Shown: positions 1 through 38,341 of the stretch, one piece after another
Position numbering within the stretch: the first letter of the stretch is position 1
Layout of the letters: each line of letters begins with the position of its first letter
From: a virus
Length of the DNA stretch: 38,341 nt
Reading direction: 5' to 3' (one strand)
Virus record (IMG/VR): IMGVR_UViG_3300043470_002335
Location: 1-38,341 of that record
Notes under the pieces: model-generated
The model's database searches: none
What the model was told of the DNA's origin: nothing
The model's input: only the letters and a program-made list of their open reading frames with translations
Made by a program: the position numbers and the translations under genes

Positions 1-69
1 GATTTTTTTAATTTCCACTACACTACATGCATAGTTTTTGGAATTTTCATTTACTGATAATAATGTCAT
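1..69 (-). CDS. Partial hypothetical protein (cut by left window edge)
   Basis: An ATG at 69 on the minus strand opens a frame that stays open for 23 codons to the window edge (begins MTLLSVNENSK). It follows the gene at 207-527 and the hairpin at 112-137. Too little is visible to suggest a function. The strand matches all neighbouring genes. Confidence 0.5.
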   Translation of the reverse strand, partial: MTLLSVNENSKNYACSVVEIKKI

Positions 70-111
70 TTTAAAAAATTTTAGTGTTAATAATAATGTT
101 ATAAGCAAACA

Positions 112-137
112 AAAGGGAACATAATTTTGTTCCCTTT
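112..137 (-). terminator. Hairpin terminator
   Basis: A perfect 9-bp stem (AAAGGGAAC / GTTCCCTTT) with an 8-nt loop lies just after the gene at 207-527. On the minus strand it is followed by TGTTTGC, a weak U-tract. On the plus strand it is followed by AATTTTACTTTTT, so it could work in both directions. It separates the 106-aa gene from the partial gene at the window edge. Confidence 0.6.
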
Positions 138-206
138 AATTTTACTTTTTAAATTTTATCGAATATTTTTATAAATTATGCAAATTTATTTTGCTTTTAT
201 AATTAG

Positions 207-527
207 TTATTTTCTTTCATGTTCACAGCAATACGCTAGTTTAAAATAATTAATGCCATCTTCATAAGAATCTAATAAAGATTCATTTTGGATTTCTTTT
301 CCTTCTGATTTTAAATTCCATATTCTAGCTATTTTAAGAATAACCATTAATGTAGCATACCCTTCAGGTTTAGTAGGATCTATTTTTAGTAGTTTAATTA
401 CTCCAGAAACTTGCTTAAAATTAGATAATACGTCTTCTCCAGCATAATCATTTGCTTTTGATTTTAATATATCTAATGTTTTAAAATCTAATTTTTCTAT
501 TACTTCTAATTGTTCTTTTGATGTCAT
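207..527 (-). CDS. Small helical protein resembling DUF1599/Nmad1-type phage proteins
   Basis: 106 aa, mostly helical. The segment ILKSKANDYAGEDVLSNFK (residues about 20-38) resembles the K..DYg.e...NF signature of the DUF1599 / nucleotide-modification-associated family found in many phages. The end LLDSYEDGINYFKLAYC resembles the family's final helix. This is a family resemblance by eye, and the biochemical role is not established. A Bacteroidota-type promoter lies just upstream (543-575), so the gene probably starts its own transcript. The ATG at 527 is used. Confidence 0.6.
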   Translation of the reverse strand: MTSKEQLEVIEKLDFKTLDILKSKANDYAGEDVLSNFKQVSGVIKLLKIDPTKPEGYATLMVILKIARIWNLKSEGKEIQNESLLDSYEDGINYFKLAYCCEHERK

Positions 528-542
528 ATTTATTTTTTTTTA

Positions 543-575
543 CAAAAATACAAAAATTATTTTAATTCACGACAA
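543..575 (-). promoter_or_regulatory. Bacteroidota-type promoter for the 106-aa gene
   Basis: On the minus strand TATTTTTG (550 to 543) fits the TAnnTTTG -7 element. A TTG at 575-573 lies 22 nt upstream as a possible -33 element. The site is 16 nt before the ATG at 527. Confidence 0.5.
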
Positions 576-1000
576 ATTTTAATTAACTTTTTAAGACAAG
601 CTAGTTCTGCGCCTTCGTATGTTTTAAATTTTCTATATTTATCATCTATTGAAAAATCTACTAATGCTTCATAGTGTCCATATTTATCTAAGTCTGTCCC
701 AATTTTAGCAATTTCATAGTCCCAGTTAACACCTATTTCATCATCAATAAAATCCATAATTGTTGCTCTTAAATTATACTTCTCTCTAAACCATCGGAAA
801 CATTGGGAGAATGTTGGTGCTTTACAACTTGATGAATCATAAGGTAGTAAATCAATATGTTCAGTAGTTATTAATAAATCTTGAATACCAAAAGCACTAT
901 TTTTACATAAGTAATATCCAAAACAAGGTTCATCAAATCCTAATTCTTTTAAAGTTAATGCTTGTTCGTATGGAACAAACTCTTTTTCTAATTCTCCCAT
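557..1000 (-). CDS. Conserved phage hypothetical protein (FVPYEQALTLKELGFDEP family)
   Basis: 147 aa from the ATG at 1000. A 3-codon longer frame would start at a TTG inside the upstream gene, so ATG is preferred. The N-terminus (PYEQALTLKELGFDEPCFGYY) and the central FSQCFRWFREKYNL stretch are typical of a small hypothetical family that recurs in Bacteroidota phages and prophages. I know no function for it. The final third is Lys-rich and helical (ACLKKLIKICRELK). The start overlaps the end region of the 52-aa membrane protein gene (its TAA at 1004-1002), which indicates translational coupling. Confidence 0.7.
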   Translation of the reverse strand: MGELEKEFVPYEQALTLKELGFDEPCFGYYLCKNSAFGIQDLLITTEHIDLLPYDSSSCKAPTFSQCFRWFREKYNLRATIMDFIDDEIGVNWDYEIAKIGTDLDKYGHYEALVDFSIDDKYRKFKTYEGAELACLKKLIKICRELK

Positions 1001-1001
1001 A

Positions 1002-1160
1002 TTAAGCAATTTTATATAATGCTATAGCTAAACCTGCTAGTAAAGATGTAATCCAAAATTCTTTAGAAAATAATTTAATTTTACAATCTTCCGTTCTTTT
1101 GTAATTTATAGCTATACTTAGTAAGTATCCTGCTATAAATGATAATAATACTTGTTTCAT
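1002..1160 (-). CDS. Small membrane protein, 52 aa
   Basis: ATG at 1160, TAA at 1004-1002. The protein has two hydrophobic stretches (residues about 4-18, VLLSFIAGYLLSIAI, and 38-49, TSLLAGLAIALY) joined by a charged loop containing YKRTEDCKIKLFSKEF. It probably forms a two-helix hairpin in the inner membrane. It is spaced 1 nt from the upstream gene and 1 nt from the downstream ATG, so it belongs to the same transcript. No family recognised. Confidence 0.65.
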   Translation of the reverse strand: MKQVLLSFIAGYLLSIAINYKRTEDCKIKLFSKEFWITSLLAGLAIALYKIA

Positions 1161-1161
1161 T

Positions 1162-1386
1162 TTAATCTTTTTTACTTATAAATACTTTTAATGTTTTACC
1201 AAAATCTTGAATAGATAATTCTACTTTTTCACAATCTCTTTTAGTATATACTCTGCCTGTTTCAGGTGTTTGTTGGTCTATTACTTCTAATCTTGTTACA
1301 TTTTTAAGTACTGAATTTATCATATCACTTATTTCTTTTGTTTGACTATCTAGTTGAGATAGTAATTCTTTATTTTTACTTTCCAT
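1162..1386 (-). CDS. Hypothetical protein with N-terminal coiled coil
   Basis: 74 aa. Residues 1-35 form a heptad-like helix (KELLSQLDSQTKEISDMINS), followed by a short basic and beta-rich end (KLKVF-like strand, FISKKD). It sits 2 nt after the gene at 1389-1685 and 1 nt before the 52-aa membrane protein. It could be a small oligomeric accessory protein, but no family is recognised. Confidence 0.6.
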   Translation of the reverse strand: MESKNKELLSQLDSQTKEISDMINSVLKNVTRLEVIDQQTPETGRVYTKRDCEKVELSIQDFGKTLKVFISKKD

Positions 1387-1388
1387 AT

Positions 1389-1685
1389 TTAATTAACTGA
1401 TTTAAAAATATATAATTTTTTACTGTTCCAGGCTACAAATTCTTTTATTACTTCAAGGCTATCTAAAGGTACACTAACTTGAACTAATCCATCATATTCT
1501 TCTGATTCTTCAAAGGCAACATACTTGGTTTTTTCATTCATTACGTTGTCAAAATTCTCTTCAATAATGTTACTAATAATATCAATAATTTCTTCAGGCC
1601 CAAAGTTCGTTTTCCAATCACAAACTTCTGTAATTTCATCAACTTCTTTCATATAAAGTTGAAATAATAATTCTCTATTTATCAT
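1389..1685 (-). CDS. Hypothetical acidic protein, 98 aa
   Basis: 98 aa, Glu-rich and mainly helical in the first 60 residues (EVDEITEVCDWKTNFGPEEI), then a beta-rich tail with VQVSVPLDSLEVIKEFV. The ATG overlaps the stop of the upstream gene by 4 nt (ATGA), a classic coupled junction. The layout resembles small accessory genes of Bacteroidota phages. No known domain. Confidence 0.6.
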   Translation of the reverse strand: MINRELLFQLYMKEVDEITEVCDWKTNFGPEEIIDIISNIIEENFDNVMNEKTKYVAFEESEEYDGLVQVSVPLDSLEVIKEFVAWNSKKLYIFKSVN

Positions 1686-1894
1686 TTATTATTATTTTTC
1701 ATTAAACAATTTCTAGTTTTTTTATCATAAATAACCTCTTCATCAGGTATAATCTTTACCTCACTAATCAGTATTTTACAAGGTTCATCTAAATACCAAA
1801 TGTATTCTGAGTCTGTTTCTGAAATCATACCTCTTTCACAATATTTTTTATTGATTCCTGGAGGTTGAAAATATACAAATTTACTAGTTGTCAT
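1682..1894 (-). CDS. Hypothetical protein, 70 aa
   Basis: 70 aa with mixed beta character (KFVYFQPPGINKKYCERGM, then EYIWYLDEPCKILISEVKII). It has three cysteines but no CxxC pair. The reading frame is coupled at both ends: its TGA overlaps the next ATG, and it begins 1 nt after the upstream stop. No function recognised. Confidence 0.55.
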   Translation of the reverse strand: MTTSKFVYFQPPGINKKYCERGMISETDSEYIWYLDEPCKILISEVKIIPDEEVIYDKKTRNCLMKNNNK

Positions 1895-1895
1895 A

Positions 1896-2123
1896 TTATT
1901 TTATTTTATCTAAAGGATATGCATTTAAAATTGAGTCTTCATCTACAAACCCAGTTTCACCTCCTTCATCACATTCAGTTTGGGCTTTTTCACTTGCTTG
2001 TTTTAAAGCTTCTTTTACATGCATTTTGGCAAACTCGATCATAAACTCTTCAATGTTTCTTAAAACAAATACTCCATTATTATTTGGAAATTTATTTGCT
2101 ATTAATTCTATTGCTGTTATCAT
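1896..2123 (-). CDS. Conserved phage hypothetical (MHVKEALKQASEKA family)
   Basis: 75 aa. The segment FAKMHVKEALKQASEKA (about residues 30-46), followed by DEDSILNAYPLDKIK at the C-terminus, is a pattern that recurs in small genes of Bacteroidota phages. It is a helical protein with an acidic linker (CDEGGETGFVDED). No activity is known to me. A plus-strand frame over the same DNA (1888-2145) looks like a shadow. Confidence 0.65.
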   Translation of the reverse strand: MITAIELIANKFPNNNGVFVLRNIEEFMIEFAKMHVKEALKQASEKAQTECDEGGETGFVDEDSILNAYPLDKIK

Positions 2124-2127
2124 AATT

Positions 2128-2514
2128 CTATTCTTTAATTATTAATTCTTTCCCTGTAAGTGCGAAATATAAGTTTTGAAGTTGATGTACATATTTAAGA
2201 TTTGAAAAATCAGAATAACTTTTAAGTCCAATACTCCAACCTTTTTCTCCTAAATAATAAATTAAATCTAAATTACCTACTAAATTTAATGAAAATGTCC
2301 AAATTCCAATTTTTTCTAATCCAAGTTTCAAAAGCCATTCTTCTGTTAAAGGAATTGGTTTAAATTGAAAGTTTTTTTGAGGAATAAAGTCTTCAAGAAC
2401 ATTTATCCAAAAAACACCATCTTCTCTAATATTTGTAATATTTTTAAATGTTACTACATCATCTATGATAAATAGTAATTTATTTCCATATCTTAATTCT
2501 TGAGCGTTTATCAT
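2128..2514 (-). CDS. Conserved phage hypothetical (MINAQELRYGN...YFALTGKEL family)
   Basis: 128 aa. It begins MINAQELRYGNKLLF, has LTEEWLLKLGLEKIG in the middle and ends KYVHQLQNLYFALTGKEL. Both ends are hallmarks of one of the commonest small protein families in Bacteroidota phages and prophages. The function is unknown. It is packed 1 nt after the AEP-like gene and 4 nt before the next gene. Confidence 0.75.
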   Translation of the reverse strand: MINAQELRYGNKLLFIIDDVVTFKNITNIREDGVFWINVLEDFIPQKNFQFKPIPLTEEWLLKLGLEKIGIWTFSLNLVGNLDLIYYLGEKGWSIGLKSYSDFSNLKYVHQLQNLYFALTGKELIIKE

Positions 2515-2515
2515 A

Positions 2516-3115
2516 TTATTTTAAATTTGAGTATAAAATTGTTGGATTATTTTTCTTAACATCACATTTATAATAGACATCTTGATGAGTCATGAATTGT
2601 TGAGTGTTGAACCCTTTTGTAACAATATGTATTCCGTTTGGAGTAGGAATTGTGGTAATTATATGATCACCTCCTGGCTCACAATCATTAATTATAGTTT
2701 TTATCCTAAGAATATCATTTTCAGTAACATCTTTATAGTCTATATCTACTATCCAAATCTTTTTTTCAGAAGACATATTACCTATAGCTTTTGTTACTAA
2801 ACTATTATAAGAATACTCTTTATTTTGCATCCTTTGCGAAAGAACTTCAAAAAGTTTAAATCCTAATTTTGTCAGGGAATAAGGTTGAAGTTTTATGTAA
2901 ACTCTAGCATTAAATACCTCAGCTAAGGTTTTCATTTCATCATATCTTTCTAAAAGACTATCTAAATCTTTAATCATATAAGATTTTATGATTCTTACAT
3001 TTTGATTATTAACTAAATGAGGATTATCTTTTTTTCTTTGAAGCACCATTACTTCATAGAACCAATCTTCTTTAAATTCCAATAATGGAATTATTCTATC
3101 TATATTGTCTGTCAT
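2516..3115 (-). CDS. Protein with archaeo-eukaryotic-primase-like motifs
   Basis: 199 aa. IWIVDIDYKD (D124 and D126) matches the hhhDhD metal-binding motif I of the AEP/prim-pol fold. PTPNGIHIVTKGF (N160 to H163) matches the sGxH nucleotide-binding motif II. A late strand NPTILYSNL could carry motif III but lacks an obvious acidic residue. Length, motif order and spacing (about 35 residues) suit a minimal AEP-like domain. The family is common as a hypothetical in Bacteroidota phages. The AEP assignment is my inference from motifs; it may be a catalytically changed relative. It is not next to the DnaG-like primase but lies in the same transcription direction. Confidence 0.55.
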   Translation of the reverse strand: MTDNIDRIIPLLEFKEDWFYEVMVLQRKKDNPHLVNNQNVRIIKSYMIKDLDSLLERYDEMKTLAEVFNARVYIKLQPYSLTKLGFKLFEVLSQRMQNKEYSYNSLVTKAIGNMSSEKKIWIVDIDYKDVTENDILRIKTIINDCEPGGDHIITTIPTPNGIHIVTKGFNTQQFMTHQDVYYKCDVKKNNPTILYSNLK

Positions 3116-3117
3116 GG

Positions 3118-3336
3118 TTAAGGATTTAAATTGTTTAATAATTGTTCTAATTCTTTTTTTATTAAAAATAATTGATTGAAAACTTCTATACTTAAAGGGT
3201 CATTTAATGTTGGCAGCTCCTTTTCTAAAGCTTTGCTGTTATCAATATCTATAATAGCTGCTTTTATAGCCTGAGTTTTATTTAACCCTAAAAAAAGATA
3301 TTTGTTTACTAAAGTTTCGGCATTATATTCTAACAT
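3118..3336 (-). CDS. Hypothetical helical protein, 72 aa
   Basis: The frame is open up to a TTG at 3357, but that codon lies inside a good -7 promoter element (3355-3362), so the ATG at 3336 is taken. 72 aa, all helical (NAETLVNKYLFLGLNKTQAIKAA then EVFNQLFLIKKELEQLL). No family recognised. It would be the first gene of a transcript running toward the window's left end. Confidence 0.6.
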   Translation of the reverse strand: MLEYNAETLVNKYLFLGLNKTQAIKAAIIDIDNSKALEKELPTLNDPLSIEVFNQLFLIKKELEQLLNNLNP

Positions 3337-3354
3337 GTTTTTTAGGTTAAAGTG

Positions 3355-3362
3355 CAAAAATA
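3355..3362 (-). promoter_or_regulatory. Bacteroidota -7 promoter element
   Basis: TATTTTTG on the minus strand matches TAnnTTTG and is 18 nt before the ATG at 3336. It overlaps the tail of the winged-helix gene region. No clear TTG -33 element is visible at the right spacing, so the promoter is probable but not certain. Confidence 0.45.
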
Positions 3363-3373
3363 AATATTTTTTA

Positions 3374-3808
3374 CTAAAGAAGTGAAATTAATTTTTTTAA
3401 TTTACTTATTTTGGGTTTTATTACAGATATTGTAACAGACGATAGATTTTTTTTCAAATCTTCCTCCAGCTCAAAAAGTTCTAAAATATACTCGGATTTA
3501 CGAGCATTTCTAAGAAATAAACTATTTTCTTCAGTACAAACCTGATAAACAGTTTTACCTTCTGAGGTAGATACAGGAACAATAAGACAAAGTTCTTCTA
3601 GTTCTTTTAATCTTCCTGTTACGGAGCACTTATCCTCTAAAGATAAGTGCTTTTTTATTTCTTCGCTATTTAAAGGACCTTTTTGGGTTAAGCAATCATA
3701 CACTTGTTTTTGTCTATTTGCTAAATTTTTTAAAATCTCTTTATAAGCTTCATTTCTATTTGATATACTGATACTATTCATATAATCATTATTTTCCACT
3801 AGAGCCAT
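3374..3808 (-). CDS. Winged helix-turn-helix DNA-binding protein
   Basis: 144 aa. Residues about 25-75 form a winged helix: ANRQKQVYDCLTQKGPLNSEEIKKHL, then a recognition-helix-like CSVTGRLKELEELCLI and a wing TSEGKTVYQV. The C-terminal third is a helix-rich coiled segment with LFELEEDLKKNLSS. Probably a phage transcription regulator or replication-associated DNA-binding protein. The ATG at 3808 lies inside the end of dut (20-nt overlap); an internal ATG at 3781 is an alternative start. It is a candidate, but only a candidate, for reading the repeated promoter boxes found at 25-37 kb. Confidence 0.65.
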   Translation of the reverse strand: MALVENNDYMNSISISNRNEAYKEILKNLANRQKQVYDCLTQKGPLNSEEIKKHLSLEDKCSVTGRLKELEELCLIVPVSTSEGKTVYQVCTEENSLFLRNARKSEYILELFELEEDLKKNLSSVTISVIKPKISKLKKLISLL

Positions 3809-4238
3809 AACCCCCTGCCCCTCTTTCGGTTTCAGAAAGTTCGTTTACTTCTTTCCATTCAACTTCAGGATAAGGCATTATAATTAATTGGCCTACTCTG
3901 TCTCCTACATGATAAATTGCATCATTTTTTTGCTCTTCATTTTTCAGGAAATACTGATAATTAGGTTTATATTTAAACATAATTTCGCCTCGGTATCCAG
4001 AATCAATAACTCCTACAGAGTTTGTAAGAGCTAAAGATTTGTTGGCATTTGAAGATCTGGGAAATAATAAGCCCATAAATCCTTCAGGAATTTCTACCGC
4101 CAAACCTGTTTTATAAACATAATTACCTTGGGCATCTAAATCTACTTCTGTACAAGTAAGGTCCATTCCTGCATCCCCAGGCTTTGAGTAAGAAGGTATC
4201 ACTGCCTTTTCATTTAATCTTTTGATTTTTACTATCAT
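3789..4238 (-). CDS. dut: dUTP pyrophosphatase (dUTPase)
   Basis: 149 aa, full length for a trimeric dUTPase, which hydrolyses dUTP to dUMP and pyrophosphate and keeps uracil out of phage DNA. All five motifs are present in order: GDAGMDL (21-27), PRSS (60-63), SVGVIDSGYRGE (74-85, with the catalytic Asp), DRVGQLII (113-120) and the Gly-rich C-terminal RGAGGYGSSG (139-148). The enzyme should be active. It lies between the winged-helix gene and a zinc-ribbon gene in the replication block, where a nucleotide-metabolism gene is expected. Confidence 0.97.
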   Translation of the reverse strand: MIVKIKRLNEKAVIPSYSKPGDAGMDLTCTEVDLDAQGNYVYKTGLAVEIPEGFMGLLFPRSSNANKSLALTNSVGVIDSGYRGEIMFKYKPNYQYFLKNEEQKNDAIYHVGDRVGQLIIMPYPEVEWKEVNELSETERGAGGYGSSGK

Positions 4239-4245
4239 ATTTTTT

Positions 4246-4635
4246 TTAATTTATTAAGGTTCTATAATTTTTTTCATTAATCATGATTTCTCTATAAGAA
4301 TCTGATACATGTGGGTACACTATTAAAGCCTCCAAATGTTCTTGTCCAAGGTCTTTTATTTTAGTAAATTTTAAAGAATCTGTACCATTGATTCCTCTTG
4401 AGCCCCATTCACAAAACTCTCTAATTACATTATGAGGGTCTTGTTCATTTAAGGTTAAAAGAGCAATTTTTTCTACATCTTTTCCTCCAAATCTAACATA
4501 ATCAAATCCTCCATCTAAAAAAGTTTCATTATTACAAGGACATTTAACAAAATCATGTCTATGTCGGGAAACTAATACTGTATCGCAATTTAAACAAGTT
4601 GCTTGGCTATATACTATTCTATTTTTTTCTTCCAT
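4246..4635 (-). CDS. Conserved phage protein with Cys-rich zinc-ribbon-like motif
   Basis: 129 aa from the ATG at 4635, 7 nt after the primase stop; a longer TTG-initiated frame inside the primase gene is rejected. The N-terminal region has CLNC, then SRHRHDFVKCPC and FLDGGFDYVRFGG, a signature common in a phage family (DUF7695-like) that probably binds zinc through Cys and His. The C-terminal half has EHLEALIVYPHVSDSYREIM. The precise role is unknown. Placement between dut and the primase suggests a replication-associated job, but that is inference. Confidence 0.65.
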   Translation of the reverse strand: MEEKNRIVYSQATCLNCDTVLVSRHRHDFVKCPCNNETFLDGGFDYVRFGGKDVEKIALLTLNEQDPHNVIREFCEWGSRGINGTDSLKFTKIKDLGQEHLEALIVYPHVSDSYREIMINEKNYRTLIN

Positions 4636-4642
4636 TTTTTTT

Positions 4643-5644
4643 TTATTTAAATTCAAAATTTACATTATCTCTTTGGAATTTTTCCTTTATTATCTGCATT
4701 AAAGCACCAATACCTAAATCTTTTATTACATCAGAAGGGTCAGTTTGTTGCATGTCTGAAGGATTGTTTATATATTTTAGTCTTTTATCAATCTCAAGGG
4801 TTAATAAACGAGAAAATTTCTTCCCTGCATCATCATTGTTTAGATAAACATAAATGTGTTCATATTTGGAAAATAAATCTTCTATAATAGGTAAAAGAAT
4901 TTTATAACTATTTTCACTAGGCAGATTAAAAGCATCAAACCCTCTTTCATGTAGACACATTGTATCCTTTAAAGAAGATGTAATAAACAATACATTGGAG
5001 GTATATTCTAATTGTTTATACCCTTCCAAAACAGCTTTTATTGTTCTCCATTTCTGCATTTTTATTCCTATAGGATTGTATATTTTATATGGAAGACCTT
5101 CATCACAATAAGCAAATATTGGATTATATTCACTGCTGGAATAGTTTAACACTCCATTTCTGAATACAAATTTCACAGGCATTACATTATACTTTTTAAG
5201 TGTTTTTTCAGTAATAGAGAATTTTTTCCAATAGTCTAAATCATGTTTTTCAAAACCATTTTTTAACTTTGCAGTGTAAACTATTTTTTCTTCTTCACTA
5301 GATGAAATGGATTGTTCTTTTAAAGAAGAAGAAAGGGGTGCTTGTGACACCCCTATATTTTCTCCTGAAAAGCTTCCTTTCACTTTATTAGTATATTTTA
5401 AATCGTAATTAATTTTATTAATAGCTTCTTTGTTGGTTAAATTATACTTTTGTGATACAAAGGAAATACAATCTGTATGTGTAGGATTATTGGCCCAATC
5501 AATAAATAATATTTTATCGTTTATCACTTTAAAATAACATTTCGGAGATTTATCTCTCCTCAAAGGATTGGTAAAGTTGCCTTTAGTATCCCAACTTCCA
5601 AAATAGTTTCTCCATATATCACTTTGTTGATCTAAAGTGAACAT
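4643..5644 (-). CDS. dnaG: DnaG-type primase with TOPRIM domain
   Basis: 333 aa. The N-terminal 80 residues have the layout of a DnaG zinc-binding domain (NPLRRDKSPKCYF, LFIDWA, DCISFVSQKYN), but the Cys/His zinc ligands are missing. Residues about 215-315 form a TOPRIM domain with strand VLFITSSLKD (217-227), YVYLNNDDAG (265-274, the DxD-like acidic motif) and DPSDVI (302-307). The usual TOPRIM glutamate is replaced in SSLKD. It should make RNA primers for the phage polymerase. There is no helicase domain; that is the separate DnaB-like gene at 7262-8386. It is next to the SSB gene. Confidence 0.8.
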   Translation of the reverse strand: MFTLDQQSDIWRNYFGSWDTKGNFTNPLRRDKSPKCYFKVINDKILFIDWANNPTHTDCISFVSQKYNLTNKEAINKINYDLKYTNKVKGSFSGENIGVSQAPLSSSLKEQSISSSEEEKIVYTAKLKNGFEKHDLDYWKKFSITEKTLKKYNVMPVKFVFRNGVLNYSSSEYNPIFAYCDEGLPYKIYNPIGIKMQKWRTIKAVLEGYKQLEYTSNVLFITSSLKDTMCLHERGFDAFNLPSENSYKILLPIIEDLFSKYEHIYVYLNNDDAGKKFSRLLTLEIDKRLKYINNPSDMQQTDPSDVIKDLGIGALMQIIKEKFQRDNVNFEFK

Positions 5645-5655
5645 ATTTATTTGTT

Positions 5656-6498
5656 TTAGAAGGGAAGGTCATCTGAATACTCTGGCATGCTTTCTCCTTC
5701 TTGAGAAGAAGTTGTTTCAGCCTCTAAATCTTCTGAATTAAACTCTTGGAATTTTGAAGTAATAGGAGCAACATTCTTTTTGAATGAAGAATACTCCCCT
5801 CTCAAACTATTGATAATTTTATCAAAACTTTTGATTCCTGGGTAATCTTTGATGAAAGCTTTTGTGTAAATACTCATATCATAATAAGTCTTACCATCAC
5901 TCTCTCTTGAAGTTATTCCAACATATACTTTAATTCCTCTGCCTTCCTCAAAAAGAGGGTTTATATCAGAGTAATCTTGTTTAAATAATTTCTCCAATGG
6001 AAGAAAAATACCAGGAATATCTCCTTCTTTTAAAGTATATTTAGACAAATCTGTTTCCCAATTTTTCAAGTTGATAAAGAAATCTACTACTAGGTCTTCT
6101 CCTACCATTGCTTTTCTTTGGTTATCTCCGTAATACCACATTTTGTTTTTGTTCATAACAGAAGGGTCTTCATTATAAGAAGTAAGACCTTGTCCGTTAA
6201 TATATTTTTGTTTTCCACTACGAGAAATATCGTGTCTAGCTTCTAACCAAAATGTAATTTTAGTTTTTGTGTCTTCAGCTTCTGGAAGAACTCCCCAAAT
6301 ATCAAGTTTTAACACTCTTACTTGCTTACCCTCTACATCTTTTGTAGTTAAGTATTCAGGATCTTTTTCTAAATCTTTTCCTAGAAATTCTGACAATTGA
6401 GCCTTTGTAGGGTTGATTAATTGAGGTACAAAAGTTGTCACCCCATAAAATAATTTTCTGGCACCTGTGCCTGTTGAAATTTTTACATTACTGTTCAT
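5656..6498 (-). CDS. ssb: Single-stranded DNA-binding protein (phage type)
   Basis: 280 aa. The C-terminus is a long acidic, disordered stretch (EDLEAETTSSQEGESMPEY) ending SDDLPF, the tip that in SSB proteins docks partner enzymes. The body is beta-rich with basic and aromatic residues (FWLEARHDISRSGKQKY, KMWYYGDNQRKAM), as expected for an OB-fold ssDNA-binding protein of the kind found beside Sak4 in crAss-like phages. It probably coats ssDNA at the fork and in recombination. Position between the Sak4 ATPase and the primase supports the call. Confidence 0.75.
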   Translation of the reverse strand: MNSNVKISTGTGARKLFYGVTTFVPQLINPTKAQLSEFLGKDLEKDPEYLTTKDVEGKQVRVLKLDIWGVLPEAEDTKTKITFWLEARHDISRSGKQKYINGQGLTSYNEDPSVMNKNKMWYYGDNQRKAMVGEDLVVDFFINLKNWETDLSKYTLKEGDIPGIFLPLEKLFKQDYSDINPLFEEGRGIKVYVGITSRESDGKTYYDMSIYTKAFIKDYPGIKSFDKIINSLRGEYSSFKKNVAPITSKFQEFNSEDLEAETTSSQEGESMPEYSDDLPF

Positions 6499-6537
6499 GC
6501 TTAATGATTTTAAAAATTAAAAATATTGTTTTGTGTG

Positions 6538-7269
6538 TTAAATAAAAATCTTTTCCCAATGAGTTACTAGTTTGTCGTCATCAACTAACTCAGAAATCTC
6601 AAATTCTTTGTTTCTTAGGTGCTTACATCTTGTTCCTCCTACAATTTCTTCAGAGTGTATAAATGAAAGCATGTTTACATTAGATTTTTCAGTATTTCTA
6701 TACATGTAACCTATGGCATCTACTCTAAGAGCTAATAAGTCTTTTAGTTTTCCTTCAAGATTTAATTCTTTGATAGTTTGGCCTGAAGTAGAAATACTTT
6801 TGTCAGCAACGTGTCCTACAATGATAAGTGTATCACAAAATCTTGTAAAAAATTCCATGATTTTAAAGAGGGCCTCTCTTTTGTAAACTTGTCCTTTTCC
6901 ATACTCCAATCTGTCAATGTCAAAATCAGAAGACTCTGCTTTGCCAGTATCTTTGTTGTAAGTTCTAACTGCTAATTGATTAAGCAATTTTTCTTTCAAA
7001 GAAGTAACCGTGTCAAGTGTAATGTACTTGTAATGAGGTTTTTCTTTGTGAAAAAGTTGAGCCAACTCATCAAATTGTTGCAATGAATCAATATTGATTC
7101 TCATAGACTCATAAAAGTCTGCACCATGCTCGAAGTTAATAATAAGATTTCCTTCCAATTCTGAAAGTGCATGGGTTTTTCCTGTCTTCTTTTGGGAGAA
7201 GATAACCATTGTTCTTGGATTCACCACTGTAGGGGCAATCCTTCCTGTAGGTAATGTTAAACTACTCAT
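6538..7269 (-). CDS. Sak4-like RecA-family ATPase (single-strand annealing/recombination)
   Basis: 243 aa, one RecA-like core. The Walker A motif is SQKKTGKT (25-32), where Ser replaces the usual first Gly. The Walker B strand is YITLDTVTSL (D86), and IIVGHVADKS is a later core strand. Length and motifs fit phage AAA_24/Sak4 proteins, which act with the phage SSB in homologous recombination. The next upstream gene, the DnaB-like helicase, overlaps its start by 8 nt, and SSB follows directly, the common Sak4-SSB pairing. Confidence 0.8.
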   Translation of the reverse strand: MSSLTLPTGRIAPTVVNPRTMVIFSQKKTGKTHALSELEGNLIINFEHGADFYESMRINIDSLQQFDELAQLFHKEKPHYKYITLDTVTSLKEKLLNQLAVRTYNKDTGKAESSDFDIDRLEYGKGQVYKREALFKIMEFFTRFCDTLIIVGHVADKSISTSGQTIKELNLEGKLKDLLALRVDAIGYMYRNTEKSNVNMLSFIHSEEIVGGTRCKHLRNKEFEISELVDDDKLVTHWEKIFI

Positions 7270-8386
7270 CTGTTAAAATTGTTTTTTTATGGGTTAATAA
7301 ATGATTTAAATTTTCGGTATCATCATTTCTAGGCATACTAAAAAATGAGAAACCTTTTGGGTTAAAAAATACTGGTTCAGCTATACCTGTTCTTCCAAAT
7401 CTATTTTTACAGATATGTACAGTTCTAAAACATTCCTCAAATCCTTCTGTTCTATCAGAATTTAAGATTTGGTATTTGTAATAATTGGTAAGCTTGTGCT
7501 TATAAGGGGAGAATAATCCAATAATTACTTGATAAGATCTAGCAACTTTTATATTATCTCCGAGTTTTTGTGGTTCGGGTTCTAATTTACCTGCTTTATA
7601 GTGATTTAAATCACCTGCGGCCATTTGTTGTTGTTGTACACAGCATACATGCCATTTCCAATGCTTAGTAACTTGCTTTCTCATGTAGCTATTTACAAGC
7701 TTGTCGATACACCCTGACAAGTCTAGTGACATTCCCAATTCATTCTTTTCTAGTTCAAGAATGTTTACGTTATCTATAACAACCGTAACAATTTGATTGG
7801 GATCTTCTTGAGTGTAATGACTATACAAGTTTATAACTTTACCATTAGCAAGAGTTTTTTCTTTGTAGTGATGCTCTCCAATTTCTTTAGAGTATTCTTG
7901 GCAAGATTTATAAATACCTGTAGCATGTCCTGTTTGGTCATCAAATTTTGTAAAAGATTTAACCGTATTAAAATACGTTACAACAGGCTGAGATTTTATC
8001 ATAGAGACTATTTCATCTGAAATTGGATTTATCCTACTTAATAACTCATCTTGAGTACAGTATTTATTATAATATTTTGAGATGGCATACTGAAGAATAC
8101 TAATATCAAATTCTTCTTCGGATTCTTCTAAACCAAACCACAAACATTTGTATTTAAAATTACTAAAAGAAGGGTCATCCAATATGTAATCTGCTACGCT
8201 AAATAAATATAAATATTTTGCCAAACTTGTCTTACCTACAGAAGTTTCTGCCGTAACACAAACTAATGCTCCAGGGAATATACCACTAAAAGCTTTTCTA
8301 ATACCTTTAAAAGGCATTGGAATACTATTAATGTGTCCTCGGATAAGGGCATCTCTGTTTTCTTCTATCAGATTTATTATTTGCAT
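7262..8386 (-). CDS. dnaB: DnaB-like replicative helicase
   Basis: 374 aa, a RecA-type hexameric helicase core without the usual DnaB N-terminal domain. Walker A is AETSVGKT (46-53), the catalytic glutamate is in WFGLEESE (about 83-90), and Walker B is VVIDNVNILEL (D205). Then CCVQQQQMAAGD fits motif H3 and the DNA-binding loop, and an Arg-finger-like NRFGRTG lies near residue 335. It unwinds the phage fork, with the primase encoded separately at 4643. It overlaps Sak4 by 8 nt and the upstream gene by 1 nt. Confidence 0.82.
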   Translation of the reverse strand: MQIINLIEENRDALIRGHINSIPMPFKGIRKAFSGIFPGALVCVTAETSVGKTSLAKYLYLFSVADYILDDPSFSNFKYKCLWFGLEESEEEFDISILQYAISKYYNKYCTQDELLSRINPISDEIVSMIKSQPVVTYFNTVKSFTKFDDQTGHATGIYKSCQEYSKEIGEHHYKEKTLANGKVINLYSHYTQEDPNQIVTVVIDNVNILELEKNELGMSLDLSGCIDKLVNSYMRKQVTKHWKWHVCCVQQQQMAAGDLNHYKAGKLEPEPQKLGDNIKVARSYQVIIGLFSPYKHKLTNYYKYQILNSDRTEGFEECFRTVHICKNRFGRTGIAEPVFFNPKGFSFFSMPRNDDTENLNHLLTHKKTILTDE

Positions 8387-8880
8387 TAATAGTATAATTT
8401 ATCTTGTGTTGTATAAATACCTAACTTTATTTCATTTATGGTGTCTAAAAGCAGGCTTCCTCCTTCTTTGTCAATAAAATATTGAGCATCTAAAGTATAT
8501 CGTAAATCTCTAGCATTTTCATGGTAGTAATTTACAGCATCTAAAATTTCTTGTTCAGAAACTTTATATTTTTTCATAAAAGTCTCTAATTTTTGTTTTA
8601 CTTTTGTTTTAGGACTAAAAGATTTCTTACATAATCCTTGTAAATTTTCTTTACTAAACAAAAATATATAATTCTCTAAAAACTCTAAAGAAACTAATGG
8701 TTCGTATTTTTGATTTTCTAATATTGAAAATCCATATTCAGTAATTTCAAAGTTATCTAAATTTGAATCATCTATATTTTCTGTATCAATGTAACGTATA
8801 ACTCCTTGTTTTAAAAGGATTTCTGGAAATTTAATTTTAGGTAGTTTTACTACCAATTTCCCTATTTCTTCATAATTCAT
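8386..8880 (-). CDS. Hypothetical protein coupled to the DnaB-like helicase
   Basis: 164 aa. The N-terminal half is beta and acidic (KFPEILLKQGVIRYIDTENI). The C-terminal half is helical and Lys-rich (KVKQKLETFMKKYKVSEQEIL, then AQYFIDKEGGSLLLDTINEI). The gene shares one base with the helicase start and lies directly upstream of it. This position and the helical C-terminus, which resembles phage replisome organisers, would suit a helicase loader or adaptor, but that is inference. A well-formed promoter (8903-8932) precedes it. Confidence 0.6.
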   Translation of the reverse strand: MNYEEIGKLVVKLPKIKFPEILLKQGVIRYIDTENIDDSNLDNFEITEYGFSILENQKYEPLVSLEFLENYIFLFSKENLQGLCKKSFSPKTKVKQKLETFMKKYKVSEQEILDAVNYYHENARDLRYTLDAQYFIDKEGGSLLLDTINEIKLGIYTTQDKLYY

Positions 8881-8902
8881 TTTCCTTTGATTTAAAAGTT
8901 TA

Positions 8903-8932
8903 CAAAATTAATACATTTTTTTTAATTGTCAA
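8903..8932 (-). promoter_or_regulatory. Strong Bacteroidota-type promoter driving the helicase-to-dut run
   Basis: On the minus strand TTG (8932-8930) is followed after exactly 19 nt by TAATTTTG (8910-8903), the classic -33/-7 arrangement. The ATG at 8880 is 22 nt downstream. It overlaps the 3' end of the HNH gene, so genes from 8880 leftward can be transcribed separately from polA. Confidence 0.7.
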
Positions 8933-9345
8933 GAGTTATGTTTACTTTTTTCAGTAAAAAGTAAATGACAATGTTTACAAAGTACTTCTAATTTAGAAAT
9001 ATCATCAACAAAAAGCTTGTCATGAAAAGTTTTTATTTCATCGTAGTCTCTTAAACTACCACAAGGTTCTATGTGATTAACTTCTATTTCTTTTTTCGGA
9101 AACATTTTTTTACAATCATTGCATTGCCATTTTTTTAGTAAACTAGAATAAGCTTGTTTTAACACCTCTTTTCTGAAAGGACAGGAATACATCCACCTTT
9201 GTCTTAAAAATGCTCTAATGGCCCCAAAGAATGCTGATTTGGTCATTGTGCCTCCACAATACTCTCTAGGTACTCTTGGGTTTACTACTTTTTTCTTTTT
9301 CTTTGGAGTAGTAGTGGGTGATTTATTTATTTTTTTTCTTCTCAT
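8929..9345 (-). CDS. HNH endonuclease-like protein
   Basis: 138 aa. A basic N-terminus (MRRKKINKSP, KKKKKV) is followed by an HNH zinc-finger nuclease core: CNDC (75-78), EVNHIEPCG with N90 and H91, and LCKHCH (122-127). The final HNH residue may be H127. Free-standing HNH genes are frequent in phages as homing or packaging-linked nucleases. Being wedged between polA and the helicase unit fits a homing-type insertion, but no intron is visible in polA. Confidence 0.75.
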   Translation of the reverse strand: MRRKKINKSPTTTPKKKKKVVNPRVPREYCGGTMTKSAFFGAIRAFLRQRWMYSCPFRKEVLKQAYSSLLKKWQCNDCKKMFPKKEIEVNHIEPCGSLRDYDEIKTFHDKLFVDDISKLEVLCKHCHLLFTEKSKHNS

Positions 9346-9362
9346 TATTTTAAATTTAATTT

Positions 9363-11390
9363 TTACTTCGCATTATACCATGTATCTGCTACTTTAGCTT
9401 CTGCACTCATGAATAGAACAGGATTTGTTAAAAACATATTTCCTCCAACTATCATACATTTTTCTAGTATTCTAGCATATTTTTCAGACAAATTATGTTT
9501 AGTTTCCATTACAATTTCATCATGAATTACATTTGCAATTCTGACATTCCAATAGTCATTATTTTTTTCAATTTCATTAAATAATAATATTGTAGCCATT
9601 TTGGTTTGATGAGCGGCAGTACCTTGAGTAGGTGCATTTAAACAAAGTCTCATATATTGTGATTTTAAACTAAAATAGTCTTTCATCATCAATTTATTGG
9701 CATTAAAAGTATTATAAGCTTCTTGATTTTCTATAATATAATTATTTCCTTTGGCTAAAGCTTTTTCCGCTTTTTGATGTTCTGCTTTTCCTGCACGATA
9801 CTTACTCCAAAACTCTTGCCCAAGATTACTAATTTTATCGTCAAGGGTTTTATATATATCAAACATAGGGAGTTTAAGTTTAAATCCCATAGCATATTGA
9901 ATATACCCTAAATCTAAGGCTTCTTTTAATTTAGCATCCCCATAAGAATATACTCCATAATGAAGCTCTTTGAATAACTTTTCTATTCTATTTCCTTCTT
10001 CGATCGACAACCCTTCGTTTTCTGCTAATGTAAACCCTGTTCCTCCAAATTGAAAACAAAATCTTGGGGCCTTGGAAGCATTACGTTTTGATTTATGTTC
10101 TTTAATAATTTCTTCATCGGATAAGTCTAGTAATTCAGGATACAATACCCTTGCAAAAGCACAGTGTAAATCCTTACCATCCACAATGGAAGCAATCATG
10201 GCTTCATCTCCTGTAATATCAGCCCCCACTACTGTTTCTTGTCCAGCATAGTCCGATACTATTATATCAAATCCTTCATTTGCCGTGAAACAATCTCTTG
10301 TTTCTTTATTGGAAGGAAAGTTTAGAAAATTAATTTCTCCTTTTCTTGAAGAAATTCTTGCTGTATCCACAATTGGTTTAAAATGAGTATAAATTCTACC
10401 ATCCCTTATTTTTGAATAAATACCTTCTCCAAAAGTAGTAACATTGTGTTCAAATTCTTTAAACTTTAACCATATTTTAACAAATTCATGGTTTGATTTA
10501 GAAATTACAGATTTTTCTAAGCTTTCTTTTACCACTCCTTTTTCTTTAAAAGAAACATTAATACCAAAACTTTTAAAAACTTCTAACATTTGTTTTGGAG
10601 AACTTAACATGCATGTCACTTTCTTTTCATTTGTGAACATATCCATCTGCAAAACTCTATACTTAGGTAAATTGTCAAATATGTAATTGATAATTTCTCT
10701 TTCACATTCTTTGTATTGGAAAAAATCTTTATCCATCTTAGCTTTCCATTTATCAGCAGAAATAGGTAGTCCACACAATTCCATATATGTAAGAGCTCTA
10801 ATATGCTTGCAATGTAATTTATAAGAATCTAATGCTTGATATTCAATAAGTTTGTCTACTAAATTAGAGTGTAAATCTAAAAGTTTATCAACATCATTAA
10901 AGCAATACTCAATAGTAGAAGCCTGGGAAAGCTGAACTCTAGCTATATTAGCCTGTTCTGTTTTGTCATAAAAAATACCCAACTCTCTTTCCATACAGTT
11001 TTTAAAGGAATGCGATACCCCAAATTCTCCATTATGGAGAACCATAGAAGCTAACATGGTATCTCCAACTTTTTTAGGAAAATAATTTTTTATAAAAAAG
11101 AAACTCAAATCAAAAGCACTATTGTGAAATATCATGGTTTTATCCATTATATAAGGCATCACTTCTTGTAAAAAAAATTTATTTTCTTTGTGGTCTTGAA
11201 GATCTATTAAATAATTATTCTTACCTGTGCCTATTTGGATGGCAAATATTTCTCCATCAAATGCAGAAAGAGAAGTTGTTTCAGTATCTACCGCTATTAT
11301 TTCAGGAAGTTGCATATCAGACAACTCACAGTAGTTGTATTGTCCTATTTTTTCAAAAAAAGATTTATTTTTTGTGATGATATAATTCAT
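9363..11390 (-). CDS. polA: Family A DNA polymerase with 3'-5' exonuclease
   Basis: 675 aa, about the size of T7-type phage polymerases. The exonuclease domain is intact: AVDTETTSL (D35, E37), FHNSAFD (D94) and YCFND (Y162, D166). The polymerase domain has motif A VSDYAGQE (D380), an O-helix RNASKAPRFCFQFGGTGF (436-453) and motif C VIHDE (H623-E625). There is no 5'-3' exonuclease domain. Motif A reads DYAGQE where cellular Pol I has DYSQIE, but the catalytic Asp and Glu are kept. It is the phage replicase. The start at 11390 shares its base with the end of the DnaA-like gene. Confidence 0.95.
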   Translation of the reverse strand: MNYIITKNKSFFEKIGQYNYCELSDMQLPEIIAVDTETTSLSAFDGEIFAIQIGTGKNNYLIDLQDHKENKFFLQEVMPYIMDKTMIFHNSAFDLSFFFIKNYFPKKVGDTMLASMVLHNGEFGVSHSFKNCMERELGIFYDKTEQANIARVQLSQASTIEYCFNDVDKLLDLHSNLVDKLIEYQALDSYKLHCKHIRALTYMELCGLPISADKWKAKMDKDFFQYKECEREIINYIFDNLPKYRVLQMDMFTNEKKVTCMLSSPKQMLEVFKSFGINVSFKEKGVVKESLEKSVISKSNHEFVKIWLKFKEFEHNVTTFGEGIYSKIRDGRIYTHFKPIVDTARISSRKGEINFLNFPSNKETRDCFTANEGFDIIVSDYAGQETVVGADITGDEAMIASIVDGKDLHCAFARVLYPELLDLSDEEIIKEHKSKRNASKAPRFCFQFGGTGFTLAENEGLSIEEGNRIEKLFKELHYGVYSYGDAKLKEALDLGYIQYAMGFKLKLPMFDIYKTLDDKISNLGQEFWSKYRAGKAEHQKAEKALAKGNNYIIENQEAYNTFNANKLMMKDYFSLKSQYMRLCLNAPTQGTAAHQTKMATILLFNEIEKNNDYWNVRIANVIHDEIVMETKHNLSEKYARILEKCMIVGGNMFLTNPVLFMSAEAKVADTWYNAK

Positions 11391-11806
11391 TATACTACTG
11401 TTTTAATTTTATTTAAAGTTTCCAAGTATAAATCATCTTTTATAGAAATATAATCGGCAACTTTTTTACAACCATGAATGACTGTAGAGTGGTCTTTATT
11501 TGTCATTACATGTGCTATAGCTCTTTGTCTGAGATTTAAATTATTTTTTAAATAATACATTAAAGCATATCTTTGACAAATAATCTCAGGTTTTCTACTT
11601 ACAAAATTAGTACAATATTTTAACTCTTTTTGGACTTTTTTTAGAACCTCTTTAACTTTTGGAATATCGTTTAATACTTCTTTACAATAACCTTTTTTTA
11701 CATCTTTATTGATAAAAGTTAAAAAATATTTATCTCCTAATAACTCTTTTGCATATTTCCTGATTTTTTCTTTATTTTCTTTGTCTATTTTTTTTGCACT
11801 TGTCAT
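11390..11806 (-). CDS. DnaA domain IV-like DNA-binding protein
   Basis: 138 aa. The C-terminal 65 residues carry the DnaA box-binding signature: ICQRYALMYYLKNNLNLRQRAIAHVM followed by NKDHSTVIHGCKKV (DHSTVIHGC at 105-113, close to the DnaA consensus GRDHSTVIHA). The N-terminal 65 residues are Lys-rich and helical. The AAA+ domain of DnaA is absent, so it can bind DnaA boxes but not build an ATP-driven filament. It is coupled to polA. A perfect DnaA box lies in the divergent region at 37284-37292, so it could be a phage origin-binding protein or it could redirect host DnaA. Confidence 0.85.
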   Translation of the reverse strand: MTSAKKIDKENKEKIRKYAKELLGDKYFLTFINKDVKKGYCKEVLNDIPKVKEVLKKVQKELKYCTNFVSRKPEIICQRYALMYYLKNNLNLRQRAIAHVMTNKDHSTVIHGCKKVADYISIKDDLYLETLNKIKTVV

Positions 11807-11825
11807 TATATAAATATTTAATTAT

Positions 11826-12701
11826 TTAGAAAAAAGTTAAAGTATCTTCTTCGGGGGTTTCTTGCCAATTATTAGCAATATATTTGTCTATTTTATCTAA
11901 AGTTTCTTCTAAAATACGTTTACCTTCCATTTCATCTTTATAAGAAAGAGGATAAATTAAAATACTATCCACTTTAGTAGAATTACAAACCACCCAATGA
12001 AATGTTTTGAGTACATAATGACTTAAATCATTTTTCTCCATCCAATCCTCTACTGCTTTAGTATAAAGAGCTCCTTGTAAATGATAATAATACTTTTGAA
12101 TACTATCTGGGAATTTAGGAGGATAACTGCTTGATTTCAAATCTGTTATAATGATTTCTTGTCTTTCATGGTCTACTTTTAAGTAGTCTGCTTTGATAAA
12201 CATATTAAATCCCTTATAAACAAAACTCCATTCAAACTGGGCTTTACCTTTGCTAAACAAGAAATTAGCTTCTCTATCTAATAGAATATTATTACCAATA
12301 TTGATGCCTAAATCATAATTAGGTTTTAAAAATTTACCTCTAGGATTTTTTACATATTCAATATAATCAGGATACTCTAAAACAGTTTGTTGTATCTTAG
12401 TAAAATTCTTAGATTTTACATCCAATTCCGTACAAACTTTTTCCAAATTTTCGAGAGAAGGATTAAAATCATAATCTTGAGTGAAAATCATTTCAATAAT
12501 GGCTTTAATTTGTGGCTTCGGAATAGAAATATCTATCACTGTTTCTGTAATAGGTTCTCCAAATACTACTTTATCTATAATAGATCCTTTCTCTAAAGCA
12601 TTATTTCTTTTATACACAGGATTTAAAAATCCTTGTACACCCTCTTTTATTAGTCTCGTGAGGGAACTATAACTGAGACGATCGGTTTCTTTATTAAACA
12701 T
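11826..12701 (-). CDS. PD-(D/E)XK nuclease (RecE/RecB-like)
   Basis: 291 aa. The nuclease core is visible: a first acidic motif near KGSIIDKVVF (D43), the metal site with ADYL (D172) and IITDLKSS (D187, K189, the D-x-K motif), then YYHLQGALYTK (Q209, Y213; the QxxxY motif). This is the pattern of phage RecE-like/DUF3799 exonucleases used in recombination with Sak4/SSB. It overlaps the SF2 helicase by 8 nt, which suggests the two are made together. The protein is likely an active Mg-dependent nuclease. Confidence 0.8.
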   Translation of the reverse strand: MFNKETDRLSYSSLTRLIKEGVQGFLNPVYKRNNALEKGSIIDKVVFGEPITETVIDISIPKPQIKAIIEMIFTQDYDFNPSLENLEKVCTELDVKSKNFTKIQQTVLEYPDYIEYVKNPRGKFLKPNYDLGINIGNNILLDREANFLFSKGKAQFEWSFVYKGFNMFIKADYLKVDHERQEIIITDLKSSSYPPKFPDSIQKYYYHLQGALYTKAVEDWMEKNDLSHYVLKTFHWVVCNSTKVDSILIYPLSYKDEMEGKRILEETLDKIDKYIANNWQETPEEDTLTFF

Positions 12702-13761
12702 TTTTTTTATTATTTATGGTTACATTAATAATTTTGTCTTTGAATTTATCCATACCGTTTAACACCCATTTTTCTTCGATAGTTCCTTTAGCTACAATAA
12801 AATAAATAAAACTTTCTTCATGTACTGCTATTCTACAAAATCTACCGATAAGTTGTTCTTTGGATGCTACAGAACTATCAATACCCAGAACAAACCCATA
12901 TTTAAGTTTAGGAATACTTACTGATTCCTTGAGGATGCCTACATTTACCAATTTACCTGAAATAGATTGATAAAATTCATCGTAAATTGTTTTCTTAAAC
13001 TTTTTTTCCATAGAAGAATTATATTGAGGAAAATTAAAAGATTCTCCTTGTTCTATACTTCCTGCATAAATTAATAGTTTTTTATCAGAAAACTTTGACT
13101 TTATAATTTGGTTTGTTAAATCTACTTTACTTTGTAGATTGTTTAAATGTCTTTTTAAAACACTTAGTTCGGGTGGGTATCCATTATATGACCTTGGGGC
13201 CAATAAATAGTTTTTATAATGATATTCATAAACGCTTCTTTCTTCGGCAGTCATATCATATTTAATAATAACCATTTTAAAGTTATTCAAAAGAGAATTA
13301 TTAATGGCATTATTAATTAAATATGTATAGCAGATAGGAAAAGCTTGGTGGATAGGATGTGTAGTGCTCGGAGTACCTGTCAAACCTAACACAGAAACTT
13401 TAGGATTTATTCTTATAAGTCTTAAACATTGTTCTAATATCAAATCCTGTTCTTTGTGCATTTCATCTATGATGATTAAATCAAACTTTTCATTATAATT
13501 TTTCAAAGATTTATTACAAGTGAAAGTGATATTTTTTTCAGAACAATTCCATATTTTCAACTCGTCTTTAAAGTTAACTATGTATATTTGACGAGCTCCA
13601 CTAAACAATATTTTGCAATCAGGGTTAACTTGTCTATAAGTATTAATAATATCTATTGAACATTTAGTTTTACCCATTCCTACTGCTAGAGCAATAGTAG
13701 CCCTTCTGTCTTTTGAACTAAGAAAGGCTTCAACTGCTTTTTTTTGAACTTCGGATTTCAT
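12694..13761 (-). CDS. Superfamily 2 DNA/RNA helicase
   Basis: 355 aa. Walker A VGMGKTKCS (27-35), DEMH box IIIDEMHKEQ (97-105), motif III LGLTGTPST (125-133) and motif VI QLIGRFCRIA near residue 310 are all present. It has both RecA-like lobes and no extra domains. It is likely a translocase or helicase for fork restart, recombination or origin opening. It overlaps the nuclease gene and is preceded by a 4-nt overlap with the Cys-rich gene, so all three form one transcript. Confidence 0.88.
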   Translation of the reverse strand: MKSEVQKKAVEAFLSSKDRRATIALAVGMGKTKCSIDIINTYRQVNPDCKILFSGARQIYIVNFKDELKIWNCSEKNITFTCNKSLKNYNEKFDLIIIDEMHKEQDLILEQCLRLIRINPKVSVLGLTGTPSTTHPIHQAFPICYTYLINNAINNSLLNNFKMVIIKYDMTAEERSVYEYHYKNYLLAPRSYNGYPPELSVLKRHLNNLQSKVDLTNQIIKSKFSDKKLLIYAGSIEQGESFNFPQYNSSMEKKFKKTIYDEFYQSISGKLVNVGILKESVSIPKLKYGFVLGIDSSVASKEQLIGRFCRIAVHEESFIYFIVAKGTIEEKWVLNGMDKFKDKIINVTINNKKNV

Positions 13762-13994
13762 AAAAAATAATTACAATCTTTTCTAGGATCTTTTAAAACT
13801 TCTCCACAAAATTCAGCAGATTGAAATTTATTATCAGGCTTTTTAGAATCCTCTAAGTATGCTTTTAATCTTTTACAATCCTGAGCCTTGCATGCAATGC
13901 AGGTGCATCTTATTACATTTTGAGGTAGAAAGAAAGATTGTTCTACCAAATACCCTTCCCCTCCTTCGGGACACTTTTCCATATTATTATCCAT
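13758..13994 (-). CDS. Cys-rich small protein, probably zinc-binding
   Basis: 78 aa with about eight cysteines, including CTCIACKAQDCKRL (residues about 31-44). The start can be ATG at 13994 or the ATG four codons later (MEKCPEGG). A structural zinc or Fe-S site is plausible. It is coupled to the SF2 helicase by a 4-nt overlap. No family recognised; it could be a helicase partner. Confidence 0.6.
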   Translation of the reverse strand: MDNNMEKCPEGGEGYLVEQSFFLPQNVIRCTCIACKAQDCKRLKAYLEDSKKPDNKFQSAEFCGEVLKDPRKDCNYFL

Positions 13995-14039
13995 TTTTTT
14001 ATTGTTTTTTTTGTTACTATTTTTTGAAGTTTTTTTGAA

Positions 14040-14198
14040 TTATGGTCTCTTTATAATCTTTTCATATTTTTCTTTAAAGAACATATAGATTACATAAGGT
14101 GTAACCAAAACCCAAGCAATAATTTCCATTAAAATTATTAATACTATCCCTAGTATAGAACCTATAAAATATTGTATATTATTAGTTATTTTTTGCAT
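14040..14198 (-). CDS. Small membrane protein, 52 aa
   Basis: ATG at 14198, TAA at 14042-14040. It is a long hydrophobic region (residues about 10-40: FIGSILGIVLIILMEIIAWV then LVTPYVIYMF) followed by a basic tail KEKYEKIIKRP, predicting one or two membrane helices with a cytoplasmic C-terminus. The end ..PYVIYMFF resembles ..PYIICRFF in the next upstream gene, so the two may be paralogues. No function recognised. Confidence 0.6.
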   Translation of the reverse strand: MQKITNNIQYFIGSILGIVLIILMEIIAWVLVTPYVIYMFFKEKYEKIIKRP

Positions 14199-14225
14199 GA
14201 TTTTGTGTTTTGAATGATTATTCCT

Positions 14226-14408
14226 TTATTCTATTAAACTTGAATAAGCCTTTGTAATACTCATTAAAACTTTAAGTGAATTACGTTTCATTAGTGCTAA
14301 GAAGAATCTGCAAATAATGTAAGGAAGTACAAATATGTAAGAAAAAATGTCTAACAAGGTAAGTATAAAAGCAATAATTGCTAACAAAATAATTTTTAAA
14401 ATTTTCAT
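14226..14408 (-). CDS. Small membrane protein, 60 aa
   Basis: Begins MKILKIILLAIIAFILTLL with two hydrophobic stretches (residues 4-20 and 24-40, IFSYIFVLPYIICRFFLAL) and an amphipathic basic end. It resembles the adjacent 52-aa protein in layout and in the PYxIxxFF motif. It lies just downstream of a strong terminator hairpin (14428-14453), so its expression is probably set by read-through or by RNA processing. Confidence 0.6.
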   Translation of the reverse strand: MKILKIILLAIIAFILTLLDIFSYIFVLPYIICRFFLALMKRNSLKVLMSITKAYSSLIE

Positions 14409-14420
14409 ATAATTAATTTT

Positions 14421-14453
14421 ATGTGTAAAAAAAATGCCAGGTCGTCTCTGTCC
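14421..14453 (-). terminator. Intrinsic terminator 2 after the SPFH gene
   Basis: On the minus strand GCCAGG and CCTGGC form a 6-bp GC-rich stem with an 11-nt purine-rich loop, followed by ATTTTTTTT. This is a textbook rho-independent terminator. It is the second of two in tandem downstream of the SPFH gene. Confidence 0.75.
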
Positions 14454-14538
14454 CTGGCTTTAATACTTTAAGATATTTCTATCTAAGGTTTTGTCCATTT
14501 AAGGGGGCAGGCTGTATCTTACCTTTAACCCGAAGAGA

Positions 14539-14595
14539 TTAAAAAAAATGGCAGACATCGCTTAACTGCCTGGCTTTCGACACCATTGTTCCCAT
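14539..14595 (-). CDS. Micro-ORF (18 aa) overlapping terminator 1
   Basis: ATG at 14595 gives MGTMVSKARQLSDVCHFF and a TAA formed by the terminator U-tract, so the last codons run through the hairpin stem. It could be an attenuation-type leader peptide or chance. No homologue recognised. Confidence 0.25.
   Translation of the reverse strand: MGTMVSKARQLSDVCHFF
14542..14571 (-). terminator. Intrinsic terminator 1 after the SPFH gene
   Basis: On the minus strand GGCAG...CTGCC pair around an 11-nt loop and are followed by ATTTTTTTT. It lies about 50 nt after the SPFH stop. The stem shares the GCCAGG/CTGGC-like words of terminator 2, so the pair may be a duplicated element or alternative pairing partners. 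Confidence 0.6.
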
Positions 14596-14620
14596 TAGGT
14601 ACTACGATTTTTAAGCTTTT

Positions 14621-15430
14621 TTATTTTACAGGAATACTCATTATTGTAGAACTACCTGTTACTGCGGAAGGCATAACACCATTCCATCTATTAATAGCTT
14701 TTTCCTTTAGAATTTGATCTGTAAGACCCTTACTACGAATTAAATTCTGTTCAGTTACCAATTGTTCTAATTCATTTAATTTCTTTTGTTCAACAATTTC
14801 TTGATCTATTACTGAAATATTGGTATTAACTTCATTTCTATTGTCAATTTTTTTCTTTACTTTATCAGAGAAATCTAATTGGCAACTAAAAGTCATTAAT
14901 TTTAATCCTTTTTTCTCAAATTCTTCTCCAATAACTTTTTGTACATTTTCCTCAAATTTTAGTGAACCTCCATTAGCCATTAATTCATCAGTAGTGTACT
15001 TTCTTGATTCTTCTTTCATAATATCATAGATTTTAGTTTCTAAGATATTATTTTCTAAAGCACTCATAAAATCTTCTCCTGAACCTAAATGTTTATTTTC
15101 AAAAACTACATCAACAGCTCTTTTTTCAATAACTGTAAATGAATAAATTGGTTTAGAAGTAAACTCTGTATTATCAGATGCTTTTAAATGAAGAACTTTA
15201 GAGTCATTGTCATCAAATGAAGCTCTTTGTTCAAATAATGGTACTTGAAACAATTCTGTACCTGGAGACCAAGTACTGACTCTTCCTTTTACAAGGGAGA
15301 AATCACTTTTCCCATCTTTACCATAATTTTCCATTAATACTCCTACATAATTAGGTGCAACTCTTTCACAAGAAGTGAATGTCAACGCTATTGTTAAAGC
15401 AAATAGCAAGCTCATAAATGTTTTTTTCAT
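14621..15430 (-). CDS. SPFH/prohibitin-family lipoprotein
   Basis: 269 aa. The signal peptide MKKTFMSLLFALTIALTFTS ends at a lipobox with C21, so the protein should be lipidated and exported. An SPFH/band 7 domain follows: NYVGVLMENYGKDGKSDF, VSTWSPGTELFQVPLF, LHLKASDNTEFTSKPIYSF, then a helical segment and a coiled coil (VDQEIVEQKKLNELEQLV). Prohibitin-like proteins form ring or cage scaffolds on membranes. A lipid-anchored periplasmic version encoded by a phage could affect membrane quality control, entry exclusion or lysis timing; that part is inference. It follows the MoxR/VWA-like pair in the same transcript. Confidence 0.85.
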   Translation of the reverse strand: MKKTFMSLLFALTIALTFTSCERVAPNYVGVLMENYGKDGKSDFSLVKGRVSTWSPGTELFQVPLFEQRASFDDNDSKVLHLKASDNTEFTSKPIYSFTVIEKRAVDVVFENKHLGSGEDFMSALENNILETKIYDIMKEESRKYTTDELMANGGSLKFEENVQKVIGEEFEKKGLKLMTFSCQLDFSDKVKKKIDNRNEVNTNISVIDQEIVEQKKLNELEQLVTEQNLIRSKGLTDQILKEKAINRWNGVMPSAVTGSSTIMSIPVK

Positions 15431-15442
15431 TTTGATTTGGGT

Positions 15443-15607
15443 TTAATTGTTAAAAAAATTTTTTTTGATATATAAAGACAGAAAGTAGAAATACAATCCT
15501 GCCATTAAAAATCCTATCCAAGCGTTGATATGGTTAAATGCCCAGATAGAAAAATATCCTACGATAAGGGATAAAAGGGTTAGTGCTAAAAATTTGTTGG
15601 TTGTCAT
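15443..15607 (-). CDS. Small membrane protein, 54 aa
   Basis: ATG at 15607, TAA at 15445-15443. Two hydrophobic stretches (FLALTLLSLIVGYFSIWAF and AWIGFLMAGLYFYFLSLYI) are separated by NHIN; the C-terminus is KKNFFNN. It is a typical two-helix hairpin. It sits 12 nt before the SPFH gene and 18 nt after the 103-aa gene, so it probably works with the same membrane module. Confidence 0.65.
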   Translation of the reverse strand: MTTNKFLALTLLSLIVGYFSIWAFNHINAWIGFLMAGLYFYFLSLYIKKNFFNN

Positions 15608-15625
15608 TTTTTATAAAATTTTAAG

Positions 15626-15937
15626 TTAAAAATATCTTTTTCTTCTTTTTATTTGTTCAGAAACGGATTCTAAATTATTTCTCAAAAATTCACTACCAAT
15701 AATATCTGATGTGTTACTACGATTTTGCTCATCTTGATATATGTAATCTAATATACTTTCTAAAGTTTGAGCGGACATATCTTTTCTTTCATTATTGGAA
15801 AGTGTTAAGTCTTTTAAATTATTACCTTGTCCAGATCCTGAAGCACCTGATTCATTACCAGAATCACCTTGTTGAGGGTCTTGAGGAGGATTTACTCTTT
15901 TAAAGTAACTGCTGTCTATTGTTATACTTTTTGTCAT
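15626..15937 (-). CDS. Low-complexity linker protein, 103 aa
   Basis: Residues 15-45 are disordered and rich in Gly, Ser, Asn, Gln and Pro (NPPQDPQQGDSGNESGASG). The rest is helical (NNERKDMSAQTLESILDYIY, then LESVSEQIKRRKRYF with a basic end). It overlaps the VWA-like gene by 4 nt and is probably co-translated. It may be a substrate, adaptor or scaffold for the MoxR/VWA-like pair. No family recognised. Confidence 0.55.
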   Translation of the reverse strand: MTKSITIDSSYFKRVNPPQDPQQGDSGNESGASGSGQGNNLKDLTLSNNERKDMSAQTLESILDYIYQDEQNRSNTSDIIGSEFLRNNLESVSEQIKRRKRYF

Positions 15938-16833
15938 AAATTTGCTATTTTAATAATTCTTTGTACGGTGGAGTCTTCACTTAATTCTTTATTAACCATA
16001 TTACCTGAAATTATATCATATCTATCAGATAAATCTTCTATAATTTGGGATTCATAGATGAATGATTCTATTCTGGAGTCTCTGCCTAAAGCTAAATAAG
16101 AGTTGAATAAAGTGTAGTGAAAAAATTCAGGGTGAGAAAAAGCAAAAATATTAGTTAAATTAAGTTTACAGCTAGATTTAGCAACATTTACAATGGTGTA
16201 ACCCCATCCTCCCCCAAAAGCATTTGTGTCTGAATCAAAAACATCAATGTTTAAGCTGATATTTAAAGCTTGGCAAGAAAGAATTAGTTTTAAAATCTTT
16301 ATAAAAGATGTTTCATAACATTCGTCTGCAAATGTTCCTACTTGGAAAGCAATATTTAAAGTTTTGCTTTTTTTACCCTGCACTTGTTTATTAAATATTT
16401 TATCACTTTGCTTAGCATATTCAACTATTGATAAGTTACCTGAAAATTTATCTAAATTATACTTTCTTTTGGCACTTTTACCTTCATGTATAATTTTTAA
16501 AAAATCTTTGTCAGCATTTAACTGCTTTCTAGCTTTTTCAAGAATTAATTTTTTGTCAGCAGTAATTTCACCTCGTTCTCTGAAATAAGAACGAGGAGTG
16601 TTTCCTATATTTTTGTATCCTGTACTTAGTAATACTTCAGGTAAATTTGCAGGATTATCATAAAAATATAAGTCATATAAATTTTCAAATCTTATTAATC
16701 CATTACCACTCGCTAATGTTTCTCTATGAAATTTAGGCTTGTAATTTTCAGGATATTTTATATGTGGTTGTTTCTTGCAAAGATCTAGTCTAATTTCGTC
16801 TGCTGTAGAGAGTAACCTTGTTCCTAATGTCAT
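15934..16833 (-). CDS. Degenerate VWA-like partner of the MoxR-type ATPase
   Basis: 299 aa. Residues about 157-250 look like a Rossmann-type VWA domain: strand KTLNIAFQVG, helix TSFIKILKLILSCQAL, strand LNIDVFDSDT, and later a strand-helix NIFAFSHPEFFHYTLFNSY. The metal-binding MIDAS motif DxSxS is missing (QVGTF at that place), so a metal-independent fold is likely. The N-terminal part is basic. MoxR/CobS ATPases are typically paired with VWA proteins, which makes this the natural partner of the gene just upstream. The VWA call rests on topology and context, not on a clear motif. Confidence 0.5.
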   Translation of the reverse strand: MTLGTRLLSTADEIRLDLCKKQPHIKYPENYKPKFHRETLASGNGLIRFENLYDLYFYDNPANLPEVLLSTGYKNIGNTPRSYFRERGEITADKKLILEKARKQLNADKDFLKIIHEGKSAKRKYNLDKFSGNLSIVEYAKQSDKIFNKQVQGKKSKTLNIAFQVGTFADECYETSFIKILKLILSCQALNISLNIDVFDSDTNAFGGGWGYTIVNVAKSSCKLNLTNIFAFSHPEFFHYTLFNSYLALGRDSRIESFIYESQIIEDLSDRYDIISGNMVNKELSEDSTVQRIIKIANL

Positions 16834-16845
16834 ATTAATATTGAT

Positions 16846-18177
16846 TTACATGTTAGATTTTACAGAATTTTTATCAGTTTCTTCTAATGAACTTAAAAGA
16901 GTATCTATACATTCTTCATAAGACTCTCCTGATTTTACCATATTGGCTATATCTTCTATATTTCTAGTAGAAAGATATGAACCAATTTTTTGTAAACTCT
17001 CTCTTAATTTAGTTACTTTATAGTATTGAACTCCTGATTCATCACATAATTTTCTCTCCAAAGGCTCATGGTAATCTACGAAGAATTTACACATTCTAAA
17101 TCTATCCATTAATGCCATGTCCTGAAAATCTCTTCCTGAAAAATCTTGTGACCCATTACCCCATGTATTACCACACATAATGATATAGAAATCTTTATGT
17201 TTAACGGCAATAGGATTAGAGTCTCTATGAGGAATAGAGATTGAAGTAGAGTTATCTGCTACACCATTAAAGAATAAAGACATATCTCCGCTCATTGCAT
17301 CGTACTCATCAACTAAGAATATACCTCCATTCTCATAGCAATTTAAAAATGTAGTATTCAAATACGTTTCAGATGCAGGTTGTTTGTATCCCATCAAATC
17401 ATGTACTGAACTATCTCTTGAACAAGAATATTTATAAAATGGAAGTCCTAATGATTTTGCAAACTCTTGAGCCATAAAAGTCTTTCCTGTACCAGCAGGC
17501 CCTACTAACATTAATTTTTTAGAAAAAACTAAAGTTTTCAATGCTTTTTCATAAATAGGGTGAGCTAAATGGTCTACATTAGCTGAAACAGTAGTATCTC
17601 CCACAGTAATATTAATAATGCTTCTGCCTTTATTAAACTCCTGTAATAAGTCTTCTTTTATGTTGCTAACTATTCTGGAAGTTTCTGTAAAATAAGCTTC
17701 TTTTAATTCCTCAGTCTTTTCTTCTAAAAGTTCTTGGTAAGAAGAAAGAATATTTGAAGAATTTTCGATGTACTTACCTTGTGTTTCTTGGAACACTTCA
17801 TCAATTTCTTTAGCTAGTCTTTCCAAATCAAACTCTAAAGGTAATTTAACTTCTCCTTGATTTTGATTGTCCATTTGTTGCTCTAAATTTTCTTGGTTTT
17901 CCATTTGTTTATTGTTTTTATTTAATGATTGATTTTCTTCTTTTAAAGAGTATTTTTTTATAAAATCTGTAAAGGTAATATTAGGTTTTGGTGCTGTATC
18001 ATTCCAATCTGCTTGCAGAGCCCATTCACTACTAATTGATTGTGACCATGAAATGCAACACCATTTTTCATTATCAAAAGTAAGCTTATCACAAACAATT
18101 TCACCTTTTTTTCTCAAGAACTCTATTATTTCTTTATACTCTTGTTCAGATCTTAATTGAATAATTTCTTTTCTCAT
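16846..18177 (-). CDS. MoxR/CobS-type AAA+ ATPase
   Basis: 443 aa. An N-terminal 80-residue domain with FDNEKWCCISWSQS is followed by an Asn/Gln-rich linker (about 85-110), a coiled coil (115-185) and an AAA+ module: Walker A GPAGTGKT (226-233), Walker B GIFLVDEYD (D290, E291), sensor 1 IIMCGN (N337), and an arginine finger in MDRFRMC (R359). Such ATPases form hexamers that remodel or load partner proteins together with a VWA protein. Its neighbours are the glucosaminidase-like membrane protein (4-nt overlap) and the VWA-like gene. CobS-type pairs are known in other phages, but their role there is unclear. Confidence 0.85.
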   Translation of the reverse strand: MRKEIIQLRSEQEYKEIIEFLRKKGEIVCDKLTFDNEKWCCISWSQSISSEWALQADWNDTAPKPNITFTDFIKKYSLKEENQSLNKNNKQMENQENLEQQMDNQNQGEVKLPLEFDLERLAKEIDEVFQETQGKYIENSSNILSSYQELLEEKTEELKEAYFTETSRIVSNIKEDLLQEFNKGRSIINITVGDTTVSANVDHLAHPIYEKALKTLVFSKKLMLVGPAGTGKTFMAQEFAKSLGLPFYKYSCSRDSSVHDLMGYKQPASETYLNTTFLNCYENGGIFLVDEYDAMSGDMSLFFNGVADNSTSISIPHRDSNPIAVKHKDFYIIMCGNTWGNGSQDFSGRDFQDMALMDRFRMCKFFVDYHEPLERKLCDESGVQYYKVTKLRESLQKIGSYLSTRNIEDIANMVKSGESYEECIDTLLSSLEETDKNSVKSNM

Positions 18178-18722
18178 TTTTTTATTTTTAATTTATCAAA
18201 ATATTTCTTATCTTCAGCGTAACCTTTGAGAGATGTACCATTATAAATTTCATAAATATATCTATCAAAAATACTAAAAATCCAATGGTCATAGTGTCTA
18301 TAGTCATTTCTAGTTGACTTACATCCAGGTTGAGGTCTTTTACCTGCGTTGCGCATTCCTAGCAAATTTTTATTAGTCATTACAAGTTTTGACTTTAAAT
18401 TATCTGATTCCAATCTATATTGAGTTTTTATTACTTTTTTATCTTTGAATGGAATTAAATCTATTACCCAATCAACAGTTGCTAGTGTAAGAGGCAAATC
18501 TTTACTTCTTAACAAACTGTCTAAATTGGCTTGTAAGAGCTTAATCTTACTTTTCTGCATCACTATAGTATCTCTTTGTTTTTGTGCTTCAGCATCAAAA
18601 TAAAGTACCATTACAAGAAAAGATATTACTACTCCGATAGTTGCTTTTTTAAAGAAGTTGTATTTGAATTGTTTTTGTTCGTCTACTTCCCACAGGAGAG
18701 TTTCTTGATTAAATTTGTACAT
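18174..18722 (-). CDS. Membrane-anchored glucosaminidase-like peptidoglycan hydrolase
   Basis: 182 aa. One membrane helix (residues 27-42, KATIGVVISFLVMVLY) follows a short cytoplasmic N-terminus; the rest should be periplasmic. After a coiled region (KSKIKLLQANLDSLL) there is a lysozyme-fold, GH73-like segment: TQYRLESDNLKSK (E105 in the place of the catalytic Glu), NLLGMRNAGKRPQ (119-131), YRHYDHWIFSIFDRYIYE (141-158). This pattern is typical of phage glucosaminidases. It is likely a signal-anchor endolysin or a wall-remodelling enzyme. It overlaps the AAA+ gene by 4 nt. Confidence 0.6.
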   Translation of the reverse strand: MYKFNQETLLWEVDEQKQFKYNFFKKATIGVVISFLVMVLYFDAEAQKQRDTIVMQKSKIKLLQANLDSLLRSKDLPLTLATVDWVIDLIPFKDKKVIKTQYRLESDNLKSKLVMTNKNLLGMRNAGKRPQPGCKSTRNDYRHYDHWIFSIFDRYIYEIYNGTSLKGYAEDKKYFDKLKIKK

Positions 18723-18844
18723 AACTTTAATTTTTAATTTTTAAATAAGACTGTATAAACCCTACAATATACAATTTGTTAACTTTAGATTAATTTGGTT
18801 TAATGTTCAAGGTTTGTAAGGTTTAAACATCTTCTTAAATAGAT
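18723..18844. other. Intergenic stretch with no gene seen
   Basis: About 120 bases of AT-rich DNA between the glucosaminidase-like gene and the 94-aa gene. It contains a repeated AAGGTTTGTAAGGTTT word but no clear -7 element, hairpin with U-tract or ORF. Confidence 0.4.
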
Positions 18845-19129
18845 TTAATTTTCAAATTCTTTTTTCAATTTCAGATAATTTTCATATCTTCGTTTTTTTG
18901 AATCTTCCAATAATCTTTTATTATATTCCATTCTCTCATTATATTCTTCATCAGTCTCAAGTCTTTCTCTTTCAATTGATACAAACCATCCACCATCATA
19001 ATTATCATCATATCCAATATGAATTAAATCATCGTCTTGATATTCAGAATGTTTAAGGTCTTTCCATCTTGGTTGTTTTTCACCGACATACCTTTGGTCA
19101 ATTGGGGTTGTTACTATTCTACGTTCCAT
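18845..19129 (-). CDS. Conserved phage hypothetical, charged, 94 aa
   Basis: The core DDNYDGGWFVSIERERLETD, followed by EEYNERMEYNKRLLEDSKK, is a pattern seen in many small phage proteins: a short beta segment, then a long charged helix. The C-terminal 35 residues are probably a single helix or coiled coil (KRRYENYLKLKKEFEN). Function unknown. The ATG at 19129 is preceded by an A/T-rich leader. Confidence 0.65.
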   Translation of the reverse strand: MERRIVTTPIDQRYVGEKQPRWKDLKHSEYQDDDLIHIGYDDNYDGGWFVSIERERLETDEEYNERMEYNKRLLEDSKKRRYENYLKLKKEFEN

Positions 19130-19168
19130 TATTTTTTAATTTTAATACTTTAAATATACGAAATATTT

Positions 19169-19375
19169 TTAATTTCCAAATGGTGAATCATGTTTAGGTG
19201 AAATATGTTCACTTTTCAATAATTTTTTAACAATATTTTTATTTTTACTCCGTTCCAATACAACAGCAACTCTACCATGATCCATAGTAGCTGTTACTGA
19301 TTCAACTCTCCAACCATCATCTATATATTTTTGGATGATTTCTTGATTGTTACTTATTATAAATTTCTGTTCCAT
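19169..19375 (-). CDS. Small DUF4177-like protein, 68 aa
   Basis: The N-terminal 45 residues (NNQEIIQKYIDDGWRVESVT then DHGRVAVVLERSKN) match the 'x-N-x-GWxVxSVT...VxLER' layout of DUF4177-like domains: a helix, then a beta hairpin. The tail is basic. Function unknown. It is the last gene before the hairpin at 19406-19467 when read upstream, so it probably begins a new expression unit. Confidence 0.55.
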   Translation of the reverse strand: MEQKFIISNNQEIIQKYIDDGWRVESVTATMDHGRVAVVLERSKNKNIVKKLLKSEHISPKHDSPFGN

Positions 19376-19399
19376 TTAATTTTAATTTAATTTTTTAAA

Positions 19400-19467
19400 A
19401 AGACTACACAAAGACTAAGTTGTTTATTTCAAATATAAGAATAGTGTTATTTGATTAGCCTTTGTGT
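19400..19467 (-). terminator. Long-stem intrinsic terminator
   Basis: On the minus strand ACACAAAGGCTAA pairs with TTAGTCTTTGTGT over 13 bp (one G-U pair), with a 36-nt loop, followed by AGTCTTTTT. The G-U pair exists only in minus-strand RNA, which supports minus-strand function. It lies after the stop of the 322-aa gene at 19489. The loop contains TATATTTG (19437-19430), a possible -7 element for the 68-aa gene. Confidence 0.6.
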
Positions 19468-19488
19468 ATCATCTTGGGTTATTTCTTT

Positions 19489-20457
19489 TTAAATTGTTTT
19501 CCATTTCCAATCACAGCTTGATTCTGATTTTGTTTGGCAAGTAAATATATTATAAGATTCTCTCCAATTTGCTAGATAAACAATACCCTCTGGACTTTTT
19601 ACTAATAATTCAACGTGTATTGGGGGTGTTTCTTCGTAAACTGTTTTCCATCTATCTTGTTCTTGTTGCCATTTAGCACCTTTAATAAACATTAATTTTT
19701 CTCTATCACAATAAGGATGAGTTATACTTTGGCAGTTTAAAATAGCAGCTTCTTCATCTATCTCTTGTTTATCCCTTTTACTGTTCAACCAATCTGTTAA
19801 TGATTCTTTAGTTTCTTTAGATAATGCATTGTCTAATTTAGATTCAAGTTTTTCAAGATTTAATGGTTCTTGTTTAGGTTCTTCTTGTTTACCACAAGCA
19901 CATCCATATTTACTAATAGCTTGTTTACAATTTTCACAAATTTGTTTAGTTTCTTCTTGTGGGATGATTATTTTTCTTTTTAAATTACCATAATATGGTG
20001 GAACATCTATATCTTCTTCAAATGTTCTATACATACCATAACGTGGCTCTAATTTAATCTCAACATATTCACAACTTGGGTTTTTTACAAACCATTCTAA
20101 AAACTCATCATCAATAGTTTGTACTCCATCTTTGATTAAGTCTTGGTTTGTTGTTAGGATGATTTTTTTAATATCAGGTATATTTCTTTTCCAGGGAGTA
20201 GTAATTGTACCATCTGTAGAATTTCTTTTTATTGATACAAAACAATCTTCTCCATGAATATGAGTTATTTTACCTACACCAAAGATTTTATGATAAGCAT
20301 ACTCTCCTTCTTTAATTTCTTCATCAGAAGTGATGTAGATGTTTATTGCGCCATATACATCACTATCTTGGGATAATTCTAATTTATTTGTAATAGTATT
20401 TATCCATAATCTACTAGGTTTTTTCGTTGGTAAAACCCATATATTTTTTTCTTCCAT
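19489..20457 (-). CDS. Conserved phage protein with C-terminal DUF551-like domain
   Basis: 322 aa with several parts. The N-terminal 170 residues contain YITSDEEIKEGEYAY, KIILTTNQDLIKDGVQTIDD and FLEWFVKNPSCEYVEIKLEP, strong hallmarks of a large family in Bacteroidota phages. Residues about 172-195 hold CENCKQAISKYGCAC (possible zinc site). A helical linker follows. The last 55 residues, DRWKTVYEETPPIHVELLVK ... ANWRESYNIFTC ... CDWKWKTI, look like DUF551. Function unknown. The composite layout suggests a modular protein in which the ends evolve separately. Confidence 0.75.
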   Translation of the reverse strand: MEEKNIWVLPTKKPSRLWINTITNKLELSQDSDVYGAINIYITSDEEIKEGEYAYHKIFGVGKITHIHGEDCFVSIKRNSTDGTITTPWKRNIPDIKKIILTTNQDLIKDGVQTIDDEFLEWFVKNPSCEYVEIKLEPRYGMYRTFEEDIDVPPYYGNLKRKIIIPQEETKQICENCKQAISKYGCACGKQEEPKQEPLNLEKLESKLDNALSKETKESLTDWLNSKRDKQEIDEEAAILNCQSITHPYCDREKLMFIKGAKWQQEQDRWKTVYEETPPIHVELLVKSPEGIVYLANWRESYNIFTCQTKSESSCDWKWKTI

Positions 20458-20462
20458 AATTA

Positions 20463-20726
20463 TTATTTTAAAATAATTGTTGATTGATTATAATTACTTT
20501 TACCACTACTTTGATTTGTTACAATGACTTCAGGAGTTTCTGTATTAGAATCTAATGGAATCATAATCCAAACAGCTTTACTATAATTAGATGGAGATAT
20601 TTGTAAAAACTTATATTGTTTTCCATTAATTTCATATATAGAGTGAGGAGTACTTATTACTTCTCCTTCATCATAACAAGAAGTTAATAATGCAATTGAT
20701 GCTAATACTAATAATAATTTTTTCAT
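20463..20726 (-). CDS. Small lipoprotein, 87 aa
   Basis: The frame is open to 20765, but the signal peptide MKKLLLVLASIALLTSC starts at the internal ATG at 20726, with a lipobox Cys at residue 17. The mature part is small and beta-rich (HSIYEINGKQYKFLQISPS, then AVWIMIPLDSNTETPEVIV). It probably sits in the periplasm or outer membrane of the host. Its upstream neighbour is a second lipoprotein of similar plan, and the two share the leader sequence TTTTAATCATG-like before their starts. Role unknown; superinfection exclusion or immunity is possible. Confidence 0.7.
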   Translation of the reverse strand: MKKLLLVLASIALLTSCYDEGEVISTPHSIYEINGKQYKFLQISPSNYSKAVWIMIPLDSNTETPEVIVTNQSSGKSNYNQSTIILK

Positions 20727-20736
20727 GATTTTAATT

Positions 20737-21081
20737 TTAATTTTTTTGAAAAATTCCAAATACATTATGTTGTGTTCTATCTAAAATAAGTGTATGTTTT
20801 AAAACTTTAAGTCCAACATCACTTGGTTCATATAATCTTACAGTATCTTTATGAGTAAAGTATTCAAACTCCAATCCTGTAAATGATATATATCCACTTT
20901 CATAATCTCCTTCTTTAATACAAGGATACCAATTAAATCCACTCCAATATTGAATACCAAAACTATTCTGATTGAATCTGAATTTTTTATTATTGGTTGA
21001 AATGTAATTTTCAATTGGGTTTTCATATACTTTACCACAACTAGACAAAGTAATAATTAAGATAACTAATAGTTTTTTCAT
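20737..21081 (-). CDS. Lipoprotein, 114 aa
   Basis: Signal peptide MKKLLVILIITLSSC with lipobox Cys at residue 15. The mature part has STNNKKFRFNQNSFGIQYWSG and FNWYPCIKEGDYESGYISF, a beta-rich small domain that may be related to the next lipoprotein (both have a 'xNxKxFxFxQ' start). It is the first gene after the terminator at 21106-21147. Candidate for a host-surface or periplasmic function in infected cells. No family recognised. Confidence 0.7.
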   Translation of the reverse strand: MKKLLVILIITLSSCGKVYENPIENYISTNNKKFRFNQNSFGIQYWSGFNWYPCIKEGDYESGYISFTGLEFEYFTHKDTVRLYEPSDVGLKVLKHTLILDRTQHNVFGIFQKN

Positions 21082-21098
21082 GATTTTAATTTTTAATT

Positions 21099-21147
21099 AA
21101 AAAAAATACTCCAACCTATCTACTCGTCAGTAGCATCAGTTGGAGGG
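21099..21147 (-). terminator. Structured intrinsic terminator
   Basis: On the minus strand CTCCAAC pairs with GTTGGAG (7 bp). Inside it a second hairpin CTACT-GACG-AGTAG forms. The outer stem is followed by TATTTTTTTT. It ends the unit that starts upstream at the 58-aa gene and separates it from the lipoproteins. Confidence 0.75.
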
Positions 21148-21375
21148 TTCTCCGCTTATTTTCTTCGTCAGAGTGCTAAGACCTATCCGCAGTGAGCATT
21201 GCTAAGAGGCTTGACAGGTACTATTCAATAAGAGGTTTCATTGTTTCTAAATAAACAATTACGTTATTGAAAAAATTCCCTTCCTTTATACGTTGTATAG
21301 GGATAACCACTCATTGCAATTTTAAAGAAATTATCTTTACAGCATTGCGAGTATCATTAAAAACTTACATAGCCA
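21148..21375 (-). ncRNA. Structured untranslated region upstream of a terminator
   Basis: About 230 bases with no standard gene. On the minus strand it forms several local stems: CCTGTC/GATAGG (6 bp) around an AGC-AAT-GCT hairpin, CTCTG/CGGAG, TTGTTT/AAACAA, and it repeats TCTTAGCA twice. It contains only tiny frames, such as a 16-codon one at 21264-21314 (MSGYPYTTYKGREFFQ). It ends in the strong terminator at 21099-21147, so a small RNA or a regulated 3' UTR is plausible. No known RNA family recognised. Confidence 0.35.
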
Positions 21376-21474
21376 TCAAGACTTGGGATAAAATTTGGAT
21401 TGTTTAACTGCCTTACTCAAGCTATTCTCACTCAATTGGGGATTCAGCTCCATTTTACCATACTCAACAAACAT
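21376..21474 (-). CDS. Micro-ORF, 32 aa
   Basis: ATG at 21474 gives MFVEYGKMELNPQLSENSL and ends KQSKFYPKS. It overlaps the end of the 29-aa Cys-rich ORF by 11 nt in another frame, as coupled phage genes often do. A later ATG at 21453 would give 25 aa. Helical and basic at the C-terminus. Real translation is uncertain. Confidence 0.35.
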   Translation of the reverse strand: MFVEYGKMELNPQLSENSLSKAVKQSKFYPKS

Positions 21475-21553
21475 AACACCTCTTGATAGTGTTGTAATGA
21501 CACTGGGGACAATTTACAGGAATCGAACCATACCCATCTACCAATTCATACAT
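21464..21553 (-). CDS. 29-aa Cys-rich microprotein (zinc-knuckle-like)
   Basis: ATG at 21553, TGA at 21466-21464. The sequence contains VNCPQCHYNTIKRCYVC, two CxxC pairs seven residues apart with a His between (C15, C18, C26, C29), which would suffice to bind one zinc. It begins 38 nt after the stop of the 149-aa gene. On first sight the DNA resembles a tRNA T-arm (GGTTCGATTCC), but that sequence simply encodes GYGSIP. Known in phages are minimal zinc ribbons of this kind; the role here is unknown. Confidence 0.5.
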   Translation of the reverse strand: MYELVDGYGSIPVNCPQCHYNTIKRCYVC

Positions 21554-21591
21554 TACTTGTTTGTCTTTCTCTATGTAAGTCTTTTTTTTTA

Positions 21592-22041
21592 TTACATCAA
21601 CAATAAAAGATTGTTATTTGGGCTTACCAAAACAGATTTTGTAGGAATAACTTTGTCTTGATTATTTTTCAAGTATGTTGAAAATTTGTTATTACCAAAT
21701 AACATTTCTTCTGCATCTTGAGAGGAATTTGGGATACCTTTAACATAAGCATAAGGGTGTCCTGAACAAATAGCCCCTTCAGAGTAAAAAGTAACTTTTG
21801 TTTTATAAAAACCTATTTCTCCACTTCCTCTTTTTTTATAAGCTAATATAACCTTATCTTGATATTCTGGAGGTATGCACGCTGAATGAATATTTCCTTC
21901 AAAATCAAATTTAGGTAAGATTAATACAACTATATCCGTTATAGGGTCAAGAGGAAGTACCTCTATTCCATGTTCATTAAAAATATTTCGGACTTTTTCA
22001 GATGCTTCATAAGCAACTAAATTTACTCTTAATTTTCCCAT
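21592..22041 (-). CDS. Hypothetical protein, 149 aa
   Basis: 149 aa, alpha/beta: LRVNLVAYEASEKVRNIFNE, then LDPITDIVVLILPKFDFEG, PPEYQDKVILAYKKRGSGE and a hydrophobic end NNNLLLLM. A central segment SEGAICSGHPYAYVKG could hold a metal site (Cys, two His nearby), but this is weak. It starts 6 nt after the 111-aa gene. No family recognised. Confidence 0.6.
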   Translation of the reverse strand: MGKLRVNLVAYEASEKVRNIFNEHGIEVLPLDPITDIVVLILPKFDFEGNIHSACIPPEYQDKVILAYKKRGSGEIGFYKTKVTFYSEGAICSGHPYAYVKGIPNSSQDAEEMLFGNNKFSTYLKNNQDKVIPTKSVLVSPNNNLLLLM

Positions 22042-22047
22042 ATCTGC

Positions 22048-22383
22048 TTATTTTGAAAAGTATTTGTTAAAAGTTTCTTGTTTTACTTTTAATTCTACTT
22101 CCAAAAGAGCTTTTTGGTATTCAGCATTTATGATTTTTTCAAATCTTTCTTGACACTCTGCTTTGGTAATAGCTGACTTACCTGAATTTAAGTCTGTTTC
22201 TAAAGTAAAGTCTTCCAATTCAAAAATAGTGTCCTCAAGGGTCTCTATTTTAGTCTGAATAGTATCTAATACTTCTTTTTGTAAGTCTCTTTTAATAGAG
22301 ACTTCAAATTTACTTGCTCTTTCTTTTACTGATTTGTTTTGAGACATTAAAGTGTTTGCTCTGCTCATTATTTCTTTTGCCAT
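22048..22383 (-). CDS. Coiled-coil protein, 111 aa
   Basis: Almost entirely helical and charged: MSRANTLMSQNKSVKERASK, then LQKEVLDTIQTKIETLEDTI and ITKAECQERFEKIINAEYQK. Heptad patterning from residue 30 to 100 predicts a long coiled coil, likely a dimer. It could be a scaffold or a small structural or accessory protein. Neighbours are conserved hypotheticals; no function recognised. Confidence 0.6.
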   Translation of the reverse strand: MAKEIMSRANTLMSQNKSVKERASKFEVSIKRDLQKEVLDTIQTKIETLEDTIFELEDFTLETDLNSGKSAITKAECQERFEKIINAEYQKALLEVELKVKQETFNKYFSK

Positions 22384-22410
22384 AAAAATTTGTTTTTTTT
22401 TGTTAATAAA

Positions 22411-22803
22411 TTAAAGTTGTATTCCTAAGATTTCAAGGCTTGTTTCATCCCATTTAGTGTCTGCTCTAAATCGTGCATCTGCTTCATCAGCAAAACATTC
22501 AATCTCTTCCTCTAATCCGTTTTCATCGGTTAAAATTAAAGTAGGAGTTGCCCAATTTGAAGACAAATAAGTGTAATTATCATTAGTGGGTTTGCCTTTT
22601 TCAAAAATTACACCACCTGTGTATTCCCAATCGCCTTGCAAACCTGCCTCAGCTACTAAAGTAGGATGCTCCTTAAATTTTTCTTTAATAATAGAGGAGG
22701 CTTTATCCCAATCAAAAGCTCTTTGAGGTCTACCTTGTCTACCTGCAATACTTGCATTAATTCCCATGAATCCTTCCGCAAAGGTAAAATTACTTTCTTT
22801 CAT
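22411..22803 (-). CDS. Conserved phage hypothetical (GINASIAGRQGRPQRAFDW family)
   Basis: 130 aa. GFMGINASIAGRQGRPQRAF, then EAGLQGDWEYTGGVIFEKGK and YLSSNWATPTLILTDENG, make a highly characteristic protein that I associate with Bacteroidota phages. It is beta-rich with a conserved WxxTSLEILGI end. No activity known. It follows the two abutting micro-ORFs at 22827-23027. Confidence 0.7.
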   Translation of the reverse strand: MKESNFTFAEGFMGINASIAGRQGRPQRAFDWDKASSIIKEKFKEHPTLVAEAGLQGDWEYTGGVIFEKGKPTNDNYTYLSSNWATPTLILTDENGLEEEIECFADEADARFRADTKWDETSLEILGIQL

Positions 22804-22826
22804 TGTTTAAATTTTAATATGAATAA

Positions 22827-22934
22827 TTAGCACCCTATTCTACTACTTGCGTTTGCTACCTCGACCAGGTTTCCGTAATAGAATAGGGTCACAATAGTTG
22901 TGAGTGTGTAGTTTAATCTACCATTTAGTTTCAT
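22827..22934 (-). CDS. Micro-ORF, 35 aa
   Basis: ATG at 22934 gives MKLNGRLNYTLTTIVTLFYY, ending ANASSRIGC. The middle is hydrophobic. Its ATG follows the TAG of the 30-aa ORF directly. The 11-bp inverted repeat TACCCTATTCTA-type (22832-22887) lies inside, so the DNA may be kept for RNA structure instead of protein. Confidence 0.3.
   Translation of the reverse strand: MKLNGRLNYTLTTIVTLFYYGNLVEVANASSRIGC
22830..22888. repeat. Long inverted repeat
   Basis: ACCCTATTCTA and TAGAATAGGGT are perfect 11-bp arms, 37 nt apart. Inside, TTGCG pairs with CGTAA on the plus-strand RNA using a G-U pair, whereas the minus-strand RNA would have an A-C mismatch. This slightly favours a plus-strand structure or a DNA cruciform/operator. 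Confidence 0.55.
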
Positions 22935-23027
22935 CTAACTATCTTGCTGATAACTCCCAATACCATAGCATTTACATTCCGCTACATTAAACAAGCATAT
23001 ATCATGTATCTTGTGTGTATTCTGCAT
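22935..23027 (-). CDS. Micro-ORF, 30 aa
   Basis: ATG at 23027 gives MQNTHKIHDICLFNVAECKC and ends GSYQQDS. It has three cysteines. It abuts the 35-aa ORF without a gap. Its start lies in a perfect hairpin (23022-23039). Translation uncertain. Confidence 0.3.
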   Translation of the reverse strand: MQNTHKIHDICLFNVAECKCYGIGSYQQDS

Positions 23028-23039
23028 ATTACTATGCAG
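23022..23039. repeat. Perfect short hairpin
   Basis: CTGCATA-TTAC-TATGCAG: 7-bp arms and a 4-nt loop. It covers the start of the 30-aa micro-ORF and could hide or expose its start codon in the mRNA. Confidence 0.45.
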
Positions 23040-23174
23040 TTTCAATCAGGGTTTAGATTATTTTAAGTTAATAATTTTTTTTCTATGGGCTACTAAACCT
23101 TTTATAGTAGCAAATTTTTTCAAAAAAAAATGTCAATGAACGCTATTCCCCGAAGGGATTTTATTTTGATTTGT
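23028..23174 (+). terminator. Plus-strand terminator-like hairpins in an intergenic stretch
   Basis: No gene is seen in this stretch. It holds GCTACT...AGTAGC followed by AAATTTTTTC (stem near 23088-23111) and TCCC-CGAA-GGGA followed by TTTTATTTT (23146-23169). Both have their T-run on the plus strand, opposite to local genes. On the minus strand the second is a stable TTCG-loop hairpin just after the 58-aa gene stop. They may stop antisense transcripts or protect mRNA ends. Confidence 0.4.
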
Positions 23175-23351
23175 TTAAGACTCTCTCAAACAAATTTCTT
23201 TTTTTCTTTCTTCTTGGTAATGATACCAATCTTTTTGTGTTTTTGTTAAAGGCTTTTCTTTTTTATCTCTCTCGGAAGCTAAGTATCCTTCATCATAAAT
23301 CCTTGCATATACTTTAGGAAAAACTTTTTCGATTATTTTTTTTACTACCAT
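23175..23351 (-). CDS. Small basic protein, 58 aa
   Basis: A TTG-initiated frame at 23375 lies inside the promoter, so the ATG at 23351 is chosen. The 58-aa protein is basic and helical: MVVKKIIEKVFPKVYARIYD, then KPLTKTQKDWYHYQEERKKE. It may bind nucleic acid or membrane surface. It is the first gene after its promoter. Confidence 0.6.
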   Translation of the reverse strand: MVVKKIIEKVFPKVYARIYDEGYLASERDKKEKPLTKTQKDWYHYQEERKKEICLRES

Positions 23352-23372
23352 GATATATTTTTTAAGGGGTTG

Positions 23373-23401
23373 CAAAATTAATACTATTTTTTTTTAATCA
23401 A
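23373..23401 (-). promoter_or_regulatory. Bacteroidota-type promoter
   Basis: On the minus strand TTG (23401-23399), 18 nt, TAATTTTG (23380-23373). The spacer ends TAGTAT, similar to the promoter at 8903. It lacks the TGCAACAAAA boxes of the six-copy family. It should start the unit 23351 to about 21106. Confidence 0.65.
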
Positions 23402-23413
23402 CGTATTTTTTTT

Positions 23414-23797
23414 CTATTCCTGATAAAATTCAATATAAGTGTCCGAATGCCAAATTCTTATCATACTGATTTTTTTGAAAATTTGTACCTTAATCACTTT
23501 GTTCATCTCATCCAAATAACGCTGATAGGTATAAGGTGTTCCGTTTTCAGTAGTTCCTTCTTCAATTTCTCCAAAAGGAGTGAATACTTCTGATGCTCCT
23601 CCAACTATAACCATCTTTATTTTAGGAGAGCAGTTATAATTCACATAAAACAAAACCTGCTTATTTATCATTCTTTTCTCCTCTGTGAGCCTTTTTTGTG
23701 CTATAAGGGTAGTTGTGTTCATTAAATACTCATCGCATTGAGAGAAGGCATTAAATGAAGCCAAAATAGAGATTAATATTATTGTTATTTTTTTCAT
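23414..23797 (-). CDS. Exported protein, 127 aa
   Basis: The N-terminus MKKITIILISILASFNAFSQ is a Sec signal peptide, probably cleaved near Ser19-Gln20 (the next residue is Cys, so lipidation is not excluded). The mature part is helical then beta (LMNTTTLIAQKRLTEEKRM, then PKIKMVIVGGASEVFTPFGE). It would be periplasmic in the host. A phage-encoded exported protein may affect the envelope or superinfection. No family recognised. Confidence 0.65.
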   Translation of the reverse strand: MKKITIILISILASFNAFSQCDEYLMNTTTLIAQKRLTEEKRMINKQVLFYVNYNCSPKIKMVIVGGASEVFTPFGEIEEGTTENGTPYTYQRYLDEMNKVIKVQIFKKISMIRIWHSDTYIEFYQE

Positions 23798-23801
23798 CTG
23801 A

Positions 23802-24173
23802 TTAGTTTTTAAAACTGATTGTTAAATTTTCTATTGAAACCATATTATTTTCAAAATACTTTGTTTCTTTGTAGAATCCTTCAAGAAATTCTTTTGTATC
23901 TAAAGGTAGAGAATCAAAATGTCTTCTGATTTTAGCCCTTGTCTTTGACTTTTTAAATTTATCCTTACAATACAAATATTTTTCGGTAAGTCTTTTGTAC
24001 AAAAATATAGGCTCTACCATTGATAATAATTCTTTTATTGTTTCGGTTTCTTTCAGCTTAACAATAAAATCTTTTGCCTGCTCAAAGGTATCAAAGATTT
24101 CAGTAGAATATACTACTATTTCTTCTCCGATTTTTTCCAATGCTATAAAGCCGATTGTTTTTAATTTTAACAT
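23802..24173 (-). CDS. Hypothetical protein, 123 aa
   Basis: It begins with a beta segment (LKTIGFIALEKIGEEIVVYS) and continues helical and basic (EKYLYCKDKFKKSKTRAKIR). No transmembrane or zinc motif. It lies 4 nt before the exported protein and 10 nt after the 179-aa gene in a compact run. Not recognised. Confidence 0.55.
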   Translation of the reverse strand: MLKLKTIGFIALEKIGEEIVVYSTEIFDTFEQAKDFIVKLKETETIKELLSMVEPIFLYKRLTEKYLYCKDKFKKSKTRAKIRRHFDSLPLDTKEFLEGFYKETKYFENNMVSIENLTISFKN

Positions 24174-24183
24174 AATTTTAAAT

Positions 24184-24723
24184 TTAAGAAATTATTGAAT
24201 GAAACTTTTTTAAACTACACTCTGATAATAAAATATTTTTCTTGTTATTTGCTTCAATATTAATGCCTGATGCTGATTCTATTATTAAATAGTCTGCTTC
24301 GGTTTGTTGTAAAATATTTTGAAAAGGAATATGTGAAGAACCCGAAGAGATTTCCACTATAAAAATAGGTTCTTCATCTCCTTTATAAGAATTATTTTTA
24401 ACTCTAAATCTTTTTATTGTAAAAGCACTATTGTTTTCTAACATAGTGTATAAGTCGGTAGCGGATTTAGTAGTGGTAGCCAAAGGAATATTTAAAGTGA
24501 AAATAATTTCTATCTTTACTATTTCCTTATAAGAAGTAATTACAAAATCTAACACGGTATTTTCTCCGAGTTCTATTGCACGTTTCAAATCTGATTCCCC
24601 CATACCAAAGAAAAAAACTTCATCATCCTCTTCTTCATTATAGTCATGAGATTCTTTTACTATTCCTGATAACTCTGACTTATCATCTTTCCAATATCCT
24701 TCTATTTCAAAATACTTACTCAT
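24184..24723 (-). CDS. Conserved phage hypothetical (EGYWKDDKSE...FFFGMGESDLK)
   Basis: 179 aa. FEIEGYWKDDKSELSGIVKE with an acidic loop (NEEEDDEVFFFGMGESDLKR) is a signature seen in small proteins of Bacteroidota phages. The rest is beta-rich (VKIEIIFTLNIPLATTTKS). It is acidic overall. A DNA-mimic role is possible for such proteins but nothing specific supports it. Confidence 0.6.
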   Translation of the reverse strand: MSKYFEIEGYWKDDKSELSGIVKESHDYNEEEDDEVFFFGMGESDLKRAIELGENTVLDFVITSYKEIVKIEIIFTLNIPLATTTKSATDLYTMLENNSAFTIKRFRVKNNSYKGDEEPIFIVEISSGSSHIPFQNILQQTEADYLIIESASGINIEANNKKNILLSECSLKKFHSIIS

Positions 24724-24730
24724 AATATTA

Positions 24731-25327
24731 TTATTTTATTTCAATTAATTCTCCATTTTCATTTTCCATGTATTGAGCATCTTCGGGGTCTTCCCATTCT
24801 GTATAGTAATACACTTCGTTTTTGTAAGCCTCTTCAAGCAATTTTTTATCACTAACATTGGCTGAATCGGGATTACTTTCTCTCAAATATTCTATCAAAT
24901 ATTTTTCTTCTGAAAAGTATTTTTCCCCATCCATAACACAATATCCCTCATTCATACCTTTACCTGTGGCATCACATTTTCTAGCGAAAAAAGTAGTAGA
25001 ACCTACAACATCCTCGATAGATAACTCCACACTCTCAAAGTAATCTGAACTATCATTTTTGTGTTCTGTGTAAATGTAAATACTATTAGAATAAACTATC
25101 AATTGGATGATATTTGTTCTCCATTCAGTTTCTTCATCCTCATCGTCAAAAAACTTAACATCCCCATCAATATCAACCCTCATATTACTGATAAAAGGAT
25201 TTTGTTTTATAAGTTCTTGACAGACAGTTATTCTGCCTTTATCTACATCTGTAAAGTTGATTCCAATAGAGTGGACATCATAACTATTTCCGTTTTCGGT
25301 AGAATACCCTTTTAATACTTTTTTCAT
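24731..25327 (-). CDS. Conserved phage hypothetical with CDATGKGMNEGYCV motif
   Basis: 198 aa, very acidic. The C-terminal half has ARKCDATGKGMNEGYCVMDG, then KYFSEEKYLIEYLRESNPDS and NEVYYYTEWEDPEDA, a motif set common in Bacteroidota phage genes. The two Cys and the turn could bind zinc. The N-terminal half has DVHSIGINFTDVDKGRITVC. Role unknown. It precedes the 179-aa gene by 7 nt. Confidence 0.65.
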   Translation of the reverse strand: MKKVLKGYSTENGNSYDVHSIGINFTDVDKGRITVCQELIKQNPFISNMRVDIDGDVKFFDDEDEETEWRTNIIQLIVYSNSIYIYTEHKNDSSDYFESVELSIEDVVGSTTFFARKCDATGKGMNEGYCVMDGEKYFSEEKYLIEYLRESNPDSANVSDKKLLEEAYKNEVYYYTEWEDPEDAQYMENENGELIEIK

Positions 25328-25336
25328 GGATGTATA

Positions 25337-25567
25337 TTATTTAGTTAATGTGAAAAATTCGTGTAAATCATAAATGTCAAATAAATGCTCATCTTCTTGG
25401 TCATCTATAATAATAATAGCTTCTTTAGCATAAGGATTTTCAGGTTCAAATCCTATAATAGGATATGCTTTCCCTATGGTTAAGGCTTCTTCTCTTGTGC
25501 TGTGCATTACACATTTTTGTATTGCATACAAGTTAGTACCTATTTCTAAATCTCCTCTTTCTATCAT
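25337..25567 (-). CDS. Small SH3-like hypothetical, 76 aa
   Basis: Short beta-rich protein: NLYAIQKCVMHSTREEALTI, GKAYPIIGFEPENPYAKEAI, IIIDDQEDEHLFDIYDLHEF. The 'GKxYPI...IxDDxxxxHxF' layout is common in phage proteins with a small beta-barrel. It is the first gene after promoter copy 6 (25603-25670). Confidence 0.6.
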   Translation of the reverse strand: MIERGDLEIGTNLYAIQKCVMHSTREEALTIGKAYPIIGFEPENPYAKEAIIIIDDQEDEHLFDIYDLHEFFTLTK

Positions 25568-25602
25568 AACATTATTGTTTTTGTTGGTTAAAAAATATGA
25601 TG

Positions 25603-25670
25603 CAAAATTACTGCTTTTCGTGTTGGGTGTGTTAGCAATTTTGTTGCAAAAACTTTAAAAATTGTTGCAA
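25603..25670 (-). promoter_or_regulatory. Tandem-box promoter, copy 6
   Basis: On the minus strand: distal box TGCAACAATT (25669-25660), proximal box TGCAACAAAA (25648-25639) exactly 21 bp away, 28 nt, then -7 element TAATTTTG (25610-25603). It precedes the 76-aa gene. The distal box is the most diverged of the six copies. Confidence 0.75.
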
Positions 25671-25678
25671 AAAAATAT

Positions 25679-25870
25679 TTATATATCTTTTGCAATTTTT
25701 ACGAGTTCTGCAAATTCCCGATAAGACAATATTTTTCGCTCCATATTGGTTAATCCTAAATACTTGTAGTCAATATCCTCAAAGCTATACACAAACATTC
25801 TCCCGATGGCTTTATATGTAGTGGTTTTAACCAATCTATACCCAAATAATCCTAAAATAAATTTTATCAT
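25679..25870 (-). CDS. Small hypothetical, 63 aa
   Basis: It starts with a short hydrophobic patch (MIKFILGLFGYRLV), then KAIGRMFVYSFEDIDYKYLG and a helical basic end YREFAELVKIAKDI. It might sit at the membrane through its N-terminus. The stop lies just upstream of promoter copy 6. No family recognised. Confidence 0.5.
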   Translation of the reverse strand: MIKFILGLFGYRLVKTTTYKAIGRMFVYSFEDIDYKYLGLTNMERKILSYREFAELVKIAKDI

Positions 25871-25877
25871 AATTTTT

Positions 25878-26231
25878 TTATTTGTTTTTTAATAATAAAT
25901 TAATTTGTTCTAATTGTGCTTCTTTTACAAATTGATAATCTTCTGCACCAACTGCATTTTCCAATACCTCTTCAATTCCGTCTTCAAATCTATTGTAGCC
26001 TACAATTTTTCCGTCTCCTGCATTAATTATTTTTGCACATTCAGCATAATCATCCTCCCAAAGAGCAAAACACAATTTCTTTCCAAAGGCAATGTTATAC
26101 ACATACTTCGGGCATCTTATTTCTTTTTCAAGGTCAAACAATGCTTGTCCTACTTCGTCATCGTGCTGAAATAGGTCATATAATTCCATTTTGTTTTTTA
26201 ATGCTTCAAATTTTTCTTTAATGTTTTTCAT
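25878..26231 (-). CDS. Hypothetical acidic protein, 117 aa
   Basis: Helical, acidic N-terminus (KIKEKFEALKNKMELYDLFQ-like), then KYVYNIAFGKKLCFALWEDD and a helical end DYQFVKEAQLEQINLL. No known motif. In the run of small genes after promoter copy 5, with 7-nt spacing to the 77-aa gene. Confidence 0.55.
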   Translation of the reverse strand: MKNIKEKFEALKNKMELYDLFQHDDEVGQALFDLEKEIRCPKYVYNIAFGKKLCFALWEDDYAECAKIINAGDGKIVGYNRFEDGIEEVLENAVGAEDYQFVKEAQLEQINLLLKNK

Positions 26232-26237
26232 TTGCTT

Positions 26238-26471
26238 TTATCTATTTATTCTAACGTGTCCAAAATAAGTTTCTTCTAAATTCTCTATAATTCGGTCATT
26301 CACTAAGTCCATAAATGTCGATATTTCATAATAGCCTAAATGCTCCTCTTCATCGCTTGTCATACCTAAGTTTTTCAACTCATCTATCATTTCGTGGGTA
26401 TTATCAAATACTTGATTTTCGATTTCTTCTAAAATTCTTCTATTTTCTAATAATAATACTATAATTTTCAT
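26238..26471 (-). CDS. Hypothetical protein, 77 aa
   Basis: It begins with a strand MKIIVLLLENRRILEEIENQ and continues as acidic helices (NTHEMIDELKNLGMTSDEEE, EISTFMDLVNDRIIENLEET). No signal peptide pattern; the N-terminal hydrophobic stretch is too short for a membrane helix. No function recognised. Confidence 0.55.
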   Translation of the reverse strand: MKIIVLLLENRRILEEIENQVFDNTHEMIDELKNLGMTSDEEEHLGYYEISTFMDLVNDRIIENLEETYFGHVRINR

Positions 26472-26477
26472 AATTTT

Positions 26478-26708
26478 TTATTTAACTAATTCTTTAATTA
26501 TATCTTCTACTTCTCCTTCTTCTAAAGCATCACAAATGGAATTAAACTCTCTTCCATTTTCTTCTTTAGTTATTCCTCTTAGTCTTGCTATCTCATCAAG
26601 AAGTCCTATTATTTCCACGTTACTTTGTGGATTAGGAGATAAAAATCTTGATTCAGTTTCGTTATTTTGAGCTATATATTTTAACAGCTCTTTCCATTTG
26701 TCTTCCAT
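26478..26708 (-). CDS. Hypothetical acidic protein, 76 aa
   Basis: Fully helical and acidic: MEDKWKELLKYIAQNNETES, then NVEIIGLLDEIARLRGITKE and ICDALEEGEVEDIIKELVK. Small acidic helical proteins of this kind are frequent in phage early regions and often bind host proteins, but no specific target is indicated here. Confidence 0.55.
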   Translation of the reverse strand: MEDKWKELLKYIAQNNETESRFLSPNPQSNVEIIGLLDEIARLRGITKEENGREFNSICDALEEGEVEDIIKELVK

Positions 26709-26711
26709 AAA

Positions 26712-26939
26712 CTATTGAATTTTACTTGTTTTTAAATTTTCTATTGTTATAAATCTAATTACATCAATGCTTGAATGTATTTCCTCTTCATTGAAAGCAC
26801 GTTGGAATCCTTCTAAGGTATAAACTCTACCTTGTCTTTCACATTCATCCATCCATTCTTTTTCTGTTAATTCCGTAAATCCTTTGTCGATTGAAATATC
26901 TTGACAATCTAAAACATATACTCTAATTTCTTTATTCAT
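26712..26939 (-). CDS. Conserved phage hypothetical (IRVYVLDCQDISI...VYTLEGFQRAFN)
   Basis: 75 aa. EIRVYVLDCQDISIDKGFTE, then EWMDECERQGRVYTLEGFQR and AFNEEEIHSSIDVIRFITI: a recurring family in Bacteroidota phages, with a strand-helix-helix-strand layout. Function unknown. It starts 22 nt after the zinc-ribbon gene. Confidence 0.65.
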   Translation of the reverse strand: MNKEIRVYVLDCQDISIDKGFTELTEKEWMDECERQGRVYTLEGFQRAFNEEEIHSSIDVIRFITIENLKTSKIQ

Positions 26940-26961
26940 ATTTTTTTTATTTTAATTGTTC

Positions 26962-27168
26962 TTAATAATTATCCTGCAATCCTTCATACCAAAAGTCAGG
27001 GAAATCACAAGGCTCACTACTGAAACCACAAACACAATTAATTTCTTCATCATCTGTGTTGCAAAACATAACATCCCCACAACCACCACAATTAACTAAA
27101 TTTACTCCTATTGCTTGTATTTTCTCTTGGAAGGCTATTTGGCTTATTGCAAACTCTCTTTTTGTCAT
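26962..27168 (-). CDS. Zinc-ribbon protein, 68 aa (paralogue of the next upstream gene)
   Basis: A helix (KREFAISQIAFQEKIQAIGV) is followed by NCGGCGD and NCVCGFSSEPC, a four-Cys zinc ribbon, and FWYEGLQDNY at the end. The 172-aa gene immediately upstream has the same helix, ribbon and the YWYEGLED end, so the two arose by duplication. The short form consists only of the domain, suggesting it can act alone, for example as a competitor. Confidence 0.65.
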   Translation of the reverse strand: MTKREFAISQIAFQEKIQAIGVNLVNCGGCGDVMFCNTDDEEINCVCGFSSEPCDFPDFWYEGLQDNY

Positions 27169-27179
27169 AATTTTTAATT

Positions 27180-27698
27180 TTAATATAAACCACTTTCTTG
27201 TTCAAAAATACACTCTGCTATAATCCAATCCGAATCCTCTCCATAAATTTCAATGATTTCCTCCACGCTATTATAATAAGAGGAAATGTGTTCTTCTATT
27301 TCTTCTTCTGTGTAATTGTCTAAGTTTATATAACTCTCAATAAATTCATCATCCTCATACTCTGGCAACTCTCTATTTTTTTCTTTAAACTGAAAATATC
27401 TTTTATCAAGTTGTCTTCCGTATTGTTGATTATCTAAATCTGTACATTTCCAACCTAGCTCCTCCATTATTTTTTCTGAATTAAATTCAGCACTATCTTC
27501 TAATCCTTCATACCAATAGTCTTGGCAATCGTTGAAATATACTTTTTCTCCACAACCAAAACATTCAGTTTCTTCCTCGTTTATATCGTGCATTATGATT
27601 GCTGAACATTCATTACATTCTACAATATTTATATTGGCAAATTCTTGGATTCTTTTTTGCAATTCTATTTGTCTTATTGCTAATTCTCTTCTGTCCAT
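27180..27698 (-). CDS. Zinc-ribbon protein with acidic C-terminal extension, 172 aa
   Basis: Residues 1-72 match the 68-aa paralogue: RELAIRQIELQKRIQEFANI, ECNECSA, ECFGCGEK, DYWYEGLEDS. A 100-residue extension follows, strongly acidic (LPEYEDDEFIESYINLDNYT, EEEIEEHISSYYNSVEEIIE). The ribbon is probably a protein- or nucleic-acid-binding module, and the acidic tail could mimic DNA. Part of the transcript from promoter copy 5. Confidence 0.65.
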   Translation of the reverse strand: MDRRELAIRQIELQKRIQEFANINIVECNECSAIIMHDINEEETECFGCGEKVYFNDCQDYWYEGLEDSAEFNSEKIMEELGWKCTDLDNQQYGRQLDKRYFQFKEKNRELPEYEDDEFIESYINLDNYTEEEIEEHISSYYNSVEEIIEIYGEDSDWIIAECIFEQESGLY

Positions 27699-27712
27699 TA
27701 TTTGATAAGTTT

Positions 27713-27925
27713 TTAGTTAATACATCCTTTTACAAATTTCTCAATAGCTTCATCCCAATCTAAATCCTCGTCTTCCCATTTGTGGTCTTCGGGATATATG
27801 AAAATAAATCTTTCTGCGATTGTGATAGCGGTATCTATTTGTTGGAAAAAACTACCATTAATTTTTTCTTCTAATAATTGGTTGTACATTATGTAACCTA
27901 CCACTCTTGCTAATTCCTTATTCAT
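27713..27925 (-). CDS. Conserved phage hypothetical, 70 aa
   Basis: Helical protein: ELARVVGYIMYNQLLEEKIN, then AITIAERFIFIYPEDHKWED and DLDWDEAIEKFVKGCIN. The 'AExFxxxYP' helix and DWDEAIEKF end recur in phage genes. No catalytic motif. Function unknown. Confidence 0.6.
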   Translation of the reverse strand: MNKELARVVGYIMYNQLLEEKINGSFFQQIDTAITIAERFIFIYPEDHKWEDEDLDWDEAIEKFVKGCIN

Positions 27926-27926
27926 A

Positions 27927-28139
27927 TTATTTGATATGTTTTAATGAATATAAACTCGTCCAAATATGAGCAAATCCTTTCTCTACACAGAAGTTGTATA
28001 AATCTTTGTCTGACATTCCTTCAAAATCATGGTCATCAAACATAGTAGATAATTCTTCCTCACAATGTGTTCTTTCATCCTCTATATAAAAATTTACTAC
28101 TGAAATTATTGAGGTACGTTCTTCTCTTCCTATGGTCAT
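27927..28139 (-). CDS. Hypothetical acidic protein, 70 aa
   Basis: Helical: REERTSIISVVNFYIEDERT, then CEEELSTMFDDHDFEGMSDK and LYNFCVEKGFAHIWTSLYSL. It abuts the next gene with a single base between. No family recognised. Acidic middle, neutral tail. Confidence 0.55.
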   Translation of the reverse strand: MTIGREERTSIISVVNFYIEDERTHCEEELSTMFDDHDFEGMSDKDLYNFCVEKGFAHIWTSLYSLKHIK

Positions 28140-28143
28140 AATA

Positions 28144-28452
28144 CTATTGGTTTAAATCGTTAAAAAATATTGAATAAATGAATTCGTAGATAGCCACCAT
28201 ATCATCGGTTTCTAAGTCTCCTAAATCCGTTTCTGTGTCATCGGATGTACGGATAATAATCAAGTTTCTACGCATTTCTATTTCTTTCACTACTTCGGGG
28301 GAATAACAATCTCCCACTACTACAATAGACACATCGTCTTCCTTACTTACTGATATGATACTATCTGTTTCAATAATTTCAGAGCAATCTTTTAAAATAT
28401 TTGCTCTAAGCGTTTGGATAGTTTCATTATAATCTACAAATTGTTTTTTCAT
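28144..28452 (-). CDS. Hypothetical protein, 102 aa
   Basis: First gene after promoter copy 5. It has alternating helix and strand: YNETIQTLRANILKDCSEII, DSIISVSKEDDVSIVVVGDC and EMRRNLIIIRTSDDTETDLG, and an acidic end. It resembles small alpha/beta sandwich accessory proteins. No known motif. Confidence 0.55.
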   Translation of the reverse strand: MKKQFVDYNETIQTLRANILKDCSEIIETDSIISVSKEDDVSIVVVGDCYSPEVVKEIEMRRNLIIIRTSDDTETDLGDLETDDMVAIYEFIYSIFFNDLNQ

Positions 28453-28483
28453 ATTCTTTTTATTTTAAATAATTAATTTACTG

Positions 28484-28550
28484 CAAAATTACTACCTTTT
28501 GGTGTTTGGGTGTTACAACTTTTGTTGCAATTTATTTAATTTTTGTTGCA
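28484..28550 (-). promoter_or_regulatory. Tandem-box promoter, copy 5
   Basis: On the minus strand: TGCAACAAAA (28550-28541), TGCAACAAAA (28529-28520) 21 bp apart, 28 nt, TAATTTTG (28491-28484). Both boxes are perfect. It drives the run of small genes from 28452 to about 25679. Confidence 0.8.
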
Positions 28551-28601
28551 TTATTTTGATAATTTTGTTGATACAAAGGCTATCAAGAATAATATGCCCA
28601 T
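28551..28601 (-). CDS. Micro-ORF with membrane-like sequence, 16 aa
   Basis: ATG at 28601 gives MGILFLIAFVSTKLSK, a short hydrophobic helix with a basic end, closing just before the distal box of promoter copy 5. It might be a tiny membrane peptide or chance. Confidence 0.25.
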   Translation of the reverse strand: MGILFLIAFVSTKLSK

Positions 28602-28612
28602 AATACAAACTC

Positions 28613-29191
28613 CTAACCACATACCACATTTTTTATATATCTTTTTTTCATTGAAACAAATATTTCCAAAGTCTTAAATTTAGATACTAAACAATCTTCA
28701 CTAAATTGTAACTTGCTACCCATGATAGGACTATCTCCATGTCCATTTGTAACTTTTTGGCAAATCTCTTCTGCTTTTTCAGAAGTGAATTGAGTAGGCT
28801 CAATAGACATTGTGGTACAAATTTGTTTATTATTATCCACTCCTAAAGAAATACAAGTTTCTTTATAATAAACAATAGTGTTACATCGTTCCAAACAAGG
28901 ATATTTTTTGATATTATCAATTATTTTCTCTAATTGACTTATACTTTTTTCAGTAAATTCAATTATGGAAGACATTTCCTTGATATTGGTAGCAAAAGGG
29001 TCTGCTATATCATGGATGATGATTCCATTTTCAGTTTGTTGGGCAAACTTATTTTGATTTTCTAATAGTGAATAATATTCTTTTTTGTCCATTGTGTACC
29101 CTCCATTATTTGAATAGCCCATATTCTGTGGGAGTTGTCCTACATTTGTTTCTTGAATCGCATAATCTGCGTTTGTTACTAATTTGTGCAT
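28613..29191 (-). CDS. Hypothetical protein with duplicated GYSNNGGYTM motif, 192 aa
   Basis: Residues about 18-60 contain LPQNMGYSNNGGYTMDKKEY, then YSLLENQNKFAQQTENGIII. The 54-aa protein at 35477-35641 has the same motif (GYSNNGGYTMNKAEYYRYLE ... NGVIIH) and little else, so the two share a domain. The rest is helical with a small domain carrying LERCNTIVYYKETCISLGVD and TNGHGDSPIMGSKLQF. No function recognised. Confidence 0.6.
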   Translation of the reverse strand: MHKLVTNADYAIQETNVGQLPQNMGYSNNGGYTMDKKEYYSLLENQNKFAQQTENGIIIHDIADPFATNIKEMSSIIEFTEKSISQLEKIIDNIKKYPCLERCNTIVYYKETCISLGVDNNKQICTTMSIEPTQFTSEKAEEICQKVTNGHGDSPIMGSKLQFSEDCLVSKFKTLEIFVSMKKRYIKNVVCG

Positions 29192-29210
29192 AATATATAA
29201 TTTAATTTTT

Positions 29211-29627
29211 TTAATCTAAAAATAATGATGTAATATCTTCTACATGAACAATATCCTCCTTGCTAAATAGTACTTGATAATCTCCTTCTAAATAATCCTT
29301 CACTTCAATTAATAATACTTTAAAATCATGATTGGTTAGCAAAAATTTCAACTCTTCCTTTATAATCCATTGGTAGAAACATTCAAGGTTTTTATAAGCA
29401 CAAAATCTACCTTTCATTATTTTATCATCAAATACATCTCTATTTATATATTTTCCTCCATTAATTCCTGCATCCTTAAAAGGTGCTGGTAATTCCTCAT
29501 GTAATTTAAGCATATTTTCTGTTTCAGAAGTTTTCCCTAAAACATATCTATCGGAATCAATAGCTCTATTGGCTCTAAACATTCCATATCCGTCTGTGTG
29601 TTCTACTCTAACTATTTTCTTGTTCAT
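29211..29627 (-). CDS. Conserved phage hypothetical (KIVRVEHTDGYGMF...), 138 aa
   Basis: KIVRVEHTDGYGMFRANRAI, then CAYKNLECFYQWIIKEELKF and DFKVLLIEVKDYLEGDYQVL: a family found often in Bacteroidota phages. The 'CAYKNLExFxxWI' helix and 'QVLFSKEDI' strand are its most recognisable parts. Function unknown. First gene after promoter copy 4. Confidence 0.7.
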   Translation of the reverse strand: MNKKIVRVEHTDGYGMFRANRAIDSDRYVLGKTSETENMLKLHEELPAPFKDAGINGGKYINRDVFDDKIMKGRFCAYKNLECFYQWIIKEELKFLLTNHDFKVLLIEVKDYLEGDYQVLFSKEDIVHVEDITSLFLD

Positions 29628-29658
29628 ATTTTATTATTATTGGTTAAAAAATATAGTG

Positions 29659-29724
29659 CAAAATTATGATGTTTTGGGATTCTATCCTAACAATTTTGTT
29701 GCAATTAGTTTAAATTTTGTTGCA
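29659..29724 (-). promoter_or_regulatory. Tandem-box promoter, copy 4
   Basis: On the minus strand: TGCAACAAAA (29724-29715), TGCAACAAAA (29703-29694) 21 bp apart, 27 nt, TAATTTTG (29666-29659). The distal box lies inside the last codons of the 59-aa gene. Confidence 0.8.
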
Positions 29725-29884
29725 TTGTTTCTAACTTCGGGATTAACTCTTCAAGTAACTCTTTTTTACCTAAAAAAAATCCATAAGATTCCGTATCTTC
29801 ATAATTCATTACATCGGGTGTATTATCTATTATGTTAGAATACTCCTCTAGTCTTTCTTTTAATTCTTTTATAAGATTTTCCAT
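29705..29884 (-). CDS. Small acidic coiled-coil protein, 59 aa
   Basis: ATG at 29884, TAA at 29707-29705. Helical and acidic: MENLIKELKERLEEYSNIID, then YGFFLGKKELLEELIPKLET. The last residues (MQQNLN) are encoded by the distal promoter box of copy 4, so coding and promoter sequence overlap. No family recognised. Confidence 0.55.
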   Translation of the reverse strand: MENLIKELKERLEEYSNIIDNTPDVMNYEDTESYGFFLGKKELLEELIPKLETMQQNLN

Positions 29885-29915
29885 TTTTTATGCTTTTATT
29901 GTGAAATAATTTTGA

Positions 29916-30272
29916 TTATGCTTCTTTTGAGGAATTATACCATTGTACAAATTCAACACAAGCGTTATAAACTGCTTCAATTTTAGTATTGCAATCATTT
30001 GAAAAAGCAAACCCATTCTCTATATATACATCAATAGCACAACCTTGTGGCGCAAATAATACATTTGTAAATTCATTATAGTTTTCTATCTTCTCCACTA
30101 CTTGCATAAGCCAATTCCAATCGGTGTCGTATTTTGTACAATCTAAAAATCTATCAGTATGCCATTTTTTATGATTAGGAGTATTTTCAAAACCCCAAAA
30201 TCCTTCATTATTTTGGTAGCAACCCATAAACTCTGCTAATAACTTATTATTTTCTATAATTTGTGTATTCAT
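29916..30272 (-). CDS. Conserved phage hypothetical (LLAEFMG...WNWLMQVVEKIE), 118 aa
   Basis: LLAEFMGCYQNNEGFWGFEN, then YDTDWNWLMQVVEKIENYNE and EAVYNACVEFVQWYNSSKEA. This is a widespread family in Bacteroidota phages. The 189-aa gene nearby repeats the layout (LLAEFMGVF, YDSDWNLLVEVVKKC, FNGCVSFVEHYN), showing a local duplication. Function unknown. Confidence 0.7.
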   Translation of the reverse strand: MNTQIIENNKLLAEFMGCYQNNEGFWGFENTPNHKKWHTDRFLDCTKYDTDWNWLMQVVEKIENYNEFTNVLFAPQGCAIDVYIENGFAFSNDCNTKIEAVYNACVEFVQWYNSSKEA

Positions 30273-30273
30273 T

Positions 30274-30519
30274 TTAACAATAATTTAGTATAAAATTTAT
30301 TAATTTTTCATCAACTCCTTTAGCCTCCAATTCTCTATAAACATGGTCAGCATCTAAGCATTCACTTATCCACTTGTTACCATTTATATCTAAAAAGCCT
30401 ATAACATATCCACTATTCATTTCTCCTTCAACTTCGGGAGTTTTCCAAAAGCCTGCCATTGAAATTTGTTCGTTTGGGGTGCTTATCGACACACATTTCT
30501 TAAAATCTATTTCTTGCAT
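30274..30519 (-). CDS. Hypothetical protein, 81 aa
   Basis: Mixed alpha/beta: VSISTPNEQISMAGFWKTPE, then GYVIGFLDINGNKWISECLD and VYRELEAKGVDEKLINFILN. It lies between the two LLAEFMG paralogues and is probably co-expressed with them. No family recognised. Confidence 0.55.
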   Translation of the reverse strand: MQEIDFKKCVSISTPNEQISMAGFWKTPEVEGEMNSGYVIGFLDINGNKWISECLDADHVYRELEAKGVDEKLINFILNYC

Positions 30520-30527
30520 AATTTTAG

Positions 30528-31097
30528 TTATTTATTTTGATTATAATGTTCAACAAAAGAAACACAACCATTGAAAACTCCTTCGATATTCAAATCCGCC
30601 AATGAATAATAAATTTTTTCATAATCTTCCCCCATAAATTCACTTAATGAATAACATTTTTTTACCACTTCTACAAGCAAATTCCAATCCGAATCGTATT
30701 TTAAATATCTTGCAATATTCTCAATTATCTTTTCTTTTTCTATTTCTCGTGTGAAATAATAAGGGCTATCACTCCATGAATAATGCCCTCCATGATATGA
30801 AAGATTATCAAATACTCCCATAAATTCTGCCAACAATTGTTTTTTTGCTACTATGTCCGTAATGGAAACTATTTCTTTTAACTCAATTTGAGATAAATCC
30901 ATATCTATTGTAAATCCTAAGGTAACATCACAACTATTAAAAACATGATTTGCTTTTTCAAGATTATAAGTAATCTCTTTTTTTGCCATTTCTAAAGCCT
31001 CTTCTCTACTATCTGTATATACTACTCCATTATCGAAAGAAGTCCATATTGTGCTTGTAGTTAAGCTATATTCCCATTTTTTGTTTGATTGATTCAT
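30528..31097 (-). CDS. LLAEFMG-family hypothetical, 189 aa
   Basis: N-terminal 70 residues: SLTTSTIWTSFDNGVVYTDS with EEALEMAKKEITYNLEKANH, an extra domain. Then LLAEFMGVFDNLSYHGGHYS, YDSDWNLLVEVVKKCYSLSE and FNGCVSFVEHYNQNK match the 118-aa family. It is the longer version of a duplicated pair. Function unknown. Confidence 0.65.
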   Translation of the reverse strand: MNQSNKKWEYSLTTSTIWTSFDNGVVYTDSREEALEMAKKEITYNLEKANHVFNSCDVTLGFTIDMDLSQIELKEIVSITDIVAKKQLLAEFMGVFDNLSYHGGHYSWSDSPYYFTREIEKEKIIENIARYLKYDSDWNLLVEVVKKCYSLSEFMGEDYEKIYYSLADLNIEGVFNGCVSFVEHYNQNK

Positions 31098-31108
31098 TTT
31101 TTTAATTT

Positions 31109-31444
31109 TTAATAAGTTAAACTATCTAAATAAGTGCTTGGAAATTCCCACGTTATATCCTCATAAACTCGTTCTACAAATTCATTGATAAATTTATCAT
31201 CTATTGTAGGCATAACTCCGTCATAGGATTCTAATAGATATTCCTTTGCTTCTTCTTTGTTAAGCCAATTAGTAACAACTTCTTTTATTCTATTCCTACT
31301 ATAAACATCGTCTATATCCTCTGCATTTTCGGGAATATAACAAGGTGCATCGGGGTTATTTTTGAAATTTTCATCGTTATAATACCCTCCCTCCGCATTG
31401 GATTCTAAGCCGTATTTTTCTATTATTGTATTTAAATTTTCCAT
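31109..31444 (-). CDS. Hypothetical acidic protein, 111 aa
   Basis: Acidic helical protein: GLESNAEGGYYNDENFKNNP, YIPENAEDIDDVYSRNRIKE, then EFVERVYEDITWEFPSTYLD. It overlaps the end of the 92-aa gene by 13 nt, so translation is coupled. No family recognised. Confidence 0.55.
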   Translation of the reverse strand: MENLNTIIEKYGLESNAEGGYYNDENFKNNPDAPCYIPENAEDIDDVYSRNRIKEVVTNWLNKEEAKEYLLESYDGVMPTIDDKFINEFVERVYEDITWEFPSTYLDSLTY

Positions 31445-31710
31445 TTTATATTTAAAATTGATAAAGATTTTAAAAAATTAATAACTTTTTCTTTTTCTTC
31501 TTGTGTAGCCTTCGGGAACATACCATAGTCAGAAGTAAAAAAGCTACTACCTACAAATCCTAAATTGTTTTCTTCCATTTCAAAAGATATATCTTGTATC
31601 TCGTAACAATCAATTGGCTCATCTCCCCAAAATAACTTATTTTCAGCATCCGCCATAGTTACTATATGAATATTTCCATTAATGTTTAAAAATTCTATAA
31701 TTTGCTCCAT
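31432..31710 (-). CDS. Hypothetical protein, 92 aa
   Basis: Alpha/beta: QIIEFLNINGNIHIVTMADA, then PIDCYEIQDISFEMEENNLG, ending with a helix ATQEEKEKVINFLKSLSILN. Acidic middle. No catalytic motif. Second gene after promoter copy 3. Confidence 0.55.
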   Translation of the reverse strand: MEQIIEFLNINGNIHIVTMADAENKLFWGDEPIDCYEIQDISFEMEENNLGFVGSSFFTSDYGMFPKATQEEKEKVINFLKSLSILNIKWKI

Positions 31711-31712
31711 AC

Positions 31713-31979
31713 TTATTTGTTTAAATGATTATTACCTAATAAAATTATATCTGTCTCTATTATATCTTCTTTGGTATTAAACTCTTGAAATCTTAAATCA
31801 AAATTAAGATTATTATCTACTAATAATTTTATATATTGATTCATTTCTTCAATTTGCCAAATTTCAAAAAATTCATCGGGTTTTACTCCTGCAATTCCAT
31901 TTGTTTTATCGCACCAAATAGTATAATAAAATGTATTTTTATCTTTTACTGATTCTAATAAGTTTTTTAAATTTTCCAT
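31713..31979 (-). CDS. Hypothetical protein, 88 aa
   Basis: First gene after promoter copy 3. NLKNLLESVKDKNTFYYTIW, then GIAGVKPDEFFEIWQIEEMN and FDLRFQEFNTKEDIIETDII; acidic and mainly helical. No family recognised. Confidence 0.55.
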   Translation of the reverse strand: MENLKNLLESVKDKNTFYYTIWCDKTNGIAGVKPDEFFEIWQIEEMNQYIKLLVDNNLNFDLRFQEFNTKEDIIETDIILLGNNHLNK

Positions 31980-32014
31980 TTTTTATGATTTTTACTTGTT
32001 AAATAATTTTACTG

Positions 32015-32081
32015 CAAAGTTACTGCGGATTCTATTCTCAATGTTAGCAATTTTGTTGCAATTTTATTAATTTTTGTTGCA
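32015..32081 (-). promoter_or_regulatory. Tandem-box promoter, copy 3
   Basis: On the minus strand: TGCAACAAAA (32081-32072), TGCAACAAAA (32060-32051) 21 bp apart, 28 nt, TAACTTTG (32022-32015), a variant -7 element. It precedes the 88-aa gene. Confidence 0.8.
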
Positions 32082-32089
32082 ACTTTATT

Positions 32090-32407
32090 TTAATTATTTT
32101 TTATTGTGTTTGGTTTAGGCTCTGCCATACTATCCTTTGAGGCACTACCTCCTTCGGGAACAACAAAGTCTTTTTTATCACTATTATAATAATACTTTTC
32201 TGCTTCCTCTATCTCGTGTACATAGGCTAATTTCAAATCTATCTCTCCGTTTTCTATGCACATGAGTCTAATTAGTTTATCGGGTGCATAGTCTTCGGGT
32301 ATTACCTCCACTCCCATGATAGGAAAAATTATTTTGGTGCTTTCAGGTACATATACCATTGGCGTACCTGCCTTGCAACACTTAATTAATTCTTTTATAG
32401 TCTTCAT
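32090..32407 (-). CDS. Hypothetical protein, 105 aa
   Basis: TIKELIKCCKAGTPMVYVPE, then YAPDKLIRLMCIENGEIDLK and EIEEAEKYYYNSDKKDFVVP, with a disordered end (GGSASKDSMAEPKPNTIKNN). No known domain. The stop lies 9 bp upstream of promoter copy 3. It is the last gene of the unit that starts at promoter copy 2. Confidence 0.55.
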   Translation of the reverse strand: MKTIKELIKCCKAGTPMVYVPESTKIIFPIMGVEVIPEDYAPDKLIRLMCIENGEIDLKLAYVHEIEEAEKYYYNSDKKDFVVPEGGSASKDSMAEPKPNTIKNN

Positions 32408-32410
32408 ATT

Positions 32411-33091
32411 CTATTGATTTTCTACTTTTTTATAGATACTCTCTCCGTTGCTAAACGTTGCTAAACGTCCGTACTCTTCACTTGATTCTTTAAAGGCTTT
32501 TTCTACCATTTCAATTGCTTCTGCCTTTGTTTTTTCTACCCATTTAACTATGTTTTTAGCTTGCATAGCTTTTAAGCCTGCGTTCATTTCTGTAGTATAT
32601 AAAAACTCCTCTTCCACTCTGTCCTCGTCTATTTCATAGCCGTTTATCATAACATCATATTCCCAATCCAATGTAGCACCCTCGTAATAACCTGCCACGA
32701 GTTGCATTGTTATTTCAAAGGTACATTCTATATCCCCGAAATTTTTACTTTTTTGCATTTCAAAGAAATTTGTACAAGGATAATTTCTATCCATATCGCA
32801 TTTATTTACGCAATAGCCATACCATTTTTTATACAAAGGATTTTCTTTTAATTTCTCGATAGTACAATCTTTTTGATGTTCTATATCATCTAAATCTATC
32901 TCTTCGGTTTCTACTCCCTCTGAAAGCATATTGTGTCCACAACTTTGGCACTCGTTTAATGTATCTAAATCATATTCCCAATCTCTATGTATTTCCTCAC
33001 AATCTTGACAAACTTTTGTTTGAATCTCTTGGTTTGTAAGTACTACAAAGTAGTTGCTTGCGTTTGTTTTTGCGAAATTACTTGCACCCAT
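32411..33091 (-). CDS. Zinc-ribbon hypothetical, 226 aa
   Basis: N-terminal region: VCQDCEEIHRDWEYDLDTLN ECQSCGHN gives a four-Cys zinc ribbon (CxxC ... CxxC). The rest is acidic and helical: ETEEIDLDDIEHQKDCTIEK, then ITMQLVAGYYEGATLDWEYD and WVEKTKAEAIEMVEKAFKES. It may bind DNA or host RNA polymerase through the ribbon. No specific family. Confidence 0.6.
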   Translation of the reverse strand: MGASNFAKTNASNYFVVLTNQEIQTKVCQDCEEIHRDWEYDLDTLNECQSCGHNMLSEGVETEEIDLDDIEHQKDCTIEKLKENPLYKKWYGYCVNKCDMDRNYPCTNFFEMQKSKNFGDIECTFEITMQLVAGYYEGATLDWEYDVMINGYEIDEDRVEEEFLYTTEMNAGLKAMQAKNIVKWVEKTKAEAIEMVEKAFKESSEEYGRLATFSNGESIYKKVENQ

Positions 33092-33097
33092 ATTTTT

Positions 33098-33346
33098 TTA
33101 TTTTTTAGTGTTATTTAATGTTTTTCTGAAATAATATTGTTCAATGTATCTCAAAGTATCTATAGCTTTAGATGATATTCTATCTTTGCCTATTTCAAAC
33201 CCTATACTTTTAAGATAGGCTTTCTTTGTTTCTATACTATGAATATCTAAAAGATTTTGACTATTTAGCCAATTAAAATAATGTGTATTTTCAATTGGAA
33301 TACTTGTATCTATATCTTTAATTTTGAATAACGTATTTTTAGCCAT
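33098..33346 (-). CDS. Hypothetical protein, 82 aa
   Basis: FKIKDIDTSIPIENTHYFNW, then QNLLDIHSIETKKAYLKSIG and ISSKAIDTLRYIEQYYFRKT. Mainly helical, basic end. No family recognised. It follows the hairpin at 33376-33399. Confidence 0.55.
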   Translation of the reverse strand: MAKNTLFKIKDIDTSIPIENTHYFNWLNSQNLLDIHSIETKKAYLKSIGFEIGKDRISSKAIDTLRYIEQYYFRKTLNNTKK

Positions 33347-33375
33347 TTTAAGCGTGTTTATTTTTGTTTTGAATA

Positions 33376-33399
33376 AGAACGCCCACTCAAGGACGTTCT
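33376..33399 (-). terminator. Hairpin after the 136-aa gene
   Basis: On the minus strand AGAACGTCC and GGGCGTTCT form a 9-bp stem (one T-G pair) with a 6-nt loop. The T-G pair is a mismatch on the plus strand, so the structure belongs to minus-strand RNA. The U-tract after it is weak (TATTC), so it could be a leaky terminator or mRNA-end stabiliser. Confidence 0.45.
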
Positions 33400-33425
33400 G
33401 TTTAAATTTGCTATATTAGAGTAGC

Positions 33426-33836
33426 TTAATTGATAGTAGGTAGATAGTTTAAAAAATAATCTTCATCAAACCATTGCATAGTACCTTTATAATTATCATT
33501 GTATATTAATACTCCATTTGATTCAATTGATTCATAGTGTACCAATACGGCTATGGACTCTTGAAACGTGTCCTTACAAAGTATTTTTGTAGTGTCAAAC
33601 AATATAGTGGCTAATTCCTCTACAAAAAAGTCTACATAAATTTTAACCACAATTGTAGGTTCTATTTGTAGCACTCCATTGGATTCATATTTACCTTCTC
33701 GCAATTGGCACAATATTTCAGTATTGTTTGCTTTTAAGCCTCCATACAATTCAATGATTCTGTCTTTTGTTTTTTCAAAATCTAATTTGCCTAACGTTCC
33801 AATATTCATACCAACGTTTAATTCTATTTTACGCAT
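33426..33836 (-). CDS. Hypothetical protein, 136 aa
   Basis: The frame extends to 33938, but its first 34 codons are the promoter copy 2 sequence, so the ATG at 33836 (MRKIELNVGMNIGTLG) is used. The protein is beta-rich: ELYGGLKANNTEILCQLREG, TIVVKIYVDFFVEELATILF, SIAVLVHYESIESNGVLIYN. First gene after the promoter. No family recognised. Confidence 0.6.
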   Translation of the reverse strand: MRKIELNVGMNIGTLGKLDFEKTKDRIIELYGGLKANNTEILCQLREGKYESNGVLQIEPTIVVKIYVDFFVEELATILFDTTKILCKDTFQESIAVLVHYESIESNGVLIYNDNYKGTMQWFDEDYFLNYLPTIN

Positions 33837-33871
33837 GTTTTTTTCTTTTTTAATGATTAATAAATATGATG

Positions 33872-33937
33872 CAAAATTACTACCTTTGTGTATTGTGTCC
33901 AACAAGTTTTGTTGCAAAAAACACAACTTTTGTTGCA
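33872..33937 (-). promoter_or_regulatory. Tandem-box promoter, copy 2
   Basis: On the minus strand: TGCAACAAAA (33937-33928), TGCAACAAAA (33916-33907) 21 bp apart, 27 nt, TAATTTTG (33879-33872). The region between proximal box and -7 element includes TTGTTGGAC, so a TTG at a -33-like spot is also present. Confidence 0.8.
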
Positions 33938-33941
33938 ATTC

Positions 33942-34172
33942 TTAATAAGTTTTATTTTTATATAGGCTTGAAATTCTTTGGTTACGCACCCTTGTATTTG
34001 TCTTTCTTACTGAAATTCTTATCATTTCAATAAAAGATACTACCAAAAATAAACATCCATAAGATACAATAAAGATATAAATATCAAAGTGCAATATATC
34101 TAAAATCATTGCGTATGTACTTGATATTATTGTTATTGTGCTAATAGCCAGCACTAAAATTGTTTTTTTCAT
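33942..34172 (-). CDS. Small membrane protein, 76 aa
   Basis: Two hydrophobic stretches: MKKTILVLAISTITIISSTY (residues 4-20) and IYIFIVSYGCLFLVVSFIEM (31-50), then a basic tail (VRKTNTRVRNQRISSLYKNK). Two membrane helices with the basic tail in the cytoplasm are likely. It shares its leader (AAATTAAATTAAAGTAAA before ATG) with the 38-aa gene upstream. Confidence 0.6.
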   Translation of the reverse strand: MKKTILVLAISTITIISSTYAMILDILHFDIYIFIVSYGCLFLVVSFIEMIRISVRKTNTRVRNQRISSLYKNKTY

Positions 34173-34183
34173 TTTACTTTAAT

Positions 34184-34300
34184 TTAATTTTTTTTATTAA
34201 TACACGTTTCACATTGGAGGCATAAACCTAATTTATGTTTTTCTACAAAAAATACATTTTTACACGTATTATTTATGCAAAGTATTGGATATTTTTTCAT
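34184..34300 (-). CDS. 38-aa Cys-rich microprotein
   Basis: ATG at 34300, TAA at 34186-34184. It contains LCINNTCKN and, after a Lys-rich strand, LGLCLQCETC: five cysteines, with CxxC pairs. Zinc binding is plausible. Its leader and that of the next gene are near-identical, which supports real translation. The plus-strand ORF covering it looks like a shadow. Confidence 0.55.
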   Translation of the reverse strand: MKKYPILCINNTCKNVFFVEKHKLGLCLQCETCINKKN

Positions 34301-34301
34301 T

Positions 34302-34430
34302 TTACTTTAATTTAATTTTGTTAAGTTTTTCTAAAATTAATACTATAAAAACTATAAATATATACACTAAACAAGGTATAGTTGCTATTTTTAAGTCTGT
34401 GAACAAAAGTTCTTTTAATTCTACTATCAT
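34302..34430 (-). CDS. Small membrane protein, 42 aa
   Basis: ATG at 34430, TAA at 34304-34302 lying just before the next ATG at 34300. One hydrophobic stretch (IATIPCLVYIFIVFIVLILE) flanked by an acidic start and a basic Lys-rich end. Single-span membrane peptide, small enough to resemble known phage effectors. No family recognised. Confidence 0.55.
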   Translation of the reverse strand: MIVELKELLFTDLKIATIPCLVYIFIVFIVLILEKLNKIKLK

Positions 34431-34432
34431 TT

Positions 34433-34672
34433 TTAATCTATTATTTCATTACCAAACGTGTCTAAATTTTTACCCTCAAGTATATATATCATTGCTTCAA
34501 GGCTTTCATCCCCCCCGAATCCTTCTTCTTTTTCATGTACCTGCTTATATCTTATCTCTATAGCTTTTTTAGCTTGTTGTTTTGATAGGTATGCACCTAA
34601 AAGTAAGCCCACCCCGAAACATATAATAAACATCCCGAATAAATTGTAATAGTTTAAACTTGTCTTTTTCAT
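34433..34672 (-). CDS. Small membrane protein, 79 aa
   Basis: One strong membrane helix (NLFGMFIICFGVGLLLGAYL, residues 10-29), then KQQAKKAIEIRYKQVHEKEE and an acidic end. Likely N-out or N-in single-span with a cytoplasmic tail. Preceded by the leader word TATAATCAAA before ATG, shared with two other genes. Confidence 0.6.
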   Translation of the reverse strand: MKKTSLNYYNLFGMFIICFGVGLLLGAYLSKQQAKKAIEIRYKQVHEKEEGFGGDESLEAMIYILEGKNLDTFGNEIID

Positions 34673-34702
34673 TTTGATTATATTTTAAGTTGTTATTTAA
34701 TA

Positions 34703-34951
34703 TTAATTTTCTACTATTTCATTTTCAAAAATAGATTGATACTTTTTTGGTAGTTTTTTATACTTTGTAATTTTGTGTCCACTACTCCATGAATTTATGA
34801 ACGTCTCAAGGATAACAAACGAATTATTTAAGCCACTTAGCACCCAATGCCCCGAACCCAAAACTCCCTCGTTAAATTGGTGCGCTATGCCCCCTTTATC
34901 AATATAATCATTGATTAATTTGTCCGCAGTTTGATAATTGTATAATTTCAT
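34703..34951 (-). CDS. Hypothetical protein, 82 aa
   Basis: LYNYQTADKLINDYIDKGGI, then NEGVLGSGHWVLSGLNNSFV and a basic end (KITKYKKLPKKYQSIFENEI). Alpha/beta. No family recognised. Adjacent gene spacing 30 nt. Confidence 0.55.
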   Translation of the reverse strand: MKLYNYQTADKLINDYIDKGGIAHQFNEGVLGSGHWVLSGLNNSFVILETFINSWSSGHKITKYKKLPKKYQSIFENEIVEN

Positions 34952-34988
34952 ATCTTTATAATTTTAAGTTGTTATTATTTTAAATTTT

Positions 34989-35396
34989 TTATATTGTACT
35001 TTTTGAATAATTATTTACCAATTCTTTTATCTGATTTTCACTATATTTTTTGCAAACATACTCCAATGCTTCTGAAATACTTGTAGCGTTTGGTACTTTT
35101 ATAGTGGCTTTTGTTTTTAAATGTAGTGTATTTAATTCGGGTGCATATTTATGTACCTCCAATCCAATTACTTTATTTTCAATCAAAGATAGTTTTTTCA
35201 ATTCAAACGCTAAATTTACCACCTCTATAGTGAAATTAAATTTTTGAATATTTTCGGACGTTAAAGCCTCTAATTTGTCTATATTTTGAGTATAATAGTC
35301 AATCCTTAGCTTTTTAGCTTTTAACCCGAATTTGCCCTTACAATTCACTTTGTATATGCAATTTTTTACTAATTCTAATTTGTGTAATTTATTCAT
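34989..35396 (-). CDS. Hypothetical protein, 135 aa
   Basis: A GTG-initiated longer frame (to 35420) starts in the TTGCACC hairpin, so ATG at 35396 is taken. KLHKLELVKNCIYKVNCKGK, then IDYYTQNIDKLEALTSENIQ and NATSISEALEYVCKKYSENQ. Lys-rich, mixed alpha/beta. No family recognised. Confidence 0.55.
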   Translation of the reverse strand: MNKLHKLELVKNCIYKVNCKGKFGLKAKKLRIDYYTQNIDKLEALTSENIQKFNFTIEVVNLAFELKKLSLIENKVIGLEVHKYAPELNTLHLKTKATIKVPNATSISEALEYVCKKYSENQIKELVNNYSKSTI

Positions 35397-35414
35397 ATTT
35401 TTTATTTTTACTAC

Positions 35415-35434
35415 TTGCACCCCGAAAGGTGCAA
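35415..35434 (-). repeat. Hairpin upstream of the 135-aa gene
   Basis: TTGCACC and GGTGCAA make a 7-bp stem with loop TTTCGG on the minus strand. No U-tract follows, so it is more likely an mRNA structure than a terminator. A second small hairpin (AGTTG...CAACT) is at 35457-35472. Confidence 0.4.
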
Positions 35435-35476
35435 CGCTTTTGGCTTAAAGTCTATTTATAGTTGCCAAAACAACTT

Positions 35477-35641
35477 TTAGTGTATTATAACTCCATTCGG
35501 AGTACGTTCGATTTTTTTGCCTATAGATTCTAAATATCTATAGTATTCGGCTTTATTCATAGTATATCCACCATTATTTGAATATCCTACACTACTTGGA
35601 ACGTTTGACACTTGTGTTTCTTTTTTTTGATTTTGTACCAT
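35477..35641 (-). CDS. 54-aa protein sharing the GYSNNGGYTM motif
   Basis: ATG at 35641, TAA at 35479-35477. VPSSVGYSNNGGYTMNKAEY then YRYLESIGKKIERTPNGVII and H at the end. The 192-aa gene (28613-29191) carries the same motif and spacing up to NGIIIHD. This gene is basically that module alone. Function unknown. Confidence 0.6.
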   Translation of the reverse strand: MVQNQKKETQVSNVPSSVGYSNNGGYTMNKAEYYRYLESIGKKIERTPNGVIIH

Positions 35642-35674
35642 TTTGATTATAATTTAAATTTATGAATAATTTGT

Positions 35675-35893
35675 TTAATTTGCTTTATTTGATAAATGTA
35701 CTATTTCAGTGCCTAAAATTCGTTGCTTATTGAAATAATCCACTACATCAAAGATATTTAAATAAAATTCCGTTTCGTTCATAAACTCAAAAGAAACGTT
35801 GTTTTGTATCATTTTTGTAGCTAATTTAATAGCTTCTTTTTTGTCCTTAACCTGATAAAAGTTAGTGTATTGATATTCTAAATATTGATTCAT
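35675..35893 (-). CDS. Hypothetical protein, 72 aa
   Basis: YLEYQYTNFYQVKDKKEAIK, then LATKMIQNNVSFEFMNETEF, ending RILGTEIVHLSNKAN. Small alpha/beta protein. It and the 54-aa gene share a repeated 40-bp leader (AAACAAATTATTCA...TATAATCAAAATG). No family recognised. Confidence 0.55.
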   Translation of the reverse strand: MNQYLEYQYTNFYQVKDKKEAIKLATKMIQNNVSFEFMNETEFYLNIFDVVDYFNKQRILGTEIVHLSNKAN

Positions 35894-35934
35894 TTTGATT
35901 ATATTTTAATTTGTGAATAATTTGTTTAATTTTG

Positions 35935-36099
35935 TTATTTATTGGCAAAGTTTTTAATTTTCTTTGCCTTATTAATACCATTTTCAATATTTTTTGCCTT
36001 ACCTTTATTCCAAAGTATTAAGGCTAATGTTTCAATATTATTGTTACAATAATTTAGTAATTCTTTTGCTTCTATTTGAGTTATATTATATAATTTCAT
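35935..36099 (-). CDS. Small basic helical protein, 54 aa
   Basis: ATG at 36099, TAA at 35937-35935. LYNITQIEAKELLNYCNNNI, then ALILWNKGKAKNIENGINKA and KKIKNFANK. Basic and helical; may bind nucleic acid. No family recognised. Confidence 0.5.
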   Translation of the reverse strand: MKLYNITQIEAKELLNYCNNNIETLALILWNKGKAKNIENGINKAKKIKNFANK

Positions 36100-36111
36100 T
36101 TTAGTATAATT

Positions 36112-36447
36112 TTAGTTTAATGAAATTAAAAAGTGTCTATCAAATTTGTAGCCCAATTCCTTTGCTATGTTATTGCACGCTTTTATCCAAAGGCTTGTAT
36201 ATAGCACCATTTTTGGACTTGCTTGAAATGTTTCGCCTAAATACCACAATATAGTATCTTTATTATCTATTTGACTTTGCAAACATTTGTATTTGTGCAT
36301 AGATTCGCTTAACTCACTTTTTGCCTCGTTTAACGTTTCACAATCTTTGAAAATAACATCCCAAACACTTTGTTCTAAATTATCATTGCTTTTGATAACT
36401 CCACTTTTAATCATTGCAAATTTTGCTTTTTTACTTAATTTTTTCAT
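36112..36447 (-). CDS. Hypothetical protein, 111 aa, first gene of the minus block
   Basis: MKKLSKKAKFAMIKSGVIKS, then EQSVWDVIFKDCETLNEAKS and LWIKACNNIAKELGYKFDRH. Helical, basic N-terminus. As the first gene after promoter copy 1 it should be among the earliest made after entry. No family recognised. Confidence 0.6.
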   Translation of the reverse strand: MKKLSKKAKFAMIKSGVIKSNDNLEQSVWDVIFKDCETLNEAKSELSESMHKYKCLQSQIDNKDTILWYLGETFQASPKMVLYTSLWIKACNNIAKELGYKFDRHFLISLN

Positions 36448-36466
36448 TTTATATTTTTTTAAGTTT

Positions 36467-36535
36467 TTAAATATTGTGTTTAACAGGAAACATAGAACGT
36501 CCGTTCACTACAACGCATACCTCTAGCAGTAACAT
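36467..36535 (-). CDS. Leader micro-ORF, 22 aa
   Basis: ATG at 36535 gives MLLLEVCVVVNGRSMFPVKH and stops at 36469-36467, between promoter copy 1 and the 111-aa gene. It could be an upstream regulatory ORF. Chance occurrence is possible. Confidence 0.25.
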   Translation of the reverse strand: MLLLEVCVVVNGRSMFPVKHNI

Positions 36536-36577
36536 TTTTAGTGCTTATGTATCTATCCCTCCCGATTAATAACAATG

Positions 36578-36644
36578 CAAATATACGACATTCCGCACCC
36601 CTATTCCTACAACTTTTGTTGCACAAAATAGTAATTTTGTTGCA
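36578..36644 (-). promoter_or_regulatory. Tandem-box promoter, copy 1
   Basis: On the minus strand: TGCAACAAAA (36644-36635), TGCAACAAAA (36623-36614) 21 bp apart, 28 nt, TATATTTG (36585-36578). It is the outermost copy and faces away from the plus-strand genes. Confidence 0.8.
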
Positions 36645-36694
36645 AAAGTAAAATAATTTCACAAAGGCTTCTATCCCCTCCCTCCCGAATATTT

Positions 36695-36742
36695 GCTATA
36701 ATGGATAATAGAAAGCCAATCCACAGAGAGGCTATAATGGAT
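36695..36742. repeat. Direct repeat GCTATAATGGAT
   Basis: The 12-bp word occurs at 36695-36706 and 36731-36742, 36 bp apart. On this stretch it may be a protein-binding site near promoter copy 1 or an origin element. Confidence 0.45.
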
Positions 36743-36894
36743 GAATATACGGAGTTTGTCCTATACCCAACTCTATATTCTCCCACTCGATACAAAATCG
36801 TGGCTTAGAACGCAAATATGGAGGTCATTATATTTCATCCACTGAAATATTTACACAACTCCCCCGAATTTTCCCCGAATCATATCATAATAAA

Positions 36895-37190
36895 CTCCCC
36901 TCGATTGGGTTAAGTAATTACCGCCCCCACTTGTGTAGCGTACCGCCCGAACGTCCGCCCCTTGCCCTTTGTATATTGTACTAATGGAACGCACCGAGTA
37001 CCCACGTCTATACATTGCCTTATATAACTACCGCCTTATATATGTATAAACTAACTCAAGCCTCCGCCACAACTACCCACGCACCCAAACGAGTGCCACG
37101 AGTACCGCACCCTCGTACCCACTCCCTCCCCTCGCTCCGCTCCGAGTGCCTCCGCCACGTCCTCCGCACCTCCTCCGAGTTATTTTTTTT
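36895..37190. other. GC-rich pyrimidine-biased island
   Basis: The plus strand is dominated by C and T with repeated CCTCCG, CCCAC and CGAGT words, in sharp contrast to the roughly 70 percent AT genome. The minus strand holds GGAGGAGG and GCGGAGG runs capable of two-tier G-quadruplexes. ORFs across it look like shadows (low-complexity, no phage-like protein). Confidence 0.5.
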
Positions 37191-37278
37191 TGAGTATGCA
37201 AAAACTCCACAGAACTTTTCTCAAGGGGGGATTTCAAAATTGGGTTTTGTATGGTGGGCTTCGTAGGGAGGATACCCC

Positions 37279-37323
37279 ATTTTTTATCCACACAAACCAT
37301 TTCGGGTATGTGAGTAAAAAAAA
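37279..37323. repeat. Origin-type repeat A with a perfect DnaA box
   Basis: It begins ATTTTTTATCC and continues CACA...ATTTCGGGTA...GTAAAAAAA. It contains TTATCCACA at 37284-37292, an exact match to the DnaA-box consensus TTATnCACA. Repeat B has the same frame 72 bp further on. Confidence 0.65.
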
Positions 37324-37350
37324 TAAAATGGTGATATGGGGGTGATGATT

Positions 37351-37393
37351 ATTTTTTATCCTCATATATGATTTTGGGTAGAGGGTAAAAAAA
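37351..37393. repeat. Origin-type repeat B with a near-consensus DnaA box
   Basis: ATTTTTTATCCTCA, then ATTTTGGGTA and GTAAAAAAA; the box is TTATCCTCA (37356-37364), one mismatch from the consensus. Spacing to repeat A is 72 bp, about seven helical turns, and both point the same way. Confidence 0.6.
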
Positions 37394-37535
37394 TTTTAGG
37401 GGGTGGGGTATGGATCTTTTTTTGGATTTTTTCTGGGTGATTTTTTAGGCTATTTTGGATATTCAAAACGTGCACATAAATAAATAAAGAAGGGATAAAA
37501 AAAGTGCCCAGTAAAATCAAGGGTTCCGAGAGGGC

Positions 37536-37578
37536 AAAAGTACATTTTTGTACTTTTCGTGTACATTTTTGTACTTTT
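37536..37578. repeat. Operator-like palindromic repeat
   Basis: AAAAGTAC-ATTTTT-GTACTTTT (37536-37557) is a perfect 8-bp inverted repeat. Most of it (GTACATTTTTGTACTTTT) recurs at 37561-37578, 21 bp on. Two dyads 21 bp apart suggest cooperative binding of a dimeric regulator. Confidence 0.6.
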
Positions 37579-37625
37579 GACACGCTGAAACCCGCATTTC
37601 TTCGTTGAGAGGTTTTTAAAAAATG

Positions 37626-37649
37626 GGTGACTTAGGGGGTGACTTAGGG
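37626..37649. repeat. Tandem repeat GGGTGACTTAGG
   Basis: Two copies with a 12-bp period, on the G-rich strand. Confidence 0.5.
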
Positions 37650-37651
37650 GG

Positions 37652-37688
37652 TTATAATTTGTAAAGTAAAATGCTTATAATTTGTAAA
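37652..37688. repeat. Direct repeat TTATAATTTGTAAA
   Basis: 14-bp perfect repeat at 37652-37665 and 37675-37688, 23 bp apart, upstream of the first plus-strand promoter. It may be an AT-rich unwinding site or a regulator site. Confidence 0.5.
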
Positions 37689-37695
37689 ATAATTC

Positions 37696-37725
37696 TTGCT
37701 ATTTGTACAAAAGTTTGTATCTTTG
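37696..37725 (+). promoter_or_regulatory. Plus-strand promoter 1
   Basis: TTG (37696-37698), 19 nt, TATCTTTG (37718-37725): full Bacteroidota -33/-7 promoter. It points toward the plus-strand NUMOD1-like gene. Confidence 0.75.
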
Positions 37726-37752
37726 TATTTTAAAAAATAGAAAAAATAATTA

Positions 37753-37788
37753 TGTTCACAAAATAATTATGTTCACAATCCGTGAACA
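37753..37788. promoter_or_regulatory. Operator: TGTTCAC repeats and palindrome
   Basis: TGTTCAC appears at 37753-37759 and 37770-37776. The second forms a perfect inverted repeat TGTTCAC-AATCC-GTGAACA (37770-37788). It lies just downstream of promoter 1, a good position for a repressor. Confidence 0.6.
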
Positions 37789-37864
37789 ATAAAGAAAGAT
37801 GAACAAGTATTAAAAAATGGTTGAAATAATAAAAAATAATAAATAATTTTTATAAAAAAATTTG

Positions 37865-37872
37865 TATCTTTG
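37865..37872 (+). promoter_or_regulatory. Plus-strand promoter 2 (-7 element)
   Basis: TATCTTTG matches TAnnTTTG and is 19 nt before the ATG at 37892. The -33 region has no clear TTG at 19 nt; promoter strength may depend on a factor or on the operator upstream. Confidence 0.6.
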
Positions 37873-37891
37873 TATCCTAAAATAATAAATA

Positions 37892-38275
37892 ATGAAAATA
37901 GCAATGTATGATTTGGAAGGAAACTTCCTAGATATTTTTGAAGTAAAGAGTTTCAAGGAATTGGAAACTTCTTTAGAGATTCCTAGTGGATCCTTGAGAG
38001 CATGTATAGTGGGTAAACAGTTGTCCACTATTAATAGACAATTCAGATTGGTGTCTGATAAAGGAAGATTGATTAATAGAATTGGAGACATTTCCAGTCT
38101 TACTTCTGATTTTAATAAGCCAGTATTTAAGTTTTATAAGGGAAGGTATATTAATACATATTCTTCTGTGAGAAATGCTTCAGAGATCAATGGTATAGAT
38201 GAGGCAGCTATAAATAGATGCTGTAAAGGTAAGGGAAACTCTGCTGGAGGATTTGAATGGAAATATGCAAAATAA
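37892..38275 (+). CDS. NUMOD1-like DNA-binding protein
   Basis: 127 aa. Residues 78-126 (VFKFYKGRYINTYSSVRNAS, EINGIDEAAINRCCKGKGNS, AGGFEWKYA) match the NUMOD1/IENR1 helix-turn-helix module of homing nucleases and phage regulators. Residues 3-52 (AMYDLEGNFLDIFEVKSFKE, then LEIPSGSLRACIVGK) look like a second, diverged copy. There is no nuclease domain, so it should bind DNA without cutting. It is the first gene of the plus block. It may regulate the operator upstream. Confidence 0.75.
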   Translation: MKIAMYDLEGNFLDIFEVKSFKELETSLEIPSGSLRACIVGKQLSTINRQFRLVSDKGRLINRIGDISSLTSDFNKPVFKFYKGRYINTYSSVRNASEINGIDEAAINRCCKGKGNSAGGFEWKYAK

Positions 38276-38284
38276 ATAAGATAT

Positions 38285-38341
38285 ATGAATTATGTAACTT
38301 ATCATGTTGGGGATGTCTTAGTGTTTGACCCAGAAACCCCA
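38285..38341 (+). CDS. Partial hypothetical protein (cut by right window edge)
   Basis: An ATG at 38285 opens a frame with 19 codons (MNYVTYHVGDVLVFDPETP) up to the window edge, 9 nt after the NUMOD1-like stop. Coding-like and coupled in position, but too short for identification. Confidence 0.5.
   Translation, partial: MNYVTYHVGDVLVFDPETP

Follow-up and report, generated by a model that had tools for sequence, protein, structure and literature searches.

A conserved, helix-phased GTAC array as a candidate replication-origin core in a crAss-like phage

A short non-coding block near the right end of the DNA analyzed here is, as far as sequence comparison can tell, a real element under strong selection, and we propose, with a confidence just short of even, that this block and its array of GTAC cores form the replication-origin core of a crAss-like phage. 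The window, by which we mean the whole stretch of 38,341 bases from the virus record IMGVR_UViG_3300043470_002335, contains four such cores, arranged as two repeats. Among the observations behind the origin reading, the block lies where gene modules diverge, the GC skew flips in non-coding DNA about 300 bp away, and clusters of G runs are nearly confined to this region. The features on which the argument depends are as follows:

36850-37222, no strand assigned: C-rich left portion of a non-coding divergence region ~1 kb long, ending at the local GC-skew switch
37110-37131, minus strand: G-run cluster, G4-like (loose loops of 1-14), left of the skew switch
37225-37268, plus strand: G-run cluster, G4-like, right of the skew switch
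37376-37408, plus strand: second plus-strand G-run cluster, G4-like
37464-37618: conserved non-coding block of ~155 bp, the proposed origin core, delimited by alignment and identity to nine relatives
37536-37557: dyad copy 1, AAAAGTAC-ATTTTT-GTACTTTT, perfect, the sole perfect copy in the window
37540-37574: the four-core GTAC array (37540, 37550, 37561 and 37571; steps of 10/11/10 bp), on one helix face
37561-37578: dyad copy 2, GTAC-ATTTTT-GTACTTTT, AAAA left arm absent
37680-37725, plus strand: promoter P1, with a conserved -7 box of the Bacteroidetes type, TATCTTTG, at 37718-37725

The minus strand is the coding strand for nearly all genes in the window, and the replication module includes DNA polymerase A and a helicase. 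Also on this strand, an AAA+ protein (16846-18177) matches phrog_249, annotated as 'porphyrin biosynthesis' (E 1e-32), and also families of clamp loaders and ATPases. BLASTN of 36800-38341 against phage records gave no match, and the minus-strand protein at 34989-35420, used as a query, matched only the twin of the window. This twin, G001 (IMGVR_UViG_3300044846_005100; 140,223 bases), has a polymerase gene 98% identical to that of the window; its NUMOD1-like gene is 100% identical and its dyad region 96% identical over 2284 bp. Relatives were found with the 173-aa winged-helix protein, whose gene lies downstream in the twin, as the query; the search returned 12 loci, the twin included. We scanned 10 of the 12 (L044-L046, L048-L053, and L055), omitting L047, which starts 86 bp before the gene, and the locus of the twin itself (L054). 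Terminase, portal, and capsid genes are present in related records and absent from the window. The large terminase of one relative, G007, has its best match in Cellulophaga phage phi14:2 (Crassvirales; 33.8% identity over 97%), and the remaining G007 matches are to Bacteroides, Flavobacterium, and crAssphage records; judged on this relative rather than on the window, the group belongs with the crAss-like phages (Crassvirales).

Both GTAC dyads and their 21-bp step were detected in 9 of the 10 relatives' loci scanned; L045 begins at P1, where the GTAC site is out of reach. The four cores and their 10/11/10 steps are unchanged in all nine relatives that reach the locus (fewer than nine independent lineages, because L051 equals L055 over the dyad stretch and L050 is 97% identical to both), and the array is single-copy in each of the 10 sequences compared. 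When the window was compared with these nine relatives in 20-bp bins, mean identity reached 1.00 and 0.99 in the dyad bins and 0.75-0.93 in the other bins of 37460-37619; in the adjoining bins it was 0.38 and 0.28 to the right of the block and 0.32 and 0.48 to the left. The P1 bins form a second conserved island (0.85 and 0.94), a few more bins to the left stand at 0.6-0.78, and most of the flanking non-coding DNA is at ~0.3-0.6. Because the GTAC dyads are invariant in all nine relatives while their flanks diverge, they are very probably protein-binding DNA, and to this extent the operator-type nature that the initial annotation had assigned to them is supported. A profile search built from the alignment for distant relatives returned the same phage group only, and no homologous GTAC array was seen in the divergence region of the distant relative phi14:2.

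The dyad had also been described as occurring twice at a spacing of 21 bp. This holds for copy 1, which is perfect, and does not hold in full for copy 2, whose left arm reads TTTTCGTGTAC and whose palindromic part consists of the GTAC cores only (5-bp arms). The exact repeat is an 18-mer, GTACATTTTTGTACTTTT, found at 37540 and 37561. In 8 of the 9 relatives, those of the more distant clade outside the group of L044, the leftmost A of copy 1 is replaced by G. A perfect dyad with arms of at least 8 and a spacer of at most 8 occurs once in 37300-37891, and 62 of 200 shuffles do as well; as a palindrome, copy 1 is within chance for an A+T-rich stretch. Two dyads with arms of at least 7 and at least two G/C per arm are unusual, with 1 shuffle in 200 doing as well, and none of 1,000 whole-window shuffles packed four GTAC into 35 bp. 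Depletion of GTAC by restriction was considered and rejected (82 sites versus 90.7 expected). The decisive evidence for the GTAC element is its conservation, which the second palindrome of the initial annotation, TGTTCAC-N5-GTGAACA, does not share.

The position of the element in the genome bears on its role. In G007 (119,980 bases), viewed in 2.5-kb bins, gene direction and GC skew both turn from minus to plus in the bin that contains the dyads, and the opposite change occurs near 25 kb. The same minus-to-plus change of genes and skew is seen at the dyads in the twin from 42 kb on; over its whole record the skew minimum also falls at the dyads, though the first ~42 kb looks chimeric. Positions 1-42000 of that record differ in gene directions and have a G+C content of 0.33-0.43 versus 0.25-0.35 in the remainder, and this part is probably a chimeric assembly. 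On the local scale, the cumulative skew minimum of the window lies 318 bp before the first GTAC core (~37222), in non-coding DNA, and the corresponding distance is 289 to 359 bp in 9 of 9 sequences (the window and 8 of 8 relatives, with L051 counted and L055 left out as identical). The array therefore sits near a polarity switch, but skew is confounded with gene direction and may be caused by transcription; since the two change together, the switch alone does not show replication.

Next to the skew switch lie the G-run clusters, which we defined loosely as four runs of at least three G with gaps of 1-14, a count that misses clusters across piece ends. G007 and G003 have five clusters each, and all of these lie no more than ~720 bp to the left of the dyads, as do four of the five in G004 and three of the four in the window; in these four records, the clusters are thus almost wholly confined to the divergence region (36850-37410 in the window). 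In all four records, the clusters are on the minus strand to the left of the switch and on the plus strand to the right. The divergence region has a G+C content of 0.39-0.47, above that of the genome, so part of the excess of G runs reflects composition. These clusters, which point outward from the skew switch to either side, may aid strand opening or the formation of a primer (R-loop). A DnaA-dependent origin was also considered. The DnaA-box sequence TTATCCACA occurs at 37284; within 750 bp to the left of the array, however, it or TTATCAACA is present only in the window and its twin and in none of the nine relatives, and boxes with one mismatch are at chance level (20 seen versus 14.15 expected). 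A DnaA-dependent origin acting through this box was therefore rejected. DnaA boxes occur in many iteron-type origins and are not obligatory.

If the block is an origin, its most likely initiator would be the 173-aa winged-helix protein (L013:7593-8114), which is encoded in the downstream plus operon and is possibly the ligand of the GTAC array. Among plus-side genes that have orthologs in G007 as well as G003, its gene is the nearest. The orthologs are 84.7% and 86.5% identical, respectively, against medians of 77.8% and 77.1%, which places them 10th among 49 reciprocal pairs and 13th among 69, and residues 70-158, in the C-terminal half, are nearly invariant. Searches of Pfam, NCBIfam, and the PDB gave weak generic helix-turn-helix matches only, those in the PDB being HTH regulators; PHROGs gave no match, and a tblastn search of 50,697 phage records found nothing related at E 0.01. 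A resemblance of the C-terminal motif had suggested RepL. Identity as RepL was nevertheless rejected: PF05732 gave no match in four of four related records at E up to 10, the Pfam scan contained no RepL, and no sequence match of the candidate initiator to RepA_N or RepL was found. The structural model is poor (mean pLDDT 48), with residues 91-120 at 72-81 and the helices and two strands in the right order. The top VIA-align rows are winged-helix domains; Foldseek returned no match below 0.001 for this poor model. Its structural neighbors, to which the poor model gives little weight, include the winged helices of ORC, MarR, MecI, DnaD, and the RepA N-terminal domain.

Under the origin reading, the four phased GTAC cores would form two iteron-like units of 21 bp, to which the initiator would bind from one side of the helix, opening the neighboring DNA; replication forks would then presumably leave both ways along the two divergent gene modules. 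Of the features of iteron-type origins, tandem direct repeats in helix phase are present, though in two units only, as is a location at the polarity switch, confounded as this is with gene direction; conserved DnaA boxes are absent. In the RepA_N plasmid pSK41, four Rep boxes are the target of a winged helix-turn-helix domain, for whose binding an A+T-rich tract is important (PMC5703833). Plasmid iterons and the pSK41 system resemble the GTAC array in their short, helix-phased direct repeats, A+T-rich spacers, and expected winged-helix initiator; they differ in that the Rep boxes lie inside the rep gene, whereas the array is non-coding and the candidate gene is 1.9 kb away in G001. At the lambda origin, dimers of the O protein bind tandem dyad iterons located inside the O gene. 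Tandem dyads of ~18-22 bp at about two helix turns are common to that origin and the array, whereas the location within the initiator gene and the iteron sequence are not. Within Crassvirales, 'replichores' have been described from GC skew in an account whose relevant part names no origin sequence, whereas here a specific conserved element is located at the switch.

Palindromic, phased sites between divergent modules would also suit an operator or enhancer-like element, and the main rival reading, one that we consider rather unlikely though not far-fetched, is that a multimeric phage regulator other than the NUMOD1-like protein, perhaps the winged-helix protein itself, controls one or both modules from the array. 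That candidate is encoded in the plus operon, and the Foldseek and VIA-align neighbors of its low-confidence model include regulators of the MarR, MecI/BlaI, and Fur types. The spacing to the promoter argues otherwise. P1 carries the -7 box of Bacteroidetes promoters (TAnnTTTG) in the form TATCTTTG, as does a second promoter-like site, P2; at the usual distance between the -33 and -7 elements, 19-21 bp, there is no exact match to the -33 TTTG, P1 having CTTG and P2 none. From the first GTAC to the -7 box of P1, the distance is 178 bp in the window and its twin, 203 bp in L044, and 155, 156, or 157 bp in the others, so both spacing and helical phase vary. Control of the plus-strand promoter by the GTAC dyads from a fixed place is thus not supported: a contact regulator would be expected to keep its distance or phase, and the block is not tied to P1. 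Of the sequence arguments against a simple operator, this variation is the chief one, although it is compatible with long-distance regulation. Moreover, the conserved block extends ~75 bp to the left and ~40 bp to the right of the sites with no conserved promoter inside, and regulation leaves the G-run clusters and the non-coding skew flip unexplained.

An improbable reading is that the element acts as a single-strand long hairpin, serving as an early promoter of the virion RNA polymerase or as a transcription boundary. In Crassvirales, transcription of the early genes is the task of a virion RNA polymerase (PMC8375218 and PMC10136315), and the 51-nt element has a predicted fold of -17.4 kcal/mol (z -6.3), with none of 200 shuffles as low. 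However, both T-rich inner loops of 4 nt consist of mismatches that never vary, a pattern better accounted for by direct repeats than by a stem; covariation is nearly nil, no T run follows, and P1 has its own conserved -7 box of the Bacteroidetes type. A structured RNA was likewise rejected: no Rfam family came near its gathering score, and 1 of 43 pairs changed on both sides. Still more doubtful is a packaging or end site (pac/cos, or a terminal repeat boundary) or a partition site. Three records do end nearby (the window at 38341, the L044 contig 575 bp to the left of the array, and the L045 contig at P1), but at least five longer ones (G001, G003, G004, G005, and G007) continue through, the large-terminase gene is ~7 kb off (66829 versus 59924 in G007), and no partition protein was identified among the proteins scanned.

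The initial annotation had named the product of the first plus-strand gene, a NUMOD1-like protein, as a candidate for autoregulation through the palindromes and for an early/late switch. The features of that part of the window are as follows:

37733-38263, plus strand: putative inserted cassette (TGTTCAC dyad, P2, and NUMOD1-like gene), with ends placed by eye against L044
37743-37776, plus strand: 17-bp tandem duplication, AAAATAATTATGTTCAC twice, which supplies the 'half-site'
37770-37788: TGTTCAC-AATCC-GTGAACA dyad, present in the window and its twin only, the sole perfect copy in the window
37865-37872, plus strand: -7 box of P2, TATCTTTG, a promoter-like site within the cassette
37892-38275, plus strand: gene of the NUMOD1-like protein (127 aa), in which no nuclease domain was detected

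The TGTTCAC dyad is present as claimed. The half-site 17 bp before it exists, too, but as one unit of the tandem duplication. The identity of the protein was confirmed: NUMOD1 (PF07453) scores 24.2 bits against a cut-off of 22.8 over residues 5-39, an I-HmuI NUMOD-like stretch reaches 25.9 bits, just below its cut-off of 27, and the model resembles the DNA-binding part of I-HmuI (1u3e; Foldseek E 7e-3). The protein thus shares NUMOD1 and a likeness to I-HmuI with homing endonuclease proteins of that kind, and differs from them in that no HNH catalytic domain was detected, in its length of 127 aa, and in belonging to a free-standing family. Homologs occur at 25 loci beyond the twin, where they follow other coding genes or stand in other contexts. 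Members of this family (L014-L036) have a strongly conserved N-terminus, MKIAMYDLEG, and are found in many large phage records.

Among the 12 related records, several of which are fragments although L044 and others do span the insertion place, the NUMOD1-like gene is present in one, the 98%-identical twin. In L044, the gene directly behind P1 is related to the second gene of the twin; in the window and its twin, ~530 bp lie between P1 and that gene; the MAFFT alignment did not open its gap where expected, and the junctions were set by eye. Taken together, the NUMOD1-like gene, the TGTTCAC dyad, and the second promoter look like one recent insertion behind P1. Directly behind P1, L044, L046, L048, L049, L050, L052, and L053 have widely different first genes, and by this comparison the slot is hypervariable. 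An HNH endonuclease gene lies close by in L046 (8556-8969). The TGTTCAC dyad, which would lie outside the origin and would have arrived with the cassette, is missing from each of the 10 loci scanned in relatives, and no GTTCAC-N3-7-GTGAAC dyad was found in 26 stretches upstream of homologs of the protein; a half-site occurs in one. These stretches are up to 600 bp long, shorter at record ends, and include some near-identical sequences and three distant matches (L037-L039). The least probable reading is binding of both dyads by the NUMOD1-like protein, with control of its own gene and of the plus operon. Although the protein contains a NUMOD1 domain together with the I-HmuI NUMOD-like stretch, and its gene adjoins the dyads, 11 of 12 related records lack the gene, the GTAC sites persist in the nine relatives that reach the locus, and all 26 other homologs lack the TGTTCAC dyad upstream. 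Because its gene, the TGTTCAC dyad, and P2 look like a recent insertion, the protein cannot credibly be regarded as the ancestral ligand of the array; autoregulation is rejected for the GTAC sites and unsupported for the TGTTCAC dyad, and the early/late switch is unsupported as well. A mobile NUMOD1 cassette can thus mimic an autoregulated switch by introducing a palindrome and a promoter into an early region.

Arrays of this kind are rare. In the viral collection, the four-core pattern ending in TTT occurs in 13 stretches, 10 from this phage group and three from others (L094, L097, and L099). L094 and L099, which come from unrelated phage, share a common sequence around the array, with GTAC at 10/11/10/10 bp, two TGTGGATAA sequences (presumably the DnaA-box complement) ~60-100 bp from it, and C and G runs further to the left; L094 encodes a Toprim/AAA_25 protein. 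A phased GTAC array beside two DnaA-box sequences (L099, 4880-5135, and L094) looks, from sequence, like a replication origin. Five phased cores of the GTACTTT type are found in L097 (2733-2790), near genes for DUF2924, ParB_N-like, and serine recombinase proteins, and about ten GTAC cores, mostly at 11-bp steps, lie in L082 (7090-7196) at the end of a contig from a Bacteroidetes metagenome-assembled genome. The inner-TTTT pattern was found twice in the whole collection of bacterial genomes, and a chromosome-wide Bacteroidota family of GTAC arrays was rejected as being at chance level (2 of 395 genomes, the seed genome included, versus 1 of 395 in the reversed control). A match in Eubacterium (L081) falls in a coding repeat and was discarded. 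The phage cases are analogs picked by the spacing search itself and are suggestive. Since L094/L099, L097, and L082 have cores beyond those forced by the search, we also entertain, as an unlikely extension, that GTAC cores every 10-11 bp represent a general type of initiator-site array, which would here serve as the origin of aquatic-type crAss-like phages.

We know of no earlier origin candidate at the level of sequence for the order Crassvirales. The passages on replication in a 2023 review (PMC10136315) give its exact mode as unknown and possibly different between clades. A short conserved candidate origin, together with a named candidate initiator, makes the replication mode of Crassvirales directly testable.
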